Below are positions 1-64,000 of a stretch of 64,000 nucleotides of DNA, one piece after another. How positions within the stretch are numbered: the first letter of the stretch is position 1; every line of letters starts with the position of its first letter. The notes beneath the pieces were generated by a model. It made no database searches. It was given only the letters and a program-made list of their open reading frames with translations, and was not told where the DNA came from. The position numbers and the translations under genes were made by a program. This DNA comes from Halohasta salina (GTDB lineage Archaea; Halobacteriota; Halobacteria; Halobacteriales; Haloferacaceae), in the NCBI RefSeq assembly GCF_024178165.1, contig NZ_JAMZIE010000004.1, positions 186,001 to 250,000 of the forward strand. The letters are read 5' to 3'.

Positions 1-12
1 CCGAAAATCGAG

Positions 13-1722
13 CTACAGCCGCTGGCGGACCTCGGCGAGCGTATCGGCCGCAAGCATGGCGTCGGCGAGTTCGGCAGCGGCCTCGGTGTCGACCTCGCGG
101 ATCGCCGTCTTCACATCGGGGATCGTGACGGCGCTCATGCTGAGTTCGTCGAGACCCAGTCCGACCAGCAGTTCCGTGAGGTCGGGATCGCCGGCCATCT
201 CGCCGCACATCCCGACCCACGCGTCGCCCGCGTGGCCCGCGGTGACGGTGCGGTCGATCGCCCGGAGGACCGCCGGGGCCAGCGGGTCCTGATACTCGCT
301 CATCCGATCGAGGTCGCGCTGGGCGCTCTGGATGTACTGGGTAAGGTCGTTGGTGCCGATCGAGAGGAAATCCACGCGCTCGGCGAAGGCGTCGGCCAGA
401 TACGTCGACGCTGGCGTCTCGACCATCACGCCGAGTTCGGGGATGGCGTAGTCGACACCCTCGTCGTCGAGATCGTCGGCGACACTCTCGACCTGTTCGA
501 GGGCGGCCTCCAGTTCCTCGACCGTCGAGACCAGCGGGAACATCACCGCGAGTCCGGCCCCGGCGTCGGTCGCGGCGACACGCAGGAGCGCCCGGAGTTG
601 GGTCTCGAAGAGGTCGGCATGCTCGTCCAGCGAGAGGCGAATGCCGCGTGCGCCGAGGAAGCCGTTTTCGTCGGGATCGAGCCCCAGATAGTCGATGGGC
701 TTGTCGCCACCGACATCCAGCGTGCGGACGACGATCCGCGGCTCGCCGTCGCCCGCGACGCCCGCCGCGAAGGCCTCACAGACCTCGTGGTAGGCCGCGT
801 ACTGCTCGTCCTCGTCGGGCGCGGCGGCGCGGTCCTGAAAGAGGAACTCGGTCCGGAAGAGACCGACACCATCGGCCCCGCGGTCGACCGCCGGGCCGGC
901 CTCGGCGGGTGTCCCGAGGTTGGCCGCGATCTCGACCGACCGGCCGTCGGCGGTTGCGACCGACTCCTCGACGACGGCGGTCTGGGTCGACTCGGCGGCC
1001 CGCTCGCGGGTCGCCGCGTCGGGATCGGCGATCACGACGCCGTCCTCGCCGTCGACGACGACGTCGGTGCCGTCGTCGACCGCGTCGAGTTCGTCACCGA
1101 CACCGACGACCGCCGGAATCCCCAGCGAGCGGGCGATGATCGCGGCGTGAGCGGTCCGGCCGCCCTCCATCGTGGCGATCCCCGTAATCGAGTCGGGATC
1201 GAGTTGGGCGGTGTCGCTCGGGGTGAGCAGTTCGGCCAACACGACCGACCCATCGGGCAGCGAGCCGAGGTCGGTGCGTTCGGTGCCGGTCAGCAGCCGG
1301 AGCAGGCGGTCCCGGATGTCCCGGAGGTCGTCGGCCCGCTCGGCCATCATCCCGTCCATCCCCGCGAACTGCTCGATGGGCCCCGCGAAGGCCTCTTTCA
1401 CCGCGTGGGGAGCCGGCAGTCCCTCCTCGAGGGCTTCCTCGACCCCGCTTTCGATCTGTGGATCTTCGAGGAACTTGAGGTGGGCGTCGAACACTGCTGC
1501 TTCATCCTCGCCCACGCGCTCGCGCGTCGACTCGCGTTCGGCCTCCAGTTCGGCGCGGGCGTCGGCCTGCGCGGCGTCGAACCGCTCGCGCTCGGCGACG
1601 GGGTCGACGCCGTCGACCGGCGGCTCCTCGAGGTCGGTCACGTCGGTCGGGCGGTACCACACCGCCGTGCCGACGCCGAGCGTCGGCGTGGCACCGATCC
1701 CCTCGAAGCGGCGCTCTGTCAC
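13..1722 (-). CDS. ptsI: PEP-protein phosphotransferase (PTS enzyme I)
   Basis: Cytoplasmic enzyme I of the phosphotransferase system: it takes phosphate from PEP onto a histidine and passes it to HPr. The 569-residue length is the family norm. Seen directly: an N-terminal HPr-binding helical region, the swivel motif GGRTAHAAIIAR with the phosphorylated His near residue 192, then the PEP-binding TIM barrel with RTEFLF (about 290), GGDKP (about 340), IGTNDLTQY (about 455) and CGEMAGDP (about 505). Its ATG overlaps the HPr stop in an ATGA, so the two are translationally coupled. No EIIA/B/C components lie in this window, so the sugar or dihydroxyacetone target is elsewhere; the nearby glycerol genes make a dihydroxyacetone route plausible but unproven. 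Confidence 0.95.
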   Translation of the reverse strand: MTERRFEGIGATPTLGVGTAVWYRPTDVTDLEEPPVDGVDPVAERERFDAAQADARAELEAERESTRERVGEDEAAVFDAHLKFLEDPQIESGVEEALEEGLPAPHAVKEAFAGPIEQFAGMDGMMAERADDLRDIRDRLLRLLTGTERTDLGSLPDGSVVLAELLTPSDTAQLDPDSITGIATMEGGRTAHAAIIARSLGIPAVVGVGDELDAVDDGTDVVVDGEDGVVIADPDAATRERAAESTQTAVVEESVATADGRSVEIAANLGTPAEAGPAVDRGADGVGLFRTEFLFQDRAAAPDEDEQYAAYHEVCEAFAAGVAGDGEPRIVVRTLDVGGDKPIDYLGLDPDENGFLGARGIRLSLDEHADLFETQLRALLRVAATDAGAGLAVMFPLVSTVEELEAALEQVESVADDLDDEGVDYAIPELGVMVETPASTYLADAFAERVDFLSIGTNDLTQYIQSAQRDLDRMSEYQDPLAPAVLRAIDRTVTAGHAGDAWVGMCGEMAGDPDLTELLVGLGLDELSMSAVTIPDVKTAIREVDTEAAAELADAMLAADTLAEVRQRL

Positions 1723-2009
1723 GGCAACTCCATCTCGTCGAGTTCGTCTTCCGGCGTCGAGAGGATCACCTCGAGGGCGTCGAGGGCGGCCTCGGCGTCG
1801 GGGCCCTCGGCGACCAGCCGGACCTCGTCGCCGCCGCGGACGCCGAGCCCGGTGACCCCGAGCATGCTGTCGGCCGATACGGCCGGCCGGTTGCCGTCGA
1901 CGGCCGCGACGGTGACCTCGGCGTCGAACTCGCCGGCGGTCTCGACGAAGGTGGCTGCTGGGCGGGCGTGAAGTCCGTCGTCAGGGACGACTGTCAGGAT
2001 TCGTTCCAT
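1719..2009 (-). CDS. ptsH: HPr phosphocarrier protein
   Basis: Small cytoplasmic phosphocarrier that relays phosphate from enzyme I to PTS EIIA or to the DhaM-type dihydroxyacetone kinase. It has 96 residues with the signature GLHARPAATF, placing the phosphorylated histidine at residue 14. The region equivalent to bacterial Ser46 reads SADSMLGV, but no HPr kinase is visible here. It is the first gene of a two-gene operon with ptsI. The start at 2009 is supported by a TATA-like GTATAAAG centred 27 nt upstream, which predicts a leaderless transcript. Confidence 0.95.
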   Translation of the reverse strand: MERILTVVPDDGLHARPAATFVETAGEFDAEVTVAAVDGNRPAVSADSMLGVTGLGVRGGDEVRLVAEGPDAEAALDALEVILSTPEDELDEMELP

Positions 2010-2032
2010 ACCCCATTGTTGGAGCCGACGGT

Positions 2033-2040
2033 CTTTATAC
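2033..2040 (-). promoter_or_regulatory. TATA box of the ptsH-ptsI operon
   Basis: GTATAAAG on the minus strand lies 27 nt before the HPr ATG, the spacing expected for a leaderless haloarchaeal mRNA. Inference from position and sequence only. Confidence 0.6.
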
Positions 2041-2141
2041 TAGTGCAGACAGGCCGCTGCGACGCGACAACCGACCGAAAGGAACGGGTCGACTCGCAAT
2101 TGTCGACTGATTAGTCGAGAATCCGACAAAAGAGCGTGGGG

Positions 2142-4943
2142 CTACCGGCCGTTTCGGCTGTAGGAGTCGAGTTGGCTCTCGACCCGGTCGTTGAGGCGTT
2201 CGAGTTCGGTTTCGAGGTCGCCGTCGCGGATCTCGGGGTAGGCCTCGCCGACCAGCGTCCGGACCGTGCTGAAGGGGCCGATCCGCGCGCCGTTGGTCGC
2301 GGGGCTGTCCTTGCTTGAGAGTAGTTGTTCGATAGCGACCTCGTGGCCGGGGTTCTGCCGGAACCAGCCGTCGCGTTCGAGTTTGTCGATCCCGCCCTCG
2401 TGGACCGGCAGGTAGCCGGTCTTGCGGTGCCAGCGGGCCTGCTGTTCGGGCTGGGTGAGCCACGCGAGGAACTCGCCGGCGGCGTCGCGTTCGGCTTGGG
2501 TCGCCGAATCGGAGACCCACAGCGACGCCCCGCCGACGATCAGCCCTTGGCCAGCGCCGGGCGTCGGATGGCCGCTGATGCCGACATCGAAGTCGGCGGT
2601 GTCGGTGATGCCGCCGACCGACGACGAGGAGGCAATGACCATCGGCGCGGTTCCCTCGTAGAAGGCCTTTTTGGCCTTCCCACGGGCCTCCATGCCGGGG
2701 TTGTGGTAGAGTCCCTGCTCGTCGAGGTTCGTCCACCAGCCGTAGATCTCTTGGGCGGCCTCGCTGTCGAAGTAGGCCTCGTCCGGCGTTCCCGCCCGAC
2801 CGTTTTTCTTGTTGACGATCTCCTGGCCGGCGGTCGCAAACCACTGCTCGACGAACCACGAGTAGTTGGCGAAGGTGATCCCCTTCTCGGCGACCCCTTG
2901 GTCGACGAGCTGCTGGGCGGCATCGGTGACTTCCTCGAAGGTCGTCGGCGGGTTGTTCGGGTCGAGGCCGGCCTGTTGGAAGGCCGCCTCGTTGTAGCAG
3001 AGGACCGGCACCGAGGAGTTGAACGGCATCGAGTTGAGCCGACCGTTGGTCCGGTAGTAGCTCAACACGGGGTCGACGTAGTCACGCATGGAGACGCGGT
3101 TCGGCAACACGCCCTCGACGGGGGTGAACGCCCCGCTGTCCATCGCGCGGGCGGTCCCGATCTCGTAGATCTGTGCCAACACCGGGGGGCTGCCCTTCTC
3201 GGCGGCCGACAGCGTCGACTCGAGGGTGCCGCGGTAGCTCCCCTTCGAGGTGGCATTGATGTGGATGCCGTCGGCCTGTTCTTCGAACTCGCGGATCAGC
3301 TCTTCGAGCAACAGCCCCTTTTCGCCACCCATCGCGTGCCAGAACTCGACGGCGGTGACGTTCTCGCCGACGGTCGTCCGCGAGCGGGTCTCCCGGAGTT
3401 CGTAGGAGTCCAGCAGCGTCCCGAGGGTGTCGACCCGCTCGTCGAGGGTGGTCGCGCCGGTCGAGACCTCCGCCAGCGCCGTCGTCTGCTGTTGGGCCGC
3501 CGAGGCGGCGGTCTCGGAGCGTTCGGCCGTCTCGTCGGAGATCTCGCCGACGTCGTCGACCATCGCGGCGGCCTCCTGGAGGGACTCGGCCTGGCTGTCG
3601 GTCGCCTGACTGATCTCCTGGACGCCGACATTGGTCTCCTCGACGTCGTCGGCGATCTGCCGGAACGTCTCGACGGCACCCTCGATCGTCTCGACGCCGG
3701 CGTCGATCCGCTCGCGGGTCTCGTGCATCTCGTCGACCGTGGTATCGGCCTGCTCGCGGACGGTGGCGACCGACTCCTCGATGTCGCCGGCGGCCTCCTC
3801 GGCGTCCTCGGCGAGGCTCTTGACCTCGTCGGCGACGACGGCGAACCCTTCGCCCGCCTCACCCGCGCGGGCGGCCTCGATGGAGGCGTTGAGCGCGAGA
3901 ATGTTGGTCTGGCTGGCGACCTCGCCGATGAACTCCGCGATGTCCTCGATCTCGCCGATCAGGTCGTCGAGCTCCTCGGTGGCTTCGAGGGTTCGGCTGG
4001 TCCGGGTGTCGATCTCGTCGAGTTCGGCCAAGGCGTTGGTCGCCAACTCTCGGCCCTCTTCGCCGCGTTCGGCGGCGGTTTCGGAGGCTTGGGCGACCTC
4101 GTTGGCCGAGGAGGCGACCTCCTCGGTCGCCGCCGACAGCGACCGGATCTCGTCGGAGAGATCGTCGATCATCTCGTGTTGTTTGGTCGTGTCCTCCGAG
4201 ATGCCCGACACCGAGTGGCTGACTTCCTTGCTGGCCTGCTTGACCTCGTCGACCCGGCTGGTGACGCGCTCGGTCGCGCCGTCGACCTGATCGCCGAACT
4301 CGTCTACGGTCTGGATCGTGTCCTCGAACTCGTCGAGCATGCCGTTGAACGCGTTGGCCACCGCGGCTGCCTCGGGGTCGGCACGGTCGGTGTCCATCCG
4401 AACGGTGAGATCGCCGTCGGCACACTGCTCCATCGCCGAGACGAGCTGCGAGGAGAACCGCTCCCAGTCGAGATCCGACGAGTGAGAGCCAGTCCCGTCG
4501 GCCGAACCGGAGTAGTCGGAAGCGACCGGCTCGCCGCCGTCGGAGGCCGTCGGCGAACCCGAGGCGTCCGTCGTGGCAGCGACCGGCTCCACGTCGCGAT
4601 CAGTCGTCGACTCGGCGTCGGACTCGGTCGTCGGTGCCGGCTCCGCGTCGGCAGCGGCGTCGTGGTCCTTCGAAGCGTCGGGATCGTCAGCGGCGTCGGG
4701 GTCGACCGCCGCACTGCCGGCGTCGGGCGACAGCGGGTCGGCATCGGGGTCGGCGTCGTCGTCGCTGCCCCATCTCGAAAACGGACCGAAGAAACCGAGC
4801 ACCGAACCGACACCCAGCGAGGCGTCGGTCACACCGCTGGCGGCGACACAGAAGGCGATCAACCCAACGACAGCGGCACCGATTGTGAGACGGTACCATG
4901 GGACGTTCTCGATGGCAGGGCTGGCTCTCAGTCGGACGTGCAT
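2142..4943 (-). CDS. transducer (MCP) fused to C-terminal UgpB-like solute-binding domain
   Basis: A 933-residue chemotaxis-type transducer with an unusual layout. Seen: one clear TM helix at about residues 18-38 and a weaker hydrophobic stretch at about 42-56, an acidic Ser/Asp/Ala linker to about 155, a HAMP-like segment ([10 protein letters not shown]), a coiled-coil signalling region with the tip motif [20 protein letters not shown], and then, from about residue 525 to the end, a family 1 extracellular solute-binding domain ([28 protein letters not shown]). The solute-binding part resembles UgpB-type glycerol-3-phosphate or sugar binders, yet it follows the signalling hairpin and has no signal peptide, so it should lie in the cytoplasm if the hairpin does. 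The start at 4943 fits a TATA element 27 nt upstream. A role in sensing a three-carbon or sugar ligand is inferred from homology and the adjacent PTS and glycerol genes. Confidence 0.85.
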
Positions 4944-4963
4944 GTGGTCCGGTGTTCACTGAC

Positions 4964-4975
4964 CGTTTAAATAAG
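4964..4975 (-). promoter_or_regulatory. TATA box of the transducer-SBP gene
   Basis: Minus-strand CTTATTTAAACGG has its centre 27 nt before the ATG at 4943, again predicting a leaderless message and fixing the start of the fusion protein. Confidence 0.6.
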
Positions 4976-5019
4976 CTTGTGTTCCAAATTATCGTGAATG
5001 AAAACCATCCACGTGGCGG

Positions 5020-6189
5020 TCAGCCGGTTGCGGTGAGGTGATCGAACACGAGCGTGGGGAACCGTGGTTCGAGCCGCGAGGGCGGGCGGCCGACGTGGCT
5101 TTCGGCGTCGACTTTGAGCCGGCGGACGATCCCGGCCTCGGCGAGCTCGTAGAGGACGCGCTCGATGGTCGACCGGGAGAGTTCGATCCGGTCGCCGGCG
5201 ATGGCGTCGGCGGCCGCGCTCACCGAGTTGCGGTCGGCATCCGGGAGCGCTACCAGCCGGCCGAGGATCCGCTGGCGGCTCTCGGGTAGCGCCAACAGTC
5301 GGCCAAGCGAGACGCAGGGTTTGGGGACGGCGTCGGTGCCGGCCTCGAGGGCGTCGGCGTCGATCCGGTCGTGGCCGCGACGCTGGGCGTCGAGACCGGC
5401 GCTGAACAGCGCCGCCAGCGCGTCGTGGGCGTCGCCGTCGGCCCAGCCGGCGAGTTCACGGATCCGCTCGTGGCTGATCGCCGACCGTGTCAATCCGTCG
5501 GCCCCGCGGCTGGTGAGGATCTCGATCAGGGTGTGGCGGCGGTAGGTGTCACACCGGACCGTCTCGGGATCCTCCAGCGGGCCGGTGACCGCCGCCGGCT
5601 CCTGACGACCACAGAGCACCAGCGCGACCGACTCGCCGAACAGGGCGAACTGCTCGCAGACGGCCTCGGTCGACAGCGTCTCGGGCTCGCCGACGTGGTC
5701 GACGGCGACGACGACCGACCGGGAGCCGGGGGCGAGTCTGTCGGCCAGCCGGCGACGGATGGTGTCTGCGCTGACACCCTGTTTCGGTACCGGATCGGCC
5801 GTGAGGCTGTTGAGTACGGCATGCAGCAGCGCGAACCCGGTTTTGGCGACCCGGCCGTCGGTGTAGACGAAGGCGATGTCCGCTGTCGGTTCGGTGCGGG
5901 TCGTGGTGTAGATCCGGCCGTGGGCCCGGCCGATCAGCCGGTCGAGTTGGGCGAACAGCGAGCGGACGACGGCGGATTTACCGGTTCCTTTCGGCCCCCA
6001 GACGTAGCAGTCCGGCGGACAGCGATCCTCGAACGCCGGATCGATGGCGTCGAGCAGTTGCTCGATGACGAGCCCCCGACCGACCGGCTCGGTGGGGTGG
6101 GCGATCGGATTCAGGGCGTCGGATTCGAGCACCAGCCGCGGCTCGCTGTCGGGCTGCTGTCGGCGAACGATCCGCTCTTCGAGATTCAT
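5020..6189 (-). CDS. divergent Orc1/Cdc6-family AAA+ ATPase
   Basis: Member of the archaeal Orc1/Cdc6 initiator family, 389 residues. Seen: the typical N-terminal lead (MNLEERIVRR), a Walker A GPKGTGKSA near residue 72, and a C-terminal winged-helix region ending with RPPSRLEPRFP. The Walker B position reads VVVAVDHVGE, so the usual Asp-Glu pair is Asp-His, and the sensor 1 segment LVLCGRQE is also atypical. It may therefore bind ATP without normal hydrolysis. I chose the ATG at 6189 rather than an upstream in-frame ATG because homologues begin with this lead and a T-rich TATA-like element lies about 27 nt upstream. Adjacent intergenic DNA is too short for an origin with ORB repeats, so it is probably an accessory paralogue. 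Confidence 0.8.
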   Translation of the reverse strand: MNLEERIVRRQQPDSEPRLVLESDALNPIAHPTEPVGRGLVIEQLLDAIDPAFEDRCPPDCYVWGPKGTGKSAVVRSLFAQLDRLIGRAHGRIYTTTRTEPTADIAFVYTDGRVAKTGFALLHAVLNSLTADPVPKQGVSADTIRRRLADRLAPGSRSVVVAVDHVGEPETLSTEAVCEQFALFGESVALVLCGRQEPAAVTGPLEDPETVRCDTYRRHTLIEILTSRGADGLTRSAISHERIRELAGWADGDAHDALAALFSAGLDAQRRGHDRIDADALEAGTDAVPKPCVSLGRLLALPESRQRILGRLVALPDADRNSVSAAADAIAGDRIELSRSTIERVLYELAEAGIVRRLKVDAESHVGRPPSRLEPRFPTLVFDHLTATG

Positions 6190-6206
6190 TGGTGTCTCTC
6201 GTGTAT

Positions 6207-6250
6207 TAAAAAACGCAAACCGCCTCAACAACCGTCCGCCGAGCGGACGG
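6207..6250 (-). terminator. hairpin plus T-tract after the glpK-permease operon
   Basis: A perfect 8-bp inverted repeat (CCGTCCGC at 6232-6239, GCGGACGG at 6243-6250, 3-nt loop) is followed on the minus strand by TTTTTT at about 6207-6212. It sits just downstream of the permease gene ending at 6310. It resembles an intrinsic terminator; the T-tract may double as the TATA element of the Orc gene. Inference from structure. Confidence 0.5.
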
Positions 6251-6309
6251 CCGATAGCGGCTCCGAACTCACCAATCCGGTGAGCAAGGAGTGGTTGGCG
6301 CGGCGTGGC

Positions 6310-7299
6310 TTAGAGGCCGAGCGCGCTGATCGGGGCCCAGAAGGTGGTCCCCAGGACGCCGGCGGCCGTCAGGACGGCCGACAGCAGGCCGGACATGAAG
6401 ATGCCGAACGCCGGCGGGTCAACGTGGGTCTTGCCGTGCATGTAGAACACACGGTTACAGACCTCACCCATCGTTGCGCCGAAGGCTCCGAAGAGCCCAC
6501 CGACGATCAACACGAGCGCCGGGCTGTAGCCGGCAGCCTGTGCGCCGAGTGCACCGACTGCGCCGGGCAGCGTGATGTGGTGGGTGACCGGGATGTTGTC
6601 GACACCGGCCTGCAGGAACACCAGGCTGGCCGCGCTGATACCGAAGCCGATCAGCGGGCTACCGGTGGCCTGGAACGCGAAGGCACCGAGGATACCGCCG
6701 ATCACACCGATGAGGGCGACGTTACCCCATTTGTACTGCCACGGCAGCCAGATGCCGGGCGCTTCGTCCTCGTCGCGCTCCCACGGGCCGACGTCGAACA
6801 TGCCGCTACCGGTGATCTCGCCGATGACGCTGTAGCCGAAGGCAACGCGGTGGAGCAGCGCCGAGACGAACACCATCAGCGCGATGTTGTCGGTCGGGAT
6901 CCCGATCGTGCGACCGAGTTCCGTGCCGGCAAAGCCGATGAGGCCGAAGAGCCCACCGACCATCAGCACGTCGGTGTGGTGGGTCCCTGCGGCCCACAGG
7001 ATGTTCTTTCCGTCGTCGATGTAGCCCTGCTTGGCTGCGTAGGCGGCTGCGGCCGCACCGGCTGCGAACGAAATGTGCGGACCGAACACCGGACCGAAGC
7101 CGAGGAGACCGGTGAAGCCGGTGGCGGTCAGCGAGGCTTCACCAGCGCCCTCGAGACCGAGTGCGCCTGCTGCCTCGCCGGCGATGACCATGAAGCCGGT
7201 GAAGATGAACGCCGGCAGAGCACCGATCGCCGCACCGAACGCGCCGCCCGCGAACGACGCGATCCAGAACGTCGGATCAGTGAGTGCTTCCGTTACCAT
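6310..7299 (-). CDS. polytopic membrane protein, putative glycerol permease (GlpX-type of haloarchaea)
   Basis: A 329-residue, Gly/Ala-rich membrane protein with roughly 8 to 9 predicted hydrophobic helices and short loops; it has no NPA boxes, so it is not an aquaglyceroporin. It starts 2 bp after the glycerol kinase stop, so the two are cotranscribed. In Haloferax volcanii a protein of this kind follows glpK and has been proposed as the glycerol facilitator, which is the basis for the call. Conserved-looking polar motifs within the helices include GTHHTD and VTHHITLPG. The upstream amber codon in glpK could lower its expression by polarity. Substrate is inferred from context only. The name should not be confused with bacterial GlpX fructose bisphosphatase. 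Confidence 0.7.
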   Translation of the reverse strand: MVTEALTDPTFWIASFAGGAFGAAIGALPAFIFTGFMVIAGEAAGALGLEGAGEASLTATGFTGLLGFGPVFGPHISFAAGAAAAAYAAKQGYIDDGKNILWAAGTHHTDVLMVGGLFGLIGFAGTELGRTIGIPTDNIALMVFVSALLHRVAFGYSVIGEITGSGMFDVGPWERDEDEAPGIWLPWQYKWGNVALIGVIGGILGAFAFQATGSPLIGFGISAASLVFLQAGVDNIPVTHHITLPGAVGALGAQAAGYSPALVLIVGGLFGAFGATMGEVCNRVFYMHGKTHVDPPAFGIFMSGLLSAVLTAAGVLGTTFWAPISALGL

Positions 7300-7301
7300 C
7301 G

Positions 7302-8837
7302 TTACTCGCCCCCGTCACGAGCCCAGTCCTCGGCTCGGGCGACGGCGTCCTTCCAGCGGTCGTAGTTGACTTCGATGTCGGCGTCCTCGTCGACAGGGAA
7401 GCTGCGGTCGATCTGCCAGTTGTCGCGGAGTTCGTCGACGGTGTCCCAGTAACCGACGGCGAGCCCGGCGGCGTAGGCCGATCCCAGTGCCGTGGTCTCG
7501 TCGACGACCGGACGGACGATCTCCGTACCGATGATGTTCGACTGGAGCTGACAGAGGAAGTTGTTCTTGACTGCACCGCCGTCGACGCGGAGGCTCGACA
7601 GATCGATGTCGGCGTCTTCGACCATTGCCTCGGCGACGTCCTTCGTCTGGTAGGCGATGGACTCGAGGGTCGCGCGAACGACGTGTTCGCGTCGGGTACC
7701 ACGCGTCATGCCGACGATGGTACCGCGTGCGCGCTGATCCCAGTGGGGGGCACCGAGACCGGTGAAGGCGGGCACGACGTAGACGCCGTCCGTGGAGTCG
7801 ACGCTGCGTGCGAGACTCTCGGATTCGGCGGCGTCCTCGATCAGGGTCATGTCTTCGAGCCACTCGATGGCCGCGCCAGTGATGAAGATGGCACCCTCGA
7901 GGGCGTACTGGACCGGCTCACCCGAGCGCTAGAAGCCGATCGTCGTCAGCAGGCCGTGATCCGAAGGAACGGCCTCGTTGCCGGTGTTCATCAGCATGAA
8001 CGAACCGGTACCGTAGGTGTTCTTGGCGTCGCCTGCGTCGAAACAGGTCTGGCCGAAGAGGGCTGCCTGCTGGTCACCGAGCGCACCCGCGACGGGCACT
8101 TCGGCACCGAGGAAGCCGTCCGGATCGGTGGAACCGTAGGTCTCGTCGTCGGAGGACGGACGGACTTCCGGCACCATCGCCTTGGGCACGTTGAACAGGT
8201 CCAGCAGTTCGTCGTCCCATTCGAGCTCGCGGATGTTGTACAGCATCGTCCGCGAGGCGTTCGAGACGTCCGTGATGTGGTTGCCGGTGAGGTTGTAGAT
8301 GACCCACGTGTCGATCGTCCCCATCAGGAGCTCGCCTTCCTCGGCGCGGTCCCGAACGTCCTGCGGTCGGGATCGCTGGAGCTTGATCGGGTCGGCGTTG
8401 TCGAGGATCCACTCGGTTTTCGTCGCCGAGAAGTAGGCGTCACATTCGAGACCCGTCTTCTCTCGGATCTCTTCGACCTTGCCCATCTCCTGGATCTCTT
8501 CGACACGGTCGGTGGTACGGCGGTCCTGCCAGACCAGCGCGTTGTGGACTGGTTTGCCGGTCTCGGCGTCCCACACGATCGTGGTCTCTCGCTGGTTCGT
8601 GATGCCGATGGCCTCGAGCTGCTCGGCGTCGAGGTCGGCGTCGTCCAGCGCCTGATTGATGACCGCTTTCGTGTTCTCCCAGATCTCCATCGGGTCGTGC
8701 TCGACCCAACCGGGCTCCGGATAGATCTGCTCGTGTTTCTCGTAGGCGTTTGCGATGACGTTACCACCATGGTCGAAGACCATGAACCGCGTTCCTGTGG
8801 TCCCTTGATCGATGGAACCGACGTATGTGTCTGACAT
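7302..8837 (-). pseudogene. glpK: glycerol kinase interrupted by one in-frame amber codon
   Basis: ATP-dependent glycerol kinase (glycerol to sn-glycerol-3-phosphate), first step of glycerol use in halophiles. The frame from the ATG at 8837 runs 302 residues to a TAG at 7929-7931, then continues in the same frame for 208 more residues to the normal stop, giving the usual total of about 511. The first part holds the N-terminal SIDQGTTGTRF nucleotide site and GALGDQQAALFGQ with the catalytic Asp; the second has [13 protein letters not shown] and the C-terminal FGGY domain. The residue before the amber is the F of TTIGF and relatives have Gln next, so a single CAG to TAG transition explains it. 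No frameshift is seen. It is either a recent nonsense mutation, a sequence error or a read-through codon. Start supported by a TATA element at 8921-8930. Confidence 0.9.
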
Positions 8838-8857
8838 ATGTGTTCACCACACTCCTT

Positions 8858-8905
8858 GGGGGGAGACCCCCCTGGCCCGGGAACCGTTCTTTACGGGCGG
8901 TTCCC
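8858..8905 (-). promoter_or_regulatory. inverted repeats in the glpK leader/transcription start region
   Basis: Two perfect inverted repeats lie between the glpK TATA box and its ATG. The outer one is GGGAACCG at 8879-8886 with CGGTTCCC at 8898-8905, which overlaps the expected transcription start near 8900 and is well placed for a repressor operator. The inner one is six G (8858-8863), AGA, six C (8867-8872), which would form a tight hairpin in the 5' leader. Function is inferred from position; no binding protein is known from this sequence. Confidence 0.5.
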
Positions 8906-8920
8906 TGACCACGGGTAAAC

Positions 8921-8930
8921 ACTATAGAAT
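8921..8930 (-). promoter_or_regulatory. TATA box of glpK
   Basis: Minus-strand ATTCTATAGT, about 90 nt upstream of the glpK ATG, predicts a start near 8900 and a leader of roughly 60 nt. This is unusual beside the many leaderless genes of the window. A likely SD-like GGAG lies about 15 nt before the ATG. Confidence 0.45.
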
Positions 8931-9080
8931 AACATGATAAATCTTGCTCTACTACCCATAATTGTCCTTAATATCCATGTTCGTTTGGTAGTATTTAGCA
9001 CACATTACCGGCCTATTTATTGTGTCGACTGAGAAACAACTCGAACGTTACGCCGATCGGGCCAGTAGGGGTAAAGTAAA

Positions 9081-9088
9081 GTTACTAT
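9081..9088 (+). promoter_or_regulatory. TATA box of the glpABC operon
   Basis: GTTACTATAG is centred about 27 nt before the ATG at 9111, which favours that ATG over the in-frame GTG at 9090 as the start of glpA. The 8838-9110 intergenic region is the divergent control region for glycerol kinase and glycerol-3-phosphate dehydrogenase. Confidence 0.55.
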
Positions 9089-9110
9089 AGTGCAAAACCC
9101 AACTGAACGG

Positions 9111-10853
9111 ATGAGTAACAAGCCACACGTTGTCGTCATCGGGGGCGGTTCCACGGGGTGCGGGATCGCACGCGACCTCTCTATGCGCGGGGTCGACGTC
9201 ACGCTCGTCGAGCAGGGGAACCTGACCCACGGGACGACAGGACGAATGCACGGACTGCTCCACAGCGGCGGCCGGTACGCCGTTGCGGACCAGATTGCTG
9301 CCGAAGAGTGTATCGACGAAAACCGAATTCTACGGGATATCGCCAGCCACTGTGTCGAGATGACCGGTGGGCTGTTCGTCAAGCGACCCGAGGACACCGA
9401 GGAGTACTTCCAGAAGAAACTGGAGGGCTGCAAGGAGTGCAACATTCCCGCCGAGGTGTTGTCGGCCGAAGAGGCCCGCGAGATCGAGCCGTACCTCGCC
9501 AAGGATATCGACAAGGCGATCAAAGTGCCCGACGGCGCGATCGACCCCTTCCGGCTCTGTGTCGCCAACGCCGCCAGCGCCGAGGAACACGGCGCGCGCA
9601 TCGAGACGCACGCACCGGTCGTCGACCTCCTCACGGAGGACGGCGAGGTCGTCGGCGTCGAGGTCGAACACGAGACGGGGCCCGGCAAGCGCGTCCACCG
9701 CGAGCCGGGCACGCGCGAGAAGATTCGCGCCGACTACGTGGTCAACGCGACCGGCGCGTGGGCCGGACAGATCGGCGAGATGGCCGGCCTCGAACAGGAA
9801 ATCGAGGTCCGACCCGGTAAAGGCGTCATGACGATCATGAACACCCGACAGGTCGACACCGTCATCAACCGGTGTAAGCCGAAGGGTGACGCCGACATCG
9901 TCGTCCCACACGAGACGACGGCGATTCTGGGGACGACCGATATCGAGGTCGACGATCCCGAGGACTACCCCGAAGAGCAGTGGGAAGTCGACCTGATGAT
10001 CGACACCCTCTCGGAGCTGGTGCCGATCCTCAAGGAAGCCCGAACGATTCGCTCCTTCTGGGGTGTCCGGCCGCTGTACGAGCCGCCGGAGACCGGCACC
10101 AGCGACTCGACGGACATCACCCGCCGGTACTTCCTGCTCGACCACGAGGAACGGGACAACGTCAAGGGGATGACGTCCATCGTCGGCGGGAAGTTCACGA
10201 CCTACCGACTGATGGCCGAGGAGATCTCCGACCACGTCTGCGAGAAGTTCGACATCGACGCCGAGTGTCGCACCGCGGACGTGCCGCTGCCCGGCAGCGA
10301 TGACTTCTCGGTGCTCGACGACTACATGGACGAGTACGGGATCCGCTCGCCGATCGGTCGACGGAGCACCCAGCGGCTCGGCTCCCGCACCGACGAAGTA
10401 CTGGACTACGACGGCCCGAACCCGACGGTCTGTGAGTGTGAAGCCGTCACGCGTGCGGAGATCCAAGACAGCATCGAGAGCGCCGGCTCGGACCTCAACG
10501 CGACGCGGATCCGGACCCGCGCCTCGATGGGTAACTGTCAGGGGGCGTTCTGTACCCACCGGATGGCCGCCGAACTGTACGACGAGTACGACGCCGACAT
10601 CGCCTACGACGCCTGGGACGAACTGTATCAGGAACGCTGGAAGGGCGAGCGCCACGCGATGTGGGGCACCCAACTCTCGCAGGCGGCACTGAAGTACTCG
10701 CTGCACGCGACGACGATGAACCGCGACAAGGACGCCGCGACCACCGACAGCGTGGTCGACTTTTCGGCCTTCGACAGCGGGGCGACCGCCGGTGGCGCCG
10801 GCGGCACCGCCAGCACGGCCGCCACCGACGGCGGGCGAACGGGGGATGACTGA
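9111..10853 (+). CDS. glpA: anaerobic-type glycerol-3-phosphate dehydrogenase subunit A
   Basis: FAD-dependent catalytic subunit that oxidises sn-glycerol-3-phosphate to dihydroxyacetone phosphate, passing electrons to the GlpB/GlpC membrane-associated partners and then to quinone. Seen: the N-terminal FAD-binding GGGSTGCG, the DAO fold with [28 protein letters not shown] near 350, and a C-terminal BFD-like [2Fe-2S] domain with VCECEAVT and MGNCQGAFC. The last 40 residues are a Gly/Ala/Thr low-complexity tail. First gene of glpABC, with only 2 bp before glpB. The start at 9111 is preferred to the GTG at 9090 because of TATA spacing. This is the haloarchaeal route for glycerol from Dunaliella-type algae. 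Confidence 0.95.
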
Positions 10854-10855
10854 CC

Positions 10856-12154
10856 GTGGCGATCCGTGAGGACGTGATCGTGATCGGCGGCGGCCTGGCC
10901 GGCTCGGTCGCGGCCATCGAGGCCGCAGAGACCGGCGCGTCGGTCCGACTGGTGACCTACAAGAAGTCGACGCTCCGCCATGCCAGCGGGCTGATCGACG
11001 TACTGGGGTATGCCGACGGCGACGATCCGGTGGTCGACCCCTTCGCCGAGCTCGACGACCTGCCGGCCGACCACCCGTACGCAATCGCCGGCGAGGCGGC
11101 GGTCCGCGACGGATTGGCTCGCTTCGACGAGATCACCGGCGAGACCTATCAGGGCAGCCATACCGACACCAACGCCCTGATCCCGACGTTCAGCGGCGCG
11201 GTCAAGCCGACCGCCCGGTATCCCGCCGCGGCCGCCGCCGGGATCGCCAGCGACGACCGGCCGATGCTCGTGGTCGGCTTCGAGGAGATGACCGAGTACA
11301 ACGGCGAGATGCTCGCGGCCCACTTGGAGGCCGCAGGCGTCCCCTTCGACGTCGAGGGCGTCGAGTGTAACTTCCCCGGCGAGTACGTCAACGACTCCCG
11401 GGTGACCCGGTTCGCCAAACGGCTCGACATCGACGAGACCGTCGACTACGAGGGGCGATCGATGGGCGCACGCGAGGCGCTGGCCGCCGAAGTCGAACCC
11501 CACGTCGGCGACGCCGAACGCGTCGGCTTCCCGGCGTTCCTCGGCGACGACCACGCCGAGGCGGTCCGGACCGACCTCGAACGCCACCTCGGCGTCGACG
11601 TCTTCGAGATCCCGATGGGGCCGCCGAGCTACCCCGGCATGCGGCTCGAAGACACGCTCAAAGACGCGGTCGACGAGGCGGGCGTCCGCATCTCGGCCGG
11701 CAACCCCGTCGTCGGCTTCGAGGCCGACGGCGGCGAGATCCAGTCGGTCACCGTCGACAGCAAGGGCCGCGAGGTACCGTACCACGCCGACGAGTACGTG
11801 TTGGCGACCGGCGGCCTCGTTGGCAAGGGGATCGACTCCTCCCGTGAGGACGGCGTCGAAGAGCCCATCTTCGACTGCCACATCCCCCATCCGGAGGACC
11901 GCTACGAGTGGTTCGACGAGGAGGCCTTCGGCGATCAGCCGTTCGCCCACTTCGGAGTCGTCGTCGACGAGACGATGCGGCCGCTCGACGCGACCGACGC
12001 CCCCGAGTTCGACAACCTCCGGGCGGCGGGCGCGGTGGTCGGCGGCGCGGATACGGTCGCCGAGAAGTCCCAGAGCGGCGTCTCGCTGGCGACAGCGGTC
12101 GTCGCTGGGGAGCAGGCCGGCAAACAGGCAGCGAAACACGAGGTGAGCCAATGA
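10856..12154 (+). CDS. glpB: glycerol-3-phosphate dehydrogenase subunit B
   Basis: Second flavoprotein subunit of the GlpABC complex, thought to link GlpA with the iron-sulfur subunit. It has 432 residues, starts with GTG, and opens with the FAD-binding motif VIGGGLAGSVAAIEAA. Later motifs seen are YVLATGGLVGKG and FGVVVDE near the C-terminus, followed by the final FAD contact region around GAVVGGADTVAEKSQSGVSL. The stop overlaps the glpC start as ATGA, so translation is coupled. No damage is visible. Confidence 0.93.
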   Translation: MAIREDVIVIGGGLAGSVAAIEAAETGASVRLVTYKKSTLRHASGLIDVLGYADGDDPVVDPFAELDDLPADHPYAIAGEAAVRDGLARFDEITGETYQGSHTDTNALIPTFSGAVKPTARYPAAAAAGIASDDRPMLVVGFEEMTEYNGEMLAAHLEAAGVPFDVEGVECNFPGEYVNDSRVTRFAKRLDIDETVDYEGRSMGAREALAAEVEPHVGDAERVGFPAFLGDDHAEAVRTDLERHLGVDVFEIPMGPPSYPGMRLEDTLKDAVDEAGVRISAGNPVVGFEADGGEIQSVTVDSKGREVPYHADEYVLATGGLVGKGIDSSREDGVEEPIFDCHIPHPEDRYEWFDEEAFGDQPFAHFGVVVDETMRPLDATDAPEFDNLRAAGAVVGGADTVAEKSQSGVSLATAVVAGEQAGKQAAKHEVSQ

Positions 12155-13455
12155 GCGACGCACAACAACCCAGCGATTTCGATTCGACAACGGTAGATGA
12201 GTTCGAGCCGGTCGACGTCTTCCCCTCCAGCGAGGATATGGACCTCCGGCCGGGTGCCGACAACTGTTATAAATGCACGAGCTGTGACACGTCCTGCCCG
12301 GTCGCGGAGGTCGACGAGGAGTTCCCCGGGCCGAAGTTCCAGGGTCCCGAACAGTGGCGGCTGAAACGTCACGAGGACGTCGACATCGACGACTCGATCC
12401 TCTCGTGTTCGAACTGTATGCGGTGTGACGACGCCTGTCCGTCGTCGGTGCCGCTCAGCCAGATGCACAACACCGCCCGCGGGGAGTACGTCGAAGAACA
12501 CATGGACAAGCTCTCCCGGGAGTACATCCGCAACCGCATGCTGGCCAACTACCGGACGCTGGCCTCCATCGGCAGCAAGATCCCGCGAATCTCGAACTTC
12601 TTCATGGGGCTGGGCATCACCAGCACCATCGGCGCGAAGATCATGGGACTGCCGACCGAGCGGGATATGCCCGAGTTCGCCACCGAGACCTTCCGGCAGT
12701 GGTTCAAGAAGCGCGGCGGCTCGAAGGTCAGCAACCCCGACAAGCAGGTCGCCTACTTCCACGGCTGTTACTCCAACTACAACACCCCAGAGGTCGGCAA
12801 GGCGATGGTCCGGGTCTTCGAGGAGTTCGGCTACGAAGTGCTGGTCCCGAAACAGCAGTGTTCGGGGACCCCGATGTTCGCAAACGGGATGCTGAAGGAC
12901 GCCCGCCGTGAGGCGGAAGTCAACGTCCGCGAACTCGGTAAGGCGATCGACAACGGAGCGGACGTGATCGCTTCCTGTACCTCCTGTTCGATGGCGCTCC
13001 GTCAGGAGTACCCCGAACTGTTCGACATCGACGGCGTCGAGGAGCTGTCGGAACACACCTACGAGGCCATGGAGTTCCTCCGCATCCACGAGGACGTTCA
13101 GGGTGCGATCCGGGAGTCGGAGGTCGACCCACAGGCCTTCGCCTACCACGCGCCGTGTCACGCACGGAATCAGGGACTGGATCGACAGGCCGTCGAACTG
13201 TTCCGCGAACTCGACGGCGCACATATCGAGGACGTCGGCGAGTCCTGCTCGGGCATCTCCGGGACCTACGGCTGGAAGTCCGAGAAGTACGAGACCTCGA
13301 TGAAGATCGGTGCCGAGATGTTCGACCACATGGAACACGCCGAGGGCGACGTCGGCATGACCGAGTGTCCCACCTGTGCGATGCAGATGAACCATGGGAC
13401 GGGCTACGAGATCCGCCACCCCCTCGAACTGCTCGAAGAAGCTCTCGTCAACTAG
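12151..13455 (+). CDS. glpC: glycerol-3-phosphate dehydrogenase iron-sulfur subunit C
   Basis: Iron-sulfur subunit that passes electrons from GlpA/B to the quinone pool at the membrane. It has 434 residues from the ATG at 12151. Two [4Fe-4S] clusters are visible, CYKCTSCDTSCPV near residue 40 and CSNCMRCDDACP near 88. Two cysteine-rich CCG-type domains follow, one with YFHGCYSNYNTPEVG and QCSGTPM, the other with HAPCHARNQG and ESCSGISGTYG. The C-terminus carries ECPTCAMQM. An upstream in-frame extension exists, but the ATGA overlap with glpB and family length decide the start. Last gene of the operon; no obvious terminator follows. Confidence 0.94.
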   Translation: MSDAQQPSDFDSTTVDEFEPVDVFPSSEDMDLRPGADNCYKCTSCDTSCPVAEVDEEFPGPKFQGPEQWRLKRHEDVDIDDSILSCSNCMRCDDACPSSVPLSQMHNTARGEYVEEHMDKLSREYIRNRMLANYRTLASIGSKIPRISNFFMGLGITSTIGAKIMGLPTERDMPEFATETFRQWFKKRGGSKVSNPDKQVAYFHGCYSNYNTPEVGKAMVRVFEEFGYEVLVPKQQCSGTPMFANGMLKDARREAEVNVRELGKAIDNGADVIASCTSCSMALRQEYPELFDIDGVEELSEHTYEAMEFLRIHEDVQGAIRESEVDPQAFAYHAPCHARNQGLDRQAVELFRELDGAHIEDVGESCSGISGTYGWKSEKYETSMKIGAEMFDHMEHAEGDVGMTECPTCAMQMNHGTGYEIRHPLELLEEALVN

Positions 13456-13693
13456 TCCTCCACACCGTCGGTTCCCGCGTTCGACTGCGCGAGAGCAACA
13501 GCGCGGGTCGTGACCGTCGACGAACACGTCCTGCCGTAGCCGACAGTCCGTCGTCATTGACCATCCGTCTGCAGAGACACTCACATCCGACTGGTGAGTA
13601 TGGAGTACGTAACGAACCGAAGGGAACTGTTACTATCGGTAACGCTACCTATCTGGTAGGAAGGACTATTTTCAGAACAGTCCGGGTTCGGGC
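13456..13693. other. intergenic region between glpC and the beta-helix gene
   Basis: No gene is recognisable. The distal part has a TATA-like ACTATTTTC at 13665-13673, about 27 nt before the next ATG, so the downstream gene probably has its own promoter. Confidence 0.4.
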
Positions 13694-14821
13694 ATGGGCA
13701 GCCACCGCGGGACGACTGGGCGATCAGTAGGGAGCAGACGGGCATTCCTCGCACGCACGACACGCGTAGTCGGGGGTACCGTCGCGGCCACGGCCATTGC
13801 GGGCGTCGCCGGAGCCACGGCCGACGGCACCGTCGACCTCGGCGCGCAGGGACTGACTACCGGCGCGGTAGTCGATCCCTACCTCGAAGAGTGGTTCGTC
13901 GACGGCGCGAGGGTCTCGATCCCGGCGGGGAGCTACGCGTGGCACGGCGGCGGGTTCGAGGGGGCGACCGAAAACGCGGCCGTCGTCGGAGACGGCGACG
14001 TGCGCCTCGACCTGACGGGCGATGCGTTCCGCAACAACGTTCGGGCGGAGTCGGGGACGATCGAACTCCGCAACCTTACCGTCGGTGGCAGGCCGAGCGA
14101 CAAATCGCATTTCCGGCTGGAGACCGCGGCGGATGCGGAGATCGTCGCCGACAACGTGGACTTCCCCGACGGCGCGGCCGACGGAACCAAGTGTCGGCCG
14201 TTTTACGTGCCACGCGACCACGGGGGGACGGTCGACATCCGCAACTGCTATTTTTGGGGGTTTTCCGACAACGGGATCTATGCCTCCTCGCCGGGGTACG
14301 ACGACGGGGCGGGCGGCCGCGTCATCGTCGAAAACTGCGTATCGCACAACAACAACATCGCGGGCATCCGGATCGGCTCCGACGACAGCGTGGTGCGGAA
14401 CTGCCTCGTCGTCAACGACGGGCCCGCACCCGAAAGTCGGCGCGGACAACTGAACATGCGGGGGATCCGGGTCCGGAATCCCGGCGAGAACATCCGGATC
14501 GAGGACTGTGAGATTCGGGTGACCTATCCGGAAGCGAGTTCGGCGATCGAACTCCACGAAGGGGCCGACGGCGGCAGCGGCGTCATCAGAAACGTCACCA
14601 TCTACAACGACGCCTCGTCGGAGGCAATCGAGGAGGAAGCCGACGTCGCCGACGGCTGGGAGGCGACGGGCGTCGAGATCACCGGAGCGGGAGATCTGAG
14701 CTACCCCGACGCCTTCGAGTCGGTCTGTACCGGCCCTGGCTGTGCCGAACAGCCGGCGGCCAGAGACGGACGGATCAGAGAGATCCTGTCGGCCGACGTC
14801 GACCCGGAACTCCGGGTTTAA
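13694..14821 (+). CDS. Tat-exported parallel beta-helix protein
   Basis: A 375-residue predicted extracellular protein of the right-handed parallel beta-helix (pectate-lyase-like) type. Seen: a twin-arginine signal, SRRAFLART with a following hydrophobic stretch (VVGGTVAATAIAGVAGA), then repeated short strands with recurrent ENC, RNC and IRIED steps typical of beta-helix coils, e.g. IRNCYFWGFSDNGIY and VRNCLVVND. Substrate is unknown; relatives bind or cleave polysaccharides or have no activity. It lies between glpC and a second glpA-like gene and has its own TATA element. No catalytic triad can be assigned from sequence alone. Confidence 0.75.
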   Translation: MGSHRGTTGRSVGSRRAFLARTTRVVGGTVAATAIAGVAGATADGTVDLGAQGLTTGAVVDPYLEEWFVDGARVSIPAGSYAWHGGGFEGATENAAVVGDGDVRLDLTGDAFRNNVRAESGTIELRNLTVGGRPSDKSHFRLETAADAEIVADNVDFPDGAADGTKCRPFYVPRDHGGTVDIRNCYFWGFSDNGIYASSPGYDDGAGGRVIVENCVSHNNNIAGIRIGSDDSVVRNCLVVNDGPAPESRRGQLNMRGIRVRNPGENIRIEDCEIRVTYPEASSAIELHEGADGGSGVIRNVTIYNDASSEAIEEEADVADGWEATGVEITGAGDLSYPDAFESVCTGPGCAEQPAARDGRIREILSADVDPELRV

Positions 14822-14949
14822 TCCCGAGGATTCACTGGAAAAAGAATTGGGCTTATCAGTACGCGGTCCGTATCTATGCGTAACTCTCTGGCCGTCAAGA
14901 CGACCCCCGACGGAGCCGACAGTACGTCGTCCGGCCAGAGTGGTATACT

Positions 14950-16218
14950 ATGACACACCAGACAACCGTACTCGTCATCGGCGGTGGCGGAACCGGCGTC
15001 GGAACTGCACGCGATCTGGCCGCCCGCGGCGTCGACGTCACGCTGGTCGAACGCGATGGACTGGGGGGTGGCACCACGGGGCGATCACACGGGCTGCTCC
15101 ACAGTGGGGCGCGGTACGCCGAGTCGGACCCCGAGGGCGCGGCCGAATGTATCGAGGAAAACCGGATCATCCGCGAGATCGCCGGCGAGGCGATCGGCGA
15201 CACCGGTGGGATCTTCGTCCAGTTGAGCGAGGACGATCCCGAGTACTTCGAGGCGAAACTCGAAGGCTGTGAGGAACACGGGATCCCGGCGGAGGTCATC
15301 GATGGTGACGAGGCTCGCGACCGCGTCCCGGAACTCTCCGAGGACGTCGAGCGGGCGATGGTCGTCCCCGACGGCGTGATCTACCCCTCGCGGCTGGTAG
15401 CGGCCAACGCCGCCAGCGCCGAGGAACACGGCGCGACGGTACTGACACACGCCCCTGTCGAGGCGATCACCGTCAGCGACGGGGCGATCACCAGCGTCGA
15501 GGTCGGCGGCGAGGCAAACGAGACGATCGAGCCGGAGTACGTCGTCAACGCGACGGGCGCGTGGGCCGGCGAGTGTGCGGCGATGGCCGGCATCGACGTC
15601 GAAATGCAGCCCACCAAGGGCGTGATGGTCGGCGTCGACTACGAGGGATTGGGCCCCGTGCTCAACCGGTGTCGGGTCCCCGACGACGGCGACATCATCA
15701 TCCCACACGAGAGTCAGGTCGTCCTCGGGACGACGAGCGTCGCGGTCGACGACCCCGACGACTACGAGGAAGAACAGTGGGAGATCGAGAAGATGTTCGA
15801 GGAGTGTGCCGCGATGTTGCCCGAACTCGACGGCCGTGAGGTCGCCCGTACCTACTGGGGCGTCCGGCCGCTGTACGCGCCCGACGAGGCGGGCCGCGGG
15901 AGCAAAGATTCAGGCAAAGGGGACGAACGCGGCATCTCGCGAGGGTTCTTCCTGCTGGACCACGAGCAAGACGGTGTCGAGAACTTCGCCAGCGTCGTCG
16001 GCGGCAAGCTGACGACCTACCGCATGATGGCCGAGGCCGTCGCCGACCACGTCGACGAGGTGCTGGGTGTCGGCGGCGAGTCGATCACCGCCGACGAGCA
16101 GTTGCCGGGAGCCAACGATCCCGACCGGCTCGACCAGTTCGTCGCCAAGTACAGCGCCCGTCAGCCGGCCGATATCGACGTCGTCGCCGACACCGGCGGC
16201 CAGGTAGCCGACGACTAA
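14950..16218 (+). CDS. second GlpA-like FAD-dependent glycerol-3-phosphate dehydrogenase, short form
   Basis: Paralogue of GlpA with 422 residues. It shares the N-terminal IGGGGTGVGTARDLAARG, the TTGRSHGLLHSGARYA segment, [16 protein letters not shown] and VVGGKLTTYRMMAEAVA. It ends soon after the last motif and lacks the C-terminal [2Fe-2S] BFD-like domain of the glpABC subunit. It may work alone with quinone or another acceptor, or act on a different hydroxyacid; neither is shown by sequence. No GlpB or GlpC partner follows; the next gene is a glycerate kinase. A near-copy of its last codons follows the stop (see repeat). Confidence 0.85.
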   Translation: MTHQTTVLVIGGGGTGVGTARDLAARGVDVTLVERDGLGGGTTGRSHGLLHSGARYAESDPEGAAECIEENRIIREIAGEAIGDTGGIFVQLSEDDPEYFEAKLEGCEEHGIPAEVIDGDEARDRVPELSEDVERAMVVPDGVIYPSRLVAANAASAEEHGATVLTHAPVEAITVSDGAITSVEVGGEANETIEPEYVVNATGAWAGECAAMAGIDVEMQPTKGVMVGVDYEGLGPVLNRCRVPDDGDIIIPHESQVVLGTTSVAVDDPDDYEEEQWEIEKMFEECAAMLPELDGREVARTYWGVRPLYAPDEAGRGSKDSGKGDERGISRGFFLLDHEQDGVENFASVVGGKLTTYRMMAEAVADHVDEVLGVGGESITADEQLPGANDPDRLDQFVAKYSARQPADIDVVADTGGQVADD

Positions 16219-16260
16219 CCGGCCGTCGCCGACACCGGCCGACAGGAAACCGACGACGAC
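16183..16260 (+). repeat. imperfect direct repeat spanning the stop of the second glpA-like gene
   Basis: The last codons (GTCGTCGCCGACACCGGC..., ending GACGAC TAA) are followed after 3 nt by a near copy (GCCGTCGCCGACACCGGC..., ending GACGACGAC). The unit is about 36 bp. It looks like a small duplication at the 3' end of the gene that left the stop in the first copy. Consequence unknown. Confidence 0.5.
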
Positions 16261-16322
16261 CCGCCGTCGACCCGCGCCGATCCGGAACCCACTATTTTGT
16301 AGCCGGCTACGGAACGACCGCT

Positions 16323-17654
16323 ATGATCGACCAGCGCGAGGAACTCGAACGGTCGGCGGCACACAGGGTGGCCCTCGATGCGCTCACCGCGGGCATCGCG
16401 GCCGCCGATCCCGCCCGGCTGACGCGGGAGCGCGTCTCCGTCTCGGGGTCGAGACTCTCCGTCGGCGAATCGGCCGTTTCGCTCGACGACTACGAGACCC
16501 TCCGCGTCCTCGGCGGCGGGAAGGCTGCCGGCGTCGTCGCCGCCGAGTTGGAGGCGATCCTCGACGACCGACTCGACGGCGGGGTCGTCGTCACGAACGA
16601 ACCGGTCGACGCCGAACGGGTCGACCAACTGCCGGGTGACCACCCGGTGCCGGGAGCGTCGAGCCTGAAAAGTAGTCGGCGACTACTGTCGGCCGCGCGG
16701 GATGCGGGCGAAGAGACGCTGGTGCTGGCGGTGATTACCGGGGGCGGCAGCGCGCTGATGGCGGCTCCCGCCGAGGGGCTGTCGCTGGCGGATCTCCAGT
16801 CGACCACCCAGTCGCTGCTCGACAGCGGGGCGACGATCGACGAGATCAACGCCGTCCGCAAACACTGCTCGGCGATCAAGGGCGGGCAGTTGGCCGCGGC
16901 GACAGCGCCCGCCCGCGTCGAGTGTCTCCTCGTCAGCGACGTCGTCGGCAACGATCTCGGCACGATCGCCAGCGGACCGTTCGTCGGCGACGCCTCGACC
17001 TACGACGAGGCGCTGGCTGTCCTCGACCGCTACGACTGCGATGTACCGCAGGCGGTCCGGCGGCGGATCGAAGCGGGCGCAGCCGGCGAGATCGCGGAGA
17101 CACCCGGCCCCGACGATCCGGTCTTCGACCGAGTGTCGACCACGATTCTGGGCGACAACGCCGTCGCCCTCGAAGCGGCCGCCGAGGCGGCCCGCGAGGC
17201 GGGGTTCGAGCCACTGCTCCTCTCCTCGCGGATCCGCGGCGAGGCCCGGGAGGCCGCCAAAACGGGGATGGCGATCGCCGAAGAAATGCGGGCAACCGGC
17301 GAGCCACTCGACCCGCCCGCAGCGGTCGTCTCCGGCGGCGAGACGACCGTGACGGTTCGGGGCGACGGCACCGGCGGACCGAACCAGGAGTTCGCGCTGT
17401 CAGCGGCGCTCGAATGCGACGAGTCGGGGGTCGTGGTCGCTGCGATCGACACCGACGGGATCGACGGCCCGACCGACGCCGCCGGGGCGGTTGTCGACTG
17501 CGGGACCGTCGAAGACGGGGCGGCGGCCGCGGCGTTGGCCAACAACGACGCCTACAGTGTGCTGGAGGCGGCCGACGCGCTCGTTCGTACCGGACCGACG
17601 GGGACGAACGTCAACGACCTGCGGATCGTGGTCGTCCAACCCGACTCCGAGTAG
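16323..17654 (+). CDS. glycerate 2-kinase (MOFRL/DUF4147 family)
   Basis: Cytoplasmic kinase of the GckA/TtuD-like family that makes 2-phosphoglycerate from glycerate. 443 residues. Seen: GGGKAAGVVAAELE near residue 64, NEPVDAERVDQLPGDHPVP, the glycine-rich AVITGGGSALMAAPAEG near 140, NAVRKHCSAIKGGQLA, LLVSDVVGNDLGTIASGP, and the C-terminal MOFRL domain with GPNQEFALSAA, DTDGIDGPTDAAGAV and GPTGTNVNDL. A TATA-like ACTATTTT at 16291-16298 precedes the ATG by 27 nt. Its place beside glycerol-3-phosphate genes fits three-carbon catabolism. The family has been misannotated as hydroxypyruvate reductase. Confidence 0.88.
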   Translation: MIDQREELERSAAHRVALDALTAGIAAADPARLTRERVSVSGSRLSVGESAVSLDDYETLRVLGGGKAAGVVAAELEAILDDRLDGGVVVTNEPVDAERVDQLPGDHPVPGASSLKSSRRLLSAARDAGEETLVLAVITGGGSALMAAPAEGLSLADLQSTTQSLLDSGATIDEINAVRKHCSAIKGGQLAAATAPARVECLLVSDVVGNDLGTIASGPFVGDASTYDEALAVLDRYDCDVPQAVRRRIEAGAAGEIAETPGPDDPVFDRVSTTILGDNAVALEAAAEAAREAGFEPLLLSSRIRGEAREAAKTGMAIAEEMRATGEPLDPPAAVVSGGETTVTVRGDGTGGPNQEFALSAALECDESGVVVAAIDTDGIDGPTDAAGAVVDCGTVEDGAAAAALANNDAYSVLEAADALVRTGPTGTNVNDLRIVVVQPDSE

Positions 17655-17689
17655 ACACCTTAACATACCGAGACCGTTCTCTGTGGAGT

Positions 17690-17875
17690 ATGGTCGATCC
17701 CACGTCCGATATTGGTGAAGATGTGACGGAGGACAACGCACCGGAGTGCGAACAGTGTAGCGACAAGATCATCCAGTCGACGAGCCACCGGGTCGTCACG
17801 GCGATCGATGAGGGCAAAGCAGTCCACTACCATTTCTGTAGCGACGCCTGCCGCGACGAGTGGCAGGCCGCCTGA
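17690..17875 (+). CDS. small zinc-ribbon protein (TRASH/DUF7576-like)
   Basis: A 61-residue acidic protein with a C-x2-C pair (ECEQCSDKI) and a second pair in YHFCSDACRDEW, a treble-clef/TRASH-like zinc site. Such small haloarchaeal zinc proteins are common and mostly of unknown function; metal sensing or protein contact are guesses. A TATA-like element near 17660 precedes the ATG by about 27 nt, so it is likely leaderless and monocistronic. Confidence 0.75.
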   Translation: MVDPTSDIGEDVTEDNAPECEQCSDKIIQSTSHRVVTAIDEGKAVHYHFCSDACRDEWQAA

Positions 17876-17965
17876 TCGGGCAGATCGGTCGACTGCGCCG
17901 CAGCCGCCGCCGGCCAACAGTGCCTTCGGGGAGAGTTTTTATCACCGGCGGCGCTACGTCCGTGT

Positions 17966-18691
17966 ATGATTTCGCTCGAGGATGCAGTCACCGCGCGGCT
18001 CGAATCCCACGGCGCGCGCTTCGAGGTGCTCGTCGACCCGGATGCCGCACTGGCGATCAAACGCGAGGAGTTCGACGGCGAACTGGAGGACGTGATCGCC
18101 GCCGAGGACGTCTTCGAGAACGCCTCCCGCGGGGACCGGCCCGCCGAGACCGACCTCGAAGACGTCTTCGGGACGACCGACCCCATGGCGATCATCCCCG
18201 AGGTCATCCAGCGGGGAGAGATCCAGATCACCGCCGAGCAGCGCCGCGAGATGCAGGAACAGAAGCGGAAACAGCTGATCAACCGGATCGCGCGCAACGC
18301 GGTCAACCCCCAGATGGACGACGCGCCTCACCCGCCCGAGCGCATCGAGCGGGCCCTCGAAGAGGCCGGCTTCCGGATCGACCCGATGGAGCCCGTCGAA
18401 TCCCAAGTCGACGAGGCCCTCGAAGATCTCCGGCCGGTGATCCCGATCCGGTTCGACGAGGTCACCATCGCGGTCCAACTCCCCGCCGAGTACGCCGGCA
18501 GCGCTCAGGCGAAGGTCCGGCAGTACGGCGAGCTCGAACGCGAGGAGTGGCAGGCCGACGGCTCGTGGGTCGGCGTCGTCACCTTCCCCGCGGGGCTCCA
18601 AAACGAGTTCTACGATCTGGTCAACGAGGAGACCAGCGGCGAGGCCGAAACGCGGATCATCAAGGACGAAGACGACATCAAAACACGCTGA
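17966..18691 (+). CDS. sdo1: ribosome maturation protein SBDS homologue
   Basis: Archaeal SBDS/Sdo1, which binds the large subunit and, in eukaryotes, acts with EFL1 to release eIF6. 241 residues with the FYSH domain at the N-terminus ([33 protein letters not shown]), the three-helix middle domain ([18 protein letters not shown]) and a ferredoxin-like C-terminal domain ([15 protein letters not shown]). TATCACC with a T-tract about 27 nt upstream fits a leaderless start. eIF6 itself is encoded at 62.6-63.3 kb in this window. Confidence 0.95.
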
Positions 18692-18790
18692 CCCCGAGGG
18701 ATTCTTCACCGTGGCGCGCCAACCCGACCCATGGATGTGGTTCACGCTGACCATCAGTAGCTGCCGGCCGGCCCACCGGCTGGAGGTGCC

Positions 18791-20086
18791 ATGAAAGCGA
18801 TCGTCGCCAAACGCGTCGACAGCGGAACGGCCGACCTCTCGGAGCTGCGGGATCTAGCGGCCGCAGCGGGCTACACCGTCGTCGGCGAGCTGACCCAGAC
18901 GCGCACCGAGGACCCCGCCTACTGTTTCGGCGAGGGGAAAGTTGAAGAGCTGGCCGCACTCGTCGAGGCGGTCGACGCCGACACTGTCGTCATCGACAAC
19001 GAGGTCGGCCCGTTCCAGATGTTCAACATCGGCCGAACGCTGCCCGAGGAGACCGAGGTGTTGGACCGGTTTACGCTCATCCTCGACATCTTCGGCCAGC
19101 GGGCCCAGACTCGGAAGGCCCAGCTCCAAGTGGAACTCGCCGAACTCCGCTACGAGCTGCCGCGGGCGGCGGCCAAAGCAAGCCTCGCCAAACGCGACGA
19201 ACGCCCCGGGTTCATGGGGCTCGGCGAGTACGACGAGAGCCGCGAGCAGGACATCAAATCCCAGATCGCCAACATCAAAGACGAGCTCGACGCCATCGCC
19301 GAGACGGAGGCCAAACGCCGGGACGAACGCAGAGAGTCGGGGTTCGACCTCGTCGCCTTGGCGGGCTACACCAACGCCGGCAAGTCGACGCTGCTCCGCC
19401 GGCTGGCGGCGGAACTCGATGTCGACGAGAACGCCGAGAAACACCCGGATCTCGACTCGGTGGCCGAATCCCAAGACATGCTGTTTACGACGCTGGGGAC
19501 GACCACCCGCCGGGCCGAGTTGGACCGCCGGGAGGTGCTGTTGACCGACACGGTCGGCTTCATCTCCGACCTCCCACACTGGCTCGTCGAGTCCTTCCAG
19601 TCGACCCTCGAATCAGTGTACCGGGCGGATCTCGTCCTGTTGGTGGTCGACGCCAGCGAGCCGGTCGCCGAGATGCGCGAGAAACTCGTCACCTCCCACG
19701 ACACCTTGCACGAACGCAACGAGGCCCCGATCCTCACCGTCTTCAACAAGGTCGACCTGCTGTCGGCGTCGGAACGCGACGAGAAGTGGGCGGCGCTGTC
19801 GGGGATCGCTCCCGACCCGATCGCGGTGTCGGGAAAGACCGGTGAAGGCGTCGACACGCTCCGCCGGCGGGTTGAGGCCGAACTCCCCGACTGGGACCAC
19901 GAGCGCCTGCTGGTGCCGATGGCCGACGAGACGATGAGTCTAGTCTCGTGGATCCACGACCACGCCCACGTCGAGACCGAGTCCTACGAGGCCGATCAGG
20001 TACTCTTGGAGTTCGACGCCCGGCCGGCGATCGTCGAGCAAGCCCGCGCGAAGGCCGCCGCACTCAACGCCGCCGAATCGGCCTGA
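18791..20086 (+). CDS. hflX: GTPase HflX
   Basis: Ribosome-associated GTPase that splits or rescues stalled ribosomes. 431 residues. The N-terminal HflX domain includes FGEGKVEELAALVEA and LILDIFGQRAQTRKAQLQVE. A coiled-coil linker (residues about 130-185) precedes the G domain: G1 GYTNAGKSTLL near 193, G3 DTVGFISDLP near 255, G4 NKVD near 318, and a C-terminal RAG-like end. The 99-bp gap from SBDS has no strong promoter, so cotranscription with SBDS is possible. Confidence 0.95.
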   Translation: MKAIVAKRVDSGTADLSELRDLAAAAGYTVVGELTQTRTEDPAYCFGEGKVEELAALVEAVDADTVVIDNEVGPFQMFNIGRTLPEETEVLDRFTLILDIFGQRAQTRKAQLQVELAELRYELPRAAAKASLAKRDERPGFMGLGEYDESREQDIKSQIANIKDELDAIAETEAKRRDERRESGFDLVALAGYTNAGKSTLLRRLAAELDVDENAEKHPDLDSVAESQDMLFTTLGTTTRRAELDRREVLLTDTVGFISDLPHWLVESFQSTLESVYRADLVLLVVDASEPVAEMREKLVTSHDTLHERNEAPILTVFNKVDLLSASERDEKWAALSGIAPDPIAVSGKTGEGVDTLRRRVEAELPDWDHERLLVPMADETMSLVSWIHDHAHVETESYEADQVLLEFDARPAIVEQARAKAAALNAAESA

Positions 20087-20142
20087 ACGCCGCCATCGCT
20101 CCCGGCGACGCCACTGCCTCGCCGCGGAATGTCAGGGGTGAA

Positions 20143-20154
20143 TTATTTAATTAT
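20143..20154 (+). promoter_or_regulatory. TATA box of the soluble transducer gene
   Basis: AT-rich block TATTTAATTATT centred about 25 to 27 nt upstream of the ATG at 20173, standing out from GC-rich flanks. Confidence 0.55.
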
Positions 20155-20172
20155 TGAATATAGTTGAGGGAT

Positions 20173-21471
20173 ATGGCAGCGCTAACGCCGCCGGTGACGG
20201 CCGAGGACGAACACGAACGGATGCGACAGGAGCGCGACTACTGGAAATCGTTGTTCGACAGCGTGATCGAGCAGCTGCCGGAGCCGGCAGTCGTGTTGAA
20301 CGCCGAGGGGGTCGTCACCCACTGGAACGGCGGGATGGCCTCGCTGACGGGCGTCGACACCGAGACGGCGGTCGGGACACACGCTCAAGAGGTCGACGGC
20401 GATGGGGAGTTGGCGGCCGCCCGAGCGCTCCGGGAGGCCGGCGCGGTCCGGGACGCCGAGCCGCAGCCGGCGGGCGGCATCGGCGGGCGGCGCTACAGCC
20501 GCGGGTTCGCCGGGCCGCTGTACGACGCGGCGGGCGATATCGCCGGCACGGTCGGGATCGCCCCGGATGTCACCGATCTCGTCGACGACAAAGAGGAAGA
20601 GGCGGGACAGCTCACGCCGGGGGCGGTCAGGGAGGCCGTCGGAGAGCCGCTCGATTCGCTCGGCGACACCGCCGCGGACGTCGCCGACAGCACCGACGAG
20701 ATCTCGCGGGCGGCCGACGAGCAGTTCGAGCAGGTCGACGAGATCGCCAGCGAGGTCTCGAACCTCTCGGCGATGATCGAGGAGGTCGCCGCGACCGCCG
20801 AAGAGGTCGAACGCGTCAGCGAGACCGCCGAGACGCTGGCGATCGACGGCAAGACCGCCGCCGACGACGCCGAGGTCGTGATCGACGACATCGGCACGGC
20901 CGTCGACGACGTCGTCGCCGAGGTCGACCGCCTTCAGGAGCGAGTCGATGAGATCGACGGCATCGCCAACGCGATCAACGACATCGCCGAACAGACCAAC
21001 ATCCTCGCGCTCAACGCCTCGATCGAGGCTGCCCGCGCCGGCGAGGCGGGATCGGGCTTTGCGGTCGTCGCCAACGAGGTCAAGGAGTTGGCCGACCAGA
21101 CCCAGCAGTACGCCAAGGAGATCGAGACGCAGATCGAGGAGATCCAAGACGACACCGAGGAGACCGTCGCCAGTCTCGACGAGACCACCGACCACGTCGA
21201 CCGCGGCGTCGACCGGGTTCGGGATGCGATGTCGAACCTCACCGAGATCGTCGAGGCCAACGAGGAGACCGCCCAGGGGATCACCGAGGTCTCCGAGGCG
21301 ACCGACAATCAGGCCGCCACCGCCGAGGAGATCGCCTCGATGGTCGACGAGATCGTCACGCAGGCCGAACACGTTGCCGACGAGACCGACGACCTCACCC
21401 GGCTCAACCGCCAGCAGACCGAGATGATCGCCGAGATCGAGGGCGACATCGCGTCGCTGACCCTGAACTGA
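20173..21471 (+). CDS. soluble transducer protein with PAS domain
   Basis: Htr-type chemoreceptor of 432 residues with no TM helix, so cytoplasmic. An N-terminal PAS domain (LPEPAVVLNAEGVVTHWNGG) is followed by a long coiled-coil methyl-accepting domain with the tip motif [20 protein letters not shown]. It should feed CheW/CheA and flagellar or pilus responses to an intracellular signal such as redox or energy state, which is inference. I chose the ATG at 20173 over a TTG at 20164; the AT-rich TATTTAATTATT at about 20143-20154 is correctly spaced for a leaderless transcript. Confidence 0.88.
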   Translation: MAALTPPVTAEDEHERMRQERDYWKSLFDSVIEQLPEPAVVLNAEGVVTHWNGGMASLTGVDTETAVGTHAQEVDGDGELAAARALREAGAVRDAEPQPAGGIGGRRYSRGFAGPLYDAAGDIAGTVGIAPDVTDLVDDKEEEAGQLTPGAVREAVGEPLDSLGDTAADVADSTDEISRAADEQFEQVDEIASEVSNLSAMIEEVAATAEEVERVSETAETLAIDGKTAADDAEVVIDDIGTAVDDVVAEVDRLQERVDEIDGIANAINDIAEQTNILALNASIEAARAGEAGSGFAVVANEVKELADQTQQYAKEIETQIEEIQDDTEETVASLDETTDHVDRGVDRVRDAMSNLTEIVEANEETAQGITEVSEATDNQAATAEEIASMVDEIVTQAEHVADETDDLTRLNRQQTEMIAEIEGDIASLTLN

Positions 21472-21534
21472 CCGGGACAGTCATCGATACCGACGGCTCT
21501 CTGCTTTTTTGCGGGCTCCAACCGGAGTCGACGC

Positions 21535-22653
21535 ATGACTACCAGCGACGAGCGACCCCCAGTGACAGTGCTCAGCGGCGTGTTGGGTGCGGGCAAAACG
21601 ACGCTGCTCAACCGCCTGCTGGAACAGCGCCGCTACGAACTCGCGGTCGTCGTCAACGACATGGGCGAGGTCAACGTCGACGCCGACCTGATCGAACGCG
21701 AAAACCCCGAGGCCGGCCTCATCGAGCTCTCCAACGGCTGTATCTGCTGTCGGCTGCAGGGCGATCTGGTCGAGGGGATCGTCGATCTCGTCGACCGGCG
21801 GGACGTCGACGCGGTCGTGATCGAGGCCTCGGGGATCTCCGAGCCGACGCCGATCGCCCGGCGGCTCACCGAGCCGCCCGAAGATGGACCGGATCCGACC
21901 GACGCAGTCCGGCTCGATACGATGGTGACGGTACTCGACGCCTACGGCTTCTGGAAGGAGTTCGACGCGGGGGCGTCGCTGCCGGCCGACGCGACCGACG
22001 ACGAGCGGCCGCTCGCCGAGGTCCTCGTCCAGTCGGTCGAGTTCTGTGACGTCCTGCTCGTGAATAAATGCGATATGGTCCCCGACGACGTGCTCGACGA
22101 GATCACTGAGGTCGTGAGCGAACTCAACCCACGGGCGGAGGTTCGGCGGACCGAGTACGCCGACGTCGACCCCGAGGTCGTGATCGACACCGGCCGCTTC
22201 TCGTTCGCGGAGGCCAGCCGGTCGGTCGGCTGGAAGGCCGCACTCCGGGAGGCACGGGCCGGGGCCGACCACGATCACGATGCCAACCACGGGGACCACG
22301 GAGGCGAACACGCTGTCGACTCCTTCGTCTACCGCCGTGAGCGGCCGTTCGATCCCGAGGCGCTGGCCGACCGACTCGTCGAGCGGCCTGAGGGAGTAAT
22401 TCGTGCTAAAGGCGTCTGTTACGTCGTCGGGAGCGACGAGGTGATCGGGATGAACCGCGCCGGTGGGGTGGTACAGGCGGGGTCGATCGGCGAGTGGGGC
22501 GACGACGAGCCACGGACCGAACTCGTCTTCATCGGGACCGACATGGATCGGGCGTCGATCGAAGCCGGGCTCGACGACTGTGTGGTCGACGCGGCGTCGG
22601 TCGAGGACGGAGTCGAACTGCCGTTTCCGATCGAGTCGACGGGGGCTACCTGA
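21535..22653 (+). CDS. COG0523 (CobW/YciC/ZNG1-type) metallochaperone GTPase
   Basis: G3E-family P-loop GTPase of 372 residues. Walker A GVLGAGKTTLLNRLL near residue 15, NDMGEVNVD, and the metal-binding signature GCICCRLQGDL near 66 are visible, plus EASGISEPTPI and LVNKCD. A His/Asp-rich loop (DHDHDANHGDHGGEH at about 243) is a typical metal-binding insert. COG0523 members deliver zinc, cobalt or other metals to client enzymes. The neighbouring small Cys/His proteins make a zinc role plausible. A short T-rich promoter-like stretch precedes the ATG. Confidence 0.88.
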   Translation: MTTSDERPPVTVLSGVLGAGKTTLLNRLLEQRRYELAVVVNDMGEVNVDADLIERENPEAGLIELSNGCICCRLQGDLVEGIVDLVDRRDVDAVVIEASGISEPTPIARRLTEPPEDGPDPTDAVRLDTMVTVLDAYGFWKEFDAGASLPADATDDERPLAEVLVQSVEFCDVLLVNKCDMVPDDVLDEITEVVSELNPRAEVRRTEYADVDPEVVIDTGRFSFAEASRSVGWKAALREARAGADHDHDANHGDHGGEHAVDSFVYRRERPFDPEALADRLVERPEGVIRAKGVCYVVGSDEVIGMNRAGGVVQAGSIGEWGDDEPRTELVFIGTDMDRASIEAGLDDCVVDAASVEDGVELPFPIESTGAT

Positions 22654-22661
22654 GGGACGTG

Positions 22662-22814
22662 TTACACTTCGAGTTCGTCACGGAGTTCGTCCCACGACTC
22701 GTGGAAGCCGTGAGTCGACTCGGATCGGCCACCGATGGCGTTCTGATAGACATCGTCATATTCGAGGAGGGCCGTCCACCCCTCAGTGAAGCTGTAGGCG
22801 CAGTATTTGCACAT
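22662..22814 (-). CDS. small CxxC protein of unknown function
   Basis: A 50-residue protein if started at the ATG at 22814 (MCKYCAYSF); a GTG at 22859 would give 65 residues, MVRETPNSVSGVPVA in front. It has one N-terminal C-x2-C pair, an aromatic middle and an acidic end (ESWDELRDELEV). It converges with the COG0523 gene, the two stops lying 8 bp apart. A TATA-like TATATAAG on this strand lies near 22905-22914, which would place transcription start near 22885 and leave either start possible. I do not recognise the family. Confidence 0.6.
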   Translation of the reverse strand: MCKYCAYSFTEGWTALLEYDDVYQNAIGGRSESTHGFHESWDELRDELEV

Positions 22815-22964
22815 AGCGACCGGTACGCCGGAGACGCTGTTAGGCGTTTCGCGGACCACGAAACGGAACGTACCCGTTAGCTGAGATTCAGGTTACCGAT
22901 ACAGTCTTATATATGCACCCGAAGACCCGACCAGCCTGCCGGGCAGTCCGGTAGCCGGGCATCC

Positions 22965-23111
22965 ATGAACCAACACCATCCAACAGCCACACTCACCGGC
23001 GAATGTCGACACTGCGCGTGGACCACGGTCGAAACGTCGTACGCCAAACTCACGAAAGCATACCAAGACCATCTCCGGGCCGAACACCCAACCGCGTGGC
23101 TCCGAGGGTAG
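22965..23111 (+). CDS. 48-residue Cys2His2 zinc-finger-like protein
   Basis: Short gene beginning ATG at 22965. The protein has C-x2-C (GECRHCAWTT, Cys 14 and 17) and H-x4-H (His 36 and 41 in QDHLRAEHP), a compact zinc-finger-like arrangement. The tail PTAWLRG before TAG is basic. It starts 50 nt after a TATATAT block near 22910-22916, which could serve both this gene and the divergent small gene. Similar tiny finger proteins are frequent in haloarchaea; role unknown. Confidence 0.6.
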   Translation: MNQHHPTATLTGECRHCAWTTVETSYAKLTKAYQDHLRAEHPTAWLRG

Positions 23112-23146
23112 CGCATAAATAACTCGGCGGCAAGAAGGTCGGCCGG

Positions 23147-24313
23147 TTATGGTTCGAGCAGGACCTTCGTCACGCCTTCTTCGCGGTTGTCGAAGGCCTC
23201 GTACATCTCCGGGGCCTCGTCGAGGTCGACGCGGTGGGAGACGACCCAACTCGGGTCGGCTTTCCCCGAGATGATCATATCCCGCAGTTCGCGGTTGTAC
23301 GACTTGACGTTGCACTGGCCGGTGCCCAGTTTGATCCCTTTCTCGAACAGTTTCCCGAAGTCGATCCCGAGTCGACCCTGTGCGGCCATCTCGTCGGGCG
23401 CACCGGGGTCCGAGGGCACATAGAGCCCGGGAATGCCGAGCTGTCCAGTCGGTCGAACAACCTGAATTAGCTGGTTGAGGACGACCGCCGGGTTCTCGCG
23501 GGCCGGATCGTAGGCGTCGTCGGTCGGATCGGTTTCGGGGTCGATAGCTTGGTAGCCAACGGCGTCGACGCCTTTGTCGACCATCGCGCCGTGGGCGTCT
23601 GTGATCTGCTCGACGGGGTCGGCCTCCTCGAAGTTGATTGCCGTCGCATTGCAGTGGTCTTCGGCGAGTTCGAGGCGGCTCGGCACGCGGTCGACGACGT
23701 AGATCTCGCTGGCTCCCTGCAGATCCGCGCTGTAGGCGGCCATCAGGCCGACCGGTCCGGCCCCGAAGATGGCGATCGACTCGCCGGGTTCGAGGTTCGC
23801 AAGCCGAGTACCGTGCCAGCCGGTCGGGAAGATGTCGGCCAGCAGGGCAAAGGAATCCTCGTGTTCGTCACCCTCCGGGAGCTTCAGCGCGTTGAAATCG
23901 GCGTACGGAACGCGGAGTTTCTCGGCCTGTCCACCCTTGTACGGCCCCATTGCAACGTATCCATAGGCACCCCCCGCAAACCCGGGGTTGACGTTGGTAC
24001 AGAAGCCCGTCTTGCCGTTTTCACAGTTCTGACAGAAGCCACAGGCGACGTTGAAGGGAGCGACGATCCGGTCGCCTTCTTCGAGCGTGCTTACTGCCTC
24101 GCCGACTTCGGTCACGACACCCATGTTTTCGTGACCGAAGACGATCCCTTCCTCGGCCGAGGTTCGGCCCTCGTACATGTGCAGGTCCGACCCACAGATA
24201 CAGCTCGTCGTGATGTCGATCACAACGTCGTTTTCGTGTTCGATCTGCGGTTCGTCGACCTCCTCGATGGCTACATCGTGTGGTCCTTGATAGACCACGG
24301 CTTGCATTGACAT
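23147..24313 (-). CDS. zinc-dependent alcohol dehydrogenase, glutathione-independent formaldehyde dehydrogenase-like
   Basis: Medium-chain NAD-dependent dehydrogenase of 388 residues. Catalytic zinc ligands are visible in CICGSDLHMY and GHENMGVV; the structural zinc site is CGFCQNCENGKTGFC; the Rossmann motif is GAGPVGLMAAYSA. The insert YQAIDPETDPT and the C-terminal GKADPSWVVSH are typical of the FdhA/formaldehyde dismutase-like subgroup. Substrate may be formaldehyde or another aldehyde or alcohol. ATG at 24313 (an alternative is two codons later). The 24314-24520 upstream region is AT-rich with several TATA-like blocks near 24370-24385. Confidence 0.88.
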   Translation of the reverse strand: MSMQAVVYQGPHDVAIEEVDEPQIEHENDVVIDITTSCICGSDLHMYEGRTSAEEGIVFGHENMGVVTEVGEAVSTLEEGDRIVAPFNVACGFCQNCENGKTGFCTNVNPGFAGGAYGYVAMGPYKGGQAEKLRVPYADFNALKLPEGDEHEDSFALLADIFPTGWHGTRLANLEPGESIAIFGAGPVGLMAAYSADLQGASEIYVVDRVPSRLELAEDHCNATAINFEEADPVEQITDAHGAMVDKGVDAVGYQAIDPETDPTDDAYDPARENPAVVLNQLIQVVRPTGQLGIPGLYVPSDPGAPDEMAAQGRLGIDFGKLFEKGIKLGTGQCNVKSYNRELRDMIISGKADPSWVVSHRVDLDEAPEMYEAFDNREEGVTKVLLEP

Positions 24314-24520
24314 TTGATAACACCTTCGTCCGCAACAGGGGAGTTCGACGGCCGGTTGTGAATAGTTTTCTTCAATTTATATGATTATAAAATAATGCTG
24401 TGCTAACAGACGCAACATATACCATAATGATTAATATACGTATACGAGAGTTGCTAGCCGACTACCGAACAGTCAACAACAACCGGTTCGATCCAGCCGA
24501 GACAGCGCCGGCGAGTGGAG
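24314..24520. other. AT-rich intergenic region
   Basis: It holds the promoter of the dehydrogenase (ATTATAAAATAATG area, 24381-24396) and a second AT-rich block (TTAATATACGTATACG, 24430-24445). No open reading frame convinces me. Confidence 0.4.
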
Positions 24521-25009
24521 CTATAGCTGCCGTTTTCGCTTCTCGACGACGTGTACGTCCTCGATCGCGGTCGACGGATACTGCCCCTCGCTGTTTTTTT
24601 CGGCGGCTTTGCACATGTCCCAGACGACGTTCAGACCGGTGGTCACGCCTTGCAGGGCTTCCATCTCGCAGCCGGTTTTGCCAGTGGTCTCGACGGCGAC
24701 CGTAAGCTCGACCCGATCCTCGCCGAGGTCGAACTCGACGTCGACGTTCGTGATCGGGATCTGGTGGCACATCGGGATCGTCTCCCAGGTGTGTTTGACC
24801 GCCTGAATCGCGCCGATCCGCGCAGTCGCCAGCACGTCACCCTTCTCGACTTGGTTGGCGTCGATGGCCTCAATGGTCGAGGGCTCCAGCCGGATCGTCC
24901 CCGCCGCGACCGCCCGCCGGCTCGTGTCGGGTTTCGCGCCGACGTCGACCATCTGGACCGACCCCTCGTCGTCGGTGTGGGTGAGTTCCTCGGTCGGGTC
25001 CTCACTCAT
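24521..25009 (-). CDS. moaC: cyclic pyranopterin monophosphate synthase
   Basis: Molybdenum cofactor synthesis enzyme acting after MoaA to give cyclic pyranopterin monophosphate. 162 residues. Seen: the conserved HTWETIPMCHQIPI and the catalytic region TGKTGCEMEALQGVTTGLNV with WDMCKAAEKN. The start overlaps the end of nnr by 8 bp, so it is downstream in a two-gene operon. The family is hexameric and cytoplasmic. The end AIEDVHVVEKRKRQL is usual for the archaeal branch. Confidence 0.95.
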   Translation of the reverse strand: MSEDPTEELTHTDDEGSVQMVDVGAKPDTSRRAVAAGTIRLEPSTIEAIDANQVEKGDVLATARIGAIQAVKHTWETIPMCHQIPITNVDVEFDLGEDRVELTVAVETTGKTGCEMEALQGVTTGLNVVWDMCKAAEKNSEGQYPSTAIEDVHVVEKRKRQL

Positions 25010-26441
25010 GGGCGATCGCCTCCGGGAGTCGGTCGAGGAGATCGGTCGCCACGAGGCCGTACCCCGTCTCGTCGAAGGCGAGATCGCCGGCTCGGCCGTT
25101 GACGTACGCGCCGACGGCGGCGGCCGACCGCGGCTCGCGGCCGACCAGCAGCGCGCCGACGACTCCTGCCAACACGTCGCCGGTGCCGCCGACGGTCATT
25201 CCGGGGTTGCCGGTCCGACTGATCCGTGTCTCCTCGCCGTCGCTGATGACGTCGTAGGCACCTTTCACGAGCAGCGTCTGCCCGATCGTGGTGGCGAACT
25301 CACTGACCAACGCCGCGCGTCGCTCCCAGTCGTCGGCGGTCTCACCGCCCATCCCGACAAGTTCGCCCTGATGGGGTGTACAGACCAGCGTCGCGTCCGT
25401 GTCGACCTCAGGCACCACCGATAGTGCGTCGGCGTCGACCACCGCGCGACCCGCGTAGGCCGACAGGAAGGCCTCGACGGCCGTGAGCGACTCCTCGTGG
25501 CTCCCGAGTCCGGGCCCACAGATCACCGCATCCATCCCGGTGGCGAGATCGAGTACGTCGTCGACCGCCGCGGGCGTCAGTCGGTCGCCCTCGAAGGGGT
25601 GGACGATCAGGTTCTCGCTGTAGGCCTGAATCCCCGCGGCGACCGATTCGGGACAGGCGACGTGGACCAGATCAACACCGGCTCGGAGGGTGGCCTGCGC
25701 CGTGAGGGCGGGTGCGCCGGTGTAGGGGCCGCCACCGATGACGAGGAGTTCGCCGTGGTCGCCCTTGTGGCTCTCGGCGGCGCGGCGTCGACCCTGCAGG
25801 TCCCCCGGACCGACGAACAATTCGGCGGCCTCGGGGATCCCGATGTCGGCGACCGTCAGTGCGGTGTCCAGTGATTCGAGGCCGGGTTTGGTGTCGTGGA
25901 AGGTGACGACGTGGTCGGCGTCGACCGCCACGCCCGCGGCATCGCCGGTGTCGGCGTCGACCCCCGAGGGGACGTCGACCGCGACGACCGGCGCGTCGGT
26001 GGCGTTGATCGCCCGCGCCGCACTCGCTTCGGGCTCGCGGAGCGCGCCGGTGACGCCGGTGCCGAGCATCGCGTCGACGATACAGTCGGCGTCCTCCAGT
26101 CGGAGATCGTCGAGTTGGGTGGTGTCGGTGACGGTCGTCGTCCCGAGGGTGGCGGCCTGCAGGGCCGCCCAGTTCTCGCTGGCGATCTCGGTGCCGATGG
26201 CGTCGGGTCGACCCAGCAGGGCGACCTCGACGTCGTAGTCGCTGAGGAAGCGCGCGGCGACGAAGGCGTCGCCGCCGTTGTTGCCGCGGCCACAGACGAA
26301 GACAACTCGGCTGTCGGGTTCGACTTCCGAGCGGACCACGCGGGCGACGGCGTTGCCGCTGGACTCCATCAACTGCTTGCGTGGGATACCGAGGGCGGCA
26401 GCGTTAGCGTCGACGGCCGCCATGCGGTCGGCTGTGATCAT
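25002..26441 (-). CDS. nnr: bifunctional NAD(P)H-hydrate repair enzyme (epimerase/dehydratase)
   Basis: Repairs damaged NADHX/NADPHX. 479 residues: N-terminal YjeF-type epimerase with MAAVDANAAALGIPRKQLMES, CGRGNNGGDAFVAARFL and DAMLGTGVTGALREP; C-terminal ADP/ATP-dependent dehydratase of ribokinase fold with GCGGP-like GGGPYTGAPALTAQ, CGPGLGSHEES and the catalytic GNPGMTVGGTGDVLAG. Upstream is the tRNA-Thr gene on the same strand, about 95 bp away. Overlaps moaC. Confidence 0.95.
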   Translation of the reverse strand: MITADRMAAVDANAAALGIPRKQLMESSGNAVARVVRSEVEPDSRVVFVCGRGNNGGDAFVAARFLSDYDVEVALLGRPDAIGTEIASENWAALQAATLGTTTVTDTTQLDDLRLEDADCIVDAMLGTGVTGALREPEASAARAINATDAPVVAVDVPSGVDADTGDAAGVAVDADHVVTFHDTKPGLESLDTALTVADIGIPEAAELFVGPGDLQGRRRAAESHKGDHGELLVIGGGPYTGAPALTAQATLRAGVDLVHVACPESVAAGIQAYSENLIVHPFEGDRLTPAAVDDVLDLATGMDAVICGPGLGSHEESLTAVEAFLSAYAGRAVVDADALSVVPEVDTDATLVCTPHQGELVGMGGETADDWERRAALVSEFATTIGQTLLVKGAYDVISDGEETRISRTGNPGMTVGGTGDVLAGVVGALLVGREPRSAAAVGAYVNGRAGDLAFDETGYGLVATDLLDRLPEAIAHE

Positions 26442-26535
26442 AAACGAGGTTGGGCGCCCCGACTGGTTAAAACTCCGTCCCGGAACAGGCTGGCCGAAAC
26501 GAGCAGTAAAACTGATGAAACAATACTGAGAGAAA

Positions 26536-26606
26536 GCCTAGGCCGGAATTTGAATCCGGGGTCTCGTCCTTACCAAGGACGCGCTTTACCGCTAAGCTAC
26601 CCAGGC
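26536..26606 (-). tRNA. tRNA-Thr (GGT)
   Basis: Cloverleaf folds fully by eye: acceptor GCCTGGG with CCTAGGC (one G-T pair), D-stem GCTT/AAGC, anticodon stem CGTCC/GGACG around loop TTGGTAA with anticodon GGT, and T-arm CCGGA TTCAAAT TCCGG. Length 71 nt, no intron, CCA not encoded. It is 1.75 kb from the left edge of the injection-system cluster, but no partial copy of its 3' end was seen at the cluster. Confidence 0.95.
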
Positions 26607-26667
26607 ACGCACTCATTGGTTGTCGGGAGATGTCTTTATGGGTTTCGATTCGCAGGCGGGCGGTTTG

Positions 26668-27333
26668 CTACCCGTCGCTGGCCGAGGAGGGGAGTCGACC
26701 GTCGACTCCTTCGGAGAGTTCGGTCAGCCGGCTCACCGCCGACTCGGGGAGGACGACGCCCGGAGCCGAAAGCGGCTCGCCGTCCTCGCGGGCGAGATCG
26801 GCTGCAAACGAGAGGACCTCCGTCGAGGGGTGGGCGTCGACGGCGGTCAGTCCGGCCCGGACCGCCAGTGCGAAGATGTCGGCCTCCAGATTGCGGTCGA
26901 GGGTCGCGCCGTCGGCGGCCGGCCGGTCGCGGAGCGTCTGATCGCGGCCGAACGACTGGACGGTCTCGACAGCCGCGGCGGCGGCCTCCGACCGTGCCAG
27001 CAGGTAGAACCCCCGGGAGACGAAGACGTCGGCGGCCAGAATGTCGATGTCGGCGTCGATCTCGTCGGTCGTCGTATCGGTCCACGGCTCGTCGTGGGCC
27101 AACGACCGGGTGAGCCGGAGCCCTTCGTAGATGAGCTGGACGCCGGCACTCCGCTCGGCCAGCGCCTCCAGATCGACGTCGGGGTCGCTGGCCTGTGCAC
27201 TCAGGAACACGAGCACGCCGGGGGCCATCGACGCATTCGCAAGCCGGTCGAACAGCACCTCGCGGAGGTGACGGGGCTCGATGTCCGTCACCACCTCCCG
27301 TGCTGCAGCCCGCGCCCGCGCGGCAGTATCCAT
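26668..27333 (-). CDS. conserved haloarchaeal protein (DUF7114-like)
   Basis: A 221-residue, mostly alpha-helical acidic protein starting MDTAARARAAAREVV. It has no clear catalytic motif that I can name. Helical segments such as APGVLVFLSAQASD, AADVFVSRGFYLLARSEAAA and NLEADIFALAVRAG recall an isoprenoid-synthase-like all-alpha fold, and I believe it belongs to the DUF7114 family seen near nadE in other haloarchaea. It is 43 bp from nadE on the same strand. Function unknown. Confidence 0.65.
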   Translation of the reverse strand: MDTAARARAAAREVVTDIEPRHLREVLFDRLANASMAPGVLVFLSAQASDPDVDLEALAERSAGVQLIYEGLRLTRSLAHDEPWTDTTTDEIDADIDILAADVFVSRGFYLLARSEAAAAAVETVQSFGRDQTLRDRPAADGATLDRNLEADIFALAVRAGLTAVDAHPSTEVLSFAADLAREDGEPLSAPGVVLPESAVSRLTELSEGVDGRLPSSASDG

Positions 27334-27376
27334 CCCTTCTTGCTAGGATCGGGGCAGTCAAAGACCTTTGGAAACC

Positions 27377-28213
27377 CTACAGCTCCAGCGGCTCGGGTGC
27401 CGGCGGCATCGATCGCTTGTGGGAACTCGTCTCGACCAGCGACTCGACGCGCTCGACGGCCGCCAACGAGATCCCATCGAGGGCCCGCACCGTTGCGGCC
27501 GCCGACAGCGGTCCGTCGACGTGGAGCGCGAGAATGGCATCCAACTGGTCGTAGTCGAGGCCTAACTCTGCTTCGTCGGTCTGGCCGGTCCACATCCCGG
27601 CGGTCGGCGTCTGCATTACCAGATCGTGGTCGACACCGATGTGGGCCGCAAGTTGGCGGACCTGCTGTTTGTAGAGGTTACCAATGGGGTTGCAGTCGAC
27701 GGCCTGATCCCCATATTTGGTGAAGTAGCCGGTCATCGCCTCCGCACGGTTGCCGGTCCCCAGCACCACCCGGTTTTCGGCGTTGGCGACGAAGTAGTTC
27801 AACACGGCGCGCGTCCGGACGTAGACGTTGCCGGTCGCCATCCGATCGTCGGCCGCCTCGGGGACGGCCTCGAAGAACTGCTCGGCGATCGGCTGGATCT
27901 CGATCACGTCGTACTCGATCTCCAACTGTTGGGCGACGCGCTCGGCGTCGCTCATCACCTCGGGATCGTTGACCTCGCTGGGCATGACGAGACCATGCAA
28001 GCCGTCGGTCCCGAGGGCCTCGACTGCGAGGTGGGCAGTCGTCGTCGAGTCGATCCCCCCCGAGAGGCCGAGGGTCGCCCCCTCGGCATCGGCGGCGTCG
28101 ACCGTCTCGCGGATGAACGAGACGAGGTGGTCGCGGGTCCGATCCAGTTCGGGCCCCGACAGCCGGAGATCCAGCGGGGCGTCGGCGGAGAGCACGGCGG
28201 CGTCACTGTCCAT
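27377..28213 (-). CDS. nadE: NH3-dependent NAD+ synthetase
   Basis: Final step of NAD synthesis: nicotinate adenine dinucleotide amidation with ammonia and ATP. 278 residues from the ATG at 28213; an upstream extension exists but is out of family length. PP-loop LGLSGGIDSTTTAHLA near residue 49, GTGNRAEAMTGYFTKYGD near 160 and GNLYKQQVRQLA near 180 are all present. No glutaminase domain, so it is the ammonia-using form. It is the last chromosomal gene before the injection-system cluster on its left side. Confidence 0.95.
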   Translation of the reverse strand: MDSDAAVLSADAPLDLRLSGPELDRTRDHLVSFIRETVDAADAEGATLGLSGGIDSTTTAHLAVEALGTDGLHGLVMPSEVNDPEVMSDAERVAQQLEIEYDVIEIQPIAEQFFEAVPEAADDRMATGNVYVRTRAVLNYFVANAENRVVLGTGNRAEAMTGYFTKYGDQAVDCNPIGNLYKQQVRQLAAHIGVDHDLVMQTPTAGMWTGQTDEAELGLDYDQLDAILALHVDGPLSAAATVRALDGISLAAVERVESLVETSSHKRSMPPAPEPLEL

Positions 28214-28356
28214 ACGAGTAGCTGGGTCGGGATCGACTAATAGGCTCCTGTCGGGGCGCTGGAGGCTACGTATGTCCAGTTCGGCACGGAAAACGTTGCA
28301 TCCACTTTCGACTGGAGGGATTGAGAGGCGAAGAACAACCGAAACACACGCGGCAG

Positions 28357-28797
28357 CTACTCGGGGAGCCCCGAGAGCGTGTCGAACCGTTCGTAGGTGA
28401 GTTCGATCGACTCGATGGCCATCCCGTTTGCGCCGCCGGTGAGGTCCGGGCCGCTCCACTTGACCGGGTAGGCGTTGGTGAACTCCCAGCCCCACGCGCT
28501 GTCGCCTTTGAATCCGGATTTGAGTTTGAGGACGACCGTTCGCTTCTTGATCGTCCCGCTCATCACCTCATGGAGCCAGTTCCAGAAGGTCGTGTCCTTG
28601 GTCAGGCCTCGCTGCAAGACGAGGTTCGCGTGAGCAAACCCGCCGGGAAGCTGGTGGACATGGTCATTGACTCCGCCCTCGCGGTAGGCGACCGTATCGA
28701 GTTCCATGGTCAGCCCCGATACCTCGGAAAAACCGGCGACCGGCTGGCCGTCGACTTCGAGTTCGAAGTTGTACTGCGAGTAGGGGTTGTCGACCAC
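28357..28797 (-). CDS. tail tube protein 2 (T4 gp19-like, Pvc1/Pvc5 type)
   Basis: Inner-tube or tube-initiator subunit of the contractile injection system. 146 residues of the gp19-like family: VDNPYSQYNFELEVDGQPVAGFSEVSGL at the start is the usual beta lead, and KRTVVLKLKSGFKG and WEFTNAYPVKWSGPDL follow. It belongs to the same family as the 150-residue tube protein at 29623. In eCIS two or more tube paralogues exist, one forming the long tube and one joining it to the baseplate hub; the role of each here is inferred. Last gene of the cluster, 6 bp after DUF6760. Confidence 0.88.
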   Translation of the reverse strand: MVDNPYSQYNFELEVDGQPVAGFSEVSGLTMELDTVAYREGGVNDHVHQLPGGFAHANLVLQRGLTKDTTFWNWLHEVMSGTIKKRTVVLKLKSGFKGDSAWGWEFTNAYPVKWSGPDLTGGANGMAIESIELTYERFDTLSGLPE

Positions 28798-28803
28798 TAG
28801 CGG

Positions 28804-29058
28804 TCACCCCTCGAACTCCGGATTGACCAGTTCGATCCCGCCGCCCTCGGTGGAGCCGCCGGTCGACCCGCCGAGCCCGCCGCCGGGCGGGCCGCCGCCG
28901 GACTCCCGGTTGCGGCGTTCGTTGATCGTGCTGATCTCCTCACACCAGCGGTGGCGCTCCCAGTGGGGCATCCCCAAGATTTCGTCGTGGCTCCAGTTGA
29001 AATGGTAGGCCACGAAGGCGATCTCCTCGTACAGTTCATCGGGATCGTACAGCCTCAG
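28804..29058 (-). CDS. DUF6760-family eCIS protein, probable CTG start
   Basis: Small conserved eCIS component of unknown structural role, about 84 residues. The family region LYDPDELYEEIAFVAYHFNW is fully in frame, but the first ATG/GTG in frame is the GTG at 29011-29013, which falls inside that region. Upstream the only plausible initiator before the preceding gene stop is CTG at 29056-29058, which overlaps the stop as CTGA, just as the other gene pairs here overlap as ATGA. The C-terminal half is a Gly-rich tail (GGGPPGGGLGGSTGG). Start by CTG reinitiation is inference. Confidence 0.65.
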   Translation of the reverse strand: MRLYDPDELYEEIAFVAYHFNWSHDEILGMPHWERHRWCEEISTINERRNRESGGGPPGGGLGGSTGGSTEGGGIELVNPEFEG

Positions 29059-29483
29059 CCCGTCGGATTTCCCAGTTCGGCCCCGTCCATCTCGTCGCCG
29101 TCGGCCGCGTCAGCCTCGCCGCCGATCGCGTCCATCCCGGTCGGCTCGATGCCGCCCTCGTTGGGAACGGCCGCCTGTGGGTCGTCGGGGCTATTGATCT
29201 GCTCGTAGAGCCCCTGCAAGTACTCCAGATCGGTGACGAACAGCGACTCGATCACCTCGGGGTCGACCGTCTCCAGATCACCGAGTTCGGTGACCACCCG
29301 CGACAGCAGGACGACGGTCAGATACGAGGAGTTCGACTGGACGCGGGGATCTTTGAGGGGTTTGATCTCGTCGGCCGCGGTCGCCAGCCGCATCCGGCCC
29401 TCCTTGTGGAGGGTGCCCTCGTCGTCGACGTACCCCTGCGGCAGGGTGAACTCGTGTTCGGTCTGAAGCGTCGAGTCGGTCAT
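29055..29483 (-). CDS. eCIS tail assembly protein
   Basis: 142-residue acidic protein typical of the gene found between tube and DUF6760 in eCIS loci: FTLPQGYVDDEGTLHKEGRMRLATAADEI, KDPRVQSNSSYLTVVLLSRV and VIESLFVTDLEYLQGLYEQIN. By analogy with phage tail assembly chaperones it may help tube or sheath polymerisation, but this is not proven for the family. The last 40 residues are Asp/Gly/Ala-rich. ATG overlaps the previous small gene (ATGA). Confidence 0.75.
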   Translation of the reverse strand: MTDSTLQTEHEFTLPQGYVDDEGTLHKEGRMRLATAADEIKPLKDPRVQSNSSYLTVVLLSRVVTELGDLETVDPEVIESLFVTDLEYLQGLYEQINSPDDPQAAVPNEGGIEPTGMDAIGGEADAADGDEMDGAELGNPTG

Positions 29484-29626
29484 TGCTCACCCCCCGTGCC
29501 GCACTCGACGACGACGCGATCAGGCTGGCGCTGGGCGCGACCCGTATGCAGGTACCCCTCGTCGTCGAGGCGTGCGGTGCCGACGCGGGCCGGCGGCTCC
29601 ATAGCGAGGCGTGTCGACCCCGTCAT
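29480..29626 (-). CDS. 48-residue protein in the tube module
   Basis: Short gene from ATG at 29626, ending TGA at 29480. Both ends overlap neighbours by 4 bp (ATGA), which strongly supports translation. Sequence begins MTGSTRLAMEPPARVGTARL and contains DDEGYLHTGRAQRQPDR. The GY-x-DDEG-x-LH order echoes GYVDDEGTLHKEGR of the next protein, suggesting the two share a short element. Function unknown. Confidence 0.6.
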   Translation of the reverse strand: MTGSTRLAMEPPARVGTARLDDEGYLHTGRAQRQPDRVVVECGTGGEQ

Positions 29627-30075
29627 ACGTCCTTCCGCTCCATCTCGTCGAAGGTGATGACGTAGGTCTCGACGGCGACGTTGTCGCCGCCGCCGGCCCC
29701 GGAGTTCAACGATGGCGGCTGGTACTCCTTGGGCCAGGCCTTCGTGAAGTTCCACCGCAGGTGCGATTCGCCCTGTTCGTCCTGGAGGATGACCGCGATC
29801 TCCTTGCGGGCCTCGTCGACGTTCCCCTCGACGACGGTCTGCCGCCAGTCGAACATCTCGCTGTTTTCCTGCTTCGAGCCGCGTTCGAGGATCAGGTCGT
29901 CGTAGACGGTTTTCCCGCCGAGGGCCCGATCGTGGGTGGGATCGTTGCCCTCGCGGTATTGGACCTGTTCGGTACGCTGGCTGGGGATCTCGACGCGGCG
30001 GAAGCCGCCGATCTGGATCCCGTCGAGTTCGATACGAAACCGGTTGGCTCGGAGTGGACCGTGTCTGTCTGGCAT
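29623..30075 (-). CDS. tail tube protein 1 (T4 gp19-like)
   Basis: 150-residue inner-tube subunit of the gp19-like family, directly downstream of the sheath gene, the usual place of the main tube subunit. Seen: RANRFRIELDGIQIGGFRRVE, YREGNDPTHDRALGG, YDDLILERGSKQENSEMFDWRQ and HLRWNFTKAWPKEYQPP. It forms the hexameric rings pushed out when the sheath contracts. Translationally coupled to the following small gene; shares the sheath promoter. Confidence 0.9.
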   Translation of the reverse strand: MPDRHGPLRANRFRIELDGIQIGGFRRVEIPSQRTEQVQYREGNDPTHDRALGGKTVYDDLILERGSKQENSEMFDWRQTVVEGNVDEARKEIAVILQDEQGESHLRWNFTKAWPKEYQPPSLNSGAGGGDNVAVETYVITFDEMERKDV

Positions 30076-30103
30076 TGGTGAGTGTGTAAATCGTTAGGTG
30101 TGA

Positions 30104-31813
30104 TCAGGCGTCGGCCGTCCACTGGCCGATTCTGAAGACGACGAACTCGGCTGGCTTCACGGGTGAAATGCCGATCTCGACGATCAGTCGACCGTTGTCG
30201 ATGTCGTCCTGTGTCATCGTTTCCTCGCCGCATTTGACGTAGAACGCCTCGTCGGCGGTCGACCCCTGGAGGCCGCCGTCGCGCCAGACGGTCGTCAGGA
30301 AGTTCTCGACCGACTGCCGGACGCGGGCCCAGAGGTCCTTGTCGTTGGACTCGAAGACCGCCCACTCGGTGCCCTCCTCGATCGACTGCTCGACGTAGAG
30401 GAAGAGTCGACGGACGTTGATGTACTTCCAGGAGGGGTCGCTCGACGTAGTGCGGGCACCCCAGAGCTGGATGCCGCGGCCCTGGAAGCTCCGCAGGCAG
30501 TTGATCCCCTTCGGGTTCAGGAGGTCCTGTTCGTCTTTGGTGATCTCGTGTTGGAGCGAGACCGCACCGCGAACCGGCTCGTTGGCCGGGGCGGCGTGGA
30601 CGCCGTGGGTCGCGTCGCTGCGGGCGATGATGCCAGCGACGTGGCCGCCCGGCGGGACGAGCTTCTGGCGGTTGGTGTGGGGGTCCGAAACCTCGATCCA
30701 CGGGTAGTAGTAGCCCGCATACGAGGAGTCGACCGGCGTCTCCATATCCGAGACCGCACCGGCGACCTGCGGGGCCTGCAGGATCGCAAACCGGTCGCCC
30801 TTGTTCTCACAGTGGGCGACGACCGCATCGGTGAGCCCCGTAATATCGTTCTCGTCGGGGACGCAGACCAGCGAGATGTCGTCGTGCTGTTTGAATCCCG
30901 CCAGTCCGGTCCGCATGCCGGGCTGGTCGATGCCCTCGTAGTCCGACAGCGACACCTCGTGGCCCTCGGGCTTCGAGGAGAGGTCGGAGGCGACCTCGAC
31001 GTCGACCGATTTGTCGCCGTCACGAACCGCTTCGAGATCGGCCTTCAGGTCGGCCTTCTTCTGGCTCGTGTCGAGATCGAGCGGCTCGCCGATCTCTTTG
31101 AGTTCGGCTTTCTTTTTGTCGTCGAGGTCCGCGGGGATCTCGACGGCCTGCTGGGCGCTGCCACCGTCGGCGGCCGCCCGCGCCGCGCCGGCGGCCGTCG
31201 AGAGCCACGTCAGCCCCGCGGTGGGCCGGCCGTCGCCGAGGTACTCGGCGTCGACGAGCACCGAGCCCGCGAGCTGGGACTCGTAGAACTGGCTGGATTC
31301 GGGATCGGTCGAGAGGTCCTCGTAGGTCGTCTCGACGTCCGGGGCCGGGTGGGGTTCGTCGGCGGCAGGCTGGTCGACGGCTTCGATATCGGTCGACCAG
31401 TAGCGGAGGGTGAGATCGAAGTACTCGCCGTCACCCTCCGAGACGATGGCTGCCACGCTGTTGCCCCAGCCGCCGGGGCCGTTGGCCGAGAGTTCGAGCA
31501 CCGGCTGGCCGGCGGCGTCGGCCAACTCCGCGGTGGCGACGTCGTCGGGAGCGGCCGCAGTGACACGGCCGACGTAACACCGGCTGCCGCCGTTTTTGAA
31601 GTAGCCGTCGACGGCGGCGTCGAGATCCGAGCTGGAGGGGCTCTTGCCGAAAGTGCGTTTGAACTGACCAAAACTCGTGATCAGCGTCGGTTCGACCGGA
31701 CCGCGCTCGGTCTCGCCGAGGAAGCCGGCAGTGGACGTGCTGGCTCCTTCGACGGATTTGGATCCGGTATCGACTTCCTCTACGTATACGCCTGGGGACT
31801 GGTATTCTGGCAT
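30104..31813 (-). CDS. contractile tail sheath protein
   Basis: Sheath subunit of the contractile injection system, 569 residues. The N-terminus PEYQSPGVYVEEVDTGSKS is the conserved strand that weaves sheath rings; TSFGQFKRTFGKSP, AVDGYFKNGGSRCYVGRV, the helical insert around KKKAELKEIG, and the C-terminal core VPPGGHVAGIIARSDATHGVH, FQGRGIQLWGARTTSSDP and WKYINVRRLFLYVEQSIEEG are all as expected. I chose the ATG at 31813; an upstream ATG at 31915 adds residues with no family support. A TATA element at 31891-31900 gives it its own promoter and a leader of about 55 nt. Confidence 0.95.
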   Translation of the reverse strand: MPEYQSPGVYVEEVDTGSKSVEGASTSTAGFLGETERGPVEPTLITSFGQFKRTFGKSPSSSDLDAAVDGYFKNGGSRCYVGRVTAAAPDDVATAELADAAGQPVLELSANGPGGWGNSVAAIVSEGDGEYFDLTLRYWSTDIEAVDQPAADEPHPAPDVETTYEDLSTDPESSQFYESQLAGSVLVDAEYLGDGRPTAGLTWLSTAAGAARAAADGGSAQQAVEIPADLDDKKKAELKEIGEPLDLDTSQKKADLKADLEAVRDGDKSVDVEVASDLSSKPEGHEVSLSDYEGIDQPGMRTGLAGFKQHDDISLVCVPDENDITGLTDAVVAHCENKGDRFAILQAPQVAGAVSDMETPVDSSYAGYYYPWIEVSDPHTNRQKLVPPGGHVAGIIARSDATHGVHAAPANEPVRGAVSLQHEITKDEQDLLNPKGINCLRSFQGRGIQLWGARTTSSDPSWKYINVRRLFLYVEQSIEEGTEWAVFESNDKDLWARVRQSVENFLTTVWRDGGLQGSTADEAFYVKCGEETMTQDDIDNGRLIVEIGISPVKPAEFVVFRIGQWTADA

Positions 31814-31890
31814 CTGTGTATCGTCTGTAGCTGCGATCGAACTGCAGTAGCTGTCCGCAACGGTACACCGTATCTGGGCCCCGTTTTGGC

Positions 31891-31900
31891 CTATATAATT
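31891..31900 (-). promoter_or_regulatory. TATA box of the sheath-tube transcription unit
   Basis: Minus-strand AATTATATAG in an AT-rich pocket between the accessory protein stop and the sheath ATG. It predicts separate, probably strong, transcription of the subunits needed in highest copy number. Confidence 0.55.
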
Positions 31901-31945
31901 ACGTAATTTCAGCAATAATTCAGTTTAAATGAATAGAACGGAGGC

Positions 31946-33184
31946 TCACGCCTCGGCGGCGACCGGGTGGAGGCGTTCGAGACCGGCGGCGGCTTCGGCG
32001 ACGCGATCGAGGGCGATGGCGACGTCGACGGCCGGCTCGTCGGCTTCGATGGTCGACTGGAGCGCGGCGACCGCATCGTAGTAGCGGTCGGCGGTCGGCT
32101 CGCGGGCAGTGCCGGCGAGGTCGTCGCCGACGGCCGCTAGCGCCGCGTGGAGCTGTCGGACCGCCGACCGGTAGGATTTGGGCTCCTCACCCGCCCCGTC
32201 GCGGCTGGCGGCGGCGGCCTGCCGGGCGACCTCGCGGGCGGCCTTGCTGACCGCGCCGTCGTGGTCGGCGAACGCCTCGGCGACCGCCCGGAACCGCCGG
32301 GCGGTGGTGTCGAGACTCCGCAGCCGCAGATGGGTTGCCGTCCGCCGGTGGCGGTTTTTGAGCGCCGACAGCTCCGATTGGAGGTAGTCGACGCGCTCGT
32401 GGATCCCCTCCAGTTCGGCGGGATCGAGTTCCGGCGTCGGGGGCTCGGTCTCGGTCGTCGTCCGGTGGGGGTTGTCGGTGTCGGCGATGTGGTCGGCGAG
32501 TACCCCCAACAATAGGTCGGTGGAGGCCGCATACGCCGGCTCTGGAGCCGTCTCCGACGGCTGCCACGCGCCGTCGGGACCGCGCTCGAAGCCGCCGAGA
32601 TACACCGCCGTCTCCGCGGGTGCGTCGGCCTCCGAGCGGTCGGCCTCGTGGGCGGCGGCCAGCAGCCGATCGGCGACCGCCGCCGGCGCGTCGTCGTCGG
32701 CCACCTCGATGTCGACCGACGGAGGGGAGACCCCCTCGGGCGGCTGCTCGCGGGCGGCGAGTTCGAAGCGCTCGACGACTCGGTTGGATTCGGGGTCCGA
32801 GCGGGAGCCGCCGGCGTCCGGAACGGCGACGGGTTCGAGGTCGACCTCGTCGAACCGGGCGAAGACGTAGAGTTCGTCGCCCGTCGGCTCCGGAACCGAG
32901 GCCGTCGTCGGCGACTCGACCACGATCGGCCGGCCCGCGGCGTCGATGGCGACCCCCGGCCCGACAGTGACCGCGAGTCCCTCGTCGGCCGGCTCGACCG
33001 ATCGGAGTTCCAACCCGCTAAGAACGCCCATATCGGCTGTCTGCCGGGTGACTAGCTCCAGCCGACCGGCGTGGTACTGCTGTTCGGTCCGCATGTCGCG
33101 GGCAGTCATCAGCTTCCCCTCGAAAAACCGGTTTTTCTCGAACTGGGTCGGTTCGCCCCCGGCGTCGTTGCTCTCGTCTCCCAT
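31946..33184 (-). CDS. conserved eCIS accessory protein
   Basis: 412 residues from ATG at 33184 (GTG two codons earlier is possible). N-terminal segment FEKNRFFEGKLMTARDMRTEQQYH, then LSGLELRSVEP and VGPGVAIDAAGRPIVV, recalls the FF-x-GK-L-LT-x-x-DF-x-x-EQQYH proteins common in actinobacterial and cyanobacterial eCIS clusters. The C-terminal half is alpha-helical with an Arg/Ala-rich coiled coil. Role is not established; it may decorate the baseplate or tail fibres. A TATA element at 33221-33228 precedes it, so it appears to be its own unit. Confidence 0.7.
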   Translation of the reverse strand: MGDESNDAGGEPTQFEKNRFFEGKLMTARDMRTEQQYHAGRLELVTRQTADMGVLSGLELRSVEPADEGLAVTVGPGVAIDAAGRPIVVESPTTASVPEPTGDELYVFARFDEVDLEPVAVPDAGGSRSDPESNRVVERFELAAREQPPEGVSPPSVDIEVADDDAPAAVADRLLAAAHEADRSEADAPAETAVYLGGFERGPDGAWQPSETAPEPAYAASTDLLLGVLADHIADTDNPHRTTTETEPPTPELDPAELEGIHERVDYLQSELSALKNRHRRTATHLRLRSLDTTARRFRAVAEAFADHDGAVSKAAREVARQAAAASRDGAGEEPKSYRSAVRQLHAALAAVGDDLAGTAREPTADRYYDAVAALQSTIEADEPAVDVAIALDRVAEAAAGLERLHPVAAEA

Positions 33185-33220
33185 GTACACAACAACCGAC
33201 GGTACTGTGTCGACTTCTGG

Positions 33221-33228
33221 TATATAGA
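33221..33228 (-). promoter_or_regulatory. TATA box of the accessory protein gene
   Basis: Minus-strand GTCTATATACC in the 73-bp gap after the propeller-tail gene. It lies about 40 nt before the ATG, so the mRNA would have a short leader. Confidence 0.5.
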
Positions 33229-33257
33229 CCTACGTTTCACTCAGCCAGAAATTCGAA

Positions 33258-35396
33258 TCAATCGAGCACTGCGGTGTGGCCGAGCGACGTCGACCCGAGT
33301 TCGAGCCGGCGCTCGCCGAGCCGGCTGTTGCAGCCGAGGAAGCTGTCGCCGCCGAGCCGGAACGTGGGGTCGAGGTCGACCACCGAGGCCTCGACGTGGG
33401 CGGGCGTCTCCTCGCGGACGATCGTCTCGACGGCCGTCCGGTGGGCGGGATCATCGAAGGGACCGGCGTAGACCGCCACCGACCGCTGGCTCGGGAGGTG
33501 ACGCTCGTAGGCCGCGCGGGCCACCGGGGCGGTCCCATCGAGATCGCGTGGTTCGAGCAGGCACAGGCCGTGGTCGACGCCCGCCAGCGCGTCGTCGCCA
33601 CCGGCGGCCGCCTCGCCGGGAACCAACCGGTCGCCCGGCGGAGTCTCCGGGGCCGGGAGGTGCCGCAGGTAGATCCCCAACAGCCGCCGGAGCCCCGCAG
33701 CCGTCCCGCGCTGGCGGGAGAGTTCCGGCGCGGCCGAAAGGAGTTCGCGGGTCGCCGCCGTCGGCCAGTCGACCGGCGGGTCGACCCCGAGCCAGTCGGC
33801 GAGCCACGGCAGGCTCTCGGCGGGGGCCGCCGCCGGATCGAGATGGCTGGTCAGCGAGTCGGCGTCGGCTTCGAGGTCGTCGAAGGCGGTGTCGAACACC
33901 GAGAGGAAGCGTTCGAGAAACGCTTTGGAGCCCGAGTCCTCCCGGTAGAGTTCCGGCAGCGACTCGATGGAGGACTGTCGGGGCCACGAGACACGCAGCG
34001 AGTCGACCCGCGGGGAGGCCCGTTCGCTGCCGACGAGTTCCAGCCGGACGACCAGATACCGGCCGGTCGCCGACTCGAACAGCGCGTCGGTCGGCGCGTC
34101 GACGGTCCGCCACTGATCGTCGAGGGCATCCCCGACGGCCGCAAAGCCGGCGTCGATCGCGTCGGCGGCCGCCGCCTCGCTCAGCCCGTCGGTGCGGGCT
34201 GCCAGCGCCGCCGGCTCCATCGCCAGTAGTTCCCAGACGGTGTCGGGTGGCTCCTCAAGCCCGGTCACGTCGGTGAGATCGGTCGACAGCGGCGCGGGGT
34301 CGTCGGTTGCGAGATACGAGACGCGGAGCCGCGTGTTCGTCCCCGCGGGCTCGGGCCCCAGCGCCAGCCGGTGCCACTGGACCGACTCGCCGGCGTCGAA
34401 CTGCCGGTAGGCGACCCCGCGGTAGGCTCCGTCGGCGTCGCGCCGTCGTCGCTCGACGGGCTCCAGCCGGATGAGATCGCCCCCAGCGACAGCGTAGATC
34501 GTCCCGGCGTCGACTGCGGGCGCACGAAGGAGCCGGCAGGAGCCATCGAGCCGGTGGCGGACGTCGACCCTCCCCGTCTCGGGATCGGCGGCCGCGACGG
34601 CCGACCGGTCGCCCGCCGACCCCGCCAGCCACACCGGCGTGTCGACCGCGGCCGCGGTCGCCACACGGTTGGGGACGAACGACTCGCCGTCAGCGGTCTC
34701 GAAGTTCGACAGCGGGAACGGGTCGGGGTCGACTTCGCCGTCGGCGGTCCGTTTGTGGAGCACTCGCCGCCGGCCGGTCGGGATCCGGCCGTCGAGGTGG
34801 TCGCCGCTGGCGGCCTGTTTCCGGATCCGCCGCCGTTCGGTCCGCTCGTCGAGCACGTAGCAGTCCCCGGCTGCGGTGGTGGTCATATCGAGCGGTTTGG
34901 CGAACCCTTCCCAGTGGGTCTCGGTCCGGCCATCGGTCCGGAGCAGCCGGACCGCGCCGGCGGCATCGAGCAGCAGCCAGCCGTCGTCGACCGGGGCAAT
35001 CGTCATCGGGTCGTCGACGCCGGCTTGGGTCGTGTCGATCGCCTGCCGGCGGCGGATCGAGACAACTGTTACCGCGCCGTCGGCTCCGAGAACTGCCAGC
35101 CGGTCGCCGTCGACGGCGATCGCCCGCGGCTCGTCGACCCCGCCATCGGCGGGCTCCCAGAGCCGGCGGGTGGTCGACCGGCGGCCGTCGTAGCTCCGGA
35201 CGACCCCGTCGGCGTCCAGCGAGTAGCGTGTGCCGCCGGCACCGACTGCGAGGTCGACCGCCGGCAGCGCCACCCGCTCGGCCCGCAGGGTCGGCTCAGT
35301 GGCGAGTTCGAGCCCGCCGTCGTGGACCGCGAGGTTCCGGTGAGCCCACGTCTCCCAGTCGGCCGCAGTAAGCGTCGTGGCTCGCGCGGGACTCAC
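33258..35396 (-). CDS. tail protein (phage tail protein I/TIGR02242 type) with N-terminal beta-propeller
   Basis: 712 residues, GTG start overlapping the previous stop as GTGA. Residues about 30-330 show propeller-like repeats (VDEPRAIAVDGDRLAVLGADG, VDDPMTIAPVDDGWLLLDAAG, AKPLDMTTTAAGDCYVLDE). From about 490 there is the TIGR02242-like domain: SLPELYREDSGSKAFLERFL, FDDLEADADSLTSHLDPAAAP, LPWLADWLGVDPPVDWP and RQRGTAAGLRRLLGIYL. The latter is a baseplate component that contacts the wedge. The propeller could be a receptor-binding or cap element; this is inference. Confidence 0.85.
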   Translation of the reverse strand: MSPARATTLTAADWETWAHRNLAVHDGGLELATEPTLRAERVALPAVDLAVGAGGTRYSLDADGVVRSYDGRRSTTRRLWEPADGGVDEPRAIAVDGDRLAVLGADGAVTVVSIRRRQAIDTTQAGVDDPMTIAPVDDGWLLLDAAGAVRLLRTDGRTETHWEGFAKPLDMTTTAAGDCYVLDERTERRRIRKQAASGDHLDGRIPTGRRRVLHKRTADGEVDPDPFPLSNFETADGESFVPNRVATAAAVDTPVWLAGSAGDRSAVAAADPETGRVDVRHRLDGSCRLLRAPAVDAGTIYAVAGGDLIRLEPVERRRRDADGAYRGVAYRQFDAGESVQWHRLALGPEPAGTNTRLRVSYLATDDPAPLSTDLTDVTGLEEPPDTVWELLAMEPAALAARTDGLSEAAAADAIDAGFAAVGDALDDQWRTVDAPTDALFESATGRYLVVRLELVGSERASPRVDSLRVSWPRQSSIESLPELYREDSGSKAFLERFLSVFDTAFDDLEADADSLTSHLDPAAAPAESLPWLADWLGVDPPVDWPTAATRELLSAAPELSRQRGTAAGLRRLLGIYLRHLPAPETPPGDRLVPGEAAAGGDDALAGVDHGLCLLEPRDLDGTAPVARAAYERHLPSQRSVAVYAGPFDDPAHRTAVETIVREETPAHVEASVVDLDPTFRLGGDSFLGCNSRLGERRLELGSTSLGHTAVLD

Positions 35397-37345
35397 GGCC
35401 GCTCACCTCCGTCGGTCGGGCCGGCGATCTCGACGTCGAGGGTATCGAGAGCGAACAGCGAGCGGTCGTCGACGCGGACGGTGCCGTCGGCGTCGACCGC
35501 GGCGTCGCCGATCGCCCGCACCGACACCGACTCGACGCCGCCGACCGCCGGTGCCGCGCGGAGTTGGGCTTCGATGTCGGCGGTCGACACCGACCGGCCG
35601 AAAGGCCATCCGTCGCCCTCAAACCCTCGGATCGGGTCGAGATACGACCGGAGCCGGCGCTCGACGGCCGTCCGAACGCCGCCGTCGACCGGCTCGGCAG
35701 GCGTCACCGACACCGAGACCGCCAGCCCGACGTAGGTCGGGCCGACGACCTCGATCCGGTCGGTCAGGAGCCGTCGGCGGTCGAGCTGTTGGTGGACGGC
35801 CGCGCGGAACCCCTCGCTGGGTGAGGGACGGTCGACCTCGGGCGGCGCGTACGGCACGACGACGACGGTCACCGCCGGCGTGTCGGTTGACTCGGGGAGC
35901 CGGACGGCGGTCCGGGCGATCCGGAGGCCGGGGGTCCGCTCGGCGATCGCCGCGTAATCGTCCTCGATGACCGCCCGGTGGGGTGTCCGGCGCTCGCGGC
36001 GGACGCGGTCGGCGGCATCGGCGACCGATTCGGCCGCACGGCCGCCAGTCGCCGGCCCCCGCGGGCTGATGTCGACCCCGGCAAGCGTCCCGTCACCGAG
36101 CGGGCGATCGGGATCGTCGACCGTCCAGACGGCCGTCGCGGGGACGTTCCCCGCGGGGCCGCCGCCGGCGACGTAGCTGGCGGTCACGCTGGCATCGGGG
36201 GCGGGACGCACCCCGCGTTCGGCGTCGCCGACGGTGAGTTCGCCCGCCGCCCGATCGAGGACGTAGTGGCGGTCGTTCGGGCCCGAAGCGTCGAAATCCG
36301 CGACCTCGGTCCACGGCTCGCCGTCGATCGAGACGGTCGCCGACAACACGGGCGCGTGGTCGAACCGGTAGGTCCGGGGGGCGGGCCCGTCGCCGACCGG
36401 TTCGAGGGCGGCCTCGTGTCGACGCCGGTGGCTGGCGGTGACCACGTTCGTCTCGACGCTGTCGAACTGTGGCGGGATCTCGTAGCCGCCACGGCGGAGC
36501 CGACACCGGAGCCAGACCAGCCCGGAGTCGGAGTCGAACAGATCGGCGTCGGCAGCGTCCCACGCCGCCGGCCGCCACGGCTCGGGGCGTTCGAGCGTGA
36601 CGAAGCCGGTCTCGTAGAACCGGGTGGTGGTGTCGTCGACCACGGCGAGCGGCTCCCACGCCACCCCATCGCCGGCGGGCTTCGGTCGACAGAACTCCCA
36701 GCAGAGGTCGACCGACGGCTCGAACGTCGGCGGATCGAAGGCCAACGAGTCGGCATCGAGCCCAGCCGGGTCGGGGAGGTCGTCGTCGTAGAAGTCGACG
36801 AACAGCGTGAGATCGCCGGACGAAAACGGATCGCCATCGAAGCCCAGTGCCATGGCGTCGCCAGCGGTCGGTTCGTCGCCGAACGCGCGGAACGACATCC
36901 CTGCGGTGTCGTTGGCGGTCGTCCGCGGCGTGGGCTCGCCGGCGTCGGTGACGACTGCCGCGATCGACGCGTCGGTGATCGTCGTCGCGTGGTCGGTCGT
37001 AAACTGCAGGGTCCGGTCGCCGTCGGTCGCCGACAGTCGGGTGCCCGCCGGGAGCCGGCCGGTCGACCCCGACGACGAGAGATCGAGCCGGACCGACGCG
37101 GGACGGGGCGGATGAGGGCTCGCCCCGAGCAGCCGGAGGTACTTCTCGCGGTGGGCGTCGGTGATCCGGTCGAACTCGTAGCTGTGGGTCTCGGTCAGCC
37201 ACGCCAGCAGTTCGAGGATCGTGACTCCGGGATCGTGAGGGTTGAAGTCGGTCCACGTGTCGCTCCGGGAGGCGATTACCGTTTTCGCCTGCTCCAGCAG
37301 CGCTTCGTACTCCGCCTCGTCAAGTTCCGGCACCTCGATGCTCAC
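35393..37345 (-). CDS. baseplate J/gp6-like protein 2
   Basis: Baseplate wedge component, 650 residues, with the characteristic N-terminal TDFNPHDPGVTILELLAWLTE and FDRITDAHREKYLRLLGASP, a central jelly-roll-like region, and a C-terminal baseplate J domain (RRERRTPHRAVIEDDYAAIAE, then VVVVPYAPPEVDRPSPS). It resembles Pvc11/Pvc12 class proteins. Its ATG overlaps the first J protein as ATGA. With its partner it likely forms the asymmetric wedge dimer ring around the hub. Confidence 0.88.
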   Translation of the reverse strand: MSIEVPELDEAEYEALLEQAKTVIASRSDTWTDFNPHDPGVTILELLAWLTETHSYEFDRITDAHREKYLRLLGASPHPPRPASVRLDLSSSGSTGRLPAGTRLSATDGDRTLQFTTDHATTITDASIAAVVTDAGEPTPRTTANDTAGMSFRAFGDEPTAGDAMALGFDGDPFSSGDLTLFVDFYDDDLPDPAGLDADSLAFDPPTFEPSVDLCWEFCRPKPAGDGVAWEPLAVVDDTTTRFYETGFVTLERPEPWRPAAWDAADADLFDSDSGLVWLRCRLRRGGYEIPPQFDSVETNVVTASHRRRHEAALEPVGDGPAPRTYRFDHAPVLSATVSIDGEPWTEVADFDASGPNDRHYVLDRAAGELTVGDAERGVRPAPDASVTASYVAGGGPAGNVPATAVWTVDDPDRPLGDGTLAGVDISPRGPATGGRAAESVADAADRVRRERRTPHRAVIEDDYAAIAERTPGLRIARTAVRLPESTDTPAVTVVVVPYAPPEVDRPSPSEGFRAAVHQQLDRRRLLTDRIEVVGPTYVGLAVSVSVTPAEPVDGGVRTAVERRLRSYLDPIRGFEGDGWPFGRSVSTADIEAQLRAAPAVGGVESVSVRAIGDAAVDADGTVRVDDRSLFALDTLDVEIAGPTDGGERP

Positions 37346-40300
37346 CGGAGATCACCCGCCCGGACCGTAATCTCGTGGCTGCCGTCGCAGATCAGCCCGT
37401 CGGCCGGCAGCGACCGGGCGGCCGCGCCGAGTCGATAACGGTCGTCGTCGACCGTGACGGTCGCCGACAGCTCGGCGACGCGGTCGACGCCGGGGACCGA
37501 TTCGACGACCGACGCCAACGCGTCGACAGTGGGCCGGTCGCCGATCGGCCACCCCTCGCTGTCGGGACCACCGGTGAGGGGGTGGAGGAACGCCGCCAGC
37601 GCCGACTCGACGGCCGCGGTCAGCGCCGACCGGCTGTCGGTGCCGGCCGAGCGGACGGTCGCGTCGACCGAAACGGCCGCAAACCGGGGCGGCCGAACCG
37701 TGATCGAGCCGTCGCCGGCGGTCAGGGTGGTCGGCGCGGCTGCAGTGACCGCCTCGCGGACCTGTTGTTGGAGCGCCATCGAGGCCACGGGACGGTCGCG
37801 GTCGGCGTCGGGGACGACCAGCAGGGTCAGCCCGCCGCCGGTGCCGCCGACACCGGCGTCCAGTTCGGGCCGACAGTCGGCAACCGCGAGCTTCCGGACG
37901 GCGGCGGTAGCGACCCGCTCGAAATCCGCCGGCGTGACCGCTCGGCCGCGAGTTCGGAGGCGGTCGGCGACCCGCGTTTCGACCGCCGACAGCGGCTCGA
38001 CGCCGGCCCCGCCGTCGGCCGGGAAGGGGTTTTCGACCGACTCGACCAGCGAAATTGGGGTTTTGAGCGCCGTGATCGCGCCGGCGTCGACGTTGCCGCC
38101 GGCCCCGCCGCCGGTGGTGTAGGTCGCCCGGACCGTCCCGCCCTCTGGCGGGATCGCGCCGGCATCGCCGTCGCCGAAGGTGATCGTGCCATCGACCCGG
38201 TCGGGTCGATAGACCCGCCGGTCGGGGCCACAATCGACGAACTCGTCGACGGCCTCCCACCGGACCCAGACGGCCTCGGGGTCGCCCTCGTCGTCGCCGA
38301 CCGGTTCGATCCGGTCGGGGGCGGCCTCCCGCAGTTCGGCCCGCTCGGCGGCCGACAGCGAGCCCGCCTCGTCGACCCAGAGTTCGCAGTCGATGAGCGG
38401 ACCGTGGGCGCACCCAAAGGTCTGGGCGGCCGTCCCGTCGCTGGAGCCGAGGATTTCAGCCTCGACGGTCCGGACGTTGTCGGCCCACCCGGTGTTCGGA
38501 TGGAACCCCGAGACCGACGGCGGGTCGACCGCCGGCGAGTCAGCGGCCGAGCCGGCGGCCGCCGGGCCTTCGCTGGAGCCGGTAGCGAAGCGGTCGCCAG
38601 CGGCGACTGCCCGGATCCAGTGGCGCTCGGTGCCGAACCGCTCGTGGGCGGTCGTCGGCTCGGGGAACCGCAACGAGACGATCCCGCGCTCGGTGAGCCC
38701 GCCGGTCCCGTCGTCGACCGGGAGCGTCGACCACTCGTCGGCGGTGGGATCCGAACAGTACTCCCAGCGAACGCCGGAATCGAACCCCGGCGGATAGCGC
38801 CGCTCGGCCAGCGGGACGAACAGCGGTACGGGGCCGCCCCGAAGTGTGTCGTCGAAGCCGAGATACAGCGTCTGGCTGGCCTCAGTGGGGCGCTCGAACG
38901 GCCGGAACGCCGGCTCCGGTGTGTCGACGGTACAGTTGTTCCGAGTCCGGACGTGGTCGACCGAGCTACCGGCGTGGTCGTAGGCCACCGAGAGGCGGCC
39001 GTAGTGCGGCACCGTGGTCGGCTCGCCGCCGGCGACGGCGGGGCTGCCGTAGCTGCCGCCGACGAGCCGGGCGCGGATCCACCGGGCCTCCCGTCCCGAG
39101 ACGGCCGTCTCGGCACTGTCGTCTGGGACCACCACGATCACGTCGCCGGACTCCCGAAGGCGGTCGGTGTCGTCGTCGACCACCTCCAACCCCGCCCAGC
39201 CGGTCCCGTTCCAGTACTCCCAAGAGATCTCGGGAGGCCCCTCCAGCATCCCGAAGTCGGCCTCGTGGTCGGGTTCAGAGCCGGCAGCGTCAGTCGATTC
39301 GGCGTCGGTCGGGGCCGTCGACGCCGGCGGGTGGAACCGTATCGAGAGGCGGGCTCCGGGTTTGGTGAGGGCATCGTCTGCCGCGAGATACAGCGTCGAC
39401 GAGGGGCGCGGCCGACGGCCGAACGGCCGCAGGTCACCGTCTGCCGGCGAGAGCGGCACGTCATCGGCGACCGCCGCGTCGGGCGGGCTCCGTTCGGTGT
39501 CCGGCCGGTCGACGCCGACCCGGAGCTGTTCGATCTCGGCGGCAAAACAGGCCGGCGTCGGATCGACCAGCCGGCAGCGAATCCACCGGCTCTCGGTGCC
39601 CGCGAACGTCGTTTGGACGATCTCGCCGGGCACCCGGAGTCTGACCGCCCAGTCATTTCCGGTGTCCCGACCCTCGGTGACGGGCGGGAGCCGCGACAGC
39701 CGCGGGTCCGTGGCCGAGTCGTCGACTGGCCGGGGAGCGGCTGCCGATTCGAGACGGTGCCAGCCCTCGGTGCCGTCGGCGTCGGTGCCGTAGTACTCCC
39801 AGACAGTGGTCGAATCGAGGGCCTCGGCGTCGACCGAGCCCTCAACCGCGACGGTGAGCGCCGAGCCGGGATCGAGCCGGAACAGCGACTCGTCGCCGAG
39901 ATATAGCGCGTGCTCTTGGTCGTTGGAACCGGTAAACAGCGGCCGCGGCTCGTCGGCCGACACCGGGTGGGTGACGATCCGGTCGGACGCGGGGTCGACC
40001 GTCCGCACCGCGGTCAGCGCCGCGGGGGTCGCCTCGAACCCCGCCTCGCGGGGGAGTTCGAACAGTTCGGTCCCGCCGTCGGCGGTCTCGGCCATCGCCT
40101 GTGTCCCACCGGGAATCGGGACGTTGCGGTCGAGATCGGCCGACACCGTCACCGACAGCGGGAGCCGGGCGGCCTGCGGCGGTCGGCGGTCGACGCCGAG
40201 GGTATCGAGAAACGCCGCGCGATGTTTCCGCGGGAGTCGGTTGAGTTGGTCGACGAGGTCCGCCTCGAAGTGGGCGAACGCCCGGAGCAACACCGTGGCC

Positions 40301-40410
40301 GTATCCGCCGAGTCGGCGTCCCAGTCGTCGAGATAGCGGTCGGCTCGGTCCAGTAAGTCCGCCTCGATCGCCTCGCGGTCCCGGTGGTCGAGCACCGGCG
40401 GCCGGCTCAT
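37342..40410 (-). CDS. baseplate J/gp6-like protein 1 (large)
   Basis: 1022-residue baseplate assembly protein. The N-terminus has DWDADSADTATVLLRAFAHFEADLVDQLNR; several repeated carbohydrate-binding-like or jelly-roll stretches follow, each with WEYYG/WEYWNGTGW/WEYCSDP and RWIRCRLV/RWIRARLV/HWIRAVAA motifs (three copies), then YTTGGGAGGNVDAGAI and the J domain with RGRAVTPADFERVATAAV. The three internal WEY...WIR repeats are an expansion relative to the 650-residue partner. It is coupled to gp25 upstream by ATGA. Confidence 0.88.
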   Translation of the reverse strand: MSRPPVLDHRDREAIEADLLDRADRYLDDWDADSADTATVLLRAFAHFEADLVDQLNRLPRKHRAAFLDTLGVDRRPPQAARLPLSVTVSADLDRNVPIPGGTQAMAETADGGTELFELPREAGFEATPAALTAVRTVDPASDRIVTHPVSADEPRPLFTGSNDQEHALYLGDESLFRLDPGSALTVAVEGSVDAEALDSTTVWEYYGTDADGTEGWHRLESAAAPRPVDDSATDPRLSRLPPVTEGRDTGNDWAVRLRVPGEIVQTTFAGTESRWIRCRLVDPTPACFAAEIEQLRVGVDRPDTERSPPDAAVADDVPLSPADGDLRPFGRRPRPSSTLYLAADDALTKPGARLSIRFHPPASTAPTDAESTDAAGSEPDHEADFGMLEGPPEISWEYWNGTGWAGLEVVDDDTDRLRESGDVIVVVPDDSAETAVSGREARWIRARLVGGSYGSPAVAGGEPTTVPHYGRLSVAYDHAGSSVDHVRTRNNCTVDTPEPAFRPFERPTEASQTLYLGFDDTLRGGPVPLFVPLAERRYPPGFDSGVRWEYCSDPTADEWSTLPVDDGTGGLTERGIVSLRFPEPTTAHERFGTERHWIRAVAAGDRFATGSSEGPAAAGSAADSPAVDPPSVSGFHPNTGWADNVRTVEAEILGSSDGTAAQTFGCAHGPLIDCELWVDEAGSLSAAERAELREAAPDRIEPVGDDEGDPEAVWVRWEAVDEFVDCGPDRRVYRPDRVDGTITFGDGDAGAIPPEGGTVRATYTTGGGAGGNVDAGAITALKTPISLVESVENPFPADGGAGVEPLSAVETRVADRLRTRGRAVTPADFERVATAAVRKLAVADCRPELDAGVGGTGGGLTLLVVPDADRDRPVASMALQQQVREAVTAAAPTTLTAGDGSITVRPPRFAAVSVDATVRSAGTDSRSALTAAVESALAAFLHPLTGGPDSEGWPIGDRPTVDALASVVESVPGVDRVAELSATVTVDDDRYRLGAAARSLPADGLICDGSHEITVRAGDLR

Positions 40411-40805
40411 CCGTCACCCTCCGTGATATAAAAAGGGTACACCATATTCGAGAGGCTGTTGGTGGTTCTGACGTGGTAGTCGATCTCGATCAGCACCTTG
40501 TTGGGCTCGGCGTCGTCGGTTCGGGCCTCGACCCCCTCGACGTCGATCCGGGGCTCCCACCGGACCAGCGCCTCCCGGACGCTACTCTCGATGAGGTTCA
40601 GCGTCGACGGCGTCGCGGCCGAAAAGACGTGGTCGTGGATATCGCAGCCGAACGCCGGTCGCATCACCCGCTCGCCTTTGGCGGTCCCGAGGATGATCCG
40701 GATCGCCTCCCGGATGTCGGCGTCGGCCGACGAGACCGCGATATCGCCCCGGCTGTCGGTGTCGACCGGGAACCCCCAGCCGGTTCCGAGGAACTCCTCG
40801 CTCAT
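40407..40805 (-). CDS. baseplate wedge protein gp25-like (Pvc9 type)
   Basis: 132 residues of the GPW/gp25 family, which ties the wedge to the first sheath ring. Seen: GTGWGFPVDTDSRGDIAVSSADADIREAI, ILGTAKGERVMRPAFGCDIHDHVF (the conserved G-E-R-x-M-x-P-x-F/Y-G core), and RWEPRIDVEGVEA. 1 bp after the PAAR gene and overlapping the J protein by 4 bp. Confidence 0.93.
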   Translation of the reverse strand: MSEEFLGTGWGFPVDTDSRGDIAVSSADADIREAIRIILGTAKGERVMRPAFGCDIHDHVFSAATPSTLNLIESSVREALVRWEPRIDVEGVEARTDDAEPNKVLIEIDYHVRTTNSLSNMVYPFYITEGDG

Positions 40806-40806
40806 G

Positions 40807-41094
40807 TTACCCGATCTGAACCGTCGGACAGCCCGCGGCGATCGTGTTCGGCGGCCCGTTTTCGACGATCGTGTCGCCGAGCCGTGCCGCGGGACGGTTG
40901 TTGATGAACACCGATCGGCTCCCGCTCAACACGGCCCCGCCGACGTGGGGGACGATCCCGCTTGTCAGCGGACAGGTGTGGCGGTCCAACACCCGCCACG
41001 CGGGTTTGTTGCCGATCAACACGTCCGTACTACACTTGCCGGTGAGCGGCGTTCCGTGGGCGGTCGCATCGCCGAGTCGTGCGGCCGGTTTCAT
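40807..41094 (-). CDS. PAAR-domain spike tip protein
   Basis: 95-residue PAAR protein that caps the spike, often with bound metal. Two PAAR repeats are visible, MKPAARLGDATAHGT and NNRPAARLGDTIVENG, with His and Cys in positions for metal binding (HTCPLTSG, HVGGAVLSG, AAGCP). No C-terminal toxin extension is fused, so it is a plain tip. Just before gp25, after the spike. Confidence 0.93.
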   Translation of the reverse strand: MKPAARLGDATAHGTPLTGKCSTDVLIGNKPAWRVLDRHTCPLTSGIVPHVGGAVLSGSRSVFINNRPAARLGDTIVENGPPNTIAAGCPTVQIG

Positions 41095-41095
41095 C

Positions 41096-41839
41096 TCAGT
41101 TAAGGAATATCATTTTCCCTTTGATATTTAAAATCGCGCCCGCTTCGATCCCCATCGCCATCGTGCTCTCGATGTCGAGTTTGCCGTTACTCGTGAGGCT
41201 CGTTTTCGACTTGCTCGACAGCTTGAGTGACTGTTTCGCGCCGACGTCGACCGTTTTGCCGCGGAGTTTGATAGTGCTCGCATCGAGTTCGAGCGTGTCG
41301 CCGGCCTCGATCGAAACCGTATCCGACGCCGAATTGAGCCGGATTCGGTTGGTGCCGGAGTCGTCGGTGATGTCGACTGTCTCCTCGCCGTCCGTATCGT
41401 CGAGTTCGATGACGTGGCCCGCCTTGGTTTCGAGCCGGATGTGGCCACCCTTGTCGCCGTCATCGAACTGGAGACGGTGACCCTGCCGGGAGACGATCTC
41501 GCGGATGTCGTTGTTCCCTTCGCTGTTTTTTTGCGGCGGTTTTCGGGTGCCGTTCCATAGCGAGCCGATGACAAATGGCTGGTGGACGTCGCCGCCGGCG
41601 AAGGCGACGAGGACTTCGTCGTCGACCTCCGGCAGGAAGTACGAGCCGTACTCCGCGCCGGCCATCCCGGTGGCGATCCGGGCCCAGTAGCTCTCGTCGT
41701 CGGCCTCCCGCCACGGGAACCGGAGTTTGACCCGGCCCAGATCCTTGGGATCCTCGTTGTCGGTGACGATCCCGACCCGGACGCCGGCGATCCCGTCGCG
41801 GTTCTTGGTCGACCGGTCGAAGATGTCGGCGTGATCCAT
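41096..41839 (-). CDS. central spike protein, gp5/VgrG C-terminal-like
   Basis: 247 residues. OB-fold N-terminus (VRVGIVTDNEDPKDLGRVKLRFPW, YWARIATGMAGAEYG, FLPEVDDEVLVAFAGGD, FVIGSLWNG) followed by a beta-helical needle with short repeats (TVDITDDSGTNRIRL, TLELDASTIKLRGKTVDVG). It trimerises as the piercing needle carried by the tube and ended by PAAR. Here gp27 and gp5 parts are separate genes; in Pvc8/VgrG they are fused. Overlaps the hub gene by 1 bp (TGATG). Confidence 0.9.
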   Translation of the reverse strand: MDHADIFDRSTKNRDGIAGVRVGIVTDNEDPKDLGRVKLRFPWREADDESYWARIATGMAGAEYGSYFLPEVDDEVLVAFAGGDVHQPFVIGSLWNGTRKPPQKNSEGNNDIREIVSRQGHRLQFDDGDKGGHIRLETKAGHVIELDDTDGEETVDITDDSGTNRIRLNSASDTVSIEAGDTLELDASTIKLRGKTVDVGAKQSLKLSSKSKTSLTSNGKLDIESTMAMGIEAGAILNIKGKMIFLN

Positions 41840-42855
41840 CAGGCCACCTCCGTCGCCTCGAAGGTCGTTCGGTAGCCGGCAGCGCCCATCCGGTGGGTGG
41901 CGTTGGTGACGTAGTAGTCGCCCGAAAACCGGTCGCCGAGTTCGGCGAGCGTGATCACTTCGCCGGCCCGGATCGCGGGCGTCCCGTCGGCCTCACCGTG
42001 GCCCTCGATCCGCCCGTCGGCGTGTCGGCTGTGCTTCTCGGCTGCGATCTGTGTGGCTTCGTTTCGTGACATAACTGGGACTCTAAACACTTCGGTGTGG
42101 TCGGCAGTGCTGCTGCCGGCGGTGGCGACGATCTCCTCGCCGGCCTCGGCGTCCCACGACCGCACCTCGACGCGGTGGTCGGCCTTCGTGTCGGTGATCT
42201 CGGCGTAGAAGTCGTGGAGGGCCTCGCCGTACCAGAGTTCGGCGACCGGGTCGCGGTCGCTGCCGCGGCCGGATCGGGGGCGGAACCGAACGGTGTCGCG
42301 TTCCGCATAGAACGCAAAGCCGTAGTGGTCGGCCAGCGCCTCCAGAAAGCGGTAGTCGCTTTGGTTGTCCTGGATCAGTTTGACGCGCTTGATGTCGGCC
42401 TCCCGGACGTCGACCGTCCCGAAGGGATACGACGAGAGGATGTCCTTGACGGCCTTTTCGACGGTCGTCTCGGCCCACGACCGGGAGTTCGTCCCGTTCA
42501 TCAACCCCTTGAGGAGACCGTAGCCGCTGACGGTGACCGTCGGCCCTTTCTCGGGGGTAAACTCGGCGTGAATCGACTCGATCGCGCCGGTCAAAAGCGG
42601 CGTCAGCGTCCCGTCACCGCCGTAGCCCATGGCGATGGCGACGTCGGTCCCGATCTCGAAGGTTCCCCAGTCGAGGCCGCTGAACTCCCCGAGTTCCTCG
42701 TCGAAGGGGTAGTTCAGCGTAAAGGAAAACCGGTCGGCCCCCGAGAGAGTGGTCTCGACAACGAGATCGGCGATCCGGCCGCCGGGCTCCTGAAAGGTCG
42801 ACGAGCCGACGTCGACGGTAAACCGCGGGGAGTAGCGGGGTTGGGGTCCGGACAT
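41839..42855 (-). CDS. hub protein, gp27/late control D-like
   Basis: 338 residues from ATG at 42855. Late-control-D type hub that adapts the sixfold tube to the threefold spike: RYSPRFTVDVGSSTFQ, ADRFSFTLNYPFDEELGEF, VTVSGYGLLKGLMNG, SDYRFLEALADHYGFAFYAE and a C-terminal AGEVITLAELGDRFSGDYYV. It starts 2 bp after the LysM gene. Together with the adjacent spike it equals the Pvc8/VgrG fusion of other systems. Confidence 0.9.
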   Translation of the reverse strand: MSGPQPRYSPRFTVDVGSSTFQEPGGRIADLVVETTLSGADRFSFTLNYPFDEELGEFSGLDWGTFEIGTDVAIAMGYGGDGTLTPLLTGAIESIHAEFTPEKGPTVTVSGYGLLKGLMNGTNSRSWAETTVEKAVKDILSSYPFGTVDVREADIKRVKLIQDNQSDYRFLEALADHYGFAFYAERDTVRFRPRSGRGSDRDPVAELWYGEALHDFYAEITDTKADHRVEVRSWDAEAGEEIVATAGSSTADHTEVFRVPVMSRNEATQIAAEKHSRHADGRIEGHGEADGTPAIRAGEVITLAELGDRFSGDYYVTNATHRMGAAGYRTTFEATEVA

Positions 42856-42857
42856 GG

Positions 42858-43529
42858 TCACAGTGGCGGGAGCTCCAGCGTCTCGCCGGCGCTGAGTTGG
42901 CGGGGGTTCGTGACATCGTTGGCCTCGGCGATCGTCCGCCAGTGGCTCGGATCGCCGTACTCCTCGTCGGCGATCAGCCACAGCGTATCGCCCTCGGCGA
43001 CCGTCCAGCGTTTGGTCTTGTCGGTCGACTCGGGGGAGACCTCGGATTTGTGGTAGTCGGCGGTTTTGTACTCCGTGAACTGGAGTTGGACCCGCGCGCG
43101 GATCGGCACGCCGCTCGGCAAAAATTTGGTAAACCGCTTTTCGGCGTGTTCGACCACGGCGGTAAAATCGATCCCGTCGCCCCAGACGAACCGGCAGACC
43201 GGCGGGGCGTGGAGTTCGCCGTCGACCGCCAGCAGCGTGTCGATCATGTCGGTGTACTGTGTGCGGACGTCGGCGGCCTCGGGGTCACCAGAGCCGTCGA
43301 GTTCGTCGGTCGTATCGAAGAACAACTCCATCGAGAGCGTCTCGGCGTTGCCGTCGACGAACTGCATGATCGACGCGCCGGAGCCCGTCGCTTTCAGATC
43401 GCCGTAGTTGACGCTCTTGCCGACGGTGTACTCGGTGGGGTTGAACTTGCAGTCGATGCTGTCGCCCTCGTGTTTGCCGTTGAGCACGAGGATCTGTGCC
43501 GTTTCGAGTGTGCCACGTGTGCCTGTCAT
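42858..43529 (-). CDS. LysM-domain hub adaptor (Pvc7 type)
   Basis: 223 residues. The N-terminal tube-like domain (LNGKHEGDSIDCKFNPTEYTVGKSV, MELFFDTTDELDGSGD, VVEHAEKRFTKFLPSGVPIRA) is joined to a C-terminal LysM (WTVAEGDTLWLIADEEYGDP, WRTIAEANDVTNPRQL). This is the standard eCIS/phage protein joining tube initiator and hub. Its start follows the stop of the giant protein directly (TGAATG), so the two are coupled. Confidence 0.92.
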   Translation of the reverse strand: MTGTRGTLETAQILVLNGKHEGDSIDCKFNPTEYTVGKSVNYGDLKATGSGASIMQFVDGNAETLSMELFFDTTDELDGSGDPEAADVRTQYTDMIDTLLAVDGELHAPPVCRFVWGDGIDFTAVVEHAEKRFTKFLPSGVPIRARVQLQFTEYKTADYHKSEVSPESTDKTKRWTVAEGDTLWLIADEEYGDPSHWRTIAEANDVTNPRQLSAGETLELPPL

Positions 43530-46500
43530 TCAGAATCCCGTCCGTTCGCGTTCGATCCGTACCCGGCGTTCGAGCCGGCGATACAGCGTCTCGACTAGCC
43601 GGTCGACGTCGGCGTCGTAGGCCAGCGACTCCGCACCGGGGAGCCCCGCGCCGGACCGGCCAGCCGCTCGATCGGCGGCCCGGCGGTCGGTAGCCCGCTC
43701 GGGCTGTCGGGCCGACTCGGTCGACGGGCGGGACTCGGGCCGCTGAACGGCCCCGAAGGGATCGGAGCCGGCCGCGGACCGATCGTTCTCCGTGGGTGGC
43801 CCGTCACTCGTCCGGTCACCGGGCGGCGGTGAGCCGCCAGCCAGCCGATCACCCCTCGACGGCGAGCCGTCGACCGCCGGATCGGCAGACCGGTCGGCGG
43901 GAGACCGGTCGGCGGGAGACCGACCGTTGGGGGACCGCTGGCGGCTGCGGCCGGCCGATCGTCGCCGGTCCCAACCTGCCTCGCGGTCCCGGTCGACCGG
44001 CTGCCGCGCCGGCGACCGCTCGAACGTCAGCCGCGGTCGCTGGCGTGTCGATCCATCCTCGGCGGCATCGGTCGGCGAGGCCGCGGTCGGTGCCCCGCTT
44101 GCCGGCCGTGGCTGCTCGCCAGTGGCGGCAGGCTCCATCGGTGGTGTGGCATCGACAGTCCGGCCGGCCGCCGATCGATCGGTAGTCGGTCCGTCTGCGT
44201 CGGCATCGGCGGTCGACTCGTGGGAATCGGCCACCGAGAGCACGGTCGGATCGCGGTCCGCTGTGGCCCGCTCGGCGGATCGGTAGACGGTGGCTTCGGC
44301 GGCCGAGTCACTGGAGGCCATCCGCAAGGGCGGTACCGAACCGGTGCGGCCCCCAGTACGAGCAGCCGCCTGTCGATCCCCGTCGACCGCCGTCGAGTGC
44401 CACGATCCGCGGGTGTCGACGGTGAGCGTCGGGGATCCCCGTTCGCGCCACGCCGACGGTGGAGCCGACGGGGCGTGGCCGACACCGGCAGATGTGGCGG
44501 CCGATCGGGTGGCCGGCAGCCGACCGAGCCCCGGAGCGGGATCGTCGGAATCTGCCGGTCCGACCAATGTCGGCGAATCGGCTGCCGCGTCGACCGCCGC
44601 TGCTGAGCCGGCCGCTATCGCCGGGTCGGTCGACCGACGGCGAGAGCGGTGTCCAAGCGCCGACCGACGGAGGGGAGTACCGCTCCCACCGGCAGCCGCG
44701 GAAGCCGCCCGGCGGCTACCGTCGACGCCCCGGCGGCCGTTCGGGAGGTCCTCAACGTGGGAGTGCCGGCGGGTCCGTGTCGGTCGGCGTCCGGCGTCAG
44801 AGCCGGCCGCCAGTCGGGGGCGGCGCGGCAGTCCGGAACGCGTTCCCTCGGCAGCCGAGTCGACTCCCGCAGACGCGTCGTCGGCCGGACGGTCGACCGC
44901 CGGTGGCCATCGGCTCCGACCGACGACCCCGCTTCGGTCGGTACCGTCGGTCCGACCGGCGTCCCGCGCGGCTGTGCGTGTTCCCGTCTCGACTCGGCGG
45001 TCGACACCCGGCCGCGGCCGGCCGAGGGGGGTCAGCTCGGGTTCTCGAAGTGGGACATCGGTCGACCGGGAACGACGGCCGCCGGTAGATGTCGACCCGT
45101 GAATCGAGCCGCGATGGCGTCGGAATCCGGTCGAAGGGTGTCGGGCGGTCGAATCGGGGGCCGTCGGACGCTGCGGCCGCCAGCCGGAGGCGACCGGGAT
45201 CGACCCAGCGGGGCGGTGGCTGTCGGGATCGGCGGGCCGCCCGTCGACGCCAGACGGGCCGAGGGAGGTCGATCCGGCGACGGCCAGCCGACCGACCACA
45301 GACATGGCCGGGCGAGGACGGTCCTGTGTGTGAGCGGCGGTCGACGGGCCGACCGGCGAACCGGCCGGTTCGGTCGCGCCGCGTCGGCGAGCGGAGTGAG
45401 CCGAAGACCCTCCGTCGACGGGCGACAGCGGGCGAACGGCCGATTGGTCGGATGCGGGCGAGAGGGCCGCCGACCGGCCGGATGTGGCGATAGCGGCCGC
45501 CGATCCCGAGGGGGTCGCGCGTTCGTCGGACCACCGATCCGGCCCGGTCGACGGCGGGGGCGATCGCGACGTGAGTGGCGGCGAAACACGTGTGGGACGG
45601 ACCGTCGTCGATCCGAGCGGGGATCGTGTGAGGGATGGTCCGTTTCGGGTGACGAGCGTAGCCGGCGACGATCCGGGCGTGTCGGAAGTGGTCGGTGTCG
45701 ACGATGGGTTCGGCGCGCGCGATCGGATCGCCACGTGCGACCGAGGCGGCGATGTAACCGACTGCCGCTCGGGCGACTGTTCGGCGGCAACCGAAGTCGA
45801 CACGGCGACTCCTGTCGGCGAGTGCGTCCGAGTGATTCGGGAGCCGAGCCGGGAACGGTCGCCGCGTGCCGATGGATCCGACCCGGAAGTCGATAGGAAA
45901 GGAAGTCGATGGCGATCACTGCCGGTAGCAATCCCAGACACCGGAGTCGACTGTCGACGCCGGAGACCGGGCTGCCGCCCCGACGACAACCTGTCTGAGG
46001 TCGGCAGGGTCGTCGACTCGGTTGATCGCCGGGCGGGGACGGCGTCGACTGATGGGGGCCGATCCGCCGGCGTTGCGGTAGCCGAGGGCAATCGCTCAAC
46101 GTGCTCGGGTCCCGTCGACGGCTGCCAGTGTGGGGCGGTGGGAGCCGCGGACAGTGACCACACCGCCCGACGGCTCGGTGAGGAATCGGATCCAGCGCGC
46201 GGCCGAGCACGCGCCGCCGACGGGGCGGCCCCATCAGCGCGCGGCGGCCGCCAAGCGGTAGTCGGCGGCTGGGCGGCGTCGGGACGGGTTGCGGGCCGCG
46301 TCTGCTGCGGCGTCGACCGGGATCGGGACGCCGACCACGCCCCCGATTGCGGAACGGCCCGCGCCGGTGGCGGATCGGGGGACAACGGCCGGCGATCGGC
46401 CGGAACCGATCGACGGGTTCGTGATGTGCCGACCCGCTCATTCGCCGACACTGGGGCCGCCGGCTGTCGGCTGTCGGCTGGCAGTGCGGTCGGATGCGAA

Positions 46501-48089
46501 CGGGGAGTCGACCGCGCCGACAGCGGGTGTGTGATCGGCCACGGGGACGGCAATGAAGCCGCCGTCGGAGACGACGCCGGAGAGCGAACGGTGGTCGGTC
46601 GACCGCCAGAGCGAGCGGCATCGGATAGCCGGGGGCGACGATCCGAGGAGTGAGACGGCTCGGTCGGTGCTGGTGCGAAAGCGGTGTCCGCGTGTGACAA
46701 TCCCGGTGTCGGGGGATCGTCGGGCGTCGACCGGTCGGCGGGCGATACGGTCGGTTCGACCGCCCGGGTCGACGATAGGTAGGACCGACCGGCCGGCTGC
46801 AACCGGGGGTCCCTCGCGGTCTCGATCCCACGGGTCGGCGGATCGGCCGCACGAGGTGTCGGCTCGACTGTGCGGGGAGCGGGATCGCCAACCACCGAAC
46901 GTCCGTGGGGGCGCATCCGGGTGGTCAGGGAGGTGGGCTGCTCGGTTGGGGATGGCTGGGTCGTCCCATCCGGGACGACTGTCGACGGCGACACGCCGGT
47001 GATCGTCGGTGGTGTGGCCGATGCAGGGACGGCTGGTGGTGTGGTCAGTGCAGGAACGGCTGGTGGTGTGGCCGACTCGCCGCTTGGCGGTACCGTGGCC
47101 CCCGACTGACACGGTACCGACCGCGGCGGATCGTCAGACACTGCGGAGCCCGCGGCGGGATCGGTAGCTCGGGGGAGCCGGTCGACGTGTGCCGATCCAT
47201 CGCGCTCCATCAGTAGGGCAGCCGTTGCGGGCTCGATGGCCGGACCGCCGGCCGACCGGCGGTCGGTCGAGGTGACGATGGTGTTGTCGGCCCATCGAGA
47301 ACGGCTCGGTGACGGGGGGAGGCTGCTGGTCGACCGGCGGCTGGTCGACCGGCGGCTGGTCGACGGGACAGCAGCGGTATCGCCCACCGGCCGACCGCTG
47401 GTCGACGACGGAGAGGATCCACCGGTGGCGCGGCCGCGGTCGGGTATGGGAGCGGCGTCGACACCGGGTTCGGCGGGCGGTGTCAGTTGGCCGATCGGGC
47501 GGCTCGGTCGCACCGCTCTCGCAGTCGACGACCGTCCAGAGGGTGTCTCCGAGGCAGTTGTCGACGAGTGCCGTTCGAGAGAGGTCGGGTCGGCGGAACG
47601 GCGATCGGAGGCCGGGAAGGAGCGGGACGCGCGGCTGCAGACCGGAGCGGCATGCTGGCCGAGCGCCGGGGAAGAGTGATGATCGGAAGCGCGCCCGGCG
47701 TCGTGGCTGGCCGCCGCACCGACCGACGACTCCCCGGCAGTGTGGTCGTGGGCCGGCGACTCGCCGGTAGGTGGGGACGCTGCCGGTCCGTCGGCCGGGG
47801 GCTCGCTCGGCGGGGTGCCCCGGTGTCGGAACGTGAGCCGCGCGGGGCTGTCGAGCCGGCCGACACCGAGCCGGAGTCGACCGGCGAACCCGCCGATCCT
47901 GTCGCCGATCCCGCCGCCGACCGCCGGGGCGTGATCGGTCGTCGTGCGGATACCGCTTGCCGAGACGGGATCGATGCCGACGGTCGACCGGCCGTCGGCG
48001 TCGGCGTCGGCCGGATCGGTCCGACCGATCGCCCGGAGCCGCGGCTCGATGGTGAATTCGCCGGCCGCAGGCGGTCGGTCGCCGGTCAC
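43530..48089 (-). CDS. 1519-residue disordered, lysine-free eCIS protein
   Basis: A very long Ser/Thr/Pro/Arg/Ala/Gly-rich protein with no predicted globular core over about 1350 residues. I find no lysine in it, and it is arginine-rich rather than acidic, unlike other proteins here. The N-terminus (FTIEPRLRAIGRTDP, LRLGVGRLDSPARLTFRHRG) looks ordered. The C-terminal end, DVDRLVETLYRRLERRVRIE followed by RERTGF, matches the short basic helix ending eCIS proteins encoded just before the LysM adaptor (Pvc6-like position). GTG start at 48089, the only start after an in-frame stop. Its role could be tape measure, tube lumen filler, scaffold or effector carrier; sequence does not decide. Parts may be weakly constrained, so its coding status in the middle rests on the uninterrupted frame. 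Confidence 0.7.
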   Translation of the reverse strand: MTGDRPPAAGEFTIEPRLRAIGRTDPADADADGRSTVGIDPVSASGIRTTTDHAPAVGGGIGDRIGGFAGRLRLGVGRLDSPARLTFRHRGTPPSEPPADGPAASPPTGESPAHDHTAGESSVGAAASHDAGRASDHHSSPALGQHAAPVCSRASRSFPASDRRSADPTSLERHSSTTASETPSGRSSTARAVRPSRPIGQLTPPAEPGVDAAPIPDRGRATGGSSPSSTSGRPVGDTAAVPSTSRRSTSRRSTSSLPPSPSRSRWADNTIVTSTDRRSAGGPAIEPATAALLMERDGSAHVDRLPRATDPAAGSAVSDDPPRSVPCQSGATVPPSGESATPPAVPALTTPPAVPASATPPTITGVSPSTVVPDGTTQPSPTEQPTSLTTRMRPHGRSVVGDPAPRTVEPTPRAADPPTRGIETARDPRLQPAGRSYLSSTRAVEPTVSPADRSTPDDPPTPGLSHADTAFAPAPTEPSHSSDRRPRLSDAARSGGRPTTVRSPASSPTAASLPSPWPITHPLSARSTPRSHPTALPADSRQPAAPVSANERVGTSRTRRSVPADRRPLSPDPPPARAVPQSGAWSASRSRSTPQQTRPATRPDAAQPPTTAWRPPRADGAAPSAARARPRAGSDSSPSRRAVWSLSAAPTAPHWQPSTGPEHVERLPSATATPADRPPSVDAVPARRSTESTTLPTSDRLSSGRQPGLRRRQSTPVSGIATGSDRHRLPFLSTSGSDPSARGDRSRLGSRITRTHSPTGVAVSTSVAAEQSPERQSVTSPPRSHVAIRSRAPNPSSTPTTSDTPGSSPATLVTRNGPSLTRSPLGSTTVRPTRVSPPLTSRSPPPSTGPDRWSDERATPSGSAAAIATSGRSAALSPASDQSAVRPLSPVDGGSSAHSARRRGATEPAGSPVGPSTAAHTQDRPRPAMSVVGRLAVAGSTSLGPSGVDGRPADPDSHRPAGSIPVASGWRPQRPTAPDSTARHPSTGFRRHRGSIHGSTSTGGRRSRSTDVPLREPELTPLGRPRPGVDRRVETGTRTAARDAGRTDGTDRSGVVGRSRWPPAVDRPADDASAGVDSAAEGTRSGLPRRPRLAAGSDAGRRPTRTRRHSHVEDLPNGRRGVDGSRRAASAAAGGSGTPLRRSALGHRSRRRSTDPAIAAGSAAAVDAAADSPTLVGPADSDDPAPGLGRLPATRSAATSAGVGHAPSAPPSAWRERGSPTLTVDTRGSWHSTAVDGDRQAAARTGGRTGSVPPLRMASSDSAAEATVYRSAERATADRDPTVLSVADSHESTADADADGPTTDRSAAGRTVDATPPMEPAATGEQPRPASGAPTAASPTDAAEDGSTRQRPRLTFERSPARQPVDRDREAGWDRRRSAGRSRQRSPNGRSPADRSPADRSADPAVDGSPSRGDRLAGGSPPPGDRTSDGPPTENDRSAAGSDPFGAVQRPESRPSTESARQPERATDRRAADRAAGRSGAGLPGAESLAYDADVDRLVETLYRRLERRVRIERERTGF
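43891..43920 (-). repeat. perfect 15-bp tandem repeat in the giant gene
   Basis: CGGTCGGCGGGAGAC occurs twice in tandem and encodes RSPAD-RSPAD. Being a multiple of three it keeps the frame, which suggests growth by slippage of a coding disordered region. Confidence 0.85.
47014..47067 (-). repeat. imperfect 27-bp tandem repeat in the giant gene
   Basis: Two copies of a 27-bp unit (GTGG[CT]C...GGCTGGTGGT) encode PPAVPALTT and PPAVPASAT. Differences are few and in frame. Confidence 0.75.
47326..47364 (-). repeat. 15-bp repeat, 2.6 copies, in the giant gene
   Basis: CTGGTCGACCGGCGG is present twice in full and once in part, encoding STSRR-STSRR-STS. Another in-frame expansion within the disordered region. 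Confidence 0.85.
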
Positions 48090-48133
48090 GGCGCTCCCGC
48101 TCCGTTCGAGTCACGCTGGCTGGGTCGGGACAT
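48086..48133 (-). CDS. 15-codon upstream ORF before the giant gene
   Basis: ATG at 48133 opens MSRPSQRDSNGAGAP and stops with a TGA that overlaps the GTG of the giant gene (GTGA). A TATA-like GATTTTAAACC at 48168-48178 is about 40 nt upstream. It may couple or control translation of the giant gene. There is no proof of translation. Confidence 0.35.
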   Translation of the reverse strand: MSRPSQRDSNGAGAP

Positions 48134-48167
48134 GACGGACTAGTAAGACACAGTGGCTGCCGTCTCT

Positions 48168-48178
48168 GGTTTAAAATC
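48168..48178 (-). promoter_or_regulatory. TATA box before the giant gene
   Basis: Minus-strand GATTTTAAACC within the 129-bp gap between the tail terminator and the giant gene, suggesting that the large baseplate operon has its own promoter. Confidence 0.5.
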
Positions 48179-48218
48179 TCGGACGGAGGGGCGGCCCAGC
48201 CGGTGGGGCTGCGGTCGG

Positions 48219-48830
48219 TTAGGAGTCCGAGTGTCGGGAGAGATCCGTCTCGCGGTCGGTGACGGGCGTGATCTCCTCGCGCCGCCGGGAGTCGACGAAC
48301 ACCGGCCCGACGTGGTAGATCGCCGACGGCGTAAACGCTGTCTCCGGCAGCCGCGACCACAGCGCCGACCGCTCGTCGAGGCCGGTGTCGACAAGCGAGA
48401 CCTGCAGTTCGGCGGTCTCGTCGAACGATCCGCCGAGCTGGTCGGCACTCAGCACCGCGTGGTCGTGGAACGTCTGCATCGCCAGCCCGAGCAGCCGCTG
48501 TTGGGCGACCGTCTGTCCGGTCGCGCCCTCGCCGGTACCGGTCGAGTGGGACGTCACCAGATAGTACAGGTCGAGCGCGAGCGGGGACCCCCGCTGGACC
48601 GACGGATCGCCGGTCCGGTTCGCGTCGGTGTTGGCCAGCGAGCCGTTCTCCTCGATCCGGTAGAGCGACAACGACAGCCGCGTCTCGGAGTCGGCCTCGA
48701 CCGCGTCGGGAGCAACGAGCGACACCGAGTCGGGGGTCAACGACGCCACGTCCTCGCGGTCGGCGATCCGGTCGCGGAGCACGCCGAGCAGCGTCTCACT
48801 GACGTCCGCAATCGCGGTGTATTCGGCCAT
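48219..48830 (-). CDS. tail terminator protein, DUF4255/Pvc16 type
   Basis: 203 residues from ATG at 48830 (a TTG three codons earlier is less likely). DUF4255 signature: TAIADVSETLLGVLRDRI, SLVAPDAVEADSETRLSLSLYRIEEN, PLALDLYYLVTSHS, QRLLGLAMQTFHDHAVLSAD and SAIYHVGPVFVDS. In Pvc/Afp the C-terminal homologue Pvc16 caps the far end of the tube and sheath. First gene of the cluster, divergent from the membrane protein at 48914; the shared AT-rich block ATTTAAAT lies between them. Confidence 0.9.
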   Translation of the reverse strand: MAEYTAIADVSETLLGVLRDRIADREDVASLTPDSVSLVAPDAVEADSETRLSLSLYRIEENGSLANTDANRTGDPSVQRGSPLALDLYYLVTSHSTGTGEGATGQTVAQQRLLGLAMQTFHDHAVLSADQLGGSFDETAELQVSLVDTGLDERSALWSRLPETAFTPSAIYHVGPVFVDSRRREEITPVTDRETDLSRHSDS

Positions 48831-48877
48831 CGCCCGCAACCGACGGTCGCCGACCCCATAATCCTTTCACTTCCCCG

Positions 48878-48890
48878 ATAATTTAAATGC
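48878..48890. promoter_or_regulatory. shared AT-rich TATA region between the eCIS cluster and a membrane protein gene
   Basis: The palindromic ATTTAAAT at 48881-48888 can be read as a TATA element on both strands: 27 nt before the plus-strand ATG at 48914 (leaderless) and about 50 nt before the minus-strand ATG at 48830 (short leader). One TATA core may serve both directions. Confidence 0.5.
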
Positions 48891-48913
48891 GATAATGGGT
48901 CCAGACAGCATAA

Positions 48914-50032
48914 ATGTCGATCACACAAGTTCGGAAGGCGGGCAAGAAGTACGCCAAGCGGTACGCGCGACTTACGGTCGTCTCGGCGGTCGTCGCCGCG
49001 GTGCTGACGGCCATCGTCGGCGCGGTCGTCGACCCCAGTCGGATCGCGGTGCTCCCTGAGTGGCTCGACAGGCCGGCGTTCGTGGCCGTCTTCGTCCAAG
49101 CGTTCGCGGCGTGTTTCGCACTGGGCCTTCTCGGACGCGTGCTCGCGCGCAACTGGACGAAACTGAAGACGCTGTGGACCGAATCGATCGGCGGCCCGCT
49201 TGCCGACCGATGGCGGGGCCTCACCCGACGCACGCAGGCCGTGCTCGTCGGACTCGTCGCGGCGGTCGTCACCGGCGGCCTGATCGCTGGCGTCGACCAC
49301 TTCACGGCCGTCCCACGGTGGCTGCTCGCAGTCGGCCCGCTCCTCACGTGGCCTGCCGGCACCTACCTCGGACTGGCCCGCCACCGGCCGACCGTCGACG
49401 GCGGACGCGACGACAACGGCGGTAAATGGCGGCGGTACGCCGAGCTACGGCATCTCGAAACGCGGACGATCGCCCTCCTGATCGGCTATCTGATCGCGGC
49501 GGCCACGGGCGGCGGGATCCGACTGCTGGGCGTCAACCCCGCGGTGACCGTCGCGGTCGGCCTGTCGGTCTGGCTGGTCGCCACCGTGGTCGTCTACGAC
49601 CGCTACGAGCGCGTGCTGACCGAGCGCTCGGCGCTCGCGATCGTCGACGACACCGATCCCGCAAGCGGGCGCGAGGGCGTCGAGCTCACGATCGCAAACA
49701 CGGACCACGAGCCGATCGCGCTCCCGTCGCCGACGCTCGTCGACACGGCCGGCGACCGCTACCGGTTGGCCGAGCGACTCACGGTCCAGCCCGGCGGGAC
49801 CGTGACCGTCGAACTCCCCGCTGCGTTCCGGCTCACGCCGATCGACGCCGAGCGGACGCTGCCGCTGGGCTATACCCTCGACCGGAGCCGAGCGGCCCCG
49901 AGCCTCTACACCGAGACCGGGACGGCGTTCGCCCTCCAGCCCGCCGAGACCGACGACGAACCGGCGTGGTCAGCGGAGGTCGCCTACGACACCGAGCCGG
50001 TCGGCCGACCGGCGGCTCACGGGCAGGACTAA
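48914..50032 (+). CDS. haloarchaeal membrane protein of unknown function
   Basis: 372 residues: a basic N-terminus (RKAGKKYAKRYARL), about six TM helices in the first 250 residues (VVSAVVAAVLTAIVGAVV, FVAVFVQAFAACFALGLLG, AVLVGLVAAVVTGGLIAGV, WLLAVGPLLTWPAGTYLG, IALLIGYLIAAATGGGIRLL, VTVAVGLSVWLVATVVVY), then a beta-sandwich-like soluble tail with VELTIANTDHEPIALPSP. I do not recognise a named family. It is divergent from the injection cluster and may share its promoter region. Confidence 0.7.
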   Translation: MSITQVRKAGKKYAKRYARLTVVSAVVAAVLTAIVGAVVDPSRIAVLPEWLDRPAFVAVFVQAFAACFALGLLGRVLARNWTKLKTLWTESIGGPLADRWRGLTRRTQAVLVGLVAAVVTGGLIAGVDHFTAVPRWLLAVGPLLTWPAGTYLGLARHRPTVDGGRDDNGGKWRRYAELRHLETRTIALLIGYLIAAATGGGIRLLGVNPAVTVAVGLSVWLVATVVVYDRYERVLTERSALAIVDDTDPASGREGVELTIANTDHEPIALPSPTLVDTAGDRYRLAERLTVQPGGTVTVELPAAFRLTPIDAERTLPLGYTLDRSRAAPSLYTETGTAFALQPAETDDEPAWSAEVAYDTEPVGRPAAHGQD

Positions 50033-50104
50033 CCCCGGGGTCGACCCCCGAATTGGGAGCCGATGTTAGTAATCGTTATACGGCGGCTGTTCAATAGCTG
50101 GCAT

Positions 50105-50974
50105 ATGCAACGACGCGCTGTGGCAGTGTATGTCGCGTTCTTTGTGCTTATCGCGGCGGCGTCATACACGCTTCTCGCGACGGCCGAAGAGCCAACGATC
50201 ACACTCGACGACCCGGAATACGAGCTTGCGGAGGGCGAGACGTTCACCGTCGGCGGTCAAGAGTACACAGTAGCCAGCATCGAGGAAACGACTGAAGAAC
50301 AGGGTGGCGGCCACGGCAGCTCCGCAGAGGAGGTGACCGTCGTGACCGGAACCATCGAATGGACCGAAACCGACGTCGAGATGAGCGAGACGTGGGCCAA
50401 CGAGGACACCGTCGAGATCGACGGGATGGAGTGGCAGGTGCTGATCGAGGGCGAGAACGCGACCTCGATGACCCTCCAAGAGACGGTCGACCGGCAGGCA
50501 ATCCTCGAAAACGATCCGAGCGCCGACAACGAGACGATCGAACGCGACGACGGTGAGTACGTCGTCGTCACCAGCGGTGGCGAGGAGGACCTCGTCCCGG
50601 CTGAGGAGTACTTCCCGGCGCCGACGACCGGTAGCTACGCGGTCGGCGACCGCTTCACGTACAACAACCAGACGGTGACCGTCAGCGAGATCAGCGGCGG
50701 CGAGGCGACGCTCACCTGGACCGAAGACCAGACCAACACGAACAGCCTCGGCAACGAGGGAACCGTCGAGTTGGCCGACGGGGCGGAGTACCTGAGCTAC
50801 CTCCCGGACACCAACACGCTCCAGCTGACAAGCGATATGAGCGAGTACGAGGCGCAGGTCGCCGAGAAGGAACAGTTCTCCCAGCGGACGAGCGGCTTCC
50901 GCTACACCACGTTCACCGCGCTGCTGTTCGCGGGCTCGCTGATCGCCTTCGCGTTCCTGCCGTCGCGGTACTGA
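50105..50974 (+). CDS. bitopic membrane-anchored exported protein with repeated beta domains
   Basis: 289 residues from ATG at 50105; TATA-like GTTATACGG is about 27 nt upstream. N-terminal TM (VAVYVAFFVLIAAASYTLL), a strongly acidic ectodomain of about 230 residues and a C-terminal TM (FTALLFAGSLIAFAFL). Three similar segments, ETFTVGGQEYTVASIE, DTVEIDGMEWQVLIEG and DRFTYNNQTVTVSEIS, suggest a repeated small beta domain. Function unknown. Confidence 0.65.
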   Translation: MQRRAVAVYVAFFVLIAAASYTLLATAEEPTITLDDPEYELAEGETFTVGGQEYTVASIEETTEEQGGGHGSSAEEVTVVTGTIEWTETDVEMSETWANEDTVEIDGMEWQVLIEGENATSMTLQETVDRQAILENDPSADNETIERDDGEYVVVTSGGEEDLVPAEEYFPAPTTGSYAVGDRFTYNNQTVTVSEISGGEATLTWTEDQTNTNSLGNEGTVELADGAEYLSYLPDTNTLQLTSDMSEYEAQVAEKEQFSQRTSGFRYTTFTALLFAGSLIAFAFLPSRY

Positions 50975-50981
50975 CCGGCAC

Positions 50982-52064
50982 CTACCGGTCGTCGCTGTCG
51001 GCATCGAGCTCGGCCCGCCAGTCGCTCCCTACCGGCTCGTGTGTGACGCTGTAGCCAGCCCTCGTGGACTCGACACCGTCGACTCCGAACAGCCGAATCG
51101 GTTGCTCCTGTTTTGTCATCACCGGAAACCCGTAGTTGTCGGCCTCGTAGTCGAACGTCTCGCCGGCGGCGCGCCGCTCGTCGACGAACGCCTCGTGTGC
51201 GTCGAGCCGGTCGGCGAGAACGCGGTCGGCCAGCGACTCGACCCGGTCGAGGCGGTCGGTGAAGGTCGATTCGAAGGCGGGGTCGAGTTCTTTACCGACC
51301 GAGTGCCGGCCGGCGACCATCGCCGCGAGCGTCGTCGTCCCGGTCCCCCAGAAGGGGTCGAAGACCGTGTCGCCGTACACCGAGTACATGTTGATCAGCC
51401 GGTAGGGAATCGCAAGCGGGTAGGCCGCCGATCGGTCGCGGCTGTCGACGCCGACGAGCCCCTGGTTGCGGCCGGTGATGTCGGTCCACAGATCGCTGAA
51501 CCACCGGTTTCGCTCCTCCCAGAAGTAGGCCGCCTCGTAGCGACGGTCGGCCCGCGGCTCGAACGCCCGCTGGACGGGGCCGTTGCGGAACACCAACACG
51601 TGTTCGTGTTCGAGCGTCGCGTAGGCGTTCGGGGGCAACATCCCCGACCCCATGAACTTGGTCGCGCTGTTGGTCGGCTTCCGCCAGAGCAGCGACGGCA
51701 GCGGCTCGAAGCCGCGGTCGTCGAACGCCGCGGTGATCCGGCTGTGGTTCTGGTAGCGCCGAAACGAGCCACCGAGGCTCCGGGTCGCATCGCCGACGTT
51801 GATACAGGCGATCCCGCCGTCGACGAGGACCGACGAGACGGCCTCCCAGACCGCGTCCAGCGCCGTATGCATCGCCTCGAAGGCCGCCCGTCCACGGCCG
51901 GCATCGAGGTGGCCCTCGATTGCCGGATCCAGCGAGACGAACAGTTCGTCCCACAGCTCGATCATCGGGTACGGGGGCGAAGTGACCACGAGATCGACCG
52001 AGTTCGGCTCCAGCCCGTCGAGCGACCGGGAGTCACCGATGTGGACGCGGTGGTCCGTTTCCAT
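50982..52064 (-). CDS. orphan DNA methyltransferase, probable CTAG-specific N4-cytosine enzyme (Zim-like)
   Basis: 360 residues from ATG at 52064; TATA-like GTTTTATTCGG is 27 nt upstream. Amino-methyltransferase of beta order: catalytic motif IV VVTSPPYPMIELWDELF near residue 30, and the AdoMet motif I region DPFWGTGTTTLAAMVAG near 230. No endonuclease gene is adjacent, so it is an orphan. Haloarchaea share a conserved orphan enzyme (Zim, HVO_0794 type) for m4C in CTAG, and the motif wording fits that group as I remember it, but specificity cannot be read from sequence. The upstream frame extension lacks family support. Confidence 0.75.
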   Translation of the reverse strand: METDHRVHIGDSRSLDGLEPNSVDLVVTSPPYPMIELWDELFVSLDPAIEGHLDAGRGRAAFEAMHTALDAVWEAVSSVLVDGGIACINVGDATRSLGGSFRRYQNHSRITAAFDDRGFEPLPSLLWRKPTNSATKFMGSGMLPPNAYATLEHEHVLVFRNGPVQRAFEPRADRRYEAAYFWEERNRWFSDLWTDITGRNQGLVGVDSRDRSAAYPLAIPYRLINMYSVYGDTVFDPFWGTGTTTLAAMVAGRHSVGKELDPAFESTFTDRLDRVESLADRVLADRLDAHEAFVDERRAAGETFDYEADNYGFPVMTKQEQPIRLFGVDGVESTRAGYSVTHEPVGSDWRAELDADSDDR

Positions 52065-52222
52065 GTAGGCTACGGTTCGGGGTCCCGAATAAAACAGCTT
52101 GGTATTGTCTCTCACTAGGTGATAATTACTTGCCCGCAAGCGACCGACAGACGTGGCTACGGGGGGAGGCGTCGACTACGCTGACGGTTTCAGCACAGGG
52201 AGACGATACACTGGATACGAAC

Positions 52223-52296
52223 GGGCACGATGGGATTCGAACCCACGACCGTCGGATTAGAAGTCCGACGCTCTCTCCGGACTGAGCTACGTGCCC
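52223..52296 (-). tRNA. tRNA-Arg (TCT)
   Basis: Full cloverleaf by eye: acceptor GGGCACG with CGTGCCC, D-stem GCTC/GAGC, anticodon stem TCGGA/TCCGA around loop CTTCTAA with anticodon TCT, T-arm GTGGG TTCGAAT CCCAT. 74 nt, no intron, no encoded CCA. It lies 3.4 kb right of the injection cluster. Confidence 0.95.
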
Positions 52297-52413
52297 TCAT
52301 CGGTAGGTCGACCCATCGGCTACAAAGCCGTTTGGGTTCGGCACGCCGCCGAATCAGCCGCGGGCAGTCCGAACAGCACACCTAAGTCGGTCACCCGACT
52401 ACGGCCCACAGAG

Positions 52414-52983
52414 ATGTACGTACTCGGAACTGTGGGGCTCCCCGGAAGCGGGAAAGGCGAACTGGCAGCGGTGGCCCGCGAGGAGGGGCTGCCGGTCGTC
52501 ACGATGGGCGATGTCATCCGGCGGGCCTGTCGGGACCGCGGCCGTGATCCCGCGACCGACCACGGCGCGGTCGCCAAAGCCCTCCGCGAGGAGAACGGCC
52601 CGGCGGCGATTGCCGAGCGGTCGCTACCGCTGGTCCGGGAAGCCGTCGACGAAGGCGACGCAGAGACCGTCGTCGTCGACGGCCTCCGGTCGATGGTGGA
52701 AGTCGAGGCGTTCCGCGACGCCTTCGGCGAGGCCTTCCGGATCGTCTCCGTCGAGGCCCCCTTCGACCTCCGCGCCGAACGGCTCGACGCGCGCGGACGG
52801 GACGCCACCGACAGCGATCTCGAAGCGCTCCGGGCCCGCGACGAGCGGGAGCTCGGCTTCGGAATGGGCGAGGTGATGGAGGCCGCCGACTACCACATCG
52901 AGAACACGGGCTCGCTGGAGGCGTTCCGCGAGCGCGTGCGCGAACTGCTCGCTGCACCGGCCGACGTGGAGCCGAGCCGATGA
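52414..52983 (+). CDS. UPF0200 family nucleotide kinase-like protein
   Basis: P-loop protein of 189 residues with Walker A GLPGSGKGELAAVA near residue 8, the NMP-binding-like TMGDVIRRACRDRG, and VVVDGLRSMVEVEAF. The UPF0200 family resembles adenylate and dephospho-CoA kinases; the substrate is not settled. It overlaps the UPF0201 gene by ATGA, the conserved archaeal pairing. Confidence 0.88.
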   Translation: MYVLGTVGLPGSGKGELAAVAREEGLPVVTMGDVIRRACRDRGRDPATDHGAVAKALREENGPAAIAERSLPLVREAVDEGDAETVVVDGLRSMVEVEAFRDAFGEAFRIVSVEAPFDLRAERLDARGRDATDSDLEALRARDERELGFGMGEVMEAADYHIENTGSLEAFRERVRELLAAPADVEPSR

Positions 52984-53396
52984 TCTACAGTATCGACGTC
53001 CGGATCGAAGCCCCGGTCGAGCCGACCGAAGTCACCGATCGGGTCGCCGACGCAGTCGGTCAGGTCTTCCCGAACGCCGAGTTCACCCACGAACCGGGGC
53101 TGCTGGTCGCCGAAACCCACACCCTCGACCCGTTTTCAGACGTCCTCCACGAGCAGGAGATCCTCGATACCGCCCGCCGTGAGTTCCTCAAACACGCCGA
53201 CGAGGAGGGCTTTTCTTTCGCACTAAAAAAACAGGCAGCCTTCGAGGGCGTCGTCAACTTCGCGGTCGGCAACCCCGACGAACTCGGCGATATCGACGTC
53301 GACGTCCGGGTCCGGGAACCCGACGTCGAGTCGATCGTCGACGCCATCGCCCCGCCGACCGAGGACGGCACCCCGGTCGACCCGGGGAGCGACTGA
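52980..53396 (+). CDS. UPF0201 family protein
   Basis: 138 residues of the archaeal UPF0201 (COG1931) family, often encoded with UPF0200 and considered RNA-binding-like by fold. Seen: MIYSIDVRIEAPVEPTEV, VFPNAEFTH, LDTARREFLKHADEEGFSF and LKKQAAFEGVVNFAVG. The end is an acidic Pro/Asp tail. Confidence 0.88.
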   Translation: MIYSIDVRIEAPVEPTEVTDRVADAVGQVFPNAEFTHEPGLLVAETHTLDPFSDVLHEQEILDTARREFLKHADEEGFSFALKKQAAFEGVVNFAVGNPDELGDIDVDVRVREPDVESIVDAIAPPTEDGTPVDPGSD

Positions 53397-53658
53397 CCGG
53401 CGCGGAGCCGGGCAGACCGACGGTTGATTCACGCGAACCGAGAGATATCGGCCGACGATCCGGTGTTAACAACAGATACTCGAAACGAAAGCTGAAAGCG
53501 GTGCAAATCAGGTTGTAAAATGTCTTGGAGCTTCTAAGGTAGTAGTAAAATATTATAAAATGAATACACCGGGGTGATAAAGCGTATGAATCGACGCCAA
53601 TGCTCGTCGTATTATATGCGGTATCCGGTCTATGGTGTAACCAGACGGTGACCAACCG
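53397..53658. other. AT-rich intergenic region
   Basis: 262 bp with a marked AT-rich core (about 53500-53620), including ATATTATAAAATG and GTATTATATG. The latter, near 53609-53618, probably forms the promoter of the small membrane protein. I see no gene or RNA structure in it. Confidence 0.4.
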
Positions 53659-53910
53659 ATGAAGAACTTCACACCTAACCATGGACAGAACGCGAACGTC
53701 GAGTCCGACTCGATGGAACGGATCGCGCGGCAGGGGACGCTTGCGCTGGGAGCGACCGTCCGGCGGGTGAGTTTCTGGGCGGCGATCCTGTTGCCGCTCG
53801 TGTACCTGCCCCTGCTGTCCAGTGGTTCGGGTGCCGGGACCGGCTCCCTCGCCCTCGGACTGCTCGCGCTGAACCTGATCGCCCTGTTCGTCGGCCACAA
53901 CCACCACTAA
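53659..53910 (+). CDS. small two-TM membrane protein
   Basis: 83 residues with two hydrophobic helices (FWAAILLPLVYLPLLSSG and LALGLLALNLIALFVG) and a His-rich end (GHNHH). ATG at 53659; an inner ATG (MERIARQ) is possible. Only 2 bp before the next gene, so the two form an operon. Function unknown; similar tiny proteins are common in haloarchaea. Confidence 0.65.
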   Translation: MKNFTPNHGQNANVESDSMERIARQGTLALGATVRRVSFWAAILLPLVYLPLLSSGSGAGTGSLALGLLALNLIALFVGHNHH

Positions 53911-53912
53911 TC

Positions 53913-54179
53913 ATGAGCGCCACACCACAATCCGTTGGACCTGACGCCTCGACCAGCGACGCCAAACCGAAAGACGAACGGCTCGCCGACTACCTACGCG
54001 AGCGCGTGGACGACGGCGAGATGTACTTCAAGAGCAAGTTCATCGCCGACGACGTCGGCCTCTCGTCGAAAGAGATCGGCGCGCTGATCGTCAAACTCCA
54101 GGAGTCGGTCGACGACCTGTCGATCGAGCGGTGGTCGTATACGGGTGCGACCACCTGGCGAGTCGAGCAGACCAACTAA
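53913..54179 (+). CDS. DUF7123-like winged-helix protein
   Basis: 88 residues. ERLADYLRERVDDGEMYFKS, KFIADDVGLSSKEIGALIVKLQ and WSYTGATTWRVE read as a winged-helix domain without other parts. I believe it is the haloarchaeal DUF7123 family. It may be a small DNA-binding regulator, which is inference from the fold. Confidence 0.7.
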   Translation: MSATPQSVGPDASTSDAKPKDERLADYLRERVDDGEMYFKSKFIADDVGLSSKEIGALIVKLQESVDDLSIERWSYTGATTWRVEQTN

Positions 54180-54293
54180 CAGGGTTGTTGGAGACAGGCA
54201 CCACTCGACCGCCCACCGGGCGGCGATCGAGCGGGAGCATCTACAACGAACCGTACGGCGTCGTCACCGTCTACCCACCACACTCCTTCGAAC

Positions 54294-55277
54294 CTACATG
54301 GGAAGCGCCAGCAGCGTGACGACCACCAGCGAAATGAAGACGATTTTGAGGACCGTGTTGACGATGATCACTTTCGTGCCGAACGACGCCCCCCAGATCC
54401 CGTACTGAAACGGGATCGAGCGCTTGAACGTCGAGACCGCGAACGAAATAATCCCCCCGAGCAACAGCGTCGCGACCGCCTGCCGCGGCGTGAACGGATC
54501 GCCCAGAAACGGGGCGATGGCTGCGGCACCGGACGTCGTATCGAGCGTGTAGGTGACGATCACGGGGATCGAAACGGCCGGCAGGCCGACGAGTTGGGTC
54601 AGGGGGTCGGCCGAGCCGGTAATCGCGTTCAGATCGTACCGTGCGACGAGCAGCGTCACGAGCGTGTAGACGACCACGAGCCGGGGAACCAGTCGCCGAA
54701 GCGTCGGTCGCGTCCGGTCCCACGCGTCGACCAGGCGCTCGCGACGCGTCCGGGCCTCCGCGGCGAGTTCGTCGGGGTCGAGCTGGGCCGATCCGTCGAC
54801 GTTCTCCTCGGAGAGCAACACCGCCCCGGCCACGATGCCGACGAGTGTGATCGCCAGCGCGATCAGCGCCCGCGAAGTGACGTAGAAGACCCCGACAGAG
54901 AGGCCGAGGATGGGGATGAGAACAGGAATGTAGTAGGTAAAGACGTGCTGGGCGAAGCCGAAGAACGTGTTCATCACGACCGCGATCAGCGTCGCCCGAT
55001 CGTCGAGAAAGCCCGATTCCCGGAGATCGGCCAGCATCGCGTACCCGGCTGTCGTCGACACGGTCGTCGTCAGAATCGCGGTGCCGACCTCGTCGGGCAG
55101 GTTCGCCGGCCCCGTCAGCAACCGCGAGAGCCCAGCGATCTGCTGGACGAGCCCGAAGGCAACTGCGACGTTGGCAATGTACACCGCCGCCGAAACCAGC
55201 ACGGCGATCCGTCCCACGCGCGGGAGTACGTCGACGAACGCGCCAACGACCGACTGGAGGAGCAACACCGACTGCAC
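54294..55277 (-). CDS. COG3366-type nucleoside-recognition (Gate) membrane protein
   Basis: 327 residues with about eight TM helices, including AILTTTVSTTAGYAMLADL, VVMNTFFGFAQHVFTYYIPV, LIALAITLVGIVAGAVLL, IPVIVTYTLDTTSGAAAIAP and TLLLGGIISFAVSTF. The split-gate pattern with a central soluble loop (GSAQLDPDELAAEARTRRERL) fits the nucleoside-recognition domain family. Substrate unknown; such proteins may be transporters for small organics or ions. Divergent from YjbQ across about 105 bp. Confidence 0.75.
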   Translation of the reverse strand: MQSVLLLQSVVGAFVDVLPRVGRIAVLVSAAVYIANVAVAFGLVQQIAGLSRLLTGPANLPDEVGTAILTTTVSTTAGYAMLADLRESGFLDDRATLIAVVMNTFFGFAQHVFTYYIPVLIPILGLSVGVFYVTSRALIALAITLVGIVAGAVLLSEENVDGSAQLDPDELAAEARTRRERLVDAWDRTRPTLRRLVPRLVVVYTLVTLLVARYDLNAITGSADPLTQLVGLPAVSIPVIVTYTLDTTSGAAAIAPFLGDPFTPRQAVATLLLGGIISFAVSTFKRSIPFQYGIWGASFGTKVIIVNTVLKIVFISLVVVTLLALPM

Positions 55278-55382
55278 AGTGGGAGTCGGAACGGATGAAT
55301 GAAAGAGCCGTCGATCGGCCGGTTAGGAACTCCCTACTCGGCCGACACCAACGTTTCAAGCACGGGAATCGGAGTCGACCGT

Positions 55383-55766
55383 ATGGCCGATTTCACCGTC
55401 GAAACCGACGAGCGAACGACTATCGTCGACGTCACCGACCGCGTCGCCGACGCGATTCCCACGGACGCCGACGGCGTCTGTACCGTCTTCGTCAGACACA
55501 CGACCGCTGGCGTGATCGTCAACGAAAACGAGCGTCGACTCCGCGAGGATCTCGCCGACGCCCTCGAGGAGTTAGTACCCGACGAGGGATGGAGCCACGA
55601 CGCACTCGACGGCAACGCCGACAGCCACGTGCGGGCGATGCTCGTCGGCGAGAGCATCACCGTGCCGGTTCGAAACGGTGAGTTAGGTCTGGGCCGGTGG
55701 CAGTCAGTGCTGTTCGTCGAGTGTGACGGCCCCCGAACCAGAACGGTCGACGTCCTGCTTCACTGA
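55383..55766 (+). CDS. YjbQ/UPF0047 family protein
   Basis: 127 residues of the secondary thiamine-phosphate synthase-like family. The family core VFVRHTTAGVIVNENE and the C-terminal GELGLGRWQSVLFVECDGPR are present. In bacteria YjbQ shows weak thiamine phosphate synthase activity in vivo; true role not settled. ATG at 55383 was chosen by family length over an upstream in-frame start. Confidence 0.88.
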   Translation: MADFTVETDERTTIVDVTDRVADAIPTDADGVCTVFVRHTTAGVIVNENERRLREDLADALEELVPDEGWSHDALDGNADSHVRAMLVGESITVPVRNGELGLGRWQSVLFVECDGPRTRTVDVLLH

Positions 55767-55815
55767 TCGGACAGTTTGCGATGGTTTTTGCTGATGGAAC
55801 GCCGACCCTCGGTCA

Positions 55816-56661
55816 ATGCATCTGCTGTTGACGAACGACGACGGCATCGGGAGTCCGGGACTGGCGGCGCTCTACGAGGCGCTGTCGGAGATCGCGACGG
55901 TCACCGTCGTCGCGCCCGCCGCCGACCAGAGCGGCGTTGGCCGCACGCGGTCGGATCTCTCCTTCGAACTCGACAACCGGATCACGATCGAAGATCACGA
56001 GTGGGGGTACGTCGTCGATGGGACGCCCGCCGACTGCGTCGCGGTCGGCCTGCGCCACATCCCCGAGGCCGACGAGATCGATCTCGTCGTCTCGGGAGCC
56101 AACGACGGCCCGAACGTCGGCAGCTACATCCTCGGCCACTCGGGAACGGTCGGCGCGGCCGTCGAGGCGGCGTTTCTCGGGACGCCGGCGGTCGCGGTCT
56201 CGGGGTACGACCGGGAGACGTACTTTCCGGAGGACAACGACGACCGGTCCTTCGAGCCGATCGCGGCTGCCACGCGGGACCTCATCGAGCTGCTTGAGGG
56301 CCGCTCGCTGTTCGACGGCGACGTCGACTACCTCAACGTCAACGTCCCGACCGAACCGGCCGAGACGGTCGTCGTCACCCGGCCGCTGGCGGATTACGAC
56401 ACCGCTGTCGTGGCGAGTGACGACGGGGGCGAGGCCTTCGAGAGCAACTACTGGTCGACCCACCCGGTCGACGGCGAGGGGTTCCCGATCGGACTCGAAC
56501 GCTATGCCGGGGCCTATCCGGACTGGAGCGATCGGGCGGCGGTCGTCGACGGCGCGATCAGCCTGACGCCGCTGGGGACGCCACAGTCGGTCGTCGACAC
56601 GCCGCTGGCGCTCGCCGAACTGGTCGAACGGTACAACAACAGGGCCGACGCCGAACCGTAG
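55816..56661 (+). CDS. surE: 5'/3'-nucleotidase SurE
   Basis: Metal-dependent nucleoside monophosphate phosphatase, 281 residues. N-terminal MHLLLTNDDGIGSPGLAAL holds the metal-binding Asp-Asp (residues 8-9); PAADQSGVGR, GTPADCVAVGL, SGANDGPNVGSYILGHSGTVGAA complete the site. The family is dimeric and cytoplasmic. About 50 bp after YjbQ, so they could be cotranscribed. Confidence 0.95.
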   Translation: MHLLLTNDDGIGSPGLAALYEALSEIATVTVVAPAADQSGVGRTRSDLSFELDNRITIEDHEWGYVVDGTPADCVAVGLRHIPEADEIDLVVSGANDGPNVGSYILGHSGTVGAAVEAAFLGTPAVAVSGYDRETYFPEDNDDRSFEPIAAATRDLIELLEGRSLFDGDVDYLNVNVPTEPAETVVVTRPLADYDTAVVASDDGGEAFESNYWSTHPVDGEGFPIGLERYAGAYPDWSDRAAVVDGAISLTPLGTPQSVVDTPLALAELVERYNNRADAEP

Positions 56662-56697
56662 GCGTCGACTAACGGGGAGTAGGAGCCGGCTACCGGG

Positions 56698-58092
56698 TTA
56701 CAGCTGGCCGCCGGGACCGCCGAGGCCGCCGAGACCGCCACCGCCGTCGCCCTGCTGCATCTTTTTCATCATCCGTTGCATGTCGCCGTCGCCCATCCCT
56801 TGGAACTGCTTGATCGTCCGGTGCATCATCTTGTGCTGTTCGAGCAGCTCCTTGACGGTCTCCTCGTCAGTGCCGGAGCCGCGGGCGATCCGTTCGACCT
56901 GTGTCGCGCCGATCGAGCGTGGCTCTTCGAGTTCGGCGTCGGTCATCGAATCCATGATGACGTCGAACGTTCGCATCCGGTTTTGGGTGACGTCCATCGC
57001 GTCGTCCGGTAGCTGGTCCATCATGCCGCCGCCCATGCCGGGGATCATGTCCATCACCTGATCGAGCGGCCCCATGTTATTCATCGCCTCCAGCTGTTTC
57101 TGCATGTCTTTGAGGGTGAACTCGCCTTCGAGCAGCTGTTCGGGGTCCCAGTCATCGTCCTCGGCCCCCGTCTCTTCCATCGCTCGCTCGACGCGCTCGG
57201 CGAGCTGTTTGAGATCGCCCATCCCCAGCAGCCGGGAGATGAAACTGTTGGGTTCGAAGCGCTCGATGTCCTGGACGGTCTCGCCGGTCCCGAGGAACGC
57301 GATCGAGGAGTCTGTCTCGTTGACCGCCGTCAGAGCACCCCCACCTTTGGCGGTCCCGTCGAGTTTGGTGATGGCGACGCCGTCGACGCCGACCGCCTCT
57401 TCGAAGCGCTGGGCCTGCTCCTTTGCGCCTTGGCCGATCGCCGCATCGAGGACTAGCAGGCTCCGGTCGGGATCGGCCGTCGACTCGATCTGTTCGATCT
57501 CGTCGATCAGGTCGTCCTCCAAGGCGTGTCGACCCGCGGTGTCGACGATGTGGACCTCCGCTTCCGCCGTTGCTTCGAGACCGTCGCGGGCGATCTTGAC
57601 GGGATCGGATTCGTCGGGATCACCGTAGAACTCTACTTCGGCGCGCTCACACATCTGTTTGGCCTGATCGTACGCGCCCGGCCGGAAGGTGTCGGTCTGG
57701 ATGACGGCGGGACGGAGCCCCTTCTTCGAGAACCACCACGCCATCTTGGCGGCAGTGGTCGTCTTCCCCGACCCCTGGAGGCCGGCGAGCATAATCGTCT
57801 GCGGCTCCAAGGGGAGTTCCGTCGAGTCGCCGACGAGTTCGACGAGTTCCTCGTAGACAATCTTGAGGACGTGGTCGCGGGCGGAGGTGCCGCCCGGCGC
57901 CTCCTCGTCGAGCGCCCGTGTTTTGATGCTGTCCGACAGGCTCATCACGAGGTCGACGTCGACGTCGGCCTGCAGCAGCGAGCGCTGGATCTGCTTGACG
58001 ACCGCCTGGACGTCGTCTTCGTCGAGCCGGGACTTCCCGCGGAGGTCGTCGAGGGTCCCCCGGAGGGAGCTCCCGAGATCATCGAGTACCAT
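56698..58092 (-). CDS. srp54: signal recognition particle protein SRP54
   Basis: GTPase of the archaeal SRP, 464 residues. N domain helices ([20 protein letters not shown]), G domain with G1 [15 protein letters not shown] near 108, [26 protein letters not shown] and [13 protein letters not shown], then the Met-rich M domain for signal peptides and 7S RNA ([37 protein letters not shown]). It ends with a Gly-rich tail. Its receptor FtsY is encoded 2.5 kb away. Confidence 0.97.
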
Positions 58093-58211
58093 TTGGCCGA
58101 CGTACGAACCCCAACCGGTAAAGCGTTGTTCGTCGGGCGGCGGGCGAGATTATATCAACAAAACCCATTGTACCGGAGGAATTACTACCCAAGATACTGT
58201 CAGTGCAGGTA

Positions 58212-59192
58212 ATGGAAGACCGAGACCGGCCGCTGTTCGTCGGGCCGTCGGCGCTGGCCTCGCAGGTCGGAGCGGCACTCGGGCGGGAGTTCGCCGTCGC
58301 ACCGACGACAGCGGCGGCCAGCGAGCGGCTCGGCGAGCGGACGGCCTGTGTCGTCACCGATCACGACCCGCCGACCCACGACTGTTTCGAGCTACTCGAG
58401 TCGACCGATCGGCCCGTCGTCGTCGTCCCGACCGACGGCGGGACCAGCGCGTTGGCGACGCGGGCGCTCCAAGCGGGGGCGGCCACCTATCTCGATCCGA
58501 CGACCGTCGACGACGTGCCGGCAGCCGTCGCCGCCGCCGTCGAGCGGGCTATCGCCGACGCGGAGGCCGACGTCGAGGCCAGAATCGAGGAGTTTTCCAG
58601 CATCGTCTCCCACGAGCTTCGGAGCCCGATCCAGACGGCCAAATCCGGGATCGACCTCGCCAAAGCCCAATGTGACAGCCGGTATCTCGACGAGGTCGGC
58701 GAGACGATCGACCGGATGGACGAACTGATCGACAACCTCCTCGAACTGCTCGATACCGGCGAAACGACCGTCGAGACGACCGGCGTCGACCTCGAAGCGG
58801 TCGTCGAGGCCGCCTGGCCCGGCGGAACCGCCGCGAACCTCCTGATCGAAGACGAGCTGCCGACCGTCGAGGCCGAACGCTCCCGGCTCCAGCAACTCCT
58901 CGAAAACCTGTTTCGGAACGCGGTCGACCACGCCGGCGAGACGGTGACCGTCCGAGTCGGGGTCGTCGGCGATCCCGCGACAGGCTTCTATGTTGCCGAC
59001 GACGGCCCCGGGATCGTGGCCGATCGCCGGGAACTCGTCTTCGAGTACGGCTACACCGACTCCGAGGCGGGGTCGGGGCTCGGCTTGGCGATCGTCGAGG
59101 AGATCGCCGAGGCCTTCGGCTGGACGGTGACGATCACCGACAGCGAGACCGGCGGGGCCCGATTCGAAATCTCACAAGTAGATATCAGATAA
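58212..59192 (+). CDS. sensor histidine kinase
   Basis: 326 residues from ATG at 58212 (GTG at 58203 also possible). No TM helix: a receiver-like N-terminal domain without full phosphoacceptor motifs (LFVGPSALASQVGAAL, VVVVPTDGGTSALATRALQAG), then HisKA with H-box SSIVSHELRSPIQTAKSG, N-box LLENLFRNAVDHAG and ATP lid YVADDGPGIVADR and GSGLGLAIVEEIAEAFG. It autophosphorylates the H-box His and probably passes phosphate to the HalX regulator 37 bp downstream. Confidence 0.88.
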   Translation: MEDRDRPLFVGPSALASQVGAALGREFAVAPTTAAASERLGERTACVVTDHDPPTHDCFELLESTDRPVVVVPTDGGTSALATRALQAGAATYLDPTTVDDVPAAVAAAVERAIADAEADVEARIEEFSSIVSHELRSPIQTAKSGIDLAKAQCDSRYLDEVGETIDRMDELIDNLLELLDTGETTVETTGVDLEAVVEAAWPGGTAANLLIEDELPTVEAERSRLQQLLENLFRNAVDHAGETVTVRVGVVGDPATGFYVADDGPGIVADRRELVFEYGYTDSEAGSGLGLAIVEEIAEAFGWTVTITDSETGGARFEISQVDIR

Positions 59193-59229
59193 ACCAAACT
59201 ATTTTTACCGGTCGCTGAGAGGCTGAGCT

Positions 59230-59799
59230 ATGGCCGACACCGGCGACAAAACCGTCCTCATCGTCGACGACGAGGAGATGGTTGCGGAATCCTACGAGCT
59301 GTATCTCGACGACGACTACGAAACGATCGTCGAGTACAGCGGCGGCGCGGCACTGATGGAACTCGACCAGCGGGCAGTCGACCTCGTATTGGTCGACCGG
59401 CGGATGCCGGGGATGTCCGGCGACGTCGTGATCGACCACATCGACAAATGGGAGATGGACTTCCAGGTGATCATGGTGACGGCGGTCGACCCGGATATCG
59501 ATATCATCGACATGCCGTGTGACGGCTACCTCACCAAACCCGTCAGCGAGGACGAACTGTTGGCGGCAGTCGATCGCGCGTTCCGGATCAAACACTACGA
59601 GGACCTCATCGCGGAGTACAACCAGCTCTCCGAGAAGTACGAGGTGCTCACCAGCCAGTTTTCCTCGCGGGAGCTGACCAATCAGGACCGCTTTACCAAA
59701 CTCGAAAGTCGGATCGAAGAGATGGAAGCCGAGATCGCCGAGACAGTCGAAGGCTTCTCCGACAGCAAGCTCAGCGACGCTTTCAACCGGCTCCACTAG
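59230..59799 (+). CDS. response regulator with HalX domain
   Basis: 189 residues. Receiver domain with TVLIVDDEEMVAESYELYL, phosphoacceptor LVLVDRRMPGMSG (Asp near 58) and TKPVSEDEL Lys, followed by the coiled-coil HalX output domain (YEDLIAEYNQLSEKYEVLTS). HalX proteins lack a DNA-binding domain. It has its own TATA-like ATTTTTACC near 59201-59209 and is paired with the kinase upstream. Its stop overlaps the convergent DICT gene stop in a CTAG. Confidence 0.9.
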   Translation: MADTGDKTVLIVDDEEMVAESYELYLDDDYETIVEYSGGAALMELDQRAVDLVLVDRRMPGMSGDVVIDHIDKWEMDFQVIMVTAVDPDIDIIDMPCDGYLTKPVSEDELLAAVDRAFRIKHYEDLIAEYNQLSEKYEVLTSQFSSRELTNQDRFTKLESRIEEMEAEIAETVEGFSDSKLSDAFNRLH

Positions 59800-60581
59800 A
59801 AGGTCGACCGGGCGTACGACTGGGCCCGACGAACGCGGTCGGGGTCGTAGGTCCACAGTCCCCGCCAGACGTTCGGGGCAGTCTCCTCGGCGATCAGCGC
59901 GACGTGGTCGCCATCCGGCTCGGGTGGCCGGAACACCACGAACCACAGCCGCCGGAGCTCCGAATCGTCGGTGGCGTGGACGGTCAGATCCAGCGTCTCG
60001 GCGGCGGTCGGATCGTCGGCCACGCCGTAGACGTGGGCGTCGACGGCGGTGTCGGCGAGCCATTCGTAGACCTGTCGGGTGCCGAACTCGTCGTCGAGCC
60101 GCGAGAGGAGTTGGAAGGAGGCGTCGAAGGAGCCGGCGCCGGCCGACAGCGCCCGGAACTCGATGAACCGCGAGATGACGACCAACAGTAGCTTCTCCTT
60201 GTTCGAGGCGGGATACCCCCGGACGGTGAACTCGATGTCGTCGAGGCCGGTCAGGACGTCCGGAAACGAGCCCGTCTCGATCTGTTTGGTGCCGGTCCGG
60301 TAGCGGTCGGTGTTGACCAGCAGGAAGGCCCGCTTGAGGTCGTCCCACGAGGAGGTAGCGACGACCTCGCCGTCGTCGACCAGACAGACGAGGTTCTCGG
60401 CGCCCTCCGAGAGTTGCCGCTCGGTCACCGTGACCGACTCGGTGTCGAACACCCGGTCGAGCAGCGAGAGCTGCGGCTCGACGGCTGTGTCGGTCAGATT
60501 GACCAGCAGCAGCGTCTTCGACGAGGTGTCGACCTCGTCGATAATTCCACCCAGCGAGTCGGTATCCGGCGTCCTCCGCAT
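59796..60581 (-). CDS. DICT sensory domain protein
   Basis: 261 residues from ATG at 60581; the GGTTTAAATGG element 27 nt upstream excludes the longer start. DICT domain, which occurs with diguanylate cyclases and two-component proteins: KTLLLVNLTDTAVEPQLSLLD, NLVCLVDDGEVVATSSWDDL and KLLLVVISRFIEFRALSAG, with a C-terminal WFVVFRPPEPDGDHVALIAEE. Convergent with the HalX regulator, so a role in the same signalling is plausible. Confidence 0.8.
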   Translation of the reverse strand: MRRTPDTDSLGGIIDEVDTSSKTLLLVNLTDTAVEPQLSLLDRVFDTESVTVTERQLSEGAENLVCLVDDGEVVATSSWDDLKRAFLLVNTDRYRTGTKQIETGSFPDVLTGLDDIEFTVRGYPASNKEKLLLVVISRFIEFRALSAGAGSFDASFQLLSRLDDEFGTRQVYEWLADTAVDAHVYGVADDPTAAETLDLTVHATDDSELRRLWFVVFRPPEPDGDHVALIAEETAPNVWRGLWTYDPDRVRRAQSYARSTF

Positions 60582-60638
60582 CACTCTGTACAGAGGCACG
60601 CGACCCATTTAAACCGCGTGTCCCGGGGGAGCCTCGGC

Positions 60639-61865
60639 TCAGTCCTCGCCGAGCAGTTGGTCGACGAGTTCCTCGGGGACGAACGGTTCGATGTCGTCGT
60701 ACCCCTGTCCGGTTCCCAAAAAGAGGATCGGCTTGCCGGTCACATAGGAGATCGAGATCGCCGCCCCACCCGAGGAGTCGGCGTCGGCTTTCGTCAGGAT
60801 CGAGCCGTCGATCGCGGCGGCGTCGTTGAACTCCTGGGCGCGCATCACGGCGTCCTGACCGGCGACCGCCTCGTCGACGAACAGCGTCATGTCGGGGTCG
60901 ACGACGCGGTGGATCTTTGCGAGTTGGGACATCAGATCGTCGCTGGTGTGGAGCCGACCGGCCGTATCGCCCAGCACGACGTCGACGTCGTTGGCCTCGG
61001 CGTACTCGACGGCGTCGTAGATCACCGCGGCGGGATCGCCGCCCTGCTGGTGGGTGATGATCTTGCGGTCGACGTTCTCGGCGTGTTTCTGGAGCTGTTC
61101 GTTCGCCCCAGCACGGTAGGTGTCACCGTTGGCCAGCACCGAGGTGTAGCCCCGCTCGCCGAGGTATTCGGAGAGCTTGGCGATCGAGGTGGTCTTGCCG
61201 ACACCGTTGACGCCGGTGAAGACGATGGTGACGGGTTTGTCGGCTTCGGCGAGCCGCTGCTCGAAGTCGAACTGCCCGACGCTGATGACGTCCACGAGCG
61301 CGTCGTGTAAGGCGAGTTCGACGAGTTCGCCGGTCGTATCGACCTGTTTGCGCGTCTCGCCGATCATCTTCTCGCGGACGGTGTCGAGGATCTCCTCGGC
61401 GACGCTCATCTCGACGTCGCTTTCGAGCAGCGCCATCTCGAGTTCCCAGAGGGGGTCTTCGAGGTCCTCCTCTTCGATGATGATCTTGCCGGTTGCGAAG
61501 GCTGCGACCCGCTTGAGAGTACCGGGACCGTCCGACTCGTCGTCTGTGTCGTCCTCGTCTGCGATCTCGTCGGTAGCCTCAGCCGACGCTTCGGCCTCGG
61601 TGGTCTCCGTGTCAGCCTCGGTGGCATCGGTTTCACCGGCGTCGACCTGTTCGGTCGCCGTAGCATCGGCTGTCTCGGTGTCTGTGGGCGATTCTGGCTC
61701 CGGTGTCGACTGAGCGGCCTCGGTCTCGGCGGCTGGCGAATCGGCAGACTCGCTGTCCGAGGCAGCAGCCTCGCTGTCGGCGTCTTCGGCCTCCGCCTTC
61801 TCCTCGGCGGTTTCCTCGACGTCGGACCGGAACTTGCTCAGTTTGTCTTTGAGTCCATCGAACAC
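60639..61865 (-). CDS. ftsY: SRP receptor FtsY
   Basis: 408 residues. The N-terminal 130 residues are a strongly acidic A domain (many Asp, Glu, Ala, Thr). The NG GTPase domain follows: G1 GVNGVGKTTSIAKLSEYL near 220, DTYRAGANEQLQKHAE, VVLGDTAGRLHTSDDLMSQL and TKADADSSGGAAISI. Last gene in the ribosomal-prefoldin-secretion operon, 33 bp after the prefoldin gene. Confidence 0.97.
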   Translation of the reverse strand: MFDGLKDKLSKFRSDVEETAEEKAEAEDADSEAAASDSESADSPAAETEAAQSTPEPESPTDTETADATATEQVDAGETDATEADTETTEAEASAEATDEIADEDDTDDESDGPGTLKRVAAFATGKIIIEEEDLEDPLWELEMALLESDVEMSVAEEILDTVREKMIGETRKQVDTTGELVELALHDALVDVISVGQFDFEQRLAEADKPVTIVFTGVNGVGKTTSIAKLSEYLGERGYTSVLANGDTYRAGANEQLQKHAENVDRKIITHQQGGDPAAVIYDAVEYAEANDVDVVLGDTAGRLHTSDDLMSQLAKIHRVVDPDMTLFVDEAVAGQDAVMRAQEFNDAAAIDGSILTKADADSSGGAAISISYVTGKPILFLGTGQGYDDIEPFVPEELVDQLLGED

Positions 61866-61898
61866 GGCTGGAAAGAATTTCTGGCTGCGGTCGGCGTG

Positions 61899-62378
61899 TT
61901 ATTCGCTGTCTTCTTCGCCCTGCATCGCCTGCATCTGCTGCATCTGCTGTTGCTGCATCCGCTGCTGGATGGCTTGGGCCTGCTCTTCGAGGGTGTCGGC
62001 CTCCTCTTCGAGTTCGTCGATCTCGCTTTCGAGCTCGTCGATCTCCTCGTCGATGGCCTCCTGTTTGAGGTTCAGGGAGTCGACGGCGGTGTCCTGATCC
62101 TGCTCGGCCGCGTAGCCGCCGCCGAGACTGACGATGACCTCGTCGATGTCCTGGATCTCCGCGCGGAGGTAGGCGTCGCCGCCGAGGGGAACCTGCACCG
62201 TCGACCCGCTGTCGAGGGTCTCGAGGGCCTCGATCGCTTCGTCGATCTCCGAGCGTTCAGTCGTGAGTTCGGCGATCTCCTCGTTGAGTTCGGCGATCTC
62301 GCTGTCGAGGGCTTCGAGCTGCTGTTGGAGCTGCTGGAGCTGCTGGCCGCCGCCACCGCTTGCGCCGCCACCCATCAT
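61899..62378 (-). CDS. pfdA: prefoldin subunit alpha
   Basis: 159 residues. Long N- and C-terminal coiled coils (QQLQQLQQQLEALDSEIAEL and EEAIDEEIDELESEI-type heptads) around a beta hairpin (STVQVPLGGDAYLRAEIQDI, DEVIVSLGGGYAAEQ). Archaeal prefoldin is alpha2 beta4 and hands unfolded proteins to the thermosome. ATG overlaps the L18a/LX stop (ATGA). Gly-rich start MMGGGASGGGG. Confidence 0.95.
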   Translation of the reverse strand: MMGGGASGGGGQQLQQLQQQLEALDSEIAELNEEIAELTTERSEIDEAIEALETLDSGSTVQVPLGGDAYLRAEIQDIDEVIVSLGGGYAAEQDQDTAVDSLNLKQEAIDEEIDELESEIDELEEEADTLEEQAQAIQQRMQQQQMQQMQAMQGEEDSE

Positions 62379-62551
62379 GCTGCGGACACCTCTTCGATCG
62401 TGACCTGCGTGCGCTTGAGACCGTGTTCGCTGCCGAACTGCGAGAGCACGTGCTCGCGGGCGACGGATTCGTTGACGGCCTCGATAACCTTTGAGAACGA
62501 TCGTGGGCCGTCACGACCGTCGAACTGACCACGAATAGTGAACTGACTCAT
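62375..62551 (-). CDS. 50S ribosomal protein LX (L18a/L20A)
   Basis: 58-residue ribosomal protein: FTIRGQFDGRDGPRSFSKVI, ESVAREHVLSQFGSEHGLKR and TQVTIEEVSAA. Start ATG at 62551. In archaea this gene sits between eIF6 and prefoldin alpha, as here. Short genes like this are easily missed, but the order and motif leave little doubt. Confidence 0.93.
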   Translation of the reverse strand: MSQFTIRGQFDGRDGPRSFSKVIEAVNESVAREHVLSQFGSEHGLKRTQVTIEEVSAA

Positions 62552-62623
62552 ACCAACACGGTCCGGTCGGGACCCGGAAGTATCTTCCTACTCGGGGATG
62601 GTGTGGGAACCGACCGCGCGACC

Positions 62624-63289
62624 TCAGTCCAGAAAGCCGAGGGTATCTTCGATCCGTCCCAGCTCCGGGCCAGTCGTCTCCTCGCCGACGAGATAGCTCT
62701 CGTCGTTGGCGACCAGTCCCGACCCCAGCAGGGGCGTCCCGTAGTTGATCGTCCCCAGATCGGCGTAGACGTCGAGATGGTCCTCCAGCGTTTCGAGGTC
62801 CGACTCGGTAGCAGTCGGATGGCAGAGCACGCCGGTGTTGTTGGCGACTGCCGCCGTGCCGACCGTGTCGACGTCGCCGAGACTACCCCGCAACACCGGC
62901 ACGTCGAGGGCCTCCTTGACGGCGGTGACCGCCTCCCGTGAGAGGTCGGGATGGACGTACGCGCCGTAGTCGTTGGCCAGCACGACGTTGCCGGCGGCGT
63001 TGATCCGGCCGGGGAGTTCGACCACCGAGCCGTCGACGGCCGCGGCGAGCCGCTGGGTCTCCCGGTCGGTGACGCGGTTCGAGACCAGCAGGCCGTTTTC
63101 GTTACCGACGGCTAAGGAGCCGACCGTGCCGGAACCGCCGACGGTCGTTGCCACTGGCTCGACGCCGAGTTCGGCGGCCATCGAGTCGACCTGCTCGTCG
63201 GGGGCGTCGTGGCGGACCAACAGACAGTCGGGCGTGACGCGGGCGAAAACGCCGATGTACGGCGAGCCGGCGACTGAAAGGCGGAGCAC
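62624..63289 (-). CDS. eif6: translation initiation factor 6 (aIF6)
   Basis: 221 residues, GTG start 3 bp after the L31e stop. Anti-association factor binding the 50S subunit. Five quasi-identical alpha/beta repeats are visible as recurring stretches such as [63 protein letters not shown] and [19 protein letters not shown], its release factor in other systems, is at 17966. Confidence 0.96.
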
Positions 63290-63292
63290 GCG

Positions 63293-63568
63293 TTAGGCGA
63301 CTTCGGCTTCGACGATCGCCTCGTCGTCCTCGACGAAGCGGGCCGCACGCACCCGGAGCTTCGACGGCGGGTTCTGCCGGCCGTTCTCCCAGACCGCCTC
63401 GTTGACCGAGGGGTCGAGTCGGACCGCCTCGCCGTCGACGTTGAAGTGCTGAGCGAGGTGGTCGCGGATGAGCTTCATCGCGCGATCGGCGCGCTTCTGG
63501 ACGGCGACCTTCCGGACGTCTCGCAGCGGGACCGTTACGACGCGTTCTTCGAAATCACTCGTACTCAT
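63293..63568 (-). CDS. rpl31e: 50S ribosomal protein L31e
   Basis: 91 residues: ERVVTVPLRDVRKVAVQKRA, DRAMKLIRDHLAQHFNVD, VRLDPSVNEAVWENGRQNPP and KLRVRAARFVEDDEAIVEAE, the full family pattern. Two bp after L39e. Located near the polypeptide exit tunnel. Confidence 0.97.
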   Translation of the reverse strand: MSTSDFEERVVTVPLRDVRKVAVQKRADRAMKLIRDHLAQHFNVDGEAVRLDPSVNEAVWENGRQNPPSKLRVRAARFVEDDEAIVEAEVA

Positions 63569-63570
63569 TG

Positions 63571-63723
63571 TTACTCGTCAGTGCTGCTGCGCCGCCAGTT
63601 GCGACGTTTGGGGTTTCGGGAGACCTGCATATCCGTCTTCATCATGACCCACATCGGGACACGCGTGTTCTGCCGTTCGTGTTTCGCAAGCCGCTTTTTC
63701 TGTGCCTTCGTTTTCTTACCCAT
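63571..63723 (-). CDS. rpl39e: 50S ribosomal protein L39e
   Basis: 50 residues from ATG at 63723: [20 protein letters not shown] and [20 protein letters not shown]. Very basic, as always in L39e, which lines the exit tunnel. An upstream in-frame ATG is outside family length. First gene of the L39e-L31e-aIF6-LX-prefoldin-FtsY block. Confidence 0.96.
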
Positions 63724-63798
63724 AGTAGCATACCCTCTTACTCGGCGGCTTAAAATCCTGTCCATCCCGTACGGGGGTTAGGCAAGCGAATTGAGGGG

Positions 63799-64000
63799 TC
63801 AGAACTTCTCTAACAAGGATTCGTAAAAACTCGCGTCGCTGGCTTCGCCAGCCAACTTTTCGACGATCAACTCCGGCGTCGACCGCGCCAAGTGACCTTT
63901 CACCGGCGAGCGGTCGACCTCCAGTTCGCCATCGACCAGCCCGACCGCCTGAATCCCGTCGACGGCCACCTCGACGTCCGCCGCCTCGCGGATCTGGTCG
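63799..64000 (-). CDS. C-terminal fragment of an unidentified protein (runs off the window)
   Basis: The last 67 codons of a minus-strand gene, stop at 63799-63801. Readable segments include VAVDGIQAVGLVDGELEVDR, SPVKGHLARSTPELIVEKLA and SDASFYESLLEKF. It lies upstream of L39e on the same strand, about 75 bp away. In relatives a nucleotide alpha-hydrolase-like (PP-loop) gene can precede L39e, so this may be its end; the visible part does not show it. Confidence 0.55.
   Translation of the reverse strand, partial: DQIREAADVEVAVDGIQAVGLVDGELEVDRSPVKGHLARSTPELIVEKLAGEASDASFYESLLEKF

Follow-up and report, generated by a model that had tools for sequence, protein, structure and literature searches.

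UgpB, the solute-binding protein of the Ugp ABC transporter, binds glycerol-1-phosphate (G1P) and glycerol-3-phosphate (G3P) alike in bacteria, with Trp188 as one of two tryptophans that clamp the glycerol phosphate; a GPC-binding relative is without this Trp clamp (PMC12718374). In Halobacterium salinarum, BasB and CosB are separate periplasmic-type binding proteins that copurify with membrane transducers, and Car (Htr11) is a cytoplasmic arginine transducer (PMC3579733). A 2022 survey describes class V archaeal chemoreceptors as cytoplasmic; some of these have their ligand domain at the C-terminus, and SBP_bac is one of the ligand domains counted for archaeal chemoreceptors (PMC9680633), so that the pairing of the two may already be tabulated there. 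A literature search, partial in coverage, found no description of a fused chemoreceptor-UgpB family.

The stretch of DNA analysed here (the window) comprises 64,000 nucleotides of Halohasta salina and contains a gene in which a chemoreceptor and a UgpB-type domain are encoded as a single polypeptide. Its features, in window positions, are as follows.

2142 to 4943, minus strand: whole fused chemoreceptor-UgpB gene, a single ORF from ATG to TAG encoding 933 aa
4779 to 4886, minus strand: N-terminal hydrophobic hairpin (residues 20-55, peaks at 20-38 and 43-55)
4479 to 4772, minus strand: acidic Asp/Ala-rich linker (residues 58-155), modelled at low confidence (pLDDT of about 30)
4323 to 4448, minus strand: HAMP domain (residues 166-207; Pfam PF00672), helix-break-helix in the model
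3408 to 4376, minus strand: signalling hairpin (helices 190-359 and 366-512; Pfam MCPsignal at 294-467)
3363 to 3407, minus strand: short linker between hairpin and binding domain (residues 513-527), without a hydrophobic stretch
2145 to 3362, minus strand: UgpB-type solute-binding domain (residues 528-933)

The protein therefore runs from the hydrophobic hairpin through HAMP and the signalling hairpin to a complete UgpB-type binding domain. The first-pass annotation of this DNA had described a chemoreceptor with a C-terminal UgpB-like domain, and this was borne out by the continuous frame, the Pfam domains and a structural relative. HAMP precedes the hairpin and matched PF00672 at 26.6 bits against a cut-off of 25, whilst residues 294-467 matched MCPsignal (PF00015) with an E value of 7.5e-41. 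The conserved hairpin tip is present ([29 protein letters not shown]), the tip itself reading [12 protein letters not shown] at residues 356-367, and motif-like sites near 270-278 and 480-489 resemble methylatable Glu/Gln pairs, methylation itself being invisible in sequence. For the binding domain, SBP_bac_8 matched at residues 548-849 (E 2.9e-41) and the best solved relative was E. coli UgpB (4aq4; residues 528-917, E 7.9e-62). An AF2 model of the last 414 residues had a mean pLDDT of 93.1 and a pTM of 0.89, and the modelled domain gave TM scores of 0.93 against E. coli UgpB 6x84 and 0.87 against 9LFF. The full-length model, of lower confidence (pLDDT 71.4), consisted of two long helices followed by a short linker and then the binding domain. 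Against the NCBIfam UgpB equivalog model the fused protein scored 248 bits, below the cut-off of 411, as did the exported haloarchaeal relatives.

A base change or an assembly error joining a transducer gene to a gene for an exported binding protein could in principle produce such a frame, and the annotation had named, as signs of this, relatives with separate transducer and binding protein and a signal peptide at the junction. GC3 stayed between 0.85 and 0.95 from residue 61 to the end and was unbroken across the junction, and codons 480-530 aligned at a fixed offset with two same-genus orthologues. Sought in other genomes, as the annotation had suggested, the binding domain was matched in 127 of 392 genomes of the haloarchaeal class, and about 66 of the 392 carried it in long frames, this fused count being of listed frames of at least 798 aa, counted by hand. 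Among 80 named loci, 51 were fused, comprising 43 recognized by the tip motif and 8 others that either had a divergent tip (frames of 811-869) or were truncated where the contig stops; the remainder comprised 18 with a Tat motif and lipobox and 11 that were unclassified. Fusions occurred in genera including Halohasta, Halonotius, Halorubrum, Haloarcula, Halomicrobium, Halapricum, Haloferax (larsenii, elongans, mucosum), Natrialba, Halobiforma, Halopiger and Natronocalculus, and in a phylum-wide sample, within the limit of a strict search, matches were confined to the same order. The distance from the tip to the first strand of the binding domain was 173-178 residues in every orthologue with the tip motif. 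The trees of the MCP half and the SBP half had 18 of 23 splits in common, against a mean of 0.2 after shuffling. Fused copies formed a grade beside an exported clade in the SBP tree, with a single clade not rejected (p-AU 0.175), and the MCP-half tree does not force one origin either; a single origin of the fusion is compatible with the trees rather than proven by them.

Gene neighbourhoods were compared for 40 loci, 25 fused and 15 separate, the window bringing the fused set to 26. All 15 free-standing UgpB relatives of haloarchaea carried a twin-arginine motif and a lipobox, with permease A and an ABC ATPase each found in 12 of the 15 neighbourhoods. No MCP was found in any of these 15, and those ABC permeases were absent from the neighbourhoods of all 25 fused genes. 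As the fused order is widespread and the free-standing relatives are without an adjacent MCP, the fusion is not accidental; with the largely congruent halves and the continuous GC3 also against it, a frameshift or assembly artefact was rejected and has in our estimation a negligible probability. At E 1e-3 the fused protein was the sole UgpB-like match in the window's own genome, and the H. salinarum plasmid relatives, among the matches listed, were all annotated as ABC substrate-binding proteins. In 8 of the 15 exported loci (including L069, L074, L077, L079, L081 and L084) the gene lay beside a GlpQ-like phosphodiesterase.

The annotation had further proposed one or two N-terminal transmembrane helices, no signal peptide ahead of the binding domain and an intracellular location for that domain. 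One clear hydrophobic segment is present at residues 20-38 (mean hydropathy 2.17), together with a shorter one at 43-55 (1.57 over 13 residues) that is not helical in the AF2 model, in a part of low confidence. The junction between hairpin and binding domain contained no hydrophobic segment in any of the 26 fused proteins, and the fused protein showed neither a Tat motif nor a lipobox nor a hydrophobic stretch ahead of the binding domain. In 22 fused proteins there was no 19-residue segment with a hydropathy of at least 1.5 before the binding domain, and among these L051 and L052 (Halonotius) keep a weaker hairpin and L059 is truncated at the edge of its contig. The N-terminal hydrophobic hairpin was found in the window's clade (Halohasta, Halonotius, Natronocalculus), most orthologues being without it, and of the 25 fused proteins whose N-termini are complete, 19 had no membrane segment. 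If a single N-terminal membrane helix exported the whole C-terminal part, the binding domain would lie outside the cell, and the window's protein does have only one strong hydrophobic segment, with Arg residues ahead of it. Set against this, a shorter second peak was seen in all six proteins checked from the membrane-bearing clade, and a hairpin with a conserved tip must meet cytoplasmic CheA and CheW; an external domain was rejected on the soluble orthologues and appears very improbable. Because the junction lacks an export signal throughout and most complete orthologues are soluble, the binding domain is very probably cytoplasmic, in agreement with the annotation; for the clade of the window itself, where the second arm is short, the assignment is carried over from the soluble orthologues. 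Sensor and output would both be cytoplasmic, with the sensor placed after the hairpin, an order that is read directly.

Ligand contacts were mapped onto the domain from UgpB structures.

2259 to 3236, minus strand: predicted ligand-contact span, mapped from UgpB-G1P/G3P structures (PMC12718374)

The predicted contacts are Y570, E594, S644, N693, W696, S772, G805, Y844 and R895, of which all except N693 are identical to bacterial UgpB and invariant in the 26 fused copies. Across these copies the pocket columns were 0.996 identical to the window's protein, compared with 0.579 for the whole domain, and none of 20,000 random nine-column sets reached the pocket identity. Every residue that forms hydrogen bonds to the glycerol hydroxyls or the phosphate is kept. 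The four exported relatives that diverge most have lost the residues at E88 and R393, so that the pocket is better preserved in the fused family than in some transporter proteins. The exception, N693, occupies the position of Trp188, which is Asn in 25 of 26 fused copies (Thr in one) and in 15 of 15 exported relatives. An Asn at the Trp188 position may let the pocket accommodate a glycerophosphodiester, a larger ligand, which N693 makes the main rival. For the exported relatives, the same Asn and the GlpQ-like neighbour suggest glycerophosphodiester uptake.

The genes around the fusion bear on the same question.

13 to 1722, minus strand: ptsI (PTS enzyme I), a neighbour
1719 to 2009, minus strand: ptsH (HPr), a neighbour
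5020 to 6231, minus strand: Orc1/Cdc6-like AAA ATPase, near the glpK/transducer cluster in both linked families
6310 to 7299, minus strand: membrane protein adjoining glpK, its position fitting a candidate glycerol transporter family (PMC3102087)
7302 to 8837, minus strand: glpK (FGGY glycerol kinase), with an in-frame TAG at 7929-7931
9090 to 13455, plus strand: glpA, glpB and glpC (anaerobic-type G3P dehydrogenase), diverging on the glpK side

The PTS and glycerol/G3P genes to which the annotation had pointed are thus present (PTS enzyme I, HPr, FGGY glycerol kinase, GlpA, GlpB and GlpC). On the minus strand the order is glpK, membrane protein, Orc1/Cdc6-like ATPase, transducer, ptsH and ptsI, with dhaK, dhaL and dhaM beyond ptsI. 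The same gene set recurs in genomes of the same family, and in Haloarcula-type genomes glpABC stands on one side and the series transducer, glpK, membrane protein and AAA ATPase on the other. The gene glpK lay near 8 of 25 fetched fused genes (9 of 26 with the window) compared with 1 of 15 exported genes, and 16 of 25 fetched fused loci had no glycerol or dihydroxyacetone gene nearby. The annotation's suggestion of a three-carbon ligand is consequently supported by pocket conservation and gene linkage rather than demonstrated. The same architecture and location could instead serve another phosphorylated ligand, whether a glycerophosphodiester, G1P from lipid turnover or a phosphosugar, as would be consistent with the replacement of Trp188, the GlpQ-like genes at exported loci, the binding of G1P and G3P alike by bacterial UgpB and the absence of the Trp clamp from its GPC-binding relative (PMC12718374), and the many fused loci without glycerol genes nearby. 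The linkage to glpK and glpABC in two families with different gene orders and the retention of every hydroxyl- and phosphate-bonding residue argue against it, and we regard it as unlikely, though a substantial possibility.

Several neighbouring genes had features of their own. The membrane protein at 6310-7299 had no Pfam or NCBIfam match; it fits an uncharacterized family whose members are predicted glycerol transporters (PMC3102087). The Orc1/Cdc6-like ATPase at 5020-6231 is perhaps a regulator of the glycerol genes and not a replication protein. The TAG within glpK may be either a nonsense change or a sequencing error; the gene is intact in same-genus relatives, and another, uninterrupted glpK copy with 84% identity to the query lies at G000:C19:474274-475800. 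On the plus strand, a second GlpA-like FAD oxidoreductase at 14950-16218 is followed by a MOFRL glycerate kinase-like gene at 16323-17654.

Given the bacterial precedent of PTS-coupled chemotaxis and the adjacency of ptsH and ptsI in the window's clade, the binding domain might be a docking or structural module, for example for the adjacent PTS proteins, giving PTS-coupled taxis with no small-molecule sensing. A module of this kind is difficult to reconcile with a pocket whose columns are conserved far above the level of the remaining domain, or with the presence of ptsH near only 6 of 25 fused genes, and we consider it improbable.

We propose that the transducer reports intracellular G3P to CheA via CheW and so gives rise to metabolism-dependent glycerol taxis, a reading that we hold to be somewhat probable, with ligand and behaviour both putative. 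Algae release glycerol, on which haloarchaea draw as an important source of carbon (PMC3102087). The window's own genome encodes CheA, two CheW proteins and ten archaellin-family matches. We infer the ligand, the direction of the response and the mechanical coupling as follows. A UgpB-type domain, lacking the Tat/lipoprotein signal that its relatives carry, is attached at constant spacing where the hairpin's C-terminal helix ends, near the HAMP end. Glycerol would enter the cell and be converted by glycerol kinase to G3P, the binding of which would close the two lobes of the domain; the lobe movement could then be passed to the C-terminal helix and change CheA activity through CheW, with the outcome that cells would remain where glycerol is being used. 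Archaeal membrane lipids are built on G1P, G3P being a catabolic intermediate (PMC12718374, PMC11962113), and G3P would therefore be a clean reporter of glycerol catabolism. Counting against the G3P reading are the interruption of glpK in the window, although a second intact copy exists, the 16 of 25 fused loci without nearby glycerol genes and the Asn at the Trp188 position.

As to its origin, a periplasmic-type protein may have lost its export signal and become joined to a chemoreceptor C-terminus, yielding an intracellular G3P sensor that steers by catabolic flux and not by external glycerol, the signal entering via the C-terminal helix; we consider the case for this evenly balanced. Haloarchaea export such binding proteins folded, via Tat. 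The domain must then already fold in the cytoplasm, and by our own reasoning loss of the signal could be enough. Such a history would show a route from uptake protein to internal sensor, and a chemoreceptor driven from the C-terminal end of its hairpin would, if true, be unusual. Our literature search found no description of a glycerol-phosphate receptor for haloarchaea, and a receptor responding to a catabolic intermediate would, if confirmed, allow metabolism-dependent taxis to be tested with a single ligand and a single gene.

Among known systems, class V receptors are, in the available part of the survey, likewise cytoplasmic with the ligand domain after the signalling domain; that part does not describe the UgpB family, its pocket, the glycerol gene linkage or the relation to exported UgpB (PMC9680633). 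Car (Htr11) is likewise a haloarchaeal transducer that senses a metabolic substrate in the cytoplasm, but its ligand differs and PMC3579733 mentions no UgpB-type domain for it, so that the two are set apart by description. BasB/BasT and CosB/CosT of H. salinarum share with the fused protein the principle of a solute-binding protein feeding a haloarchaeal transducer, whereas here the binding domain is covalently attached behind the hairpin, in a single polypeptide and without an export signal. UgpB of the Ugp ABC transporter (4AQ4, 9LFF) has the same fold and eight of the nine ligand contacts of the fused domain, which differs from it in having neither export signal nor permease partner, in standing behind a signalling hairpin and in carrying Asn in place of one clamp Trp.
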